DNA of 64,000 bases from Rhabditophanes sp. KR3021 (lineage: Eukaryota; Nematoda; Chromadorea; Rhabditida; Alloionematidae), in the NCBI GenBank assembly GCA_963281155.1, contig CAUJLY010000006.1:3038001-3102000 (forward strand), read 5' to 3'. Position 1 is the first letter of the stretch. Each line of letters opens with the position of its first letter. The translations under genes were made by a program, and so were the position numbers. A model generated the notes under the pieces. That model did not search any database and was not told the DNA's origin. It saw only the letters and a list, made by a program, of their open reading frames with translations. Below are positions 1-64,000 of this stretch, piece after piece.

Positions 1-1962
1 ACAAAGCTCATTCTTATTTAGTTGAAAATATTTTTTGGATTATAGACCAAGTATTGTATCATCAACAAAAGTACAAGCCTCGCAATATTTTGTCAAATTT
101 TTAGAAAAATAACTATTTAGGTGATTCATCTCAAAATTTCCCTATCCAAGTTCTAAAGAAATATTTATTCCAAAAAATCATATAAGCCTTTCGGTAATAA
201 GGGGTTGTTTTCGCATACTTAAGATGCTATAAAAACATTGCAACATACTATAAAGACAACATAAAAAATTGGTTTCTTTATTTTTACAACAATGCATGAA
301 CAAACGATCCATGTCAATTCAAAATAAATCTTTTTGAATGTTCAAAAATAATATATAGAGACCAATATTAAGTGCGTCAAAAGACCTATTCATCAAAGCA
401 TCATCTTTCCCTTTAATGGTTATAGTTTCACAATAAACGAAACTAAAAAACTGGTATAAAATAATGAGCCATTTTAAGGAAAAAATAGTTTCAGACACCC
501 AAATGGAGAAACCGAAAAATTGTAAGAAGTATATTTGATAACAAAAATACAAACAATAAAGTTATATATCCGAAGTGTGTATTTTGGTTCTTTAAAATAC
601 TCTGGAGGATTGAAAAAGTTGTAAAATAAGAGGATACATTTATACCACTCAATTATCATCAGAGTTATTGGAAAACGGGTAAATTAGCAATTACTTTAAC
701 GCTTTTTAAGAACCCATAATGCGTTTCCAAGACATCATTAATAATGTCTCAGGAATTTTGTGAACCTTTTATTCTATCCAACTAGATTAATTTTCTTCCA
801 CAAAAACTTAATGAAACAAATTTAGCTCATATAATTTTTTATTAAATTTGGAAGAAAGAATAGATTGAGCAAAGGAAGGGAACAAAATGGCTTTATTATA
901 TATGATGAATTTTTAATCACATACTCCAATTTTATGGTAATGATTCATATAATGGCAAAGAAATTACTGTTTATTTTCAAGACAAATGATCAAACAACTG
1001 CAATAAAAGAAATTAATATATTTGTGAAAAACATTTTTATCTCCCAAATCAAATATAAATTTAATGTTTTGGCTTCAGGGTAAATAATGGAACTATAAAA
1101 AGTTCAAAAAATAACATTGAATAAGAGGGAAATTCTAAAGTTAGTTAAATTTAATCATAAAGCTTACGCCTTTATTTGCGAATTGCTATCCTTCAATTAC
1201 TACTCTTTCATAATCAAGGGACAATAGAATTTTCAAAAGAGGTGGTACTTCATAAACTTTGTTATCCCCCTTACTTACCTCTTAAAACCTTTTCTATTAA
1301 ATTCAAACCGCATGAGTTTTTTGTTTGATAACAAAATATATTTTAATAAATGAATGACAATCCTTATTATTTGAATATATCGAAAACTTATCAATCAAAA
1401 TAAATGTAAAAGCTTTTTCAATTAAATTTACTTTTTGAAGAATGAAAATTGCCTAAACATCCCAATAAGTAGTTCGATGTGAAAGGGATATATTTAATAC
1501 ACATTTATTCTTAGTAAAAAGCCTACACTTTCAATCAAAGGGAATTTTTGGAGAAAGAGGAAATTAAGGGTTAAAAGTTTGATCCTAACCAAGAGGGGAA
1601 ATGCTAAAATTACACTTCAAACCCCTAAATTAAAGAAAATCTCATTTAAAAGGCTAAGGGCATCAAGACAATAATCTTTGGTAAAATTGCCCATTTAACG
1701 AACGTAGCCCACAACTTCTTAATGCAAGTCAAACAGAAATCTTTAAGCTTTTCTAAGTAAAAACATCTTGAATTTTTTGCCTTTAACTAATGTTTTGTTG
1801 ATGTAGAGCATATGGTTGGAGTTAGCAATAAAGAATGGTTAATAAAGCATATTTTATTTGTTTCTTACTTTCTGCTTTGTAATTTTTGATTTAGTGTTTA
1901 TACAACTAATTTGTTTATTCATTTTTAGTGTCAAAAAACAATCGAAAAAGAGTAGGACTTAC
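1..1962. other. AT-rich stretch without recognisable gene
   Basis: I see no convincing coding exon, RNA gene or repeat family on either strand. The longer open frames here begin at non-ATG codons, have low-complexity composition and lack flanking splice sites. The stretch could be intron or 3' flank of the reverse-strand gene whose exon lies at 1963-2180. Confidence 0.5.
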
Positions 1963-2180
1963 CTTAAGTCGCCATTTTGAGGCAAATTGAACGATTGCAG
2001 AATTGCTAATGGATTATCAAAATCACTCTTCTGACTACCGAACCTGCGTTTTCGCAGTCCAGTGATTATTCTATTAAGGAAACCCGTACTGATGATTTTG
2101 ATGAGGAACAAGCTATAGTTTGCTTTATCAGTTAATAACTGATTGCAAACTATTTGTCCCAGAAATTCCGATTCAGGCAA
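1963..2180 (-). CDS. Orphan internal exon of an unrecognised gene
   Basis: A 218-nt reverse-strand open segment bounded by good splice signals: an acceptor (ATATATTAG) just above 2180 and a strong donor (AAG/GTAAGT) just below 1963. It translates to 72 residues plus two bases (phase 0 in, phase 2 out), starting LPESEFLGQ and ending NLPQNGDLR. The composition is mixed, with a hydrophobic stretch followed by a basic cluster (GLRKRRFG), and looks like real protein rather than AT-rich noise. I do not recognise the family. No partner exon is visible within several kilobases on either side, so the introns would have to be long, or this is a gene fragment. Confidence 0.45.
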
Positions 2181-5100
2181 CTAATATATTTGAAGAATTT
2201 TAATTAAAATTTGTAAAATATTAATGAAGTATATTAATACTGCACTATCTGAAAAAGAATGTCTTTAAAATATTTGAATAGAAATAAAATGTTATTCGGA
2301 AAAAACGAGGTGATATTTCCCGATAGGGTAAAGTAAATATTCCTTAGACAGATTAATGTTCCGGTAAAATGAGCATTTATAGAGTAAATTTGTTTGATTT
2401 AAGGAAACGTAGTTAAGGATTATGTAAAAAAGCTTGAATATAAATAGAGTTTGGTGGTTGCACAATATAATTTATAATCAAATTTGTACTCGTTAATTAA
2501 TTCCTATTCATTTGCTAAACTTTACTCATTTCAAAAACTTACCCTACAATAAGTTCATGTTTATTTGTTCAAAAAAGTAAAAAATAATTTTTATTCTACC
2601 AACTGACACATGAAGCGGATGCTTTTAAAAAAAATTCAAATGTTGATATGTCTTTTTGTTAGTGTGGCTCAAAATTCAGCAATAAAAATGACAAGTTAAA
2701 CGTAATTGATGAAAAAAATAAATAGATATATAGAATATTATCCTCTATGTTTACAAAGAAATAAAAGAATACATGCACTGTTAATTTTATATTTAGCGCT
2801 AAAATGAATAAAATTTTAAAAGATAAATTAATTGGTTTTGTAAATCTAACATTTATGAATTTATTTTTGGCTTTAAATTAGGGCTTTAATTTACACACAT
2901 ACACTTTAATAATATACAATTTTTGCCGCTTTATAATTTTTTCAATGCCATTCTCTTATTAAGAATGTCCTACAATCTTAACTTGGCCTATTTAAATAAC
3001 TAAAAAAGTTTTAGGATATAAAGTTATCATTGTAAACAAACATGGAGTATATTGTATGTAATTTTAATAATATTTCCTACAATAAAAATCCATTTATTTT
3101 TGTTGTTGTGTTAATAAATAGAAGTAGAATTAATTGCTAGAAATTACATAAACAAACTGATTTTGTGAGCATTCAACGTAATAAACGGCTAAGTGTTCAT
3201 ATAAGAGGTTTGAAACACTTTATCATTGAACTGTGAAAGAGAACACGAATCTCGAATTAACCCACGGAATATATGCATGTGTGTAGGTAATAAATTTATT
3301 TTAAATATTCATAAATGGTTGAGACATAAAAGATATATTTCATAAAGCACATAAAAAATGATAAAAATGTATGCTTAGAATCCGCTTCCTTTTGTTATTA
3401 ATTGACAAAGATCTTTATGATATATTACATCATCGTCTTCTAAATGATATAAGTCATTTTTAAATAAGGCAGAAATAATTTCTTAACTTGTTTATTACAT
3501 ACTTTTCCTTATTTAGTTTAAAAATTGAAAAGAAAAAGTATAATGATAGTATTTTAAGTGCCGAAGTTAGTAGAAACATTATAGACGTTTTTATTTCAAC
3601 TTGCGTCAAATATTCTTTGCTAAAACTTTAAGACTTAAATTGTACCAAAACAATTTGTATACAAACAAATAATAAGGGTGATAAATTTTTAATGCTATTT
3701 TTGATGGCACAAGCAAACAAGATAACTTGGCACGAAAAGATAAATTTTATCTTCAAATATACCAAACAACAAAAAGAAATATTTTAATATGGAGCTTTCA
3801 TGCATTTTACAACTTTTCATTTGATTAAGGTATTAATATAGAAAGAAAATAGCAGTTTAACACAATAATCGTATCAAACCGTTACTTACACTACATTCAA
3901 GGCCGTAATGTATGTTTTTAATTTAAGACCCCAGCAAAAAATTATTTTATTTAATTAAGAATGCAGCACTACATAAAATGGAATTGAACTCAAACATGGT
4001 AATGTGCCAAAGCAAATGATATAACTGATAGAGGGAGTTAATAGCATGAGCATGTGCCGTAATTTTGGAAGTGCATATCTACACAAAAACCAGCAGGCAA
4101 TGGCTTTCGACTATATTCATTGAATATTGTGTCATAGGAATCACATTAATATTTTCTATAAGCCTGGACTAATATATATCTGGCATTATTTTTTTAATAT
4201 CATCGGTTTATGAGAAACCATTTTTATGTATCAATGAACTTATTATACAATTTAATTCTAAATAAATCCAATTAAATTGTTTTTTGTAGACACTTGTTTA
4301 TCATTTATTTAAATACTTTGTTCTTGTATGTTTATCAATTCTTTCTCTAACATACCAGGTGATTTGATTCAATTAAGTAATGATACTTTTGTTTAAAATA
4401 TTTATGAACTTGATGAAGACCCATTATACAGACAATACATAAAATAATGACAATTCTTTTGTTTGAAGTTGCCATAAAGTTTTGAACGAATTTGTGACCT
4501 TGTTTGAATTACATATTCGCATCATTGGCACCATCACCAAAACTCAGCATTCCCACCAACTCTTTCCTTAACATTTCTATTTATTATTCAACATATTTAA
4601 CCATCTTAACTTAAAAAGTTTCTAAACACTTTAACAATAATATCCTTACTTAGACAAATAGGCTTTACACCTATTTACAAAACCAACTACAATCTATTGA
4701 GATTGTTTAGCGAAGGCTTACATTTTAGTTCCCATTACCCATTTCGTCTTTATCAATACTTATTTTATTTACACTACCAACTATATGTTTTTAAAGATGA
4801 TATTGAAACGACACAAACTTTTACTAAATTTTTTATTCATCATCTAAACTTTTTTGTTTTAAAATTAACGAGATATTTATCAATCATGTACTAATAATAA
4901 GCAAAAGAATTGATTGTATTCATTCGCATACCAACTAAAAACAATTTAAAAAAAATATACAAATTGAATGTTTCTACTCATTAACTATTCCTATCCGACA
5001 CTTCATTTGCTCTTGTTTTTAACCTTATATAAAAACAAATATCATGTGTGACTCATCGTCATATTACATTATTAGATTCTTTTGTACTTTATGCACATAT

Positions 5101-5460
5101 TAAAATGTTGAAATTTAAATATATTTAAAAGTCAGAAATTTTATGCTTATCAAAATACGCTATTAAGTCATGGATGTCTTAAACACGTGTTTTAAAACAT
5201 GATGTTCCCTTGCTTAGTATTAAAATAACTTACAAATAAATTTACAATCTAGTCAAACACCTTACATTTACCTTCTTTAATCATTTATTTGTTGCCCCTT
5301 TGTTGATTGATATATTTATTTAAAAAAGAAATTACTCATTTTCAATACCTACACTTGATTTATTAAACCACAATTCATTTTTATCCTATCGTTTACGAAT
5401 AATTGCGTTGGTATCTTTTTATTATCAGATTAAGTATTAATAATTGTTTGATTCTTTTAG
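2181..5460. other. AT-rich intergenic or intronic stretch
   Basis: There are about 3.3 kb with no supported gene. The only longer open frame (4697-4894, forward) starts at a TTG and has no splice-site context. The right end is the upstream region of testin; the sequence immediately before 5461 (GATTCTTTTAG) is a splice-acceptor-like site. Confidence 0.5.
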
Positions 5461-5470
5461 AATTTATAAG

Positions 5471-7094
5471 ATGACAACAGAATATACGATCGATCACCAC
5501 TTAAATCCTTATTTGAGGAAGCTTGAATTGAAGCCAAAGCATACACTGTGCCACGAATTAGGAGCTGGCTCCCCATGTTTGAAATGCGAATGCCCTGGCC
5601 TCGATTTACATTTTTGGAGGAAGATTTGTAAACAATGTTCGTGTCGGATGGATGAACATGATGTAATTGTCTCTTCTGAATTAGACCACGGAGCCCATAT
5701 TAGAAAGCTATTAATGGGTCATGTCTTCAGCCCTACACCAAGCCAAAATGAGAACCTCAACTACTCACATAATCCCAGTACGGCTATTTTTCACAAAAGA
5801 GGATACTCAAGTGGTGAAAACACCATAAACACAATCGTTAAACCATCCGTTCCACTTCATAAAAAAAATGATGATGGTGACGAATTATATGGGGTACGTT
5901 TTTATAATGGGCTCTTTTAATTAGTTTAATCTAACCTTTTCAGCGCATCAACAAGACAAGGACACCGCGAACAGAGCCAGTTAATAAGCCTAATTCGCGC
6001 ATATCAAATAGTTTACATATGTCTCCTAATGCGAAGGACAACGCCACTTATAATCACGGAAATGGCAATAAAACCTTGGAAAATGATCGTCATTTCTCAG
6101 AATATACTTGGCTACCTCAAGGTCCAACGATTGAAAGTGTCATGACTTATATGAATGCCTTGCCTTTCAAAGAACGACCTATTCAAGGTACGGAAGGGGA
6201 TCAAGTAAGAAGAACAAAATTAGCATATCAACTACCCTACCACGACTCCGACCCAACTGCCTGTAAATCACTAGTGAATGATGTCGACAAAAAGTTGCAT
6301 CAGACCTTTGTAGATACCATCAAAAGTAAAGTAGTAGGTGTAGGCCAAATCGTCGACAACATCCCCAACAAATCAAAAAACTTCAGCACGCAAACAAATG
6401 ATTATCAAAATGTTGATTGCCATAATTGCAACACTCACACAACGAATTCCACTGTCTTGGTAGATACTTCCCAAGGTCCTGGCAAAGATTTATTCCATCC
6501 TAACTGTTTCAAATGCGATACTTGCGAGCAATTACTCGTTGACTTACTTTACTTTTTCCATGATGGAAAATATTATTGTGGAAGGCATTATGGTGAAAAA
6601 ATGTATTCAAGATGTTTTGGATGTGACGAGGTAATTAGAGTTAATTAGAGATAGTTAAAATTTGATTATTATTTTAATTACAGTTGATCTTCCAACGGGA
6701 GTACACAGTCGCAGAGGAAAAAGAGTGGCACGTAGAGCATTTTTGTTGCTTTGGATGCGACATGGCTCTTGGCGGTCATAAATATTGTACGAAAGATGAA
6801 AAACCATTCTGTATTCCTTGTTATATGAATAAATTTGCAAAAGTATGTTTTGACTAGCCTATCTCGCCTTAATTATACTTATTTTAAATTACATCATTTC
6901 AGAAATGCCTGACATGTAATGAAAAAATTGCCCCAGACTGTCAACGTTTAACTCACAATGGAGAACATTGGCATGCTTCTGCTAGCTGTTTTAGATGCGA
7001 AACATGTCTTACACCTCTTCATGGCCTACCCTTTATGTTGATGGCAAATAAAATATTTTGTTCCGGCAATTGTAAAAGGAAATTTCAACAATAA
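5471..7094 (+). CDS. TES: Testin: PET domain plus three LIM domains
   Basis: Four exons, 5471-5893, 5944-6630, 6684-6842 and 6903-7094, all joined in phase 0, give 486 residues. Order along the protein: an N-terminal cysteine-rich testin signature ([18 protein letters not shown]), a linker, a PET domain at about 190-275 (TYMNALP), then LIM1 at about 300-365 ([20 protein letters not shown]), LIM2 at about 366-424 and LIM3 at about 425-486, ending soon after the last zinc ligands. Human testin is about 421 residues with the same order, so this is a full-length copy with a longer linker. Testin is a focal-adhesion and actin scaffold in the zyxin/Prickle superfamily; the cysteine-rich start separates it from Prickle. 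The start is the first ATG, 10 nt after an acceptor-like TTTTAG at 5460, suggesting trans-splicing or a 5' UTR intron. A likely poly(A) signal, AATAAA, lies near 7121. Confidence 0.92.
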
Positions 7095-8189
7095 TTTGAA
7101 TTTTCCCATTTATAATTTTTTAAATAAAAATATTATAATGATGTGTTTAAATCTATTTTGCATATATAAATGAGATAACACAAATAATGTTCATCTTTTA
7201 TTGCCAAGAAAATTTTGTCAAAATGATGTAGAAACGAACAATATTTTGTTCAAATTGAATTTCCAATTTAATATTGAAAATATAATACTCATTAAAAAGT
7301 AGCAAATGTATATTAAAAAAGACTGATAAACAAAAATGATTATTTTTTAGAATTTGAATAAGACATTTCTATAAAAAGTAACGTATAATGGATGTATTAA
7401 TATATGATTCAAATGTGTGTTTGTTTTTTATTATCCATAGAATTTGATTATTAATGTGCGTGATAATTATTATAATAAGCTTGAATAGTTTATAAATGGT
7501 ATTGTGCTTAACTTTTTTTGAATAAATTTATAATATATTTATTTGGGTAGCTTTTGTATTACATTAACTTAAATCTACATAACCGCACTTCTGGTGGTGG
7601 TGTCAAATAAGGGTAGAGGGTTCCTTGTTCTACGATTTGGACGGTAACTATTAACACGTATAAATGGCGTTGTACATATGTTGTAAGTTAAATTATTATA
7701 TAGACTGTGTGAATGTAATCAGAACAAAAAGCCTATTCAAGTAACGTTGTATGTCTCGAGAGCACATTCTGCCGATTTCATCTATTATTATGACCGAAAT
7801 GTTTAGTTCGTAGCGGAGACCACGAAAATGTTTGAAGGTATCAGTTATAGAACTTTCCAATAGTTAACTGTAAAAAGCTCTTTAACATATTGGACTTAAT
7901 CAAACACATATTAACGCTGAATTGAAGTTATCGTCTAGTGTCCTCTGTATATGTTAAAAATTATTGCATTTTCCATTGTCAAAAGATACTGCAATTGTTT
8001 TTGAAAAGCATCTAAACGGTGTTTGCTTTAGTTGACATAAAAATTCAGTTTTATACCTCTTTTGGTGGTATACCCTTAATTAAGACAATTTAACAACTTA
8101 TATTTTTATATCTATTCCATGATATATTTAATGTTAATATTTCTCCGATCAACTCTATAAACCGACGGGACCATCTTTGACAAATACAA
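7095..8189. other. Intergenic stretch with coding-like reverse frames
   Basis: This is the space between testin and the GPCR. On the reverse strand two overlapping frames read like protein. Frame 7863-7696 (55 codons) contains ELNISVIIIDEIGRM. Frame 7704-7575 follows a possible acceptor (CATTCACACAG) and ends RPNRRTRNPLPLFDTTTRSAVM then stop. They are in different frames and I found no consensus donor joining them, so I do not call a gene. They may be a short terminal exon or relics. Confidence 0.3.
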
Positions 8190-10477
8190 ATGATATTTTC
8201 GGATCGTATATCTTATTCAGAAAAATGCTTGTCCCTGAAATCTATAGAAGGAACTACGCAGCTAGATAGGCTTCTACTAGGATATGTGTTTCCATTTCAA
8301 TTTCTATTTGGTATCATAGGCAACTCCATAAACCTATGGATCTTCGCCTCAGACACGATGCGCAATAGAGCGAATGATTTGGTAAATATTATTACACTTG
8401 ATCACTTTTTATTAATTAATAATCAATTATAGCTTGCTGCTGTAAGCTTTTGTGATTTAGTATTTTTAATTCTTATGATACCACATTGTTTATTTCAATG
8501 GGATAGTGTTGGAAGGACCATAGCATTTCGGTATTATTATTTCTACTACAAATCAGAATTGTCAGCCGTTGCTAATTGGATTTCAGGATCAGCTATTTGG
8601 TAAGTATGTACTTTAATTATATAGTATTTACTTATTTGGTCTAATGATTAACTTTCACTTTTAAAGTCAACATTAAAGTATCAATATTTATGTATTCAAA
8701 TCTTTTATTTATAAAGTACAATTAACTATACAAAAAAGGTTAATCATATATAGTATAATCTTTGATTTAGGTTGATATTTTTCATAACTGCTGAAAGATA
8801 TCTTGTTGTCAAATGCCCGCTAAGACCGAGAATATACTGGTGGAACAGAAGACGCCTTTTCTTATTATGTGCCATTTTCATTTGTACATTTTTAATCACT
8901 TCATATCATCACTTCGAATTTGATTGTCAAATTGTTTATTTTTGTAATGCAACGCAAATGAAATCCTTCTGTTACTCAGCAGGATCAGATGAAGAATATC
9001 GGAATTGGGATGGGAAACAAAATACGACGAGGGATGTATCAATGCTCCGACGATATTATGTAAGATGGAGCACCGTTTGCAATGGACTACTTATGGTCCT
9101 TGGTCCTATTATAGCAGTCGTCATTTTAACTTTTTTGTTGTTGAAAAGTTTGGACAAGGAAGAGGAATATTTCAGTCAACCTAGTGAATCATGTTGCCAT
9201 CGGCTTTCAAATGCGCATATTGTATGTTTGTGTAAATATTCTCAAATAAGTTTATTACTAAATATTCTCAAATAAGTTTATTACTAAATATTCTTAAATA
9301 AGTTTATTACAAAATAATCTCAAATCTAATTATTAAAAATCCAAAATTAGTTCAATGCTAAATTAATTCAAAATTGCAGTTGTTGAATTATGATTTACTT
9401 TGATAGAGATTTTCTATTAAAATAACTTAAACACACACATACTCTAAGATTTTTTTGCACACTTTTATAGACTTTTACATTATGTATAAACTTACGGTGC
9501 CTTATTTAAATATGAGCTTGATAAAAACATGTTTACTTATAAAGAATTATTTTCAGAGACAGAAAAGAAAAATAACTATAACTGTAATTGCGATTGCTTC
9601 TTTTTTTGCCCTCACACAAGGCCCTTCGGCAGTCATGTCTGTTTGGGAACTATTCTTTAACTATCCTGAACAACGTGTTTTGATTTACACAATCATGAGT
9701 ATTACGAATGAGCTGGTTATAATAGGAAAAACGATCAATTTCGTCCTGTTTTGTTTCAGTTCCGCTCATTTTAGACGCAAATGTTTCGCTGTTATCTTTA
9801 AAAAATTTCCAGCGGTAAGTTAACAATATGTTTGTAATTTTGAGTCAACAAAAAGGTTTTTGACAATCAGACTACTCTAAAGTTGTCTTTAATCTTCTAT
9901 AACACTTTTATCTCATATATTAACATGTTCTCAGTTTATTTATTATACGACATTCACATTATCAACCACACTTTTTCTTCAAAATAATTTGACACAGTAA
10001 GACTAAATTCCTTTGTAATAATATGTGATATATTAAAGAACACATATCAATACGTATAAACACATAAATCATCGTTGATACATGATCATGAATGTCTGAT
10101 GAGGTAAATACTTTGAATACATCTAATTTATAGTAGTCATTGGCCGAATGAAAGGTTAAAAGATTTTAAAGATAAACATTTATTTTCCAATCTGAATTAT
10201 TTTACTTATAATACAGCTCGGCAGAACATCCTTTGCTCAGAGAATTACGTCACGTAGAACCTCTGAATATGTCACAAATCGAAGAGGATCTCATTTCTCA
10301 GTTGACAATGACTTTGATGAATTTACTGTATCGGGGGCAACGGCATCCGCAAGAGCTGGTAGTTTACGCATGCAAAGAATAGAATCAAAGAGACTACTAG
10401 GAAATAAATTACCAGTACTCACTGAAATGCCCAATGAATGTTCTAGTGGTGAAATCAATGATCGGGTTTCAAATTAA
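8190..10477 (+). CDS. Rhodopsin-family peptide GPCR (FMRFamide-receptor-like)
   Basis: Five exons (8190-8381, 8433-8599, 8771-9221, 9557-9814, 10217-10477) join in frame to 442 residues with seven hydrophobic segments. TM1 carries the class A GN motif (GIIGNSINLW), and TM2 reads LAAVSFCDLVFLILMIPH. The TM3 end is TAERYLVVKCPL, with E in place of D in DRY. The second extracellular loop is cysteine-rich with an N-glycosylation site (NAT). TM6 reads ASFFALTQGPSAVM and TM7 ends NFVLFCFSS.HFRR in place of NPxxY, a pattern seen in nematode and insect FMRFamide/myosuppressin-type receptors. The cytoplasmic tail after TM7 is about 100 residues, rich in R, S and T, and probably phosphorylated. The exact subfamily and ligand cannot be assigned. 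The start is the first ATG giving a short extracellular N-terminus. Confidence 0.85.
9235..9325. repeat. Three-copy 26-nt tandem repeat in GPCR intron 3
   Basis: A unit of about 26 nt (CTCAAATAAGTTTATTACTA and the following AAATATT) occurs three times with few changes, then decays. It starts only about 15 nt after the exon 3 donor at 9222, so it lies wholly inside the intron. Confidence 0.85.
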
Positions 10478-12622
10478 CACTTCCCATATATCACACAAAT
10501 TCATACATAATCATTTATATAAATATGTCGATGAATCATGGCAAATATACATCATCAAAAATATCCCCTTCAATTATTATAAAACAAAATCCAATCCTTA
10601 ATTCTAATCCTTTATAAAGTTTAAAATCACCATTGTACAAAAACCACTTATCATTATTGTTGTTTTTATTTAATGTATTGTAAATTTTTTAACATTCAGT
10701 TATAGATTTAATACATGTAGACCTTCACATTGCAAAATTTATTCATATTTATAAAAAACCTGTTTCAATTTTATTAATTTTGGGGTGATTCACTGTTTAG
10801 CTTAAGGTTATGACTATATCTTACATAGTCGTTTTGTCTTCTTTTATCTTGACAATCACTTTTTTGTTGTCAACTATGAAACATACACTTTCATACATAC
10901 TGATTTGGAAATAAATTCGTCGTAATAAACAAAGTCACATCTTTATTTGTCTTTTATTTATTAAATTGTCCTAAATCCTCGATACTTTTGACCGTTTTAT
11001 TGCTTAATTTAACGGATCACGTCTGGTAGCAATAAATATACGTCATACTGCCTCTATATCTACCAAAAAATATCACATGGAAAAGGATTAATGGCATTAA
11101 CATTTCGATCAGTGCAGGTTTTGCAGTTTGGTCCACGTTATCTTTTATCCAGCCTCTTTTAAATTTTATTGTCAGATTAAGGTATCTATATTTATATAAA
11201 TATACATTCACATATTTGTTGATGATCAAAAAATAATTTGTCTTTTATTGGATGTTCTTAAATGTCTGACTATTTAACACAAAAATATTTATATCCCCTC
11301 TCTTTGGTAACACTTCCACAGTTAATTTTTTGATGATCTGCTCCTCATCCTTTTATATAAAATGCAATCCAGCACATCTGACAAATGTTTCTGAGTAGAC
11401 GATTTGACGCTTCATTTAACTGAGACACTGATTGACCTGGATAATATTTTTTGGCGTAACAATCAGACATTGGTCACTACTTTTAAGGTATTAACTTTTT
11501 TACAACTTTTAACAAATTGTAGTTTCATTTCTTCGTATAAGTTTTAAATTACAAGTTATAAATTACAAATAACTTAATGGTTCAGTTAATGCCACTAAAC
11601 ATTATAATTTTAACACTAACTTGAATTCTAATTTGAATGAGAAGTGAAATTTCTTCGAGTATCCATTACTTAAGACTAAACTTTCTTAATTAACGTTTAA
11701 TCAGTTCTATTGTTACATGTACTATCTTATCACCACATCCACCATTACCAAAAATAACTTCCAAATGATGATACCACAAAATGGAATTTATAAAATCTAT
11801 ACCGTTATATTGTTAATCTATTGTGCAGTACACAAGTTGTTGATTTTATGAAAAACTTTTTGACTATTAAATATTATCATTCCCAAAATAAAAGTGATAA
11901 TACATACATTTACTACAGTTTTCGAAATAGAAGACTAGATTTGAACAGGTAATTACTTATAACATCCTTTCTCTTTCATTATAAATAATATACATATAGA
12001 CTATATTATGTATAAATGTACGCTTGGAATTGTTTTGGGCAAAAATGACAATGATTTACACAATGTAGTTGTTCAGTGGTATATTTAATCCCCTTTATAG
12101 ATATATCATTACGTTACATTATAATTTAATAAACCTTTTTTTCCTTTTATTAACTCTTGATTTATTTGCACAAAACAATTATATTAGTTTGATCATCCAT
12201 GTATAGATTCAAGACATCCGTGTGGATAAGTTTGAAATATGTATTGTTTTGGTCAATCCAAAATATGTATCCATCCATTTTGCACATTTAAAATCTATTA
12301 TTTTTGTAAATTATTATTTTGTTCAAATTTAAAAAACTTGTGTGCCATGTCAAAATAGATTTGTATAATGTATATAATGAATGGCTGTATGAAATTCCCC
12401 TCTCTCCCTAAGCAGCCCTTATTTATAATATGTAAATTTATTTATATTCCTTCTATTCATCAAAAATACATTTGATTTAAGTTAACCTTGCCCTCTGCGT
12501 AGTGTCAAATAATAAGACCTATTCAAAAAATAATATCTTTATACAATTTTATTGCCTTTATACACAATCATCTTCTAATTTGGTAGACAAATACTATATT
12601 CTTTATGTTATAGGTTTTTAAG
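10478..12622. other. Intergenic stretch between GPCR and PTCHD gene
   Basis: About 2.1 kb without a supported gene. The reverse open frame at 11017-11229 has no recognisable domain or splice context. The last bases form a TATAG acceptor-like site 9 nt before the PTCHD start codon. Confidence 0.5.
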
Positions 12623-15485
12623 ATGAAAAACTATTCATTGGAACCTATTTTGAAAAAATTCTTTTATAATTATGGAAAATGGGTAAATCGTCATCGGTGG
12701 GCTTGTTTTATTATGCCACTCATTTTAATGCCTATTTTGGGAAGTGGATTTATTTGGATTAATGATTTGTTACTTGACGATCCTGCCTACACGTTTACCC
12801 CAATTGATGCAAGATGGAAAAGAGAATTAAAAGCGTTTACAGATATTTGGCCAATGAATGAAAATAAATTTATAGCTGGGAAATCTTTTGAAATGAAAAG
12901 ATTTGTTAATATTCTGATTAAGTCAAAGGACAACGGGGATGTCTTGAGACCTCAAATACTTGACGAAATTGAACTTCTAAACCAGTTTATCATGAACAAC
13001 ATCTCTGTTAAAACAAATGATGCACAATACACACTTACTTATCAAGATTTATGTTTAAATTACGACTGGAAATGTGGTGGCAATGAACATATTTTGATGT
13101 TCAAAGAAATGGCGCAGGTAGGTAGAGTCATCAATCTTCAATATCCAAAAGGTGGCAATGCTGACACGCCAGCTTACCTAGGAACGGCGTTAGGTGATGT
13201 TGTTCTAAATGAGACTGACCATACTGTCATCACAGCACACATCACTCAACTATTTTACTTTATGAAACAGGAATCTGATAAATTTATGAAATACTCATCT
13301 GACTTCTCTTATCAGGTTGAAGACTTTTTATTGCACAAGTTTGAATCAGACTTGATCAAGGTATCATTTATGCATTACCAGTCTCTACAGGATGGATTAA
13401 ATGAGAACGCAAACAGTTTTGCCCCCAACTTTGTAATCTCCTTTACGACCTTGTTTTTGTTTTCCATTTTTTGTGCACTCGTCTTCAGAAGAGGAAAAAA
13501 TGGAAAAGTAATAGTAGATATGGTTAAGTCAAAGCCTTTAGTTGCAGTTTGCGGTCTTTTTAATACCCTATTAGCTTTGGTTTGTGCATATGGATTTTTG
13601 TTACTTGTTGGTGTCAGGTACAACGTATTGAATACAATCATCCCCTTTTTGATTATAGCAATTGGTATTGACGATATGTTCATTATGAATGCATGTTGGG
13701 ATCAGTCAAGTTCTAGCTTGTCAGTTGAAGAAAGAATGGCTGAGATGATGGCTCATTCAGCTGTTGCTGTATCAATTACCAATATTACGGATATATTAAG
13801 TTTCACCATTGGTATTTATTCATCACTTCCCGGAATTTCATTGTTTTGTATTTATGCCGCAACATCAGTAGTCTTTTGTTATGCCTTTGTTTTAACTTTT
13901 TTCTCTGGCTTTACTGCAATAATGGGACATGCTGAAAAAGAGGGTAGACATTGTCTCTTTGGATATAAAGTCATCCCATCGGACGAAAAATCTATCAAAG
14001 GAAGCAAGGTACACGAATTGACTCTGGACAATGTTCGCTCAATCTACATTGGCGACGACGTCTTCCCCAGGACTCCAATGGAAGTAGAAAAGCAAGTTCC
14101 TCCAAATGAGGTTAGTCCTGGAAAAATATTTAGCAAATCTTCTCAACAATCTAATATCCTTGTAAAATCGCACAACAACAATAATGCAGATGATGATGAA
14201 GGTGAAGATGGAACAGCTGCTATTAGACGCTTCTTTTCAGACACATACTCTCCAATAATATTAAATGACAAAATGAGATGGGTGATTCTTGTTTGTTTTG
14301 CTTTATATCTGGGTGGATCATACATTGGTTGCTCGCAATTTAGAGAGGGATTGGAACCTAAGAATTTAGTCACAAATTCACATTACATCGCAAAGTATTT
14401 CGAAGACATGAGGTTGTTCTGGGAGCAAGGTCCTCAATTGCATGTTCTAGTTAATGAAAAAGTAAACTTCACTGATCCAAAGCAAAGAGAAATCTTAGTA
14501 AACTTGGTTGAAAAATTCGAACACACCGAGTACACATTACCCCGTCGTGGAACAGTCTTCTTCTTTCTCGAATACTTAAATTACCTAAATCAACTCAATG
14601 CCGAACCAGAAAATACTGATAAAATTTGGAATATTAAATTATTAAAGTGGCTCAAATATACTGGTGCATCGACTCAATGGGAGCAAGATATCAAATATAA
14701 TGCCAACAGAACTAAAATAGACTCATTTAGGTTTGAAATTGCAATGAAAAATATGGTTACTCCAAATCAACATAAATTAGCAACATCGTTGCTAAGAGAT
14801 ATTGCGGATGAATGTAAATTTAAGGTTGAAGTCTATTATGAAGCCTTTCCTTTTGCTGACCAATATTTGATCATTTTGCCGTCAACGCTTCAGAATGTCG
14901 GTATTTCACTGATATGCATGATTATTATTTCATTCTTACTGATTCCTAGTGTGCCTTCGGCATTAATAATTGTAATCATGATTATCTCTATATCTGTTGG
15001 TGTGTTTGGTTATATGACTTTTTGGGGAGTGAACCTGGACGCTGTTTCTATGATCTCGCTGATTATGTCTATTGGGTTTGCCGTAGATCTTTCAGCTCAT
15101 ATCGTGTATGCCTTTGTAGCGTCTCCAGGAACTGACTCAAAGGAAAGAGTAAAGGCCGCTCTAGCTCATCTGGGATGGCCAATCTTCCAAGTAAGATAAT
15201 TGTATTAAATTATTATGCATAACCAGACGTTTTACATATTTTTAGGGAGCATCTTCAACAATTGCTGGTATTTCAATTCTTTATACAGTGGATGCATACA
15301 TTATTTTGACATTTTTTAAGACCGTTTGGTTAACAATGTTTTTAGGGTTAATACACGGTTTGGTATTTATTCCCGTAATTCTGAGCTTCATCCCAATCTC
15401 ATTCTTTCGAATTCAAAGCAATGATCATGAGGAGCATAAGGTAGAGCCTCAGGAGTTTAATTTAAAAGTACACTCCACCGCATAA
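12623..15485 (+). CDS. ptr: Patched-domain (PTR/PTCHD-type) membrane protein
   Basis: One very large exon (12623-15190, 856 codons) plus a short one (15246-15485, 80 codons) make 935 residues. Architecture is that of the RND/Patched superfamily. TM1 is near residues 27-48, followed by a large luminal loop and a sterol-sensing-type block at about 270-440 with the charged GIDDMF motif near 347-352. A cytoplasmic acidic linker (DDDEGEDG), a second luminal loop, and a second block of six TMs with GFAVDLSAH near 820 complete it. Family members transport or bind sterols and lipids, and in nematodes the PTR group is expanded and acts in moulting, trafficking and cell-surface lipid handling. Length matches PTR/PTCHD3-type proteins and lacks the long Patched tail, so this is not PTC itself. 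The ATG lies 9 nt after an acceptor-like site. Which PTR orthologue it is cannot be told. Confidence 0.92.
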
Positions 15486-16143
15486 TATATATAATTTAAA
15501 ACAAGAACGGGCCGCAAATTGTTACATTTTATTTATCAGATTAAGGAACGGGAAACCACATAGTTTAAAATCTGTCGTTCTTTTTGATATATATAATTTT
15601 CTACATTGTTTATTCAGACACTATCAACGTGTCATCACTCAGTTTGATTATGATTTTATATTTATACATAATGTTACAATAAATAAGTTACAAAAGTAAT
15701 TGATAATGTCTTTTGGTGTCAAATGATATCTTGTAAGATGTAGTTAAATTGTTACATATCAAAGATGTAGTAAATAAAGAAAACATATAGATATAAAACT
15801 TAAATAATTTTGTTTGCATGCCCAATTATATTTGAATTACAATCTTTAAATTTATTTATTTCAAACTCTTAAATATCGCCCATTCTGCTATTTTACTTTA
15901 AAAAATATTTAAATGGTAAGACGGTTAACCAGTTTAAAGCCATTGTTTACAAGTTTTTCTTCAATAATTAAAAATTTGAAGAACAGTTGTATAAACATTT
16001 TTATGTCACCAGTTAGTTCAGATATATGAATAATTTGTGACTGGTGCTTATTGAAAGCATAACTACTACTTATTATATTATTGTAAAAAATGTACTAAAG
16101 TATTGGACAAAAAATAATACAAAATAAGACAAAATACGACATT
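15486..16143. other. PTCHD 3' flank and upstream region of channel first exon A
   Basis: No gene is visible. A poly(A)-like AATAAA occurs near 15774. Sequence before 16144 has no clear TATA element; it would have to hold the promoter of the most distal first exon of the potassium channel. Confidence 0.5.
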
Positions 16144-16264
16144 ATGTCCAAATCAAAAGACTACTTCGCTGGATACCGAACCAATTTTCATAATACCTTT
16201 TACTTTGATTCTGGAGAAGTTAGTGCGGACGGAACTTATAATAACATCAAGACATATCTTCAAA
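16144..16264 (+). CDS. K2P channel alternative first exon A
   Basis: An ATG-initiated 121-nt frame starts MSKSKDYFAGYRTNF and runs 40 codons plus one base up to a good donor (CAAA/GTAAGC). The single leftover base matches the phase required by the common channel exon at 22613, which begins with two bases of a codon. It encodes an N-terminus of 40 residues, rich in S, T, Y and N, with no membrane segment. Spliced to the core, the protein would be 509 residues. Phase, donor and position in the same series as exons B-F are the evidence; there is no expression proof. Confidence 0.6.
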
Positions 16265-16892
16265 GTAAGCTTTACACATAATGTTTAATTTTTTATTTAC
16301 AACTATAATGCCTCACTCGGGTCTTTTCAAAATTTTAATGAACTATATAAAAAAGACATTAAATAGGCTGAGAATTTCCGAACACAATTTTGATACTACT
16401 TTTTGACTCCGCATTTTTTATTTTGGTTGCTTCCAAAAGAAATAAATATCTATGCTCATTGCTTCCTTTTGACCACAAATTATCCCTGAGAATGTTAAAA
16501 TGATAACAATTGAAAGGCGCCATCATAACTGCTATAAAAATAAAACATTTCCAAAGTGGTTTTATGACAAACAATGATACTTATGTAGATTTTGAATGAG
16601 GCTTACATATATTCAAAAAAGTCTTGTGCCCGAGAAAACTCCTTCTCAGTTGATGTTGCATTTAGGAAAAATTGTAAGAAAAATCTGAATAATAATATAT
16701 TCAATAGCCTATTCATCTTTTATTCAAATGTTGTAGTTTAATTTGTAACAACAATTTAACAACCTACTACTACATTATTATTAAGATTAAGTTAAGATAA
16801 ATTATTGTGTTAAATATTAGTAATATCTAGTACTAATATTAATAGATCTAGTAGAACAACGGAAATAGGTTTGTAAACATTAACTAAAAAAG

Positions 16893-17163
16893 ATGCTGCA
16901 ATCAGTGTCGGCTCACCTCATGACTGAGCACCTTCGTCAATCACAAACACAGTCTACACCTTCTTATTTTTTCATAGAAAATGGAAGAAAAATTAGCTCA
17001 AATAACTCGGCATTCCGTATTATGGACCCATCTTCGTCTGCAGTCAATGCCGTTGCCTATATCAAATCAAATGAAATGTCTGCTTTTCAAAATGATTTCA
17101 GACGAGGATCAAGGAAAATATCAACGGCTTATTCTGGGCGCAAAGTCAGCATGGTACATAACA
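16893..17163 (+). CDS. K2P channel alternative first exon B
   Basis: This ATG-initiated frame has 90 codons plus one base and ends at a strong donor (ACA/GTAAGT). It starts MLQSVSAHLMTEHLRQ and contains two basophilic kinase-like sites (GSRKIS and GRKVS) close to the splice junction. It is hydrophilic with no membrane segment. The phase-1 end fits the common exon at 22613, giving a 559-residue isoform. The intron to the core would be about 5.4 kb and would skip exons C-F. Confidence 0.68.
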
Positions 17164-18346
17164 GTAAGTTCCTCTTTTAAACTAAATTTCATAATCCCCC
17201 AGTATCATTTTCTTCTTCTAAACTGGTAACAATAACAACTTAATTACCTTATTTGGTTAAAATAATTGCAACAAATTAGTAATCTAAAATGCCTTTTAAT
17301 AAATGCAAATCAAACAATTTACATATTTTAATAACAAATATTTTCAACTACATTTTTTGATTGAAAATATTTTTGATGCAAATAAGTATTTTAATTGCAA
17401 ATAAGCATTTTGATTGGAAATATATTCGATACCAAATTGCAAAGATTAAAGTAAGCTTGGCCAATTTACATTATTTCCGTAAAAGGGTATGTGTTCATTC
17501 CTCATCGTAATTAATTAGTTGCAAATGGTCTATAATGGTCCATTAAAGTCACTAGGGTCCAAACAAACAAATAAACATATCCACCAAAGTATGGAAAATA
17601 CTTTATTTTGGCAATTTGAAGTCGTTTCAATGAACACCATCACATTTAATTCTTTCGATTTGGGTAATAAGAATGCTTTCATGGTCATGTAACTTTTGAT
17701 ATTGCGCTACATCCGGACTGGACATGTTGATATTAAAAACGGGTATATTAGTGTGGTGAGCCTGCAAAACAGTAATCATTCTTAAAAATATTTTTGCTAT
17801 GATTTTAAATAGTTAGCTTTATTTTTAAATGACTTGGACTAACTTTATTTTGACTTGGAAAGTTATCTAGTCCAGACATTTATTAAACATATTTATTTTT
17901 GTCCAGCTATCACTCATTCCAACAAATAATAACGACCATTTTCATTATAAATTTATATTGTTTTGAAGTGTCTGATGTTTGTGGTTTGCAGGAAGTAACT
18001 TTTTGGTAATGTAGCCCATTATTATTAAAAGTAATATATTAATCAAGTTCCTTAGTTTCATTTTTTTCGATATGTACACTAACACTCTATTACTTTTTAT
18101 GGAATTAGCTCAAAATATAACACTTTCCGGTTGGCACCCATAGAAGCCATTAATAATGGCCATTTTTAGCATTACTACTAAAAGAAGGTCACCCGGAAGT
18201 GTAGCGTTCAAAATATCCACCCTTTATGTTTGATCGTGCAAATTAATTTTTTAATAATTACTAAACATAATTTTTTTAACCAAAAAACATTTGTTTAGAT
18301 TAAAATAAGTAGCATATATTTAGAAGATTAAAATTGTTTATACACG

Positions 18347-18521
18347 ATGCGAAGTGCAAAAGCCATTCATGAACCGTTTGCAACAACTTTTGCGTTTCCT
18401 TGTCAAACTTTGATGAATCCTGAAAATCAAGAGGCTTTAAATATAGCTCTCTTCCATTATTCGCACATCCCGCCAATATATTTGCGTGATCCCCGCTTCA
18501 CTCTATATCTTCACGAAAATT
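18347..18521 (+). CDS. K2P channel alternative first exon C
   Basis: The ATG-initiated frame MRSAKAIHEPFATTF runs 58 codons plus one base to a strong donor (AAT/GTGAGT, intron starting 18522). The reading frame stays open past the donor to 18667, but only the donor at 18522 gives the phase 1 needed for the common exon. The isoform would be 527 residues. The segment is neutral, with several His, Pro and Tyr residues, and matches nothing I know. Confidence 0.6.
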
Positions 18522-19500
18522 GTGAGTTTAAAATTAATGAAAAAGACCACAAGTCTTCCCCTAATTCGGACAACGTCATTTTCAAATGCATACTAAAGTG
18601 TACCTACAAATCTGTACCATTGTATTGTTTTAAAATGCATCTGGTGATGCATAAAATGTTGGGGTAAATTATTTGTATTGATACAATCTCGATATTGTAA
18701 CGATAAGGGATTACTGCATATTTTTTAGTTGTAAAGATGTTGTCAAAAAACTTAGTACGAAAGTTTAAATTCCATGGGTGAAGTTAAAAATGAAGTAGTA
18801 AACATTTTATGTGATCAATTTGTAGTCAAAAACATTTTAATTTGTGATGAATTGTCATAAATTGCTGGTATTGTAGTTGGTGATACATAAACAGTTTAAC
18901 TCTTTTTTGGAAAAGGCAAATGATAGTAAAAATATTTATATAATTTGCCATTGTTGAAAAGATGGCGGCCTCAGACCAAAAGTCAAAAGGTGGTTGAATG
19001 TATGTTTTTTTTAATTTGACCAAGAGCAAATGACTATTTTGAATGTATATTGTAATAAAATTCATTGTCATGTAACGTATAGCTTGGTGGGCGACCACTT
19101 CTCATTTCCAAATTGTTCTCACACCCTTTGACAGTGAAAGCGAATAGCTCCATTTTATTAGTAGCTCGTTCATTTCTTTAATTAACTTTAAGAACTTGGA
19201 CTTTATTCCTGCTGAGCAATTATTTTCTTCTTTGGGCTCGGAGCAATTCCATTCAATACAAAAAGTCTTCTTTGTGGCACGGCACAAGTTAACAAATTTT
19301 AATCATTTTAACTTGTTTGCATTATTAACAAACACAGAAGACGGCCTTCTTTTGAGGGTACGATTCAAAACCTGGCACTTCATCATAGTGTGAGAGTGGT
19401 AATGTGGCGATTATACCTATTATAAACTAAATTATTCATCAAAAACATATTTATTATATCGTATAAAAAGATTGTTTCATAACAAATATACAGTCGCCAG
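18522..19500. other. Channel gene intron between first exons C and D
   Basis: Non-coding by my reading. Open frames around 19102-19393 on both strands start at non-ATG codons and have no phase-compatible splice structure. The bases just before 19501 should contain exon D's promoter or leader; no TATA box is evident. Confidence 0.4.
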
Positions 19501-19675
19501 ATGCTTTACGTTAAATCGGATAACTTTATTAGGAATATTTGGGAAAAATGCGGAGCCTACGATGATTCTGCCTATAATCTGCACACTGTTTCTGGGACAG
19601 TTTCTAGAAAGATTACTGGTCAATATTCTCATCGAGAATTAATGAACCGAATTTCAAGGGACGATCATGCACGTG
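19501..19675 (+). CDS. K2P channel alternative first exon D
   Basis: The ATG-initiated frame MLYVKSDNFIRNIWEK runs 58 codons plus one base to a GTAAGA donor at 19676. It is hydrophilic and carries basic/serine motifs (SRKIT, NRIS) near the junction, comparable with the RKIS and RKVS motifs of exon B. Phase 1 matches the shared exon at 22613. Isoform length would be 527 residues, the same as for exon C. Confidence 0.68.
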
Positions 19676-20374
19676 GTAAGAGTAATTTTATTTAAATTTG
19701 GGCAAAGCTAAAAAGACACAAATAATTGTTAGTAGATTATAAGTTTTGCCATTATCTGTCGTCAATGAATGAGCAGTTTAATTAAGTAATGTAAAAAAGC
19801 TTCTCTCAAAAATAGCTTCTAAGTAGCAGTCTTTAAAAAGAGCTATTGAATCAAAAGTGACAAGTGACATGAAAAACGCATTTCTATATATTTATAATTA
19901 ACTATTAATAGGATCTATTATTTATTTTGAATTCGCACTGAACTGTTTGTCGCATCGTTTCCTGTCTTTTTTGAATGCAATAAAATTAGGAGTAGCATAT
20001 CCATACAAAAAGATATCTCATTGTAGTTACGGTTTACTTTGGATGAGTTAGATGTAGGCAAGTTGATAGACACGCTACTCATTGTATTTGATTCCATTGT
20101 AATGGATTCACAACGAACTTCCGTAATTGCTTCCGCCACCGCACCCAAATTATGTTGTTTGGGGAAAGTTAGCCCTAAATTTGAATTAATTGATTCAATG
20201 GCGGTATTACATCATTTAAATAAAATTACTAATTCTGCTTAAATATTCCAAAATATATCTAGTATCTTAACTTTTTTGTACTAATAAAGAGAAAAGCCGA
20301 AGTTTGTGGTGTAGAAGGGCAAGGCCTAACCTAATATATTATTATTCAAGTGCCCATAATTTGATCATCCGGGA
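19676..20374. other. Intron stretch with an antisense open frame
   Basis: This lies between first exons D and E. A coding-like block at about 19918-20242 is open in both orientations. The forward reading contains VIASATAPKLCCLGKVSPKF and the reverse contains AEAITEVRCESITMESNT. Neither has a convincing start plus donor of the right phase, so I leave it unassigned; it may be a decayed exon. Confidence 0.3.
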
Positions 20375-20831
20375 ATGTTTTACCGATTTTATAGCCAACA
20401 ACAACGAGAGCAATTGGCTACACATACTACCAATTCAACGGCAATTAACTTAAATGCAGCTTTACTGCAACCTAATCCATTCATTTTACCAGTTGAAAGT
20501 TCATGTAGCAACCCGTTACTATTATCTAAAACTACATATGGTCCTAATACTGTTAGACGATCAAATCCTGATTTAAACTCTAGTTTATCAGTTTTAACTC
20601 AAACGACTTCTCGTTTGCATTCTTCTTTTCGCCTGTCTCGACCTGTGCTAGAAGGTGACCAGATGATTTATACACAATCATTTAGAGGAGAACAGTACAG
20701 TCCAGCTGTTGCCTTGTTTAAGACTGTAGGACTTATCAGAACAACGGTCGGCATAAATCATAATCAAAATGCTCCCACCACTCCGTCATCTAACAAAAAC
20801 AATAAATTTCTTACTTCAGTCATCAATCCAA
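20375..20831 (+). CDS. K2P channel alternative first exon E
   Basis: The ATG-initiated frame MFYRFYSQQQREQLATH has 152 codons plus one base and ends at a strong donor (CCAA/GTAAGT). The product is a long hydrophilic N-terminus rich in S, T, N and Q, with a basic serine site (VRRSNPD) and no membrane segment. Phase 1 fits the shared exon, giving 621 residues. Length, ATG context and donor quality make this one of the strongest members of the set. Confidence 0.72.
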
Positions 20832-21907
20832 GTAAGTAATGCATGGGCAAGATTTGATTTCATTATAATTTGAATATACATATAAATTTACTTTATAATA
20901 CGTAAATCAAATGTTATGCGCATCTTAAAATGACAAAAATGGTAAATCCTAAAAAATGACAACCAGTGGTTTCTATACCTAATCATTTAAATCCAATCTT
21001 CTTGTGCTCTTGTCAAGGCAAATATAAGTTTAAGTTCGCCTAATATTTTAGCCTTTGTAATTTATACAATTTTTAATTTTTTATGTGTCAATGTAAAAGG
21101 AGCCAACAACTTGGCTACGATTTACTTATTTAAAAAGCTTAATTTGAGCTAGTCAAACCATATGCATAACTTTGCCTCGACCATAAGACCACATTTTTTG
21201 ACAACTTTCAATATTTATATTCGCTTTGGTTTGGTAGATGGATAACATAATTTGGTAGAGCTATATGCGCGTTTTTAAAATCTAGTGTTAATAGTAGTTG
21301 TTATACATTTGGAAGATATTATATTTTTTAGTTTCCAAATTTGAAAGACTTTTAAAATTCAAAGCTTCGTATATCACAATCTAAAATATGATGTTGTTCT
21401 TGTTGCGTAAATAAATGATACTACAACAGTTTTACCACATACATTCCAATTGTCCAAAGAATAAGTTAGGCGTATACTGTCAATTGTAATATTCAAAAAC
21501 TATTCTTTATAAAACAATACTACCACAGTTATAAATAGTACTTTTGCAAAACATCATCCACCACTTCCACACTTTATATTATAAAAATGCATTTCCCCTT
21601 AATCTGTGGTAGCAACAGTTACAAAAAAGTTCTTCACTTGCTATTTATTCGATTCTCCAACAATAGAGCAAGCACTTGTTTTTTAGGATTGAGCTTATTT
21701 ATAAGTGACAAAAATATCCAACTTGATTCTTCTTCCTCTTTTTATTCACTAATTTTTTTTATTTAAGTGATTTGAACACTGTTTGCCTATTTTAATGAAT
21801 ATAAAACTAAACTAGTGCCTTATCAACATGTTCAATTAGAAATTCTAAATTAGCTCAACAAAACCTTGATTAAAGTGTCAATTTATTAAAATTTCTACTA
21901 TACTACC

Positions 21908-22490
21908 ATGTTTTTCTACTCTCCACATGAGAAAAAAAGTACAACCTTTAGTGTTGCCAACAGGCGCCAGACATTAAATCAAAATCAGTTGAGAGAGGTT
22001 GAATCAACACTCCAGACTGCCAATGAAGCCATTATTCGATCTCCTACTGGCCAGCCTATTGAACGCCTAAATTCACGACGATACTATGTCGATGATCCTA
22101 CCATTATTGAGGAAGGAAGTGGAGTGGTAAGGCGAGACATCAATGCAATGGAAAGTGTTCCATTAATAGCGACATCCGTTGCCGTCTTACCTTTTGCGTT
22201 GGATGTTTCGGGTTATCGAAATGCAGAAGCCCTCGTTGAAAGTATTGTCCATTCTTCGAACAATAACGTCATCACTAATAATAATACGCTGCGGCGTCAT
22301 GCTACAACTGCTCACACCTCTACCACCATTCCTCACATCCATGATACCGCATTTGGCCATTCACCTGTCAGTTCTGTGATATCAGCTATCCCAGACAACA
22401 TAACGACCCGAAGATTGAGTAAAGCCGGAAAGTCTGTCCTCATGAGACGTCCAACTATATCCATTCAAGAAGATGGTAGAATTGTTATAG
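21908..22490 (+). CDS. K2P channel alternative first exon F
   Basis: This is the most proximal first exon, starting ACCATG, MFFYSPHEKKSTTF. It has 194 codons plus one base and ends at donor ATAG/GTACCT only 122 nt before the common exon. It is hydrophilic, with His/Thr-rich and Asn-rich stretches and two basic kinase-like sites near its end (RRLSKAG and RRPTIS). With the core it gives 663 residues, the longest isoform. The TAG stop at about 22511 lies past the donor, so the frame would terminate if the intron were retained. Confidence 0.78.
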
Positions 22491-22612
22491 GTACCTTTAA
22501 CAATGTGTACTAGATAAAAGAAAATGATACACTGGGGAACACTTATTAGTAGTGTTTAAAAATATATATTCACTTTCCAATACAATTGCCTTTTCTTTAA
22601 TCGTCTTTTTAG

Positions 22613-24708
22613 ATCATATTGGCAGTCGATGGGACGGAATTCCTTTAACATCACAAAGTGGACTTATAGATGAGGATGGAGCAACTATTATGACAGATAC
22701 ATTAAAGGAAGAAGGTGATCGAAAGGAACCCCTAACATGTCCTCAGCAAGTGATTAAAGTACGTTTCACTATCTTAAAAAGGCCAAATACCAGAAAAGTT
22801 TAATACCCGAAAAGTTTAGTAACAACAAAGTTGTTTTTGAGTTAATAGGTAAAGAGTTACAAAGTAATTCAAAATCACGTTTCCTAAAAATATCCATAAC
22901 AGACTACTTTTTCAATTTATGACAAATAGTCCTATCACTAAACTAACTTTTAGCCCATGGGAAGTTGTTTTTTGGCAAAGTAGAATTTAAAAATTTGTTA
23001 AATTTATATTTGGCAATAAGTTAAAAAGGGATTTTAGTAGTTGGTAGTAGCATATGTTTCTTTATGAACAAGTCTCTCCCTTGCCAAAGAAAAATTCACA
23101 AGTGATGTTGAAAGTTACAAAAATTCTATAAAAGACAAATCTCAAATACTCGGCCATAAGCGGCTCCCTAATTCAACAATAAAGACCAGCTTATGAACAT
23201 TTCTAAATTTAAATAGTTGCCCGTCCTTTAAACAAAAGATAATGAAAGGGTGTAGTAGTCGAAGATGAGTATATATAAGATAATAAATTTTTAAACTTAT
23301 TATAAAACTATATCATTCAATGTTTCAGTATATTAAAATATTAATTCCGCACATCATATTGGTATCAGTTTTAATTGGTTATCTTTGTTTCGGAGCATGG
23401 ATTTTGATGTTATTAGAAACAAGGACGGAGTTAATGGCCAGGTCGAGGAAATTGGTTAGGTTAACGAATTTGATGACTAATTTTACTAGTAGTAGCTGGA
23501 AAATATTAAATGATGCTCAATCTGGGGTTAAAAGTGTTCACCACAATGAATGGACCACTATTTTCAGGTAAGAAATTGAAATAAATGTTAATCCTAATTT
23601 CCAGGGAATATATGTTATCAGTTTCTGAAGTAGTTGACGATCGTAGACCCATACGTAGGGAACTAAATCAGCCGGATAATCTTGATAATATGCATAATAA
23701 ATGGACTTTTCCAACGGCATTGTTGTATGTCTTGACTGTACTGACAACTTGTGGCTATGGAGAAGTTTCTGTAGATACTGATACAGGAAAAATATTTTCT
23801 GTGGCTTTTGCTCTTGTAGGGATACCTCTTATGTTCATAACTGCTGCCGACATTGGAAAGTAAGTACTAACTTTTGATATTGCTTAATTTGCACTTTAGG
23901 TTTCTTTCTGAAACGCTATTAAAATTTGTTAATAATTGGAATCGAATGACCAGGCAATTGAAAGTAAGTGGCTATTTGATGATAATATCAATAATTAATT
24001 TAGCATTGCTGTCAAAAAATCTTTTGCCGTAAAAAGTATGTCCGTAGGAAATCCATGGCTGAAGCAAACGGAAATCTAGAAACTCTAGAAATGTTAGGAA
24101 TAGATGGAGCTGAGGAAAAACTATGGTTTCCAATTGGAGCTTACGTCGGCTGCATTTGTCTTTACTGCTCGATGGGTTCAGCTATGTTTATAAATTGGGA
24201 ACGAGCATGGTCTTTCATTCATGCCTTCCATTTTGGTTTCAATCTAATTGTTACTGTTGGCTTAGGGGACATTGTGGTCGTAGATTATGTCTTTTTATCT
24301 TTAATTGTTGCCTTCGTTATTGTGGGTCTTTCAGTAGTTACTATGTGTGTTGATTTGGCATCAACCCACCTTAAAGCATACTTCACCCGTATCCATTACT
24401 TTGGGAGGGCAAAACGCTTCCTTGGAATGAGTGAAGAATTAAAAGAAATAGTAGCCTTACTTGGAGCTATGAGGAAAAAGAAGGGTGGCAAAGTGACATG
24501 GAACGATGTTAGAGACTTCCTAGACAATGAATTACGAGACCGGCCTTTTGAACCTCATGATCTTTTACTCAAAATGAGGTTTATAGATGAAACCACCTCG
24601 CAATTAAACACCATTCGCCACAACAGCTTTCAATCGGACTTTTTCAGAGATAATGAATATGTAAGACGTTTGGCTGCATTAAGACCAGAGCAACCTGCAT
24701 ATCTGTGA
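22613..24708 (+). CDS. TWK-type two-pore potassium channel, common core
   Basis: Five shared exons (22613-22758, 23329-23567, 23605-23859, 23900-23963, 24004-24708) encode the channel. M1 contains LIGYLCFGAWILML, and the extracellular cap follows. Pore 1 has the filter TTCGYGEV and M2 reads FALVGIPLMFITAADIGKF. The cytoplasmic loop contains RKSMAEANG. M3 contains GCICLYCSMGSAMF, pore 2 has TVGLGDIV, and M4 is followed by a basic C-terminus. K2P channels carry background potassium currents as dimers in the plasma membrane. Pore 1 has Cys where I or V normally sits. I recall, without being able to verify it, that nematode UNC-58, a sodium-leaky K2P, has a cysteine at the filter, so this may be its orthologue. 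Introns of 37, 40 and 40 nt separate exons here. The first shared exon begins in phase 1, so every N-terminus must come from one of the upstream exons A-F. Confidence 0.92.
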
Positions 24709-25517
24709 ACAACTTCTTCAAATCGTAAATAATAATACCCAAAAAATAATCACCCTAACTTTAGTCCATTAAATCTTTATATACTCCAAATTTTTATATT
24801 AGAAAGAGATAATTTTAATAAATTATATGTATTAATGCACTTCAAAATATATTAAACATGTAAAAATAATTGTGCTTCTACAAAAATACTCTTAATTGGT
24901 AGAAAGGTTATTTATTACAACTTCACTCAAAATGACCATGACTAGACATTTAATTGCCTTTGATATTATGTTTTATAAAGAATTAGTGACATCAATAGCT
25001 TTACTCTTCATTACAAAATGAAAAAAACAATTCATTCGTAATAAGTAAGGAAATATACCGTCTGGTATGTTTTTTAAGAAAATATGAGGAGACAATAAAA
25101 GATCTTCTATTTGGCTTATAATTTCTCTTTTGTTGATTTTGTGCAATAGTGTGACTTTATGTTGTCAAACAAAACTTATACGAATGGATATTTAAAAAAC
25201 GATACAATATTTAGTAGCTTGATAGATAAGCTATTTTCCTTGACAAACTACTATATCTTCAAAATAGATAACACTGAAAAGAAGCCATACTTTTTTGCAA
25301 GCTTGTCATCTCTTAATTTAAATATTTTGAATGTACTCTGTTTCGAATAGGTTTCTTGAATATAATACTTTTGTCAGTATCATTTGGGTATGATGAAATT
25401 GACAAATGTGATTATTTCGTAGACAACAACCTTCATTTAAATAATTTTTTGTGATAAGAAAATAGAAAACTACGCTTTTTGTTTAACTTTACAGATAATC
25501 GTCACTTATTAAGCTAC
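24709..25517. other. Intergenic stretch after the channel gene
   Basis: About 800 nt with no supported gene. The frame 25159-25350 is low-complexity and probably chance. AT content rises just after the channel stop, with AATAAA-like sequences near 24817, consistent with a 3' UTR. Confidence 0.45.
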
Positions 25518-25540
25518 TATAAATACACGTTCGTTACATT
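25518..25540 (+). promoter_or_regulatory. Candidate TATA box of the oxygenase gene
   Basis: TATAAATA begins at 25518, about 73 nt before the ATG at 25591, with a pyrimidine-rich possible initiator (CGTTACATT) near 25532. No acceptor-like site precedes this ATG, unlike several neighbouring genes, so a directly capped, TATA-driven transcript is plausible. This is inference from spacing only. Confidence 0.4.
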
Positions 25541-25590
25541 AATTTTTATCTTGTATAATAAATTACTTTAATTGGCCAAATACTCTTGAA

Positions 25591-26535
25591 ATGCAATCTA
25601 TTCCTTCTGTTGATCTACGTGAATTTCTTTCTGAAGACTCTTCAAGAAAACAACAATTCGTTAAAGATATTGGTGCCGCTTTTTCTGATATTGGATTCGT
25701 AGCATTGAAAGGGCATTTTTTGGAGAATGATTTAGTTTCTAATTTGTATTCTGAAATTGAACAATTTTTCCAACTCGAAAATAGAAGCAAATATGAAATT
25801 CCTGGTATTGGCGGGCAACGTGGTTTCGTAAGTTTCGGAAAAGAACATGCCAAAGGAAGATCAGAAGGTGATCTCAAAGAATTTTTCCATTTTGGACAAT
25901 ATCTAAGCGAAGGATCTAAGTATGAAAGTATGTATCCTCCAAATGTTACTGTCACAGAACTACCTAATTTTAATGCCGTCGGTAAAGAAGTCTACCAAAA
26001 ACTTGAAATGACTGGAGTTGTTGTTTTAAGGGCACTCGCTTTATTCTTGGAATTAGATGAGCACTATTTTGACAATTTGGTTAAGGATGGTAACTCAATT
26101 TTGAGACCAATTTACTATCCAGGTATTAAGGAAGATCCTAAGAGTGCCGTGAGAGCCGCTGCGCACACGGATATTAATTTGATAACCTTACTTATGGGTG
26201 CCCAAGGACCAGGTCTTCAAGTTCAAAATCACAATGGTGACTGGATTGATGCTACAGCCCAACCCCACGAACTCATGATTAATGTTGGGGATATGCTGTC
26301 TCGTTTAACAAATAACAAATTAAAATCAACCGTTCATCAAGTAATTAATCCACCTAAAGAATTAATGGCATTTCCAAGATATTCAGTTCCTTTCTTTATG
26401 CATCCAGTTTGTGACATGTCTCTTAATTGCCTTGAAAGATGTGTTGATGAAGCTAATCCTAAACTCTTTACCGACACGTCAGCTGGGGAATATTTACGTG
26501 AACGTTTAATTGAATTAGGCTTAATCAAAATTTAA
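25591..26535 (+). CDS. 2-oxoglutarate/Fe(II) oxygenase, isopenicillin-N-synthase type
   Basis: A single uninterrupted frame of 314 residues starting MQSIPSVDLREFL. The N-terminal DIOX_N-type half is followed by a 2OG-FeII oxygenase core. Iron ligands are H192, D194 (AAHTDINLITLL) and H249 (STVHQVINPP); the 2-oxoglutarate-binding R263-x-S265 is in FPRYSVPFF. All catalytic positions are intact. The family oxidises small molecules and the substrate cannot be told. The motif set (GQRGFVSFGKEHAKG, NVGDMLSRLTNNKLKST and the C-terminal AGEYLRERLIELGL) resembles, from memory, bacterial and especially Bacteroidota members more than animal enzymes. It is the only sizeable intronless gene here. Flanking genes are clearly eukaryotic and a TATA-like element precedes it, arguing against simple contamination. 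Horizontal origin is an inference. Confidence 0.9.
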   Translation: MQSIPSVDLREFLSEDSSRKQQFVKDIGAAFSDIGFVALKGHFLENDLVSNLYSEIEQFFQLENRSKYEIPGIGGQRGFVSFGKEHAKGRSEGDLKEFFHFGQYLSEGSKYESMYPPNVTVTELPNFNAVGKEVYQKLEMTGVVVLRALALFLELDEHYFDNLVKDGNSILRPIYYPGIKEDPKSAVRAAAHTDINLITLLMGAQGPGLQVQNHNGDWIDATAQPHELMINVGDMLSRLTNNKLKSTVHQVINPPKELMAFPRYSVPFFMHPVCDMSLNCLERCVDEANPKLFTDTSAGEYLRERLIELGLIKI

Positions 26536-26779
26536 TTTAAAAGAATGATAATAAATTTTAAACAAAAAAGAGCGTTGATTAATGTAAACCTACTTTGACA
26601 CTTATGAACAGAGTACAAAAAAATATTTTTTTACCATTTGTGGTCATCCCTTATTAGTCATCATAGCAAACGAACCCTTTAAACTCTTAATTTTATAAAT
26701 ATGCCACTAGACTCAGTTTTTTCATAACATCAGTTTAAGGCTCATTCCCAGAGCAAGTCTGTCAAAAATCAAGTCTTCG
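26536..26779. other. Oxygenase 3' flank
   Basis: Short AT-rich flank. On the reverse strand a small coding-like frame (IAPGERVEDLIFDRLALG, about 26722-26800) lies next to the Argonaute relic and may be a further decayed piece of it. Confidence 0.3.
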
Positions 26780-27334
26780 ACCCTTTCACCCGGAGCAATA
26801 TATATTTTATGAAAATTCTGTTAATGCAGTTTGAAAGCCACGGTATTTTTATACTTAAATCATTAAACAGATCTTTGATATCTCTTTTCTGCTCGACAGG
26901 AGAGGCATTAAATTTTTCACGAAAGAAATGTTACAGACTAAGATACTAATTTACGGAATTTAAGGTTTAACTATAAGGAAATAGTCACTTCTATTTTAAA
27001 CTAAAAGGCAAATTTACGTTTATAAAAATCAGCAACAAAATAAATCTTCATTGGGAGATAATTGACAATCTTCTTACCACTGTCTTTTTCAATACTTCTA
27101 AATTCAACGAGTGGGTAACCAGGAAATAGAAGCTTTATTCCGTGCTTTGTTTGAAAGTATTCCTCAGCAGTAATACGTGCTCCATTAAAGTCAAAAGTCT
27201 TGGTTCTTGCAGTTTGGGTAGATACTCCACTAATTCTAACAGTTTTGCCAACATTATAATTCCCATTTAATAAAAACACAGCTTTATGTTTCCTCTTGGA
27301 TAATAAAATTGGTACATGGTATATTGGATGCCAC
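26780..27334 (-). pseudogene. Argonaute fragment: PAZ domain and part of linker 2
   Basis: From a possible acceptor (TTGCCATAG) above 27334 the reverse strand is open to a TAG at 27001. It contains FDFNGARITAEEYFQTKHG, then IKLLFPGYPLVEF, then NYLPMKI. This order (F-x-F-DG..., EYF...K, L.YP.LP, YLPM) is the C-terminal half of an Argonaute PAZ domain. Below it, at about 26931-26790, another frame reads FREKFNASPVEQKRDIKDLF, which resembles the linker-2 segment that follows PAZ. No MID or PIWI domain exists before the oxygenase gene, and no N-terminal domain lies to the right. It is therefore a truncated relic, or less likely a few exons of a gene with missing parts. The PAZ match is fairly clear; the linker match is weaker. 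Confidence 0.6.
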
Positions 27335-27479
27335 CTATGGCAATGATTATTTATTTTATTTAAAAGATATTATAAATATCAAAAAAATGCCTTAACATAA
27401 ACTATATAACACAATTTAAACCTAGCTCCTGAGGTAGAGACTTAAATAATGCTCTATTACAAGCTAACTTAATCACATT

Positions 27480-27733
27480 TGATACTTTTCTTCTTTTCAT
27501 GATGAATATTCCTAGGAATGTCCAAGTATCTGTCTCTTGGTCGTCCCACTGTTTTTTTAGAAGGACACCAGTTAAGTGTGATCTTTGACAGGTCGTTGTT
27601 ATTGCTCCTAAGCTAGTGGGCAATGAATCGAGTCTTCAGTTCAATGACGTAATCTCTTATTCTTTTGATCTTACGTTCTTTATACAAACCCAGATTGTGG
27701 GTTCTTTCAGCTGCATCTTCATTGCAGAGCACC
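27480..27733 (-). mobile_element. Degraded non-LTR retrotransposon (reverse transcriptase C-terminus)
   Basis: Reverse-strand reading gives NLGLYKERKIKRIRDYVIEL then KTRFIAH, a stop codon, and in the same frame LSKITLNWCP then KTVGRPRDRYLD. The pattern of a basic helix, an E-L-K-T-R-W-like block, then a GRPxxRW-like motif is typical of the C-terminal region of endonuclease/reverse-transcriptase elements. An internal stop and missing upstream domains show it is dead. It adjoins the Argonaute relic, so the stretch 26.8-27.7 kb looks like a graveyard of insertions. Confidence 0.5.
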
Positions 27734-28838
27734 TGTCCTTAAAGATCCTTTTCATTATTACGAATCACTAAGGAATCTCGGCGGACTAATAGTGAGTTGA
27801 AGATGTAATTATTGTATGTACCATTTAATTAGGTTTCCTATCTGTAAGTAAAGACATGGAGAACGACCTGTAGTCAAATTACAGTTTAACACATACGTTG
27901 GGACTTTTTAAATCATAATCTTGACTTGTTTTTGATATTTCTCGAATTATTTAAATAAGCTGTCTTTAATACTTGCTAAGGCATAACCTAGCTAAAGTAT
28001 TCTTAACTAAAACGAATTAAATAGAGTTTTAACTTTATAAAATGTTTATTTATTTAAAATTTGTATAGCGTAAGAATTTTGATAAGATTTTAAACAAATC
28101 ACACAATATACTAATGAACTAATTCAAAGAATAAATGATATAACCACAGGAATAATTTTATCCAACATATTTATATATAGTTTAATATTATAAAAGGTTG
28201 TTGTAAATTATGAAGCCTAGTTGTGAACCAAATTTCCAGGCAAATTGACAAACATTATTTTGAATGTAGAGAGGGAGGAATAATTGAAGAAGTGCTCCAA
28301 ACCACATTGCCAACACTTGACTGCTTCTTTGGTTGTTGTTATTTTTGATTTCAAGGAAATAAGGACTTCTAGAGGGGATGGCATTTTTCAATGATACAAT
28401 AAACGATTTTTAAGAAATTCAAAAATGTAGCAACACCATTTGTTGATGGTGTATAATATTCAGTGACAAAAAAGATCTATTATATAATATAAAAGTCGCG
28501 TTGGAGAGGGAACAAGTTTTAGGATCATTAAATAATGGATGAAATGAATGAAATATAAGATTGATAAAATAAAATAATTACTGTGTTTTGATCATAATAA
28601 TTTGGATACTATTTAATTCATATCGAGTGCATTAAACTATTTTTGATTGTATTACACTTTTTTGTTGTTTTTTTGTTCAAGTTCAGATGGTTCGTGATTT
28701 TTTGTTGGTGTAGATAGTGTGAATGCAGACTTTTTGTCATGGGATAATAAGACAGGACATTTTTATTTTTTTGTTGCGCAAAGTTTTACAAAGACATTAA
28801 TTGTTTGTTGGACTGTGGTGTTAGTTGCACACGACTAA
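27734..28838. other. Calcineurin 3' flank / UTR region
   Basis: There is no supported gene. A reverse segment at 28188-28391 stays open in two frames but has no known motif. The T-rich run at 28650-28790 on the forward strand is A-rich on the sense strand of calcineurin and probably holds its 3' UTR and poly(A) site. Confidence 0.4.
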
Positions 28839-31800
28839 TTAGCTGGCCGAACTTCCTGAGGATTGTGGAGGCATATTGGGTTTGCGAGGTTGTGGTGAAG
28901 TGGACGGCGATGAGCGTGAACTTCCCCCTGACGTTCCAAAGTTCATAGATGGAGGCATTCTTTCGTTGATCTTGTCTAGACGCTTTGCTTCATCGAATGA
29001 CTGAATGCAATGTCCAGGCTCGACTCCATGAAGAGCTGAAATTAAAGGGATGTAAATAATGTTAATGGAAACCAAATGATAGCTCTCATGTATTTTTAGC
29101 TTTACATGACCCAATATAACTGCTCCTTCAGAATTAAACTTTTTACTTTACTTACTTTCTTCTAACGTCTGACGTCCTCCAGAAAGAATACCTTGTGGCA
29201 ATTTACCATGTGGATTTAACCCTTTTAATTGAACTACCGTTTCATTTTCAGTTCTGATTAAATAAAACAATTAATGCGATATGATTAATATCAGACTCAA
29301 GACTTTATTTAGTACTTTTCAATGGACATTTTCAACGTAAAGAAAGACGCTGGCAAATTAATTGTTAATAGTGTGTAAGTAAGTAAAGTAACCATTTAAA
29401 CTGACTGAGGAATTACATTGGTATGACAAGCTATCATCCGAATTGTTAATAAAATAATATCAACTAAACTACAAATCATACCCTTTTGAATTCCACGACT
29501 GCCTTCTTGTAATGCTCCCATTGGTAATGAACCAGTTGGAGTAAGACCCTTCAATTGAAGGACAGTTTCGCTCTCTTCCCTATGAATGTTAGAAAGCATA
29601 TAAGACGTGTAAATATTGTTATAGTTTTGTTAAACAAATTGCAAATTAAATTATAAATTAGCCAAGTAATTTATGTGGACGACGTGCAACATCAACTTTG
29701 ATTTCTTTAAAACATACCTCAATACTGAGAAAGCACGGGCCATCTTTCCAATTGCTCTGATCTTGTGCTTAATGACCTCTTTTCTAGCGGCTGGAATTCC
29801 TCCTAAAGTAGGAGGTAATTAATAGATTGGGATATCAAGTGAATTTGAACACAGGTGTGCAAAAATCTGTATATACAAAAGCTTCCAACAATAACACTCA
29901 AAATATATAATTTTTTACGAAAAAGTGTTGCTGGTGGATATAAATAATGTTTAAGCAAAGCACTGCACACATAAGAGTTAAAGTGATGTAAATTCTTTCT
30001 ATAGGTATGAAACCTTCAAAAAATTCATCTCTTTATTTAGCATGGGATTAAAAAAGGAGAATAGTGTTGGGGGTTTTATCAACATGGTATTGTTTGTTAA
30101 TATTTGCAGTTAGGTTATTAAGCAAAGCATTATAAACTCCAAACTGAAGCTCGACAAGTGGTAAATATGGTATTACAAAACTACAAAGCATTTGGTAAAG
30201 GACGGACATTCAGGATAAAAAGTATCCTCTAAAAATCGGCAAAAACTCACCTTCTCCGCCTGAAGAAAATCAAATGAACATAAAACATAGTATTAATACA
30301 TATTCATGTGAATTATTATTATTTTTTGTGAATTGTGCTCTGTTAGCGCATACTTAACCTCTCAACTTTATTCTACTACTAATTTCCCGAAAAAGAAATT
30401 GGTTTTTAGTTTAAGAGTGGGGCTTTCACATTTCATTTGTACAAAAATTAATGTTGCATGCAACATTGACTTGTCATTCGACCTTTTCAAACATATTTTA
30501 ATAATTCATTTTAGCTTACTAGAGTCTAACGTCTTGCAGTGCTTAACTCATCATATTTTTTGTATATAAGAGCACTCTACCTAACTGTGTCAATCACTAA
30601 TATAAGATGCTTCAACAGTTGTTAAAGGCATGAAACTCGTTGACTGATCTACAATTCAACATTCGTAACTTACCCTCGAAAGTATCATCTCCATCGGTAA
30701 GAAGTTCATCATCTGAACAAATATTCAAAATGTGAACGAGCATTTCAGTTACTAAAAAATATTAATCACCAAGCACACTTCAAACTTACCTTTTTCTCCA
30801 ACAAAAGGTAGTGACCATGTAAAGACATCCATAAAATTAGGCAGCCAATAAGGATGTTGAGAACAGTTGAATTGTCTGATGTTCATAACATTATTTTCAT
30901 ACTTTAATATGGCTGCTTTATTGTTATATACATCAAGATAATTAGGAGCAGAAAAAATAGTGATTAAGGAAGGAAAACCAGTAGCTTGCGACTTTCGATA
31001 CATTCGATATCCAGCATCTTGTGCTTCATGGGCGCGAATGATGGAAAGGAGGTTGTTGTGTTGGAGGAAGTCGCAACAAGCAGCATAACTGTAGAAGTAA
31101 GAACAACCACGGACAGAATTGTGGGAAAATTGCTCACTATTTCTTTCATTGCCGAAGTCTTCCAAGGGATCCGACCACAACAAGTCGCACATTGGGCCGA
31201 ACGCTGGAGGTTCCTTGAAACGGTCCAATCTTTTGATGTCATCTAAGGTATGAATTTCGGGAGACAAACCTCCATGAACACAAAGAAACTGTTGGTTCAT
31301 CAATGCTGCTAAGGGGAGAGCATCAAAAGACTCCATGCAAACATCATAAACCCGCTCAGAGTATTTAATCTTACATTCTTGTTTGAAGGTAAAGTATTCA
31401 GTTAAATGACGGCACTCATGGTTTCCTCTCAGAAGAAACAAAGTATTTGGGTAGCAAATCTTTAATGCCCAGAGATAGAGAACACACTCGATCGAGAAGT
31501 ACCCCCTATCCACGTAGTCTCCTGCAATAAATAAATTAATACAAATATTGCATATGTTAATTTATAAATCAAAATATGGTCATTATTAATTGATAAATAA
31601 AAATATCGCCATTATAATTGATAAATAAAAATATCGCCATTATTAATTGATAAATAAAAATATGACCATTTACTTACCTAAAAATAAGTACTTGGTGTTC
31701 GCAGGTGAACCTCCGACCTCAAATAGCTTCATCAAATCGTAAAATTGACCATGGATATCGCCACACACTGTTACGGGGGCCTCAATGTCGAGCATAGTCT

Positions 31801-32618
31801 TCTCACCTCTGAAGAGCAGAGAGCACTCCTGGATGATTTTGATTGCACATTCTTCCTCAACTCTTCCTTCTTTGATAAAATGTTCTTTCAGAACTTCAGA
31901 GCGTGGTTTACCCGTTCTTTTGTCATACACATCTTCAATGGACAGTCGCTCACTAACTGGGAATTGAACACCTACAAGACAAATATTAATAAATAAATAT
32001 TAGTGAACATCAATAAAATTATAATACATTTTAAATAGATAAAAAGTTTGAGATAAAAGAAAGGGAAATTATTAAAGAACTGTCAAAGGAAATTATTAAT
32101 AGAACTATTAACAAAACTATTATTAGCAAAGCTATTATTAACAAAACTATTATTAACAAAACTATTATTAAAATAACTATCAAAGGAAGTTATTAGGAGA
32201 ATTAATAAGCATCACACTCTGTGTTTAAAGAGCTCTTAATATTATTTATGAAAGGTCGTGGTCGGCCGTTTATTAATAATATAAATATTAATTTGATTAA
32301 CATCCGTTAATAATATTATTAAAATGGCTAGTTAAAATAATAATAGAATTATAGATAATTTTGGATAATTTGATTAGGTCTTGTTAATAAGATTAGGTTG
32401 TGCCTTAACTCACTTTTAATAACTCTATCGGTAGTAGATTTATTGTCACGACCAGTGCTGGATGAATTAGAAGAAGCAACTGTGGTGACTGTTACAGTCG
32501 TTGCTGAATTTGTTCCCGTCGTATTTGATGTAGCTGCATTGGTGGTGGAAGATCCTGCCGAACCTGAGCCAGTGGTTGGTATAGCATTATCCATGGCACT
32601 CGATGCCGAACTGGACAT
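28839..32618 (-). CDS. tax-6: Calcineurin A (Ser/Thr phosphatase 2B catalytic subunit)
   Basis: Exons in order: 32618-32414, 31971-31678, 31521-30790, 30751-30674, a 9-nt exon 30259-30251, 29802-29718, then either 29579-29482 or 29253-29156, and last 29035-28839; all phases agree and the product is 565 residues. The N-terminus is a Ser/Thr/Asn-rich tail of about 68 residues. The PPP catalytic core has [21 protein letters not shown] and SAPNYLD. The calcineurin-B-binding helix is [16 protein letters not shown], the calmodulin-binding region includes [20 protein letters not shown], and the autoinhibitory domain includes [17 protein letters not shown]. The enzyme is calcium/calmodulin-activated and dephosphorylates cytosolic targets with calcineurin B. 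The single-gene call is secure. The C. elegans symbol is used for orientation only. Regulation by alternative splicing is described under the separate exon entries. Confidence 0.95.
29156..29253 (-). CDS. tax-6: Calcineurin alternative exon version 2 (autoinhibitory segment)
   Basis: A 98-nt exon with acceptor TTTAATCAG and donor GTAAGT. It completes an Arg codon and encodes [20 protein letters not shown] then [12 protein letters not shown]. About half the residues match version 1 (29482-29579). The C-terminal part ([10 protein letters not shown]) is closer to the usual calcineurin sequence, while its EESE and TPTG positions are changed. Equal length and phase, sequence similarity and adjacency show an exon duplication used in a mutually exclusive way. 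Confidence 0.8.
29482..29579 (-). CDS. tax-6: Calcineurin alternative exon version 1 (autoinhibitory segment)
   Basis: A 98-nt exon with acceptor CATTCATAG and donor GTATGA. It completes an Arg codon and encodes [20 protein letters not shown] then [12 protein letters not shown]. This version keeps the EESE and LKGLTPTG motifs of the conserved metazoan autoinhibitory segment just after the calmodulin-binding region. It has the same length and phase (2 in, 1 out) as the version at 29156-29253. Joining both would shift the frame, since 98 is not a multiple of three. Confidence 0.8.
30251..30259 (-). CDS. tax-6: 9-nt microexon of calcineurin A
   Basis: On the sense strand the nine bases GCGGAGAAG are bounded by a strong acceptor (TTTTCTTCAG) and a strong donor (GTGAGT). 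The upstream exon ends in phase 1 and the downstream exon begins with two bases of a codon, so inclusion adds exactly three residues (Gly-Gly-Glu in [15 protein letters not shown]) and skipping gives [12 protein letters not shown]. It lies between the calcineurin-B-binding helix and the calmodulin-binding region, where vertebrate calcineurins also vary by splicing. Confidence 0.65.
31560..31670. repeat. Short tandem repeat in calcineurin intron 2
   Basis: A unit of about 35 nt (AATTGATAAATAAAAATATC followed by GCCATTATT) is repeated three to four times between the exons at 31521 and 31678. One copy has GACC or GGTC in place of GCC. Confidence 0.8.
32085..32195. repeat. AACTATTATTA-type tandem repeat in calcineurin intron 1
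   Basis: A 15-17 nt unit (AACAAAACTATTATT) occurs about five times with drift (TTAGCAAAGCTATTATTAAC and so on). The repeats lie in the intron between 31971 and 32414. They look like simple-repeat expansion rather than a mobile element. Confidence 0.75.
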
Positions 32619-35600
32619 TTATTCGTTAATTTAGTAATGCGAAGATTAAAAGCAGAACCTAATGCTCGGCTTAATATACTTATCAACCTGAAAAAACAAT
32701 AACTAAATTAAAAGTTCGTATTAAGTGATAAAGTTAAACGATTGTTCCAATTATTGCAGTCATATTATTATGAACAATATTATTAACACAATTATTATAC
32801 TTGAAGACAATTGCGAAATAATGAAGTGATTGGCAATGAAGAATGTCGTTGAATCGCGCACGAATGTTATCAAGGAACGATGTATCAGCCAAACCCAAAA
32901 ATGGTTGTGTGATAAGGATGTTTAAGAATATGAATGGTAAGACGGTTGATATTAATATTGGTTAGTGAAAAGCAAGGAAGTATACAAATAAACAGTCTAG
33001 TCACATCTTGAATCACATGGATATATACAAGACTTTGGTGGCATAAACGAAATAAAATATAGATAACGATTAAAAGCGAGAGTTCGTTAAAAGGCCACTC
33101 TCACATATACCACAAGATATCTTGTTGTCTTGACTTTACCAGTACCATCATCATATCACATTATCATAGTTGTTCTCTTCCATCTCTTCTCCATACCATC
33201 AATAACATCTTTAAAGCATCTACTAAAATTAGAAACATAATTCTTTATCCTTAAAAGTATGTGCGACGAATTCCATAAACAATAAATATTCAAAAGCACA
33301 TTGTTTTTGTTTAGTACAATAAAAATGAAAACGTAAGAAGATAAACGGGCATTTACTTACACAACAAATACTTTTGTCTCTCTCTTCTACTAATATAATA
33401 CTCATCATGATTGTTGTCTACTACAACTAATGATAAAAGCAATAACTAGTGGCACAACCCACTTATGATTGCAACAACAAATATTGTACACAAGTACATA
33501 TCTCATTAAAAGCAAACTCATTATCAAAATAAAAAAGCGAGGGTGGATGAATAATGAGACACTTTTAAATGGGCAAAAAATATAATATGCATTTATTTGG
33601 ATAATATTAAAACACTTTAAAATAAATAATGTGATACACCAATCAGAAGGCATATTTTAATATTAGTATTAGTGCATCTAGTTAATATGCATTCATCCAA
33701 TCAAATCTCGTACACTTATTACATCCAAAAATATTTGTCTGGCAATAAAGAACGAAAGGTTGTTACAAAAAATAGAAACAATAAATGTGTTGTGTTAAGA
33801 GGAGTGATTTGGATGTTGGTATCATCACTAATAAGACATGCATTTTGCATTAATAAACATTAATATCAATTAATTTTGCGAATAATCTCCCATCACATAA
33901 AGTATTGTGTTATGACATTAATAGATGAATGTGATAGCGCAACTACTTTTTACACTAGCTTTCATTTTAATCTTATCTATCTGCTACTGCTGGGCTTGCT
34001 CTTATTATGAGTATAAAAATGACCGTTCACATAATCCTGAACACATCGGCAATAAGATATGGTTGGTAGTGAAAGGTATACTACCTAGAGGTGATAGATA
34101 AAGTAAAAGAGACTTTATGGTGAATGGGGAAAGATGGCAATTGTAATGGTCGTAATAACCTATACAGAGAAGTCGCGGGTTCTTACTTTGGGTCGTCTCT
34201 GTCTCGGTTTGTTTCTGTTAAAGAGAGTGGCCGGACATACGATTCCGCTCTTTGTTTTGCTGCCAGCTTGGTTGAAAACCTTGAAGTGATAGTTAATAAA
34301 GTATAAGCAGGCAAAAAGCTGGATAATAATAAGACTCGGAGTCAAGGCTATATCACTAGCCTATATAACTCAATCGGCCGTCTTTTTCTTATAAAAGTAG
34401 ACCTCTCGCTAATGGGAACTACGACCGATGATAATGGTGGTGCGGCGCGAGAACCTCAACACGAGACACTACATTTCGCTTCTTTTGAGTGGAAGCTGAA
34501 AATGAAATGGCGGTAGAAGGCCACACCACAAACAACTCCCGAGACGTGTGCAATTATTAGCAGTGAGTAGCCTTCTAATGTTGTCTTGTTAATAAAAGCC
34601 GTCGCCTAGGACCGCACCAATATCAATAAACCAGCATTAGCTGTCATTTTAAAAGCTGAGCTGTCTCTTAAAAAATGTAGTAACATGGCTTGCTTAATTT
34701 TATACTTTCTTTTAACCTCTTTATATCAAAAATTCAATCTGTTGCCGTTTTATCCATTTATATTTAACTTTAGTAGCTCCTGAATCTTTTGACTTCACTT
34801 AATTACTTAAATATTAAAGTAATAAACATATTTTTCCTGAAATCATAAAATTAGTTAACATATGTAAGATATATACATATCGAGAAAATATTATTCAAAT
34901 GTGCAAACCGGGATCACTAAACATAAACATAAGTTGACGTCAATATTAATTGAATCAAGTTTAATTATACTACAAAAAATATGCAATTTATTAGTTACTA
35001 GGAAAACATGTACACATTTTACTTTTACAGCCACTTTAACCATAACAATATTCGACTTAATTTATTGGATTAGTCAGTCGAAATATTTATTTTTTACCAT
35101 TTATTTAGTCAAAATGACAGGTTAGAACAAATAAAAGTCGATTTAAGGAGATCTGATAGTTGGGGGAAAAGAAACGTCTAGGTAATAACTATATTTGAGA
35201 ATATTTGGATAGAAGCAAAGTGATAAGTAGCAACTAAAAAAGCTGCTGTTCTTTAAATTTGGTGAAATGTTATTAGGCAAGGGGAATAAAAAAATGAAGA
35301 GAACAGTGGTTATTTGAATTTAAGATTTATACATGAGTTATCCTTAAAAAGAAAATGTATTATATCTAGGGTCTTTTATGTTAGGCGTTTTTAGATTAAA
35401 TGTATTATCAATATTACAAAAGATATATATTTAATAGAAATGTATCTTTTATCTAAAATTGACGGTTTGAGGTAGGATGTGATAGGAGGCACAAGATATT
35501 GTCAAAGCAGTTTTCGAATACGAATATGCATACGAATAAACATCCAAGTATTCTAAAAACTTGAAATAATAATAAAAAATATGCATTGTAGTTATGACAC

Positions 35601-38600
35601 ATAATTGTGCGAGATGATTTTGCAATATATGGTAAAATAGAATTCTAAAAAGTATAATTTCGGTTAAAGGCATTGTAATTGATAAGGCAAAAAGTAAAAA
35701 AGAAAATGAAGTAGGTCCATTTAGCAATATTAAAGCTAATTTAACGGCTGAGCACAAAATTATATAAATGACGATTCTTTTTCACTTCTCTGTGTCTTTT
35801 GAATAAGAATGGAAGGATGTTTGTAGAGCAGGAAGAAGTTATCCGCGCTGAATATATATCATTATATAATATACTGAAAGAAATATTCAAAACAGTGCTA
35901 TAGCAATAAGCTGGTATTTAAATATCCATAATAACATTTGAGAGTGCTTCGAGACCTCATGTCCTATCTTTACGTATCCTCGTTAAAGGAAGCCAATAGA
36001 AAATCGAAGACAGGTGTGTGTCTGCGTATGTAGATGTGTATTCTTTTATAGGAAAAGAAAAAAGGCACTCTAAATAATTTGCCTCTAAGTTTTATTTTGT
36101 AAAGCAGATTAGTTTTTTAAATTATGGATTTTAAAAGTATATCCTTATTTTTCATTTAAATAATTACATTTTCGCAGCGTAACGGAGTCGACATTATTGA
36201 AATAGCATATAGTAATCATTTTTTAATCAGTCTATAATCACCATGTTAATTAAATGGGTATTGTTTCTTAAAGAAAAAGCTATCATCAATATTTAGAGGA
36301 ACAATGATATAAATGTGCTTGGCAAAATCAAAGTCAAATAATGAAATATGTTTAACAGAGCTGTATATTCATAAAAAGCCGATAACAAAAAGAGGGTTAA
36401 AAGTAGAAAACTTTTAATTTAATGTATTCGATATTATAAATATAAAGTTGAAGCTATAAGTTAATTTTAAACACAATATATGTAAAATGATATACAAATT
36501 TCGACACACAAAAGAATATGAAAAAGGAGTATATAATTAGGTGTTTTGGTATACGCTCTTTCAAAAATCAAATTAAACAATTATACGGAAGATAATCTAA
36601 TACAAAGGAAAGTTAATAAAATACTACATTTTGATTTGTAACACGAATAAAATTGTGTTAAATAATTTGATATTTTCTTTGCTTTGTCCAGAAGTGTATG
36701 TTAGGATACTATTTTTAAAAATGAAAACACCATTTTCTTTTAAACATATTTTCAGAGAAAAGTTTAGTTGATGCGCATTCATCTTTTGTTCGAAGCAAAA
36801 TTGTTAAAAGCTATCTATACAAAATGAAAATGAGATGACAAGAAGATGAAAACGATTGTTGGTAAGCTCAAAATTGACGGTTATGTCCACCACGATAATA
36901 ATCAAGTCAAGTCAAAAAGATACGACAATATGTAAAGAAAACATTCCTGCAAAGAATATATTCCAAAAAATTCTAAAAAAGAATATACAATAAAACAACA
37001 CGAATTGTATTTGTCTATTCTTTAGTGACGTGATAGAGTATAGGACGGGATGCCCCAAATCTTATTAAAAGAATAATACGGATATGCTTTTGATATTTTT
37101 AATAAAAGTCAAATATATACACAAATGAAAGGTATCTTTGGATCAACACTTATTTAAGGCATATCAAAATAAGCACGTATCAGTTGTACTATTAGTACTA
37201 AATATTTGAATTAGCATTAACTATAAGAACATAATATTGGAATTGAAAATAAGACCTTAATATTAGCAATAATTTTAAAGGAAATTAAAGATTTTTATAC
37301 ACACTTTTATACATAAACTTTCACATTATTATACATTCCTTATTATTTGTAAAAAATAAACATAACAGGTAGATAAAAATAAGTATATTTAGGTATGATT
37401 GCTTTTGTACCAAAAGTATTTTATAGCTTGCAGCAGTATGTACCTATGATCATTGGAGGAGTCAAAGTTAGCTAAAAATGAGAACGTTACCATCGCACCA
37501 AATAATAAGTTTAAAACTTGTAACGAGCATATTATTTTTCAGTAAAATTGATATTACTTTATGATACGATTAAAATGTTGAAAGTACGCTCCCGACTCTT
37601 GTTATAAACAAAATTACAATCATATGCCTGGCTTTTGTCTCACATCAGTGTTCTTCATCTTACGTATAACTTACTTTTCCTACCCTAGGTAGAATATACA
37701 TATATACATAAAATTCATACACATAGGCAGATGTGTATATTTGGTCGAATTAAAAATGTACAAAATATATGGACGTAATTATTAACAAAAATGATAGTAT
37801 AAAGGTATTATAACGTTTTTATGGTTAAAGTGTTTAAGCCTGTTATATTATCAATTTAGATTTAAGTATTTTGAAGTGACGTTGCCGCCTATATATTACT
37901 GAACAAGATTAGGTATGTAAATTAATATTTTAAAAAATAGCTGTTGCTTTATGACGTATGGTACAAAAATATAATATTCCTTAAAACCTTTCAATATATA
38001 CAAGCTTAGCTTGTTTTCATTTGCATTTATTTTAAGACATTAGTACAAAGATGGTTAAAAATAGTTAAATGTGGTTGAATATTGTTTACTTTCCATACAA
38101 ATTTATTAATCATTAATTGCTTTTGGTGTGTTTTTATAAAAGAACAGTCACTTAAAAATAATAGTTTGCAAAAGAATAATCGATGTGCTTTTAAAATAAA
38201 CCTTAAAACGATAGATACCTAAAATTTAAACCATTTCATTGCAATCACCCACAACACACAACGCTGCCTTTCTTATTGGAAAAAGATAAAGCAAATAACA
38301 GATTCGGTCTAATTTATAAATTAGATAAATTTTCATTTTTATTTGATTGGAAAACAAAACATATGTATATGAAATTGAAATATATATATTTAATCAAAAG
38401 TAAATAAAGAAGCAAAATTAATTCATTTAGTTGTGATCTACATTGCAAAAAATGATAAGATTGATGGGACATATAGCAGTGTGTTGAAGAGACCATCATA
38501 ATAAAAGCAGAAGAATAAAGCGTGAAATTTGATAGGTTAAGCAAAAACAAAATTTGAAATTAAATGTTCGCCTCTACAGACACTCAATAACACATATTTA

Positions 38601-41600
38601 GCTACTGTAATGACTTATTTATAAAATATATCTAAATGTGTATATATGCCAGTATATTAAGATACAATTTTGACATTATGATAGGTTCATATCCAGCACA
38701 CATGTGTTTTATATCATTCATATATGCATCATAAATTATATTAATAACTAACAGTCATGTTTACCAATTACTTCTTTACAAAATCATTATCAGATAAAAA
38801 ATGTACATGCTTATAATTTGAAAGGAATATTTATATTCAATATATCAAAGATTTTCATATGTAATGTTTATTAAATTATTATGTGAAACTAGGCAACTTT
38901 ACAGGGAATGTGTATGTGTCGACTATTATGAATGAAAAATAAATTACAATTATTTTTGCTTAATAATACATTTTCTATGTCACATACACATCTCGTTCTC
39001 ACATTTTTGTTTGATATTAACAAGGAAAGGTAACAATTTTTGGCTGGTTAAGTATGCACAAGGATATTTAGATATTTAATGCAATTTTGAACCGTACCAA
39101 AATGTGATGACTAAAATATAAAAGATTACAGCATTTTAAGATGATTTTTTCTAAAATAACAATACATACTTTCAAATCCTCAGCTATAAAATCAGGGGTA
39201 TATTATTTTTAAAACTAAAGCTATAGCCAATTTTATTATTGTCAACAAATTCGTTCTTTGCGTAAAGAGTAAATGTTTAAAGCTATGTAAAAAAGTTAAT
39301 TTTGATAAAAATAAAGAGTTGACTTATGGACACACATTTAAATTATTATTTTCAAATATAAATCTTCCATAAAATGTGTTTCATGTTTAAGTTTTATTGT
39401 CCCATAAAAACTATACCATCCTCCCCAAAACAACTCATCATCATAAGGAAAAAGATGAATCTTGAAGTATGAAGGGTAAACAACTTTATAAGTTGAAATA
39501 TCATTGTTTGAGCATAACACTTGATTGGATACATTATGTAATGAAGTCAGTTAATAGTTTCTCGCTATTCTTTTAATTATATCTACTTTCGAGACATGCA
39601 TCATCGCGAAATGGCAATAATTTTGAATGATATTTAGCATGCATAAATTACTCAAAATAAGTTTGCCAAATGGAGTCTCGTATATGTAAGTTTGTAAGTT
39701 GAAAGTTCTTTGTAGTATGCTTTATCAAAATAAAGATGAAAAAACGTTGGCATGCATGATGGTACCAAATTATACATAAAAAGGGCTTCCATTGCAAAAT
39801 GCTCATTTCTTTTGGAAATGAATCAACTTACGGCATTTTTGATAGATTAAATAAATGACTAATATTTAAGAAGTAAAAGGTATGCTAAATTCACAAAGTA
39901 TACGTGACGAACTTATTCCCAAACTGTTATTTATTGATAAACATCTCCAAAGTCTATCTATTTATCTGTATGTTAAAAGCATTTAACTAAAATATAAATG
40001 AATCATATTATTTTGTTTTTACAGTTGAAATAGTATGCAAACTAATATTTATCATCAAAATATATTTTAATGAAATGTTTTGTTCATAATCTAATGAACC
40101 TCATTTTCATGAATATATAAGTTGCTTCTTTTTTTGTGTCCCAATTTGAAAAATAATGAGAAATATTGTTGTTTTAGAAGTAATATGTGTTGGCATAGAG
40201 AAAAATAATTATTAACATCAAAATGGTTTTAATTGCATTGGCATATGTAAAAAGTGATTGCAAAAAGTAATGGTTAATTATTATTGTTAATAGTAATAGT
40301 TAGAGAAATTATTTAATTTTAAATATAACAACTTATTGGTTTGTGTTTTTTAATCGCTTATTTTGTAAAAGAATAATGACGTAATGGATAAGAATTTCCA
40401 TTGTAAGAAGAATTATTATTAGCTTGATAAGGGATTTGTGTATTAGGGAAAAAATAGTTTAAAAAAACTAAAGAAGCAAGACAATATAGTTTAGTAGCTG
40501 TAGTAGAGAAAAACGTTAGAAGTAGTAAACTACTAGATATTTTATAATAACAGAGCAAAGCTATATGATGGTTGCTAGGAGTACAGGCATTAAGCCGATG
40601 TTATGGTTTTTGTATAAGCTAAAGTAAGTGTTGTTTTGTTGTGTTGAGAAGTACACACTACGCCATATACTCTCTATCGAAACACTAGGTCAATCCAAAA
40701 TTTGACGGCTGTCACAGTGATAATGAAAAAGAGGGAGGAATAAAGAAATTGATATTAAAGAGAAGCTATTTAGTTTCGTTAACTCTGCCACATATACTTA
40801 TAAAGTCTTTAAAATGCCTGAAAAACCTTTTGACATTATTAAAATTTCAGAACCTATTTGTTAGAAGGAAGGATATGTACATATTATTCATTTACAAAAA
40901 TTAAAATATTAACGTACTTACAAATATTCAGACTAAAAGATGCAAACTAATAAATTAGTTGCGACTATTGTATGCCTAATTTGATTTGGCATCAATAGCA
41001 AAAAGTAGAAATAAAAAATGGTTAAAACAAGTAGTGGCATCTCCTTCAGCTTGTTGAGTTTCAATTGTCACGAAAAATAAAGGCGTTTGGGCTTTTATGT
41101 TTGTGGAAGTCAAGATGTCACAGAGATATACAATTGAACCTTGAGCTAAATGTGGGGTAAGTATAAATGTTTTCTATTTACGTTGACCGAAAAAAATATG
41201 AATAATGAAAGATTAAGTATGAATAAGTGAAGGCACATAAAACGATATTTCAAATGCAACAAAAAAGTAAAAAAGAAGAAAAAGTGGAGTGGCTAAATGA
41301 TTAAATGAATTTTTTTATTTGATATAGATGTAATAAAATACTTCACTATTCAGCTAAATACATATAATTAAAAATATGGTCAGGACATCTATCACAAAAG
41401 TATGTCGTTTTTTGTGCATTGTTAGCATTAGCCTTTCATGTCAAAACAATCTAAATTTACATGCATTATTGGAAACTAATAACATCACCTCCACTAAAAC
41501 TAAGTAACTGTTGGAAAATATTTTTAAATTTAATCGAATGAAAGTCTTCATGCTGTATTATGTATTCGTACAAATTGATGAATGACGGTTATATACATTT

Positions 41601-43399
41601 TGTAAAAATAAGAAAGCTAAGAATGATTAAAGAAAATCATGAGATTTCTATGCTAAGCTTTCCCTTAATGGTTCATATTTCGAATGCATATAAAGCGTTA
41701 GAGCAATAATAATATTATAATGTTATATAATAGACAAACCGAATCAGGGACACTTGTTTTAAACTAAAATTTGGATGGCTCATTCAAAAATTCATTATAA
41801 TATATATGTTTATGGTATATGCAATTTAATTTTTTATGTATTAATTTGGACTCAATCAACCATATAAGCTAATTTTAAAAAAGTTATCATTATGAATGTT
41901 AGTGGCAGAACAAATTAAGCCCTTTCAAATAAATAAATTATAAACAGGTGTTTTGTGGAAATTATGCCATATTCAAATGTATACTTACGGTACTTAAAAT
42001 TTAAATTACATGCTTATATTTTCGATGCCAAAATCGTAAAGTGCTATTATATTTAATTAGAAACTTACCTCAAACCATTGAAATTAAAATACATGTAGTA
42101 TATAGCGAGTATCATTTTTAAAAGAGGAAACTGCTTGAAATCCGCAAATCTATTAATGAATGTGCATATAATAAAGAAATAAACAATGCCAAAACTGTTA
42201 ACACTATATTACATCACAAGTGCATTTTGAAATTAAGACATCGCCATGGCAAAGTGTGGATAAAGGATTGGATAAAGTAGAAAAATATACTACGTTTTGT
42301 TGATAATGCAACAGTTCATATCTTCCTAAACTATATATGTATCTTGTTCCCATAAAATAAATGTGCCTCTTTTACAAATAATTTAATTTAATATAGATGC
42401 TTCCTAAACTCCTTATGATTCATATCTAGAAGAAAATATGTAAAAAAGTAGAAGATATACCTTTAATCGGAACGAAGAGAGAACAATATTTTGAATTTTA
42501 AAAATGAGAGAATGAATCGACATAAGTCCAGTACGGCTTTGCCTATATTTTGTATGACTAAATATGACTAAGAAGATTAAATGTACAACAAATTGTTGAC
42601 ATCAAATCAAAACTGATTTATTGAGTATGTATTTATAAGTAGCATATTTATAAATTAAAATAAAACGGTCCTTCACAAGCACAAAAAATTCTAATCTGAC
42701 ACAATATTTTTCTTATTAAATTATCAAAATATGTTAATGCACCAATACAAAGAGATGATACCTTACAATAATTGACGTAATAAAATGGTTTTATTATTGC
42801 CCACATTGATATACTGATACAAATTGTAACATTTAGTTGGACATGATAAATGATTACGTACATTAACCTAGTCAGATGGTTGAACAAAGATAAGAAGTGT
42901 GAGAATGAAAATGAATATAATTTCTTAGCTTGTATGTTGTGATTAATATCATTACTTACTTTTTAATTGCCTTATCGGGAGATTAGGGAAACAAAATAGT
43001 TTCCTTTTGAGGTTAGTATGAATGAATTAGGAAGTAAATATTAATATGACATATATTTAGGAATTAATATGCACAAATTTAGTATTAAAAGCTATAAATT
43101 TAGTTATTGATATGATAAATATGCTTGTTGATATGATATAAATTTATGTATTTACTAATTTTGAGATGTAACCAAGTCGTATATGTGGCTTAAAAGAATT
43201 GAAAAGACAACATTTAACACCTTTTACAAATCTGTTATGCTTTTGTAGGACCTCAGTGTAACAAGCATGACTTAAAATGGAGGCCAACTTCGATAAAATT
43301 ACAGCGCATAAATGTCAGAATGAGGGAGAAATAATAAATTATAAAGTGATTTTATTACTACAGATACAATATTTTAAAATATACATTATTCACAATTTA
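32619..43399. other. Gene-poor stretch of about 10.8 kb
   Basis: I find no exon with both coding character and splice signals on either strand. Open frames of 60-100 codons here start at non-ATG codons or are hydrophobic AT-noise. It separates the divergent-looking 5' end of calcineurin (reverse, ATG 32618) from the 3' end of the alpha2-delta gene (reverse, stop 43400), so it probably contains the calcineurin promoter and possibly 5' UTR introns near its left end. A less AT-rich island at about 34120-34640 is listed separately. Confidence 0.5.
34120..34640. promoter_or_regulatory. GC-richer island upstream of calcineurin (candidate promoter)
   Basis: This block is visibly less AT-rich than its surroundings, with many CpG dinucleotides (GTCGCGGG, GGCGCGAG, GCCGTCGCC). 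It has no open frame that looks coding. It lies 1.5-2 kb upstream of the calcineurin ATG. A promoter or 5' UTR exon is the simplest reading; an uncoded RNA or an old insertion cannot be excluded. Confidence 0.3.
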
Positions 43400-46300
43400 T
43401 TATAAATAAAATCGAATTAAGATTATACTGATATAGGTAGCTGCGCATGTCAGGATGTAATTTGCTTTTGTGGATTTGCTTTTGCCTGCAGATGGACAAA
43501 TCCTATCTTCTTCCTCTTCATGGAAACGTGTATAATCTAAGTCTTCTCTTTTACGCCTATATTTGGGTGTCGACAAAGTGCAGTCGTTTACTGGAAAAGT
43601 TATTGTTTAAGATTAATTAGGATAAAAAAGGAAACCTACATATTACCGGCTGATGGTCACGAACCATAGAACCTTTGTCAAAGGATGTACTTTTGCATGC
43701 TGAAGTTTTAGTTTCTTTTTTTTCTTTGATAAATAGAAATAAATCGCTTTCATTGAAAGGAATGATACGAAGGTTTCTAAAAATATATTATAAAGAATAC
43801 TAATAGGCTAATCTAAATACAAACATACATTTTACATCCTGCAATAATATAGAAACCCATTTTTTGCTCAGCTTTTACACTCAACTCATGAAAAGATTGT
43901 TTAGTCGCACAAAATTCAACAATCTTTCTCTTACTATATGAGCATTTATCTTCGTCAATAACTTGCGGTTGTGCTTCGGTCAAATCAAAATAATTTTGAG
44001 TATTGAATATATTCCACCAAAAGGAGTATTTTATAAACTTGGCAGAGTAATTGAGTATATTTTTTATTAGGTGAACAGATGTTGAAGATGAACTGGATAA
44101 GCGATTCATCATTTTAGCAGCTTGGCATTCAGCGTGATAATTAGTATATGTGACCTGTTTGATAAACCCCGTTTTGTTTAATTCTCTAAAAAGTTCAGCA
44201 TCGTATTCCATCAAATGTTGAGGCGTTGTGCCAAGCTTAGTTGAAGCTATAACAAAATTATCTCTTGTGGTCAGATAACATGAGGTCGAAGACTGAAAGC
44301 ATAGGGCAGATATAAATATATTAATTTGTAATAAATGAATAAAAATGGTTCTATCCTAGGGGTGAAAGAAAATTAATATGCATCACATAATACATCATAC
44401 ATATTCATCACAAATTCATTTTGAATAGTTGTGTCCTCATAAAGAAACTCATACATAACTTACACTAAAGCATTCCTGCCAATTACTGCGATCTTGTTGT
44501 GTTTTATTATTAAAAAGTTCATTAAAGTAGGATTGGGACCAGTCAACGCCAACGTTTGCTAATTTAATTTGACTTTTTTTTGCTACTATGCTTCGACTCG
44601 TCACAATACCATTTGAATGGATTATAAATTGTAACTTGGGGTAGATGCGATGCTTTCGAAAATCAAATTTCAATTGGGAATTATATTCTTTGAAACGATC
44701 AGCCTGGCATACCGGAAAGACAACGTTGAAATTTTTGCGAGTTTGAATAAATGATAAGTAATAGTGTTTTTGATTGAAATCTCGTGGTATATGAATTGAT
44801 GAGCAATTGTTGATGTTGCCTTGCTTCCCATACCACGAATTTACCCAATTTGCGATGGCATTAAGATAATGAAAGAAAACTGTCTGTTCATCTTTGCACC
44901 GATTATCCGTATACGAAGCCATTTCGACAATTTTGTTTATGCTGTCGTTGTCAGCAAGGCTCCTATTGCAAAAGGTTTTCATGTCCGTATCATAATAAGT
45001 TATATCGTTGAAACTTGGATGTACGACAAAGTTTTGTGGGGCTTTGGCAAATTTAAAAGTAGGTTCTTCTTTTCTGTAGACAAATCCTATGATTAGCGGG
45101 GTTCCTTCTAAAACTAAGCACCTATACTCCCTCGTATCATCTTCTATCACTTCTCCACAATGCTGATCAATCATGTTCGTTCTGAATTCTTCAAATTTCT
45201 TTGAGTAGTACTCAATTTCTAAAATGTCAGTCGTTGGAATCGAATCTGTCAATCCCATCAACTTCAAGACCTCTTCATTTGTTTTCCCAAACACAACTCG
45301 CATACCATGACGGTACTTGTTCTTAATGTTCCTGCACGCAGTTCTTCTTATCGCATAGTAATCATTTTTGGGTATCTTTAATTTAGGGTGATAATATACG
45401 ATTCCATTGTTGTCGATGATAAAAGCATAAAAATTAGAGTTTGGCAATTTGATTAAGTCAGCAAGGCTTGAGAGCTTAAAATCTATCCCAGCCACGCCAA
45501 TAAATCCATTTGAGTCTTTGTCAGCTTTATTCAAGATTGGCATCGAAAGGCTTAATACGGCTCCGTGTTTCTGAGCGTCCATGTAAGGTGTCGTAAAAGA
45601 TATGGGTCTATTTTTAATTTGTGGATTGGCACGATATGAATGAGAAAGGACTTCACTTAATTTGTCTAAATAAAACCTCGAGTTTAATTTGACATCTGCA
45701 ACAGAATCTATGATGGTGTATTCAGCATCTGTTTTGCAAGCCATCCAATTCAATGGGGGCTGTTCACCAACCCCATATCCCATTGAAAATCCAAATATAC
45801 GAACAATTTCGTCTGGATGGTCGTTTGTATAGTTTTTAATTACTGATACCGGCCATTCTTCAATTCCATCAGAAAATAGCATTATTAATTTGTGGCCCCC
45901 AGATGAGTACGTGTCTGACATGTTTGTCAACTTTATAAACTGATCATAACTCATCTCTAATGCTGGTCCAATAAAAGCTTGGTCTTTATCTTCTATATTT
46001 TCCAATAAATTTCTGAGTAGTCTTTTGTTGCGAGTAGTAGCCGGAACAAACCCCTCAAAGCAATTTTTCATGACTAAATCTTTGCGACTATTAAACCAAA
46101 TAGCATTAATATAATCGTTGGGATTTAAAGTTGATAAGACATGTAAGACTGTCATTTTCGTTAAATGCTGTGTTTGGCCTTTGGCTGACCCACTAAAATC
46201 TAATAACAACAAAATATCTTTGGGAGCAGATTCGGCTGCATAAAACCAAGGCCGATAACGGGGATCATATAAATCATATGTATATATTTTAGGCTCGACT

Positions 46301-47035
46301 ACCCAGGCTTTGGCAGGATATAACTTAGTTAAGCCAGAGTATGTACCAATATATTGTCTGGAAATTTGGTCGTCATTTTTTTCATTTTCAACGAAAGTAT
46401 GTCTTAGGTTTGGATGTGCTGTCCAGTTAAAATCTTTAATAAGTCCCTCAAGACAATGATATGATTCAACAGCAACATGAACACCGGCTTTTGATTTGCT
46501 TCTTGGATCGTCTTCACTCAGTATGTTTTCAAATGTACTACCTGTAACAAGTGAATCATTTAATCTAAGCCTATGTTCCTTGCAAATTTTTGCATCAATC
46601 ACGTATTGGCCAATATTGTCTTGAAGACGGGCATAGAAAGTTTTATATTTGATATGAGATAGTTTTTGGAGTACCTCAGCTGAGGTGTCTTCAGCAGTAA
46701 TAGTCAATTTCTAAAAATATAAATATACATGTACTTTACGATTGAGTAAATACCTTTAAAGCTTCGATTTTTAGATTTAAAAATTTCTGCACTTTTTGAT
46801 ATACCATTTCCGTATCGGTCAAAAAGTCAATCTCTTCGTTTTCAATCTTTTCATCGAAGATCTCTTGAAAATCTTTGTTAATGATAGCAAATCTGGAATG
46901 TTGTATATAAGCCGTATGTAATTGCTTTTCAAATGCATTGATACCAATTTTTAATGTATGGGTGTTTGCCAAAGATGTCCGTAATGATAAAATGATTAGG
47001 CCAAGCAGTAATAACCGGATGAATTTTGTTCCCAT
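43400..47035 (-). CDS. CACNA2D: Voltage-gated calcium channel alpha2-delta subunit
   Basis: Exons 47035-46754, 46710-44464, 44292-43829, 43776-43640 and 43590-43400 join in frame to 1106 residues, the usual size for the family. There is a signal peptide (FIRLLLLGLIILSLRTSLA) and an alpha2-delta N-terminal region. The von Willebrand A domain has a perfect MIDAS (LLLLDFSGSAKG, D near residue 265). Next is a Cache/VGCC-alpha2 domain (IDNNGIVYYHPK), then a cysteine-rich delta part, and last a C-terminal hydrophobic segment (AATYISIILIRFYL) that would serve as GPI signal or membrane anchor. The protein is extracellular, associates with CaV alpha1 and promotes channel trafficking at synapses. Nematodes have more than one paralogue (unc-36 and tag-180 in C. 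elegans); I cannot decide which this is. The ATG is 1 nt after an acceptor-like TAAATAG. The stop overlaps an AATAAA. Confidence 0.93.
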
Positions 47036-50000
47036 GCTATTTAAATATAAATATTTGAAACAATAGGAAAGAATAGATAATCAGAAACAAAAGTTTTTAA
47101 AAATAAATGAATATTTAGCACATACAGAATTGCAAAAGTTTAACGCAGTAATAAGATTTACACTTTCAAACCATTGTTTTAGGTCGCTCTTTTTCTCTGA
47201 AATAAAAAATTATTACCATAAAATAATGTGTGTCTTCAGGATAATGTTGCCACACTAAACTATAATTATGTTCGTATTCGTATTTATATTGTGAATAAGG
47301 TCGTTGCCATGATATAATTAACGCCAATTCTTGCATCATAATTACGCTTTCAATTTAGGTAAATAAAAGTGAACGCTGTTTAAAAAAGTCTAACCAAAGC
47401 AAAAAATATGTAGAATATTTTAATTCAAAGAATTATGCGTAAGCGTTTTGATAAGAAAAAAGCATTAGAGATAAGACGGAGTTGACATAAATATTGCGCA
47501 AACACCATACTAAATATCAAATGGTTATGAAAACTAAAAATTACACATTATAAAAAAGGTTTAGCATTTCAAATATAATGTAAACGTAACAATTGAAACA
47601 ATGAGAGGTGAATATTAGAGAGACGTATTTGGGCTTATGTTTGAGCTTATAAAATATGATGTTTTTGATAGTAAATGAGTGGAAAATAGCCGTGTCAACA
47701 ATATTATTTAACCTGAACAGACTATATTTCAGTTAATATTTAATTGAAAATACACCTCCCACTTTATTTTTTACACTCGAAAATACGGAGGCACCATTTA
47801 CAGATTGTTTAACGAGAAAAGGCGTGAAAATAAAAATAAAAATGGCATTGAGGGAAGTGTTATATTATAAAATTTTATTCAAATTAGTTTATAATTGCAT
47901 ATGCATTATATGCAGTAAATATTGTCTATTTTGGCGCCAATAATTATTACTCTGGCCTGAACAGTTGGTATCTTAAGGGAAACATTCGTTATTTTGACTA
48001 AATATATATAATTGTTTTTTTATTAAGAAAAGTTTTCAGCTTCCAAGCCATTTAAACTTGAATAAAATTCAAATTTTTTATAAATTATAATATCTTATCA
48101 AATTAAATATTTGAAAAGCTTTATCTTTGTTTGAATAATTGAAAAAAGATAATTTATGTGATCAGTCCTGCATAATAGTTCTGTAAGTGGTAAGATAATG
48201 GCAGCAAAAAGTAAGATAATTTCCGTTCATTTAAGAAGAAACTAGTAGTAGTTATTGTTTAGGGCGCATAACGAGAACATTCTTGTTAAAAAGTCACAAA
48301 TATTAAGAAACAACAAAGTTCTTAGTATAAAGTTATAGTATTTTAATATGGACGTGTACAAAGCTTAGGATGTAGCTACTTAGTGGTTCAATATAAATAT
48401 ATAAACAGTTGTAGTACTTATTTTGTAGCTTTATTACTTCTTACGATGTTCTATCATGTTTTTCTCGTTAAACAGGCTGCTCAATTGAAAATCTTTGGCT
48501 ATTTTGGCAAAGGATGAATGAATTGATGTAGAGAATTTAAGAAAGTAAAAGTCAGCCATTTATCCACTACTTTTAACCAGTATCTCACAAGATTCATAAT
48601 TATATTCAAGTTCTTTAATTTAAATATTCAAATCTCAACCTAGCGAACAATATGGCCTATTTAAAAATTCAAAAGACTTCTTTAAAGACTATCTGTTTTT
48701 TGAATATTTGGCGTTAAAGTCAATTTATTAATGGTATCAGAGATATATACATATCAGCACAGTTAATCATGCTCAATTGATTAAAAACTTTCCACCATGC
48801 AATAATAAATTGAAAAGAAAATACAAGCAGAAGGTCTTTACATTTAATTAATTTATAGAACCGATTATACCAACAAATGCGTTATGACAAGTATATTATA
48901 ATACGTCGTATGACCGGTCAAGTCTAGGGAGAAGCCATATTGCACATCTCCGAAATTAATTAATTATACATTCCGGTAGAAGTCTTTATAGGATTATTTT
49001 AAAAATATGGCTTAAAATAATAAAACCATTTTGGAAAGTCAGTATAAATAGTTAAAAATGTGTTGTGAAAAAGGAAAAAAATGTCAAAAGAAGATGCTTT
49101 TTGAGTGATTGCATATATACATTTTAGACATAATAAAATAGCTTAGATTTTGATAGACGTAAAGATTTTTGTTGCCATTTGCGGTTAGTGCGTAAAGGCA
49201 AAATGCTTACAACATAAATATGTTCTAATTTAGATTTGATTTCAAAGTTGGCAAATTTAGCCAACTAACGCGTACCAACATACATTTGAACAACAAGTAA
49301 CCAACACGCAAGCGTATTCTATCTAACAATAATTACCAGGAATTGCTTAAAATCCAATTAAAATATTTATAAAAATCATAGTAAATAAAGGCGTACAGTT
49401 TATGAAATACGAGTGGAATATATCAATTACACACAAGACAAAAATGGTACCAGCAAATTGGTGGTTGACTGAAACATGACATGATTATTTTATTGTAAGG
49501 AGACATATGTTACATCCAAACCACTAAATCATAATATAAATTTTAGATATATCTCTTGACTTTAACAAAAATTAAATTTGTCATAATTATATTATATGAC
49601 AAGATGAATAAAAAGGGAAAAGGAGGATTTTATATTGATACTTTTTTACATAAACTTTTGTTTTAGATGCCTTTAAAGTAAAGTTCTGGTTAATTATGGT
49701 CCTTTAATTGTATTACATTAGATTAATCTAGGAAGAAGATGACACTGTTTAAAATAAACAATTTTAATCCAATTTAATCGTCCTTACTTTATAAACTTAA
49801 AAATGCGCCCACTGTGCTGATAATTATTAATTGTGTCTTGAAGTTAAATGATGCCTTGGCTAGTGTTAAATATACAGCTTCGAAATTATATTTTGCTTAT
49901 TGAAAAATCATTTAAAATTTTTTAACAAAGAAAATATGTCAATGTTGTTCGTTAAAAATGTGCTAAAGCAATTTATAAATTTGGATGAATGCAAAGTTAA

Positions 50001-51649
50001 AAAGAATCACGGTATATGAGGTTATTAAAAATTATAATTTGTTTTCAAATACTAATAAAATTAAAATTCACACTTTAAGTGTTAAACTATTACTCTTGCA
50101 AGTAAGATGTTATTTTGTTTGCTGAGATTGATCTATTTTAAATGTATTCCGCAAAAAACATTCGGCACGTGTTCAGAACTATTAGTTTGTTAATCTTTTA
50201 TTATCATCAAAAGAATTAGTAAACCAATTTTACCATTACAATGCAGCAATTCAACATTCAAAAATTACTATCTATCCTTTTTGGATCCATTCAGATAACT
50301 TAGTTTCATTTTAACCAAAAAAGTCATTTGAATTTGCATGTTATTTGATATATTTGCTTCAAATCACCACTACAACATTACACAAGATGCTTTTTGGATA
50401 TTTATAAAAGGTAGTATATTCATTTCGATACGCCAGCAACTACCTCAATTTATGTTAAAACTTATGCTTATCCAATTCATATTTTTGATAGGTTCACTAA
50501 GTGTTTATGAAGTTTACTTTTTGTAACAAGATTATAATTATAAAACAATTTATATTTTGAACAAACTTTTGACTGACATATTTAATTTATTACCATGAGC
50601 ATCTTTATCATTGAGTACACTTTTTTTATTAAGTTTTCTTAAAAACAAACTCAAACATTCGAAATGACAGTTAATAGAAATAGGGCCGTCTTTTATTACA
50701 TTTTGATAGCAGGCATAAAAGAAGAGCACCAGCAGACCCTCTAAATGGGAATGAATATAAGAGTAAATGACAAAAATTTGGAGGCATCTTCGCCTTGTGT
50801 CGCTATACCCTAAAATTTACCATAAACATTCTTTGTATTTGTAATATTGTGGCAATGAGTTGTTTGTTGTGCCCCCAGACTTACTGATTAACCACTACTA
50901 TTCATTTATATTTTTCCAAATTTGGCATGTTCTGTTTTAAGGGCTCTGAAAGAAGGCGCGAGTTAAACTTTCATCAAATATTAACACTTATCAATCTTTA
51001 GTGCATTGAATTGGTAGAACCAAAAAATTTATTTGCAATTTGTCATTTGAACTTTTAAATAGTACAGACTTTTCCTAGGTCCGAACATGCCATTCCTAAC
51101 AAATCGTCCTCTTTTTATTTTCCAAACTAATATTCGCCTTTTTTAAAACAATTTTTTACTTTCATTTAATGTAGTATGTTTAGTAGGCATCATCTGGGAA
51201 TTGAGTTTTTAATAGATATAGTAATAAGAGATAATATTTCCTTTAAGGTTCTCCATATCAAATGCTATAAACCATTTCAAAAAGTTAAGATTAATCGGAA
51301 GTCAGCTTTGGTTTTAGTTTAAATATTTTAACAATTATTTTCACTTTTTTTGTCAATCCGCAATTTTACTATTGAAATGTTTGTTTTTTGGAATCATCAA
51401 TTAAATTTTGTTCTTTTGACACCAAAAATGTTATTATTTTCGTTTGTTACTGTAAGCTAAATATAGACAACTAATAAGCTAAATTATTTGGACAAATGTT
51501 GGTGTTTCATGGGTGCCGTATATAATAAAAATTCGATTTTAAATTAGTTTTATTTTATTTGGTCTTTTCTTTCGCCATTATTAAATTAAACATACAATAA
51601 TTGGTTGTAAGAAGATTATTCACTTGTATATTTTAGTATATATTATATC
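47036..51649. other. Intergenic stretch of 4.6 kb
   Basis: No gene, RNA gene or dispersed repeat is recognised. This is the shared upstream region of two divergent genes, alpha2-delta (reverse) and Rabin8-like (forward). The open frame at 50338-50526 is hydrophobic and lacks splice or start context. Confidence 0.5.
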
Positions 51650-52812
51650 ATGAATGAAACCGAGTGCTTTGCCAAAGAGCCTATTATGGCCAAACCATTA
51701 ATTATGCCGAATTTGGAGTAAGTTCTTAAAATTTATTTAATTTTTTAATTCCAATATTCTGAAGTGATTACAAGGATCGCATATTATCGCTGGAAGCTGA
51801 GTTGGCAAATTTACATAATGTATTGAAAGAAAAACAAAATAAATGTAATCAACTTGAAGAATTACAAAAAAATGTCGACTCGGAAGTACAAGAACTCACA
51901 GAGCAGCTATTTCAGGTTTGTTTTATTGTTGTTTGTCAAACGTTATGCTGAGGCTATCATTTTTCACTAATGATATTATACGGCAAAAACAACATGACAT
52001 ATTTTATTATTTGTAGGAAGCATATCGAATGGTGAACAGTGCTGAAGAAAAAAGGATGCAAGCAGAAATATTATTAGAACAATCGCAATTGAAAGTTTTG
52101 ACTTTAAATAACGAGGTAGAAGCATTGAAATCTATTATCAAGACAATCCAAGATTCGAAAGCTTCAAAGATGAGACAAAAGGACTCACTGCCCACATCTT
52201 CTTCAACTCCATCTCTCTCCAGTTGCCCAAACTTTGATAGTGACAGTCATATACTGCACATCATAGATCCTACAATTCACCACGCATTTATCCAATGGCG
52301 CCAAAACATGTGCTTAGACACAAACTCAACCTTCCTTAAAACCATAATTACAGAGGATGTAAATCCCTGTTTGTCTTTTGCTAACTCAAAAATTTCCATT
52401 AAAATATACGCAGCAATTATTTCAAATGTAATGGATATGGAAGCATGCTCTGATGAAAACGGACTTTTACGGTATGCATAATTAAAGTTTCCTTAATTTA
52501 ATGTTTTCCAGAAAATGTGCCCTCATTAATGTTGAAATGCCATGCCCATTTAAACTTCGACTGTCTCCAGAGCAAGATTGGATGTATATCTCGATACTTG
52601 CCAGAAACAGAATTGCGGCAGTTTGCGATTTTTTTACATATTTAAGATATCTCATTAAGGGCATCGTCAAGTCAAGTGTTACTTCTGTGTACAAAGAAAT
52701 AATTCATCTTCGCAAAAATATGATGATGGCCAGATTGGGACTACAGTTTGTATCTCAGATTATTCATTCAAATAAAGTCAAAAATAAGGAATATAATATA
52801 TCTTATGTTTGA
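51650..52812 (+). CDS. RAB3IP: Rabin8/Sec2-type Rab guanine-nucleotide exchange factor
   Basis: Four exons (51650-51717, 51765-51915, 52017-52471, 52512-52812) join to 324 residues. Residues about 25-110 form the Sec2 coiled coil, with ELQKNVDSEVQELTEQLFQE followed by AYRMVNSAEEKRMQAE, the exchange-active helix of Rabin8, GRAB and Sec2p. A Ser-rich linker follows. The C-terminal domain with RNRIAAVCDFFTYLRYLIKG and LRKNMMMARLGL matches the conserved Rabin8/GRAB C-terminus. The family activates Rab8 or Rab3/Sec4 for polarised vesicle transport and ciliogenesis. It is shorter than vertebrate Rabin8 (about 460-476), mainly in the N-terminus and linker. Exon 2 needs the non-canonical-looking acceptor CTGAAG at 51764 to keep frame; AAG ten bases downstream would break it. 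The ATG lies 12 nt after an acceptor-like TATTTTAG. Confidence 0.88.
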
Positions 52813-52982
52813 TTTGAAACAACAAATACATACATGTTTGCATATTTTGTTTTTTAAGTATCTTTCAAGAAGTGTTTATACATTTTAATGGTAAGGATTA
52901 ACAAATGTATCAGTTTATACAATAAATTATTTGACATGTGATTATAATGATTACTTGCATCCAATATTATTTTTCATTACAT

Positions 52983-53653
52983 TTATCCTGTTTTTCTTTT
53001 CGGCCTAGTATAAACAACTCTGGTATGGCCTAAATAACCAGCGTTTGGATGAGTAGCAGTTCTCATCTCAATTACTTGTTCCATGTACTGATCGTCGTGT
53101 TTAATGAATGTGCGACGTAACTGAAATAGTTATTTAAGGTAGAAGTACACCAAAAAACATACATCGACTACTGGTAAATCTCTGGCAAAGGAAATTCTGC
53201 CAATATCTTTTAAAGTTAATACCATTTTGTTGTCTTCTAATTTACCGGTTTCGTAAGTGGTAAATCCATTGTTACCAGCTGTCATTAAAGTAACATTGCC
53301 ACTTTTATCAACAGTCATAAAACCCCATTCGTCGTGGAAATGATCTTTAGTTGTGTGTGACCAGGCTCTGGCACTAAAATTAACGTTAAGTATAGTAGTT
53401 TGTATAATAGAAATTACCTAAAATTAAGAAACTGTGTATTTGCTGATTTTGCAATAGGGGATTCATAAATATGTAACTCTTCGCCAAATGTCATCGTAGG
53501 AACAGTTGGCCAAGCAATCTTTCCCGAAAACTCAGACCTCCATTTTCCTAAAATCCATTCCAACTGCCTATTATCAACTGATAACTCTCCATACAACTGC
53601 GTACTAAATATTGTCAGCAATAGAAAGTAAAACGAAATCGTTGTCATTATCAT
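52983..53653 (-). CDS. Secreted nitrobindin/THAP4-type lipocalin-fold protein
   Basis: Exons 53653-53418, 53373-53163 and 53120-52983 make 194 residues. A clear signal peptide (MIMTTISFYFLLLTIFSTQLYG) is followed by a single FABP-like beta-barrel of the nitrobindin/DUF1794 family. Its landmarks are LEWILGKWRSE near the start, the central block with ARAWSHTTKDHFHDEWGFM, the TAGNNGFTTYETGKLED strand pair and the C-terminal RTFIKHDDQYMEQVIEMRT. Nitrobindins bind ferric haem and isomerise peroxynitrite in the cytosol of plants, bacteria and vertebrates; a secreted form implies a different compartment or ligand. It converges with Rabin8 (170 nt between stops) and has an acceptor-like CAAATCAG 7 nt before the ATG. 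The family assignment is by motif memory and fairly strong; haem binding is inference. Confidence 0.8.
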
Positions 53654-54300
53654 TGAATGACTGATTTGATTTCATCAAAATATTCGTGATTTAAGATCCC
53701 ATCAGAGGCAAGATAGATGAAATCGATCTGTATTACCAGAATAAGGATTGTTCGTAATTAACCACACCATTTAGATCTTTTCCTATATGAATGTACAGAT
53801 GTCTTGTACACATATTTCATTCCCTTCATTACATAAATCTAGACCGTATAAAACCGCATTTTACAAGATAATCATTTTTCTCTTTGCACAAACAACATCC
53901 TTTTAATTTTATTCATTTTACTTTTAATGTGTGACATAAATTGGGTGTTATAAAAAACACTCTATTGGTAATGTACTTATAAAGAAGAAATTAAAGAAAC
54001 CTCAAATAACCTTTTATATCACTAATATTAATATGCCTAGTCCTGTATTTTGGTAAATGGCATATTTTAGACTGACAATAGGTAGTAGATATTGGGTGTA
54101 TGTTGAACAAAATAGTCACAAACGTAAACAGCAACAACGGTATCCTAGCAACGGTTGGCCCGTATTTCGAATGTAAACGTAGTTTTAGTACAGCTTGATA
54201 CAGGTGCATTTTTATCTATTTTAAGAATATTGTAATTCTATTATTTAATTGTTGATATTTTTAATCTAAATTATCAATTGCATTTATTTTGAAAACAAAG
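53654..54300. other. Divergent intergenic region
   Basis: About 650 nt lie between the nitrobindin-like gene (reverse) and the coiled-coil gene (forward), so it should hold both promoters. The reverse open frame 53991-54209 has no recognisable features and I leave it out. Confidence 0.45.
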
Positions 54301-56000
54301 ATGTATGACGAACCGGAATTATTAGGTTACGATGAAATCGTGAAAAATGGAGAGGAAAAAAGACCTTTATCGAGAAAAACCTTAGTCCATCAAGACGTTT
54401 CATCATCGCGCTCAAGTTATAGAGTATCTTCGTCAAGTTCCAAAGTATCAACTAATCATTCTTCTGACCATTTAACTCGTGAATTGACAAATGAAGGAAT
54501 TGTATCAAAGTTAGATTTGTTTAATTTAAACGATGAAAAAGAAAGGTTAGTTGGATATTTAATTATTAAATAAAAATATTCAATTTTAGCATGCCAACTT
54601 CTAGTTCGTCTTCTGAACGAAGTAGTAGCAATCCAAGTAGTGGAAATTTTAGTAATAATAACAAAACACAAAGCTCAAATAATAATTCACCGAAAAACAA
54701 TTCTAAGGTCGAAGTTTTAGGTAATAAAGAAAAGTGGCTGGTAAAAGAAAATGAAAAAGATGATTCCAAAATAATTATTAGCCCCATTATAAGCAATCTG
54801 CCATTTCAAGAAGACCTTACAATGTTACCAGACACAATTGCAACAATTAAAATTAGCAATAGATCGTCTAATGTTGCGAACAAAATGTCTAATTTGAGAT
54901 CATTAAGTGCCAGTCATCAAAGTGAAAGATTGTCTAATGTTGGTCATTCGTTTTCGGCTTTCGGAAGATCCATTAACGGAACATTATATGATAGGAATAA
55001 CTTAGTTTATGAAAAGGATGAAGACAAACAAAGGTCAAGGGCTGTTTATGCGTCTTGGTTGAGACAAAAACAACTTGAGGCTAAAAGGAAAAAAGAAGCT
55101 GATTTTGCTAAGAAACTTAAGGAAGAGCGTGAAAAGGATGAAAAGAAAATTGCAGCTGAAAGATTGTTTGAAAGTTGGAAAGTTGAATATAATAGGAAGA
55201 ACAAACTTAAATTGGAGGAAGTAAAAAAGGTGCGTGAAGCTGAAAAGGAAAAGCAGGCTGCTATTGAAGAGAAAAAAGTTGAGGCTCAAAAAATGTTTGA
55301 TGTATGGAAAAAGAATAATGCGGCAAAGATTAAAGCTGAAAGAGAGGAAGCAATAAATAAACTCAAGGAAAGTCTAATACAAAAGAAAAAAGTTGAAAGT
55401 GATAAACAAACTGAATCACAGCTAGCTTTTGAAGCATGGAAAAAACAAAAGGAGATTTCTCATAAAGAAATAAGAAGAAGGAACAAGGAAAAGATGGACG
55501 AATTAAAGCAAAGAGAAACAACCAACGCTGAAATAAAAAAGGCTATTGCCGAAGAAGCATTTGATATATGGGTAGCCATGAAGGTTTGTTAGTCTACTTT
55601 GCTATTTCAATAAATTTATGCACCTTTTTAGGAAGAAGAGAAGGAATATCAAAGTACATTGGCATATCGAATTCAAATGTTTGAAGAAGAAGCAAAAAAG
55701 CGATTCTCCACGCCATGGATACCACCAAGTAATACAACTGTTGCCAAAAGTCCCCTGGAACGTAGAGTTGAAAGAGCAAGGACCGCAAATGCTTCACGAC
55801 AACCCCGGACCAGTAAATCTGTTTCCAATGCCCATAGATCAAATACCAATTCGAGGGTAAGTTCTGCATCAACAAAACCAACCCAAAGTTCTTTACTGCC
55901 ACGGCAACACTCGGTAAAACCTCCATTGCTGCCAAAAACAAATTTAACAAAGGCGAAATCTGTTTCTTTTTTGGAAAAGAAAAACGTTAACAACAAATAA
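54301..56000 (+). CDS. Tryptophan-repeat coiled-coil protein (MAP9/CCDC181-like)
   Basis: Three exons (54301-54545, 54590-55583, 55632-56000) join to 535 residues. The N-terminal 230 residues are disordered and rich in S, N and K. Residues about 240-425 form a highly charged helical region built of five repeats, each ending in an aromatic/Trp motif (YASW, LFESW, MFDVW, AFEAW, AFDIW) spaced 40, 43, 44 and 44 residues apart. After this come FEEEAKKRF, the short motif TPWIPPS, and a basic Ser/Arg/Pro-rich tail. Spaced single tryptophans in a K/E-rich helix recall MAP9, CCDC34 and CCDC181, microtubule- or cilium-associated proteins, but I cannot place it firmly. The frame opens at a TTG at 54289; I chose the ATG at 54301. 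The stop is TAA at 55998. Confidence 0.8.
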
Positions 56001-58705
56001 ATATACTTGAAGTAAAGATAATCAATTCAACTATACAAAATTCTTTGAATTGCCTTATATATTTACTATTCACAAAATTGAAATTTCCTGTTATTGTGAA
56101 AAAATTACTTGAATGGCTGTTGGCAAGTGTATAATAATTTAATTGTATACTTAAAATAAAAAAATTTAAATTGATAAATGATTCATTTTCCCATTCTGCT
56201 AAAAATAATGCCTTTTCATCAAAAATAAAGCACATAGATTGGTTTATGGCAATTAATAAGTAAAGTTAAAAATAGATTTTGTTATTCTTCATTAAAATTG
56301 TATTAGTTTCTTTTGTCATCAACTTTTTATGAAGTTTTTTGATATGTTTGATGAGACTTTTAATAAAAAGCGTGTTTTCTCAAAAAATTTTTCCAGACGA
56401 ATTTTAGTATCCTGTATTTGTTTCCTTATATAAATTGCACAGACTTCTGCTAGTTTTATTAGTTTATTTTGACACACTCCTATAGTTTATAATATTAATG
56501 CCAAAATAGGGGCTATAAAATCTTATGGCTATTGGCAAAATAATTCATTTTGGGCAATGTATAAGATAAAAAACACATTTTATCACCAAAACTTTTATCC
56601 TTTTAATTTGCGAGTCTAAATTAAGCTAAATGTGGCAAAAATTAAAGTGTTGGATGGTTTCGTTCAATTTCAAAACTTCATCATGCAATACAATGACTTT
56701 TTAATGCCCGATATACTTTTCCATTAGCAGTTTTTAGTTCCTCCAACTACTTTTTAATTTACTTTATTTATCCTTCAAATTTGGGCAAAATAAATTCATT
56801 CTGCTCGAATTGAGTTTGCATTATGTTTGGCAGTATGTTCCATCATTGTACATTTGTTAAATTATTCAAAACTAACTTATTATCATCGTTATTTAACACC
56901 ATTTTACTTTATTGTCGAATAAGAATCATATTTTTTGTTTTGATTAGGTCAAATAAAGCCGTAGTTTTCCTAAATTTCATGTAAACTTTTTTGTCAGAAA
57001 CTGTCACATGCCATTCAACAAACACAAAACGTAACAAAAACTGTTGCTCAACAGATGCCTATTGAATATACGTTTAAAGAACAACATTATTGAAGCTTTT
57101 ACAATTTGCCCTCAAAAAATATATTTTTTACTTACTTTACTTTTGCAAAATATTGTGATGTGTTGTTTCTTAATACACATAATAATCATTATGGGGCCAA
57201 ACTAAACACTCATCATATATACACCACTCTATATTTTTATTAAATTTCTTATTTTCAATATAATCTAAATAGCACTTAATTCTTTTTGTACATCCTTGTT
57301 TACAATCATATTTTAATGAAATTGACTTTTGTGTCAAAGCATGAATATCACTTTCTTGCCCATTTTTTAATATATGTATACGTGTATGTATTTAAATATC
57401 AACAAAAGTCATCCTGAATGTTAAAAGCTAAATTTTTAATTAACTCTGTTTATAAAAAGATGCCTTACAAACACTTACTTCTGATTTTTGCATATTAAAA
57501 TTCTTAAAACATAAAGTGCTTCAATTTAAATATAACTATTTATATCATAGAAACATTTCATGTCCTTTTAACATTCGTTCAAATTATTAAATATCTTCTA
57601 CAATATGGTTTTAATTATTCATTCGTAAAGTAATAATTAGCATTCGACATATGCTTCTTCTATTATTTTCTATAAATTCAGAACCCTCTGCAAATTGGAT
57701 CCGCTGGTATACATGAAAAGATATAAAATATGTAACAAGGACCTCGTAAACGTTAAATATTTAGTTGGCTCCTAAAATATTGCTACATATTCTTCCATTG
57801 TCTATTATGTAAGATGAATGTTTCAATTTAATATAGCTTTTGGATGTTAATTGCGTAACAAAATTTGTTTGCAAACAATTCTATTGATACAATTTAAACT
57901 AATTAAAAGTATACCAACCTATTTAAAATAATGCCAAAAACAAATTTGTAGTGTTTGATCATATTATTAAAAACTCCCCCAGATACAAATAATAAGATTT
58001 TTGTTGTTTACGCAAAAACATCAACGAAACTAATTTTTATGTTTTTAATAATGTTTTTTAATCATATTATTTTAGGCAATAGTAACTGTAAATGGGTTAT
58101 TTAATATTTATTAATAAATTCTAATTTATGATCTAATAAATCAAGTACAATTGCTTGGAATTGATATCCCAAAAAATGATATGAGTATTTTTTATTCAGA
58201 CGAGAGCATTAAAGTACATCCATAGAAATTATATATTTATAGTGAACACATCATCAATTGTCTGTTTTATTATTCTATAGACATTAAGGATATTTGAATG
58301 GCAGTGGATATATAATAATGACTTTGTCGGAATTTTTGATAACTTTCAATCTTTTGTTATTTTTGAAATTCTTTATTTAGTATTTGATTTCAAATCTGAC
58401 AGGCACTACAACTTGATACATTATTATACTTCCAATTGATACACAAAAACTAAGGATGATAATATAAATTTCTTATTGCATGTACATCCCACTGTTGCTC
58501 ATTATTTCTTATTTACACTCCACCCAACATTTTAACACTCTGTGAGAGTATGTACATCGTCTATCAAGCTTCAACTCCAGTCCAAAAAAAATTTCCTTCA
58601 ATTTACAGTCATATGTAAACGAATAAAAGTGAAACATACGCGTATATTATGTTATTTATTTTATAGAAAATATTCTAAATTAACCATATACAATCCATCT
58701 TTCAG
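56001..58705. other. Intergenic stretch of 2.7 kb
   Basis: AT-rich, with no supported gene. The right end (TCTTTCAG ending at 58705) is an acceptor-like site just before the KCTD start codon. A longer upstream-open frame from 58542 lacks an ATG in context and is treated as non-coding. Confidence 0.5.
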
Positions 58706-58712
58706 ACTAACA

Positions 58713-59903
<1,191 letters not shown>

Positions 59904-60663
59904 ATTAATTATTGTTATGAAATATACTTGAACAACTGTAATCTTTCTTTAACTAATTTGCATCTATTACCGACCTTTTGAATATATACACGCTTTACAT
60001 TTAATGATCATCATCCTAACCTAAAATAAAATTTGCTTTGTAAATGAACCTTTAAATAATATTATTGTAAGGGAAATAATAAATCAGAAAGTAATAAGTT
60101 CTGTAACATTTAAACAAAATAGCAATGAGGAATAATTACTCAATCATATTATCAGCATTAGTTATATAATTGAGTTTGGCAAAAATTGAACTTTGGAATA
60201 TTTTAAGAAAATATTATGTTCCACCCCTGTTCGTGAAAACTTAGATTCAATGTGAACTATTTTGGTAACACATTTTATCAATTTCTAACAATAAACTTGG
60301 CAATTTTGGAATTGTTGTCATGAGGCTTACATAACATTAAGAACTTTATTTGTAAATAGTTTTTGGCGTAGAACCATGAAGCTCCAAGTCTTTTCTATGA
60401 TTAAATATTATTATCCAATTTCCCAATAATATTGTTTCCAGGATTCACCAGTTGACGAAAGTTAAAAATCAAAATTCCTAATGATTGCTGCTATTCAAAC
60501 GTAACATTCACTGTGTTTTGATGTAACGATTCCTTTGTTAAAACAAATTCATGAAATCGTTTCTAATTTTTTTACTAAAATATGTGTTATTTAAAGAATG
60601 GAAATGATATCCTTACTTGAATATTAGTATAAAGTAAGCGTCACTGAAACATAACATGCTTAC
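59904..60663. other. Intergenic stretch
   Basis: No gene or RNA gene is recognised. It lies between the KCTD stop and the 3' end of the reverse-strand receptor relic, so it should contain both 3' flanks. Confidence 0.45.
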
Positions 60664-61456
60664 GGCTCATCCCCAAGTATATTGTGGAACAAGAAAGCAA
60701 GCATCGAGTCCGGTATAATAACTACAGACCCTTAATGAGTAAAGAATGGTAAGAATAAGAATACAAACATTTTGAAATAGGATAAAATAGAGAAATAAAT
60801 TTTCGCTTCTTTTGTGTAAAGAATTCGAACTTGGATGGTTCCGCAGTTTTTTAAATTTTGTGATATTAAGAAGATTGAAACAACATGAAATAATGAGTGA
60901 TAAAACGCATATTTCTGTACCACTTATAATATGAAACTTTTGGGTCTGACAAAACAAATTTTGCTTTCAAATTCCGACGGTAAACAGTTGAAAATAGTGA
61001 AATCAATAAAAGTGTTAATGAATACAAAATTGTCCTGATATTTGAAAAATGTTAAAAATAATGTAAGTTAGGAATTTCACATGTGGCTTACTCTATCATA
61101 TTGCAATGGCATGAACAAGGCACAATATCTATTTATAGATAACAGAGCAGTGTTCATACAAGCATAACAAGCTTCAATGCCAGTTACCAAATACAATAAT
61201 TGCGGAGTCCAATTAGTGGAAACAATATATTCTTGGCAAAATCCAAAATTCATCATTTTGAATGTAACCAAATCGACAATGAAAAAAATGCTACTAGGAA
61301 TTGAGTTAAAAATAAGATCAAATACAATTTTGTGCAAAATAACTTGTTTCCCTCGTTATACTTGACCATTACAAAGGTACAAAATAAAATTTGTACAATT
61401 ATGGAAAATACAGTTGTGCCAATATAGATAGCATTTATTATAAAAAGATCAAGCAT
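60664..61456 (-). pseudogene. Nematode-type serpentine receptor relic with two frameshifts
   Basis: Starting at an ATG at 61456 the reverse strand encodes TM1 (IYIGTTVFSIIVQILF) and KYNEGNKLF. The natural continuation (FDLIFNSIPSSIFFIVDL, then ...LLSINRYCALFMPLQYD) is in another frame, with a T-run and no intron signals between. After an intron (61091-61035) comes TM4-like TILYSLTLLLISLFSTVYRR. A second frame change near an AAAA run leads to EICVLSLIISCCFN and a last helix ending near 60667. The NRYCALFMPL signature after TM3 is like nematode srv/srx chemoreceptors. Two frame breaks at homopolymers mean a pseudogene, or possibly assembly errors. No intact product can be read. Confidence 0.6.
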
Positions 61457-62329
61457 AATGTTACTGAATTTAATAAATTATTACATATAACAGATTTATT
61501 TAATCTTGTTGTAAGCTGTTTTATGTTGTCAAATATACTGCATTATTTTTTGAGTTTTACTTTTATTTAATCACACAAACCATCTTTCTTTGTCCACAAG
61601 ATGTGATGTTTTACAATAAATACAATATTTTAGAGGCGTAACATAAGAAATCTAATTTCAAATAGAATCAAGTGACGGTTGTTCTTAAATTAAAGTTAAG
61701 AAATATCTAACAAAGGGGCATCGCATTTGAAATTAAAATACTTTTATTATTTGGAGTAAAATTAGGTGTATAAGTTTTAATTATTTAATTTATCAATATG
61801 TACTTCTTTATTCAAAAGTCATTTGCTGCTTCTTTGCCATAACATACTTTGTAGTTGAGTCATTAAACCATTTAGTAAATTATAACACCAAATCAAAAAT
61901 GACACTCATTTGGGTATTATACATACCTTTTGTCTCTATTTTTGAATCACCATTTTGCACACGTTCAAAATATAAAGATATACTTTTTGTTATTGTTAAA
62001 TGTCTTTTATGTTTTGCTTAGATCTATTTTTTACAAATAACTTTCCATTGAGTCATTGCACTGTAATTCCAAGTATAAATAGATCCAAAATTTTGCACAC
62101 TTTTACGATTGGCACATTCCTACATTTGCTGGGTTGCTCACATTTAGATATTGAATAAAAATGAGTGTTGAACATACTACCACAAATTGGTAATCTTTTG
62201 ACCATCTATTCATTATATTTTGTTCTCATTTCAGTGGTATGCCAGATACATATATTAATTTCAGTCATTGATTTAAATATATTTGACGTGTGATGTTGCC
62301 TTTACAAACTTTTACAAATTATTTTTTAG
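61457..62329. other. Stretch without visible exon
   Basis: There are about 870 nt of AT-rich sequence. The acceptor at its right end (ATTTTTTAG, 62329) implies that the gene at 62330 has an upstream exon or trans-splice leader, but I cannot find an upstream exon here. Confidence 0.4.
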
Positions 62330-64000
62330 TTGAAGAATCATGCAAGACGGCCCCCTCCACCTTATGACGATCCTGACCATTTAAGACAACCCAATGTCAG
62401 AGTGACCCAAAGTCTTCCAACTTCGCATCGAAACCCTGAAATCGTTAACATTTTGTATAATCAAGACCTTTGGATCCACAGGAAATATTATTTGTAATTA
62501 GTAGTTTCTATATTGAAAATCAACCAAGAAATAAGGATGATAACCAACTTTAAATGAATAATGCCGATCCTGATGCGAGTGATCAAAGCTTACGCGATTA
62601 TCATCAGGAAATGGACAGAGAACATGAACGCCGTCGTAAAGAGAAAGGCTAGAAAAGCTAAGAAATTGAATGAAATGATGCTCAAAAGAGCTAAAGTGGA
62701 AAGCGCGATTGATGCTGAAATCACCCATCGTAGAAGTGTAAGTCACAAAAACTCGATAACTAATCTAATCAAATATTTTCAGATAATGCATTCAATTAAT
62801 ATAGACAAAAGTAAGCTGAACACGAGAGAGGAATAGAAAGAACATTTTGTATATAATTATTCCTTAATATAAGAAGCCATCTAAATTAAAACGTAATTCA
62901 AATCATAGACGCACTATTAATGTTTGAAATGAGTGGTGAGTATCAAAGGGAGTATTGTTAAGTGGAAGTTTATGCTTCTAAAATAATTGTGGTTCTTAAC
63001 ATTAGCAATATATTCCTATAGTCAATTATAACTTTTGTATGTGTCACATGCTTTTTACCAATTTAAAATATGGTAGATGCCGAGAACGTCGAGTTGATAA
63101 CAGGAGAATTGGCAATATTCTTGAAAGAAATCTTTGTTTTAATTTAGCTTAATGGGTCATATATTCGCTAATATAAGGAATCCGAATATTCTTGAAAGTC
63201 TGGTCATTTAATTATACAAAATTGATTTTGAAATGAACATCCCTCAAAAATATTCTGTTGGATGATTTTAAATTCATTTCATAAATCCACAATTCCAATT
63301 TGTACTATTCTTTGCTCTGCATCATTTTATTTTTTGTGATATAATAATAAGGTTCATGCCAAATCTTTCAAAATTGCTAGATAATATATTATACTAAACT
63401 ATACTTATTATTAAAAAGCTATTATTTAGTAATCTGAGTATATATTAAGAAACGATCTTAATAAATAACACTTCGTTCCGTGATATATGTCTATAAATCT
63501 AGAGATTTACAAGTTTAATAATATGTAATTTGAAATTCTTACCACTATAGCAAAATTAATAAGTACGATTCCATTACTTATTAAAATGTATCTAATAGAT
63601 TTCCCGTTCTGCCAAATTAAATATATTTTAAGGAACGCCTACCACGATATTCTTTCTAACGATGCTGTGCTTCATAAATGTGCTGACAGCATTGTCTTTA
63701 TAGGATAAGATTTGTTCAAGGCTTATTTTAATAATACTAATTTAATCTTGTAAATATTCATTTCAGATTTTCCTACTGCTAAAATAATATTAAATGCATT
63801 CCCTTCGTCTATAGACTGATTTACCTGATTTTTCCAAGCATCCGCCAGTTTGGAAATCTAAGCATGCCGTAAGTTAAGTTTTAAACAAAGATTAATTATA
63901 ATTAAATGATTTAGCATTTACAAGAAAGCTCTTCGTATGTTGGCCAAGTTAGTTTTTTGGATGAGTATGGTTGGAATATTTTGTTCCTTTGTTCGCATCC
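62330..64000 (+). CDS. Partial unrecognised gene running off the right edge
   Basis: Four phase-compatible exons can be read. Exon 62330-62493 begins LKNHARRPPPPYDDPDHL and ends at a GTAATT donor. Exon 62608-62737 is strongly basic and helical (VVKRKARKAKKLNEMMLKRA) with a strong AGT/GTAAGT donor. Exon 63815-63868 reads TDLPDFSKHPPVWKSKHA between ATAG and GTAAGT. Exon 63915 onward (HLQESSSYVGQVSFLDEYGW) is still open at the window end. Phases run 2, 0, 0 without conflict. The family is not recognised. An overlapping frame at 62552 (MNNADPDASDQSLRDYHQEM, then DREHERRRKEKG and stop) also looks protein-like, so exon 2 could instead be a frameshifted first exon. 62738-63814 looks non-coding. Confidence 0.45.

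What the first reader, a model, noticed from the sequence alone, without database searches (positions are those of the whole stretch)
16144..22758. Six alternative first coding exons feed one K2P channel core
Six ATG-initiated frames (16144, 16893, 18347, 19501, 20375, 21908) each end at a good GT donor, and each leaves exactly one base. That is the phase demanded by the shared exon at 22613. If donors were random, agreement of all six would have a chance near (1/3)^6. None has an acceptor that would make it internal, so they are promoter-specific N-termini of 40 to 194 residues. Several (B, D, E, F) carry basic/serine kinase-like sites near the junction (RKIS, RKVS, SRKIT, RRSN, RRLS). This is an unusually large cytoplasmic N-terminal repertoire for a two-pore channel and suggests cell-type-specific regulation. 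The shortest exon (A) is easily missed by ORF callers.
Basis: partly seen in the sequence, partly recalled or inferred. Interest (0 to 1): 0.78.

Follow-up and report, generated by a model that had tools for sequence, protein, structure and literature searches.

The report
UNC-58 channel with six starting exons
This is the nematode leak-channel gene unc-58 with a row of alternative first coding exons that would give the same channel different tails inside the cell; the pattern is real, is conserved in related worms, and was already predicted for the same gene in C. elegans.

Summary
The window comes from Rhabditophanes sp. KR3021: exon F plus core is letter for letter the public record "Uncoordinated protein 58". 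The gene is the unc-58 ortholog. All six ATG-to-GT frames lie at the stated coordinates and leave one base before the shared exon at 22613. Simulated non-coding DNA gives 0.085 comparable frames per region and never three (0 of 3000). F, E and B match N-termini of UNC-58 in other nematodes. D, A and C match orphan gene models of Strongyloides and Parastrongyloides, in the same order. A public Rhabditophanes "uncharacterized protein" chains B, D and E. Corrections: (1/3)^6 is not the right test. Exon B holds in-frame acceptors, one (16978) where four relatives' models join A to a B-like part, so "none can be internal" is too strong. E may start at a second Met. Only F's kinase-like sites are conserved. 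The kind is known: a 2019 study proposed three extra phase-1 start exons in C. elegans unc-58. No transcript data for this species were available.

The parts
16144..16264 (+). exon A, first coding exon (40 codons + 1 base)
   Evidence: ATG, open, donor score 3.79, positive coding score; relatives at the start of P0121, P0123-P0125 (FAGYRxxFxNxFYFD-like block; 0 of 500 shuffles reach the score)
16893..17163 (+). exon B, first coding exon (90 codons + 1 base), start MLQSVSAHLM
   Evidence: same start in C. elegans P0033, Pristionchus P0017/P0018/P0020, Dictyocaulus P0120
16978..17163 (+). B', part of exon B usable as an internal exon after A (inferred)
   Evidence: in-phase AG with pyrimidine tract, ranked 44 of 451 AGs (a second in-phase AG, 17044, ranks 18); A|B' reads YLQ-K-NGRK, compare Q-K-NPRK and P-K-NGRK in Strongyloididae models; homology of the B-like part is weak
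18347..18521 (+). exon C, first coding exon (58 codons + 1 base)
   Evidence: relative in one model, S. venezuelensis P0121, up to the same boundary and a following Tyr
19501..19675 (+). exon D, first coding exon (58 codons + 1 base)
   Evidence: MLYVKSDNFIRNIWEKCG identical in four Strongyloididae models
20375..20831 (+). exon E, first coding exon (152 codons + 1 base); a second in-frame Met at 20663 begins the conserved block
   Evidence: conserved block in P0011, P0012, P0025, P0026, P0032, P0034; MFYRFYS start shared with A. besseyi P0034
21908..22490 (+). exon F, first coding exon (194 codons + 1 base), ends RRLS...RRPTISIQEDGRIVI
   Evidence: F+core identical to public record P0001; F start in 32 and F tail in 35 of 57 UNC-58 records with a recognisable junction, P0001 included
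22613..22758 (+). shared exon 2, phase-1 acceptor
   Evidence: junction codon xAT followed by H-[VI]..RW; the same junction in 57 of 79 records typed
23329..23567 (+). core exon 3 (TM1)
23605..23859 (+). core exon 4 (pore 1, filter TTCGYG)
23900..23963 (+). core exon 5
24004..24708 (+). core exon 6 with stop (pore 2, filter TVGLG)

Best explanation
The locus is the unc-58 ortholog of Rhabditophanes, a two-pore-domain channel gene with a tandem row of six alternative first coding exons. Each exon supplies its own start codon and N-terminal tail and ends one base into a codon, so that it can join the constitutive exon 2 at 22613. Shown from sequence and homology: the exons, their phase, the core, and conservation of each exon in at least one other species. 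Inferred: each exon is brought in by its own promoter or 5' end, so different cells make the same pore with different cytoplasmic tails. Exon B may also serve as an internal exon after A, through the acceptor at 16978. The tails show no hydropathy peak typical of a membrane span; in F two conserved basic-Ser/Thr sites make phosphorylation of the tail a likely control (inferred). The core keeps the cysteine-bearing first filter TTCGYG, so the product is probably a sodium-permeable, depolarising leak channel like C. elegans UNC-58 (inferred; the link to the cysteine is recalled).
For: Exact identity of F+core with the Rhabditophanes UNC-58 record. Identity 89% to Strongyloides and 78% to C. elegans UNC-58, while the next-best place in this genome by E-value has 37-41%. 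Phase and frames, 6 of 6. Null model. Positive coding scores for all six. N-terminal relatives of B, E, F and of A, C, D, in the same order. Same pattern proposed in C. elegans. Records P0006, P0013 and P0016 (593-654 aa, on contigs of at most 2.6 kb, best read as spliced transcripts) carry two different N-termini on closely similar cores.
Against: No RNA evidence for any junction in this species. A, C and D have no relative outside Strongyloididae in the searches made, and C only one. Those relatives are orphan gene models that chain exons to each other, not to the core. The B-like part in them is weak (3, 14, 33 and 42 of 500 shuffles reach it). F's donor is weak by the matrix used. C's junction residue would be Tyr, not seen among 57 ortholog junctions (54 D, 2 N, 1 H), though P0121 also has Tyr there. 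The coding score does not separate sense from antisense for C.
Confidence: 0.85

Rival explanations
1. Some of the exons, A and B above all, are spliced in series (A to B', then to exon 2), so the true set of N-termini is fewer or different from six direct joins.
For: In-phase acceptor at 16978 ranked 44 of 451 AGs, close to the weakest core acceptors (ranks 33 and 40); reading YLQ-K-NGRK matches the A-to-B-like joint in four Strongyloididae models. Records of C. bovis (P0026), Dictyocaulus (P0120), A. besseyi (P0034) and S. hermaphroditum (P0036) also join another start into F.
Against: These look like predicted models; P0122 in Rhabditophanes chains exons by other sites, including a stretch of intron. 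B has a conserved start of its own, MLQSVSAHLM. No in-phase acceptor lies between the upstream stop and any ATG. The homology of the B-like part is weak.
Confidence: 0.4
2. The upstream exons (A-E) form a separate small gene, as public records of Rhabditophanes and Strongyloididae suggest, unrelated to the channel.
For: Separate orphan records P0121-P0125 exist for these exons.
Against: B- or E-type N-termini are joined to the UNC-58 core in C. elegans, C. briggsae, Pristionchus, Haemonchus and others. P0122 ends by reading through E's donor (..INPSK). The records have unrelated names (capsid protein, ORFan, DUF4817) and differ in how they join the exons.
Confidence: 0.04
3. A, C and D are chance open frames and only B, E, F are real.
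For: No relatives outside Strongyloididae; found only after a directed search; C matched in one model only.
Against: Null model 0 of 3000 for three such frames; strong similarity of C and D and a 16-residue block of A to relatives, collinear, with agreeing ends.
Confidence: 0.04

Closest known systems
C. elegans unc-58 (T06H11.1; UNC-58 K2P channel)
   Same: Same gene; P0029 and P0033 are 78% and 76% identical to the query (A plus core) over 92% of it. Exon F and exon B types are present as N-termini. Three further start exons with conserved ATG, conserved GT and a 1-nt partial codon were proposed from PhyloCSF (PMC6886504, section 16 read in full).
   Different: Which of A-F correspond to those three could not be tested. 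Rhabditophanes shows six; the full count in C. elegans was not established here.
twk-40 of C. elegans
   Same: A nematode K2P gene with isoform-specific upstream exons and apparently different behavioural effects of isoforms (PMC9049526, passages read).
   Different: Three annotated isoforms only; a different K2P gene.

Membership tests
K2P (two-pore domain) channel | two pore domains in one chain | tested here: met
   PF07885 82 bits, 2 stretches; both filters, TTCGYG and TVGLG, read in the sequence
K2P (two-pore domain) channel | four membrane spans | not tested
   no topology prediction or fold was made
UNC-58 orthologs | closest relatives are UNC-58, clearly closer than other K2P genes of the same genome | tested here: met
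   89% to Strongyloides, 78% to C. elegans; next-best place in this genome 37-41%. No tree was made.
UNC-58 orthologs | cysteine in the first selectivity filter (linked to Na+ permeability; recalled) | tested here: met
   TTCGYG in the window; among 79 records TTCGYG in 56, TTCGYS in 10, TACGYN in 5, TACGYS in 2, one TTCGQP, one without the Cys, 4 with no match
UNC-58 orthologs | sodium-permeable leak current | not testable with these tools
   PMC10038310 passages call unc-58(L428F) a sodium leak; nothing measured for this gene
alternative first coding exons of unc-58 | each exon starts with ATG, ends at GT, leaves 1 nt, fits exon 2 | tested here: met
   6 of 6
alternative first coding exons of unc-58 | conservation of each exon in other species | tested here: met
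   F widely, B in 5 and E in 6 records; A and D in four and C in one Strongyloididae model
alternative first coding exons of unc-58 | transcripts starting at each exon | not testable with these tools
   no RNA data for this species on hand

The most novel reading that the evidence does not exclude
unc-58 is an old multi-start locus in which at least three tails (B, E, F) have been kept since before the split between the Rhabditophanes and Caenorhabditis lines, others (A, C, D here; the MVLPVGAP type in P0006 and P0013) came and went, and exon B is used both as a start and as an internal exon. The tails would address one depolarising leak channel to different cells or regulators.
Probability: 0.45. 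Interest if true: 0.5.

Novelty: new member of a known kind. Interest (0 to 1): 0.38.

Why it matters
It shows that a start-exon array proposed in C. elegans from conservation alone reaches a distant nematode group, and that public gene models there are probably wrong: five orphan records appear to be mis-joined pieces of unc-58. It gives exact junctions to test, and points to a conserved pair of kinase-like sites in the commonest tail of a channel whose gain-of-function form is used as a neuronal activation tool.

Tried and rejected
Search with A+C+D, region 1-156, against long proteins found nothing (47 candidates, none at E 10 or below); the relatives came only when the query was short, because they are short orphan records. 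N-termini of orthologs (52 of 78 considered had a usable one) against the window gave no match to A and only minus-strand, chance-level matches to C and D. Exons C and D have no second copy in the genome at E 1; A, B and E were not tested so. The (1/3)^6 argument was replaced by simulation. Kinase-like motifs: A and C none; D and E not above shuffles; B and F above for [RK][RK]x[ST] but not clearly for RxxS/T (P 0.051 and 0.098); only F's are conserved. The MVLPVGAP N-terminus (P0006, P0013) gave no hit at these exons or in the listed rest of the window. Coding scores have modest power: the true core exon 3 scored about zero, and antisense frames of C outscored the sense frame, in the smaller training set. 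Rfam (gathering threshold) and tRNA scans of the window found nothing.
Full report
What the window is. The window lies in G000, a 44.8 Mb genome in six contigs. A search with exon A plus the core returned, as best hit, the UniRef record 'Uncoordinated protein 58' of Rhabditophanes sp. KR3021, P0001, 663 aa. Exon F plus the five core exons translates to exactly that record. The core has two Ion_trans_2 stretches and filters TTCGYG and TVGLG. Identity to other UNC-58 records is 89% (Strongyloides P0002), 85% (Steinernema), 78% (C. elegans P0029), and falls to 42-45% in Trichuris, Trichinella and Romanomermis records; the next-best place in the same genome by E-value has 37-41%. The first filter is TTCGYG in 56 of 79 records, TTCGYS in 10, TACGYN in 5, TACGYS in 2; the other six are broken, partial or different. 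It is the unc-58 ortholog; no tree was made.

The observation. Six of six frames start with ATG, are open, end at GT and leave one base, and six of six read through the core in frame. A mechanical list of ATG-to-donor frames (35 codons or more, donor score 2 or more) on the + strand of 15450-22612 has ten rows: A, B, C, D, E; a phase-0 frame overlapping B; other donors for the starts of C, E and F; and a single frame overlapping none of these, 17376-17486, with negative coding score. The minus strand gave two rows, both opposite exon F. F's own donor scores below the cut-off, but orthologs' tails end at the same place. Coding scores are positive for all six (training on 97 ORFs); with a smaller training set (21 ORFs) two antisense frames of C and one of B outscored the sense frame, so this is weak evidence. 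In DNA simulated from the inter-exon sequence the mean number of phase-1 frames of 40 or more codons with a comparable donor was 0.085 per region, and 0 of 3000 regions had three or more. These cut-offs were set on A-D after the fact and the donor matrix is recalled. The real genome sample, which contains true exons, gives 0.73 per 7163 nt with coding score 6 or more.

Conservation of B, E, F. One search found 134 proteins, 120 listed; I read 59 and typed 79 (P0001-P0078 and P0120) by script; the 41 rows P0079-P0119, mostly distant paralogs, were left out. Of the 79, 57 have a recognisable junction to exon 2; the junction residue is D in 54, N in 2, H in 1; in the window it would be N for A, B, E, D for D and F, and Y for C. 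Of these 57 (P0001 included), 32 have the F start MFF[YH]S, 35 the F tail, 5 the B start MLQS[MV]S[AV]HLM, 6 the E block PAVALF, 2 a seventh type MVLPVGAP. B types are C. elegans, three Pristionchus and Dictyocaulus; E types are C. briggsae (two records), C. bovis, Mesorhabditis, Haemonchus and A. besseyi. The E block begins at the Met at 20663, where the Caenorhabditis and Mesorhabditis records begin; A. besseyi P0034 shares the upstream start MFYRFYS, so both starts are possible. P0006, P0013 and P0016 are 593-654 aa proteins on contigs of at most 2.6 kb, which I read as spliced transcripts; they carry MVLPVGAP or F tails on closely similar cores.

Conservation of A, C, D. A first search against long proteins found none. 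A short query found five orphan records. P0121 (S. venezuelensis) reads A, a B-like part, C, D in this order; P0123 (S. papillosus), P0124 (Parastrongyloides trichosuri) and P0125 (S. stercoralis) read A, B-like, D; P0122 (Rhabditophanes) chains B, part of D and part of E. The accession of P0124 is two numbers from that of the P. trichosuri UNC-58 record P0048, a weak hint that they are neighbours. Against the window, D matches at E 1e-16 to 2e-18, C at 8e-11, A at 0.001-0.004. No shuffle of 500 reaches the scores of A, of D, or of C with P0121; C has no match in the other three. The B-like part is weak: 42, 33, 3 and 14 of 500 shuffles reach its score in P0121, P0123, P0124 and P0125. The ends agree: the relatives' A part ends just before the K-N of the next part, C ends N followed by Y as in the window, and D appears to be read through a G|GTGA site in the relatives (inferred from the peptide). 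The public models therefore appear to be mis-joined start exons of unc-58 under unrelated names such as 'Capsid protein' and 'ORFan'.

Can the exons be internal? No in-phase acceptor lies between the upstream stop and any of the six ATGs. Inside B an in-phase AG at 16978 follows a pyrimidine tract; it ranks 44 of 451 AGs by a recalled matrix, against 3, 5, 21, 33 and 40 for the core acceptors. A second in-phase AG in B, 17044, ranks higher (18); 16978 is singled out because joining A to it reads YLQ-K-NGRK, and the relatives read Q-K-NPRK (three) or P-K-NGRK (P0124) at that joint. So A may pass through B' on its way to exon 2. E and F also hold in-phase AGs of similar score, and some records of other nematodes join another start into F (P0026, P0034, P0036, P0120), so sequence alone does not settle this.

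Tails. None of the six has a hydropathy peak typical of a membrane span (highest 1.66, in F). [RK][RK]x[ST] sites exceed shuffles in B (4, mean 0.30) and F (4, mean 0.47), not in D (1) or E (0); A and C have none; for the looser RxxS/T no exon is clearly above shuffles. The RRSN of E is 92 residues from the junction. In F, RRPT stands just before the junction in 21 of 27 F-type proteins aligned by the junction; the others have extra residues or lack the part. RRxS lies in the last 45 residues before the junction in 24 of 35 with the F tail. Phosphorylation is an inference.

What is known. PMC6886504 (section 16 read in full) reports three conserved coding regions within an intron of C. elegans unc-58 as alternative start exons, each with conserved ATG, conserved GT and a 1-nt partial codon, found without transcript data. 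This is the same pattern. PMC9049526 (passages) describes isoform-specific upstream exons in twk-40. PMC10038310 (passages) uses unc-58(L428F) as a sodium leak. PMC6377628 was read in passages. The work linking the filter cysteine to sodium permeability is recalled; a search for it listed only two other papers. Searches for print were made; in what I read of their results only PMC6886504 describes unc-58 start exons, and the library holds open-licence papers only.

Verdict. Real, conserved, and a member, in a distant nematode group, of a pattern already proposed in C. elegans. Apparently new here: the exact set in Rhabditophanes, the relatives of A, C, D, the mis-joined public records, and the possible double use of exon B.

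Noticed in passing
25592-26535 (+): Intronless 2OG-Fe(II)/isopenicillin-N-synthase-like oxygenase 0.9 kb downstream of unc-58, up to 76% identical over residues 1-313 of 314 to Flavobacterium proteins; a second open copy (74%) lies at G000 C6:4068975 and broken pieces on C1. Looks like a gene taken up from Flavobacteriia rather than contamination; not tested by a tree.
   Followed up: partly
P0122 (Rhabditophanes), P0121, P0123-P0125 (Strongyloididae): Public orphan gene models named capsid protein, ORFan, DUF4817 or uncharacterized appear to be mis-joined start exons of unc-58.
   Followed up: yes
P0033, P0032, P0049, P0021, P0022: Some UNC-58 records carry an extra stretch (VPNGERTKLWFPI or similar) near the start of the second half of the channel, a possible second alternative-splicing event; not in the window's gene model.
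   Followed up: no
P0021, P0022, P0044, P0030: Strongylid records have extra residues (..SKTSGVLSI and similar) before exon 2, after the F tail in three of them, a possible optional exon or read-through.
   Followed up: no
P0006, P0013: A seventh N-terminal type, MVLPVGAP, with no hit in this window.
   Followed up: partly
12614-15199 (+): Patched-family protein with a sterol-sensing domain directly upstream.
   Followed up: no
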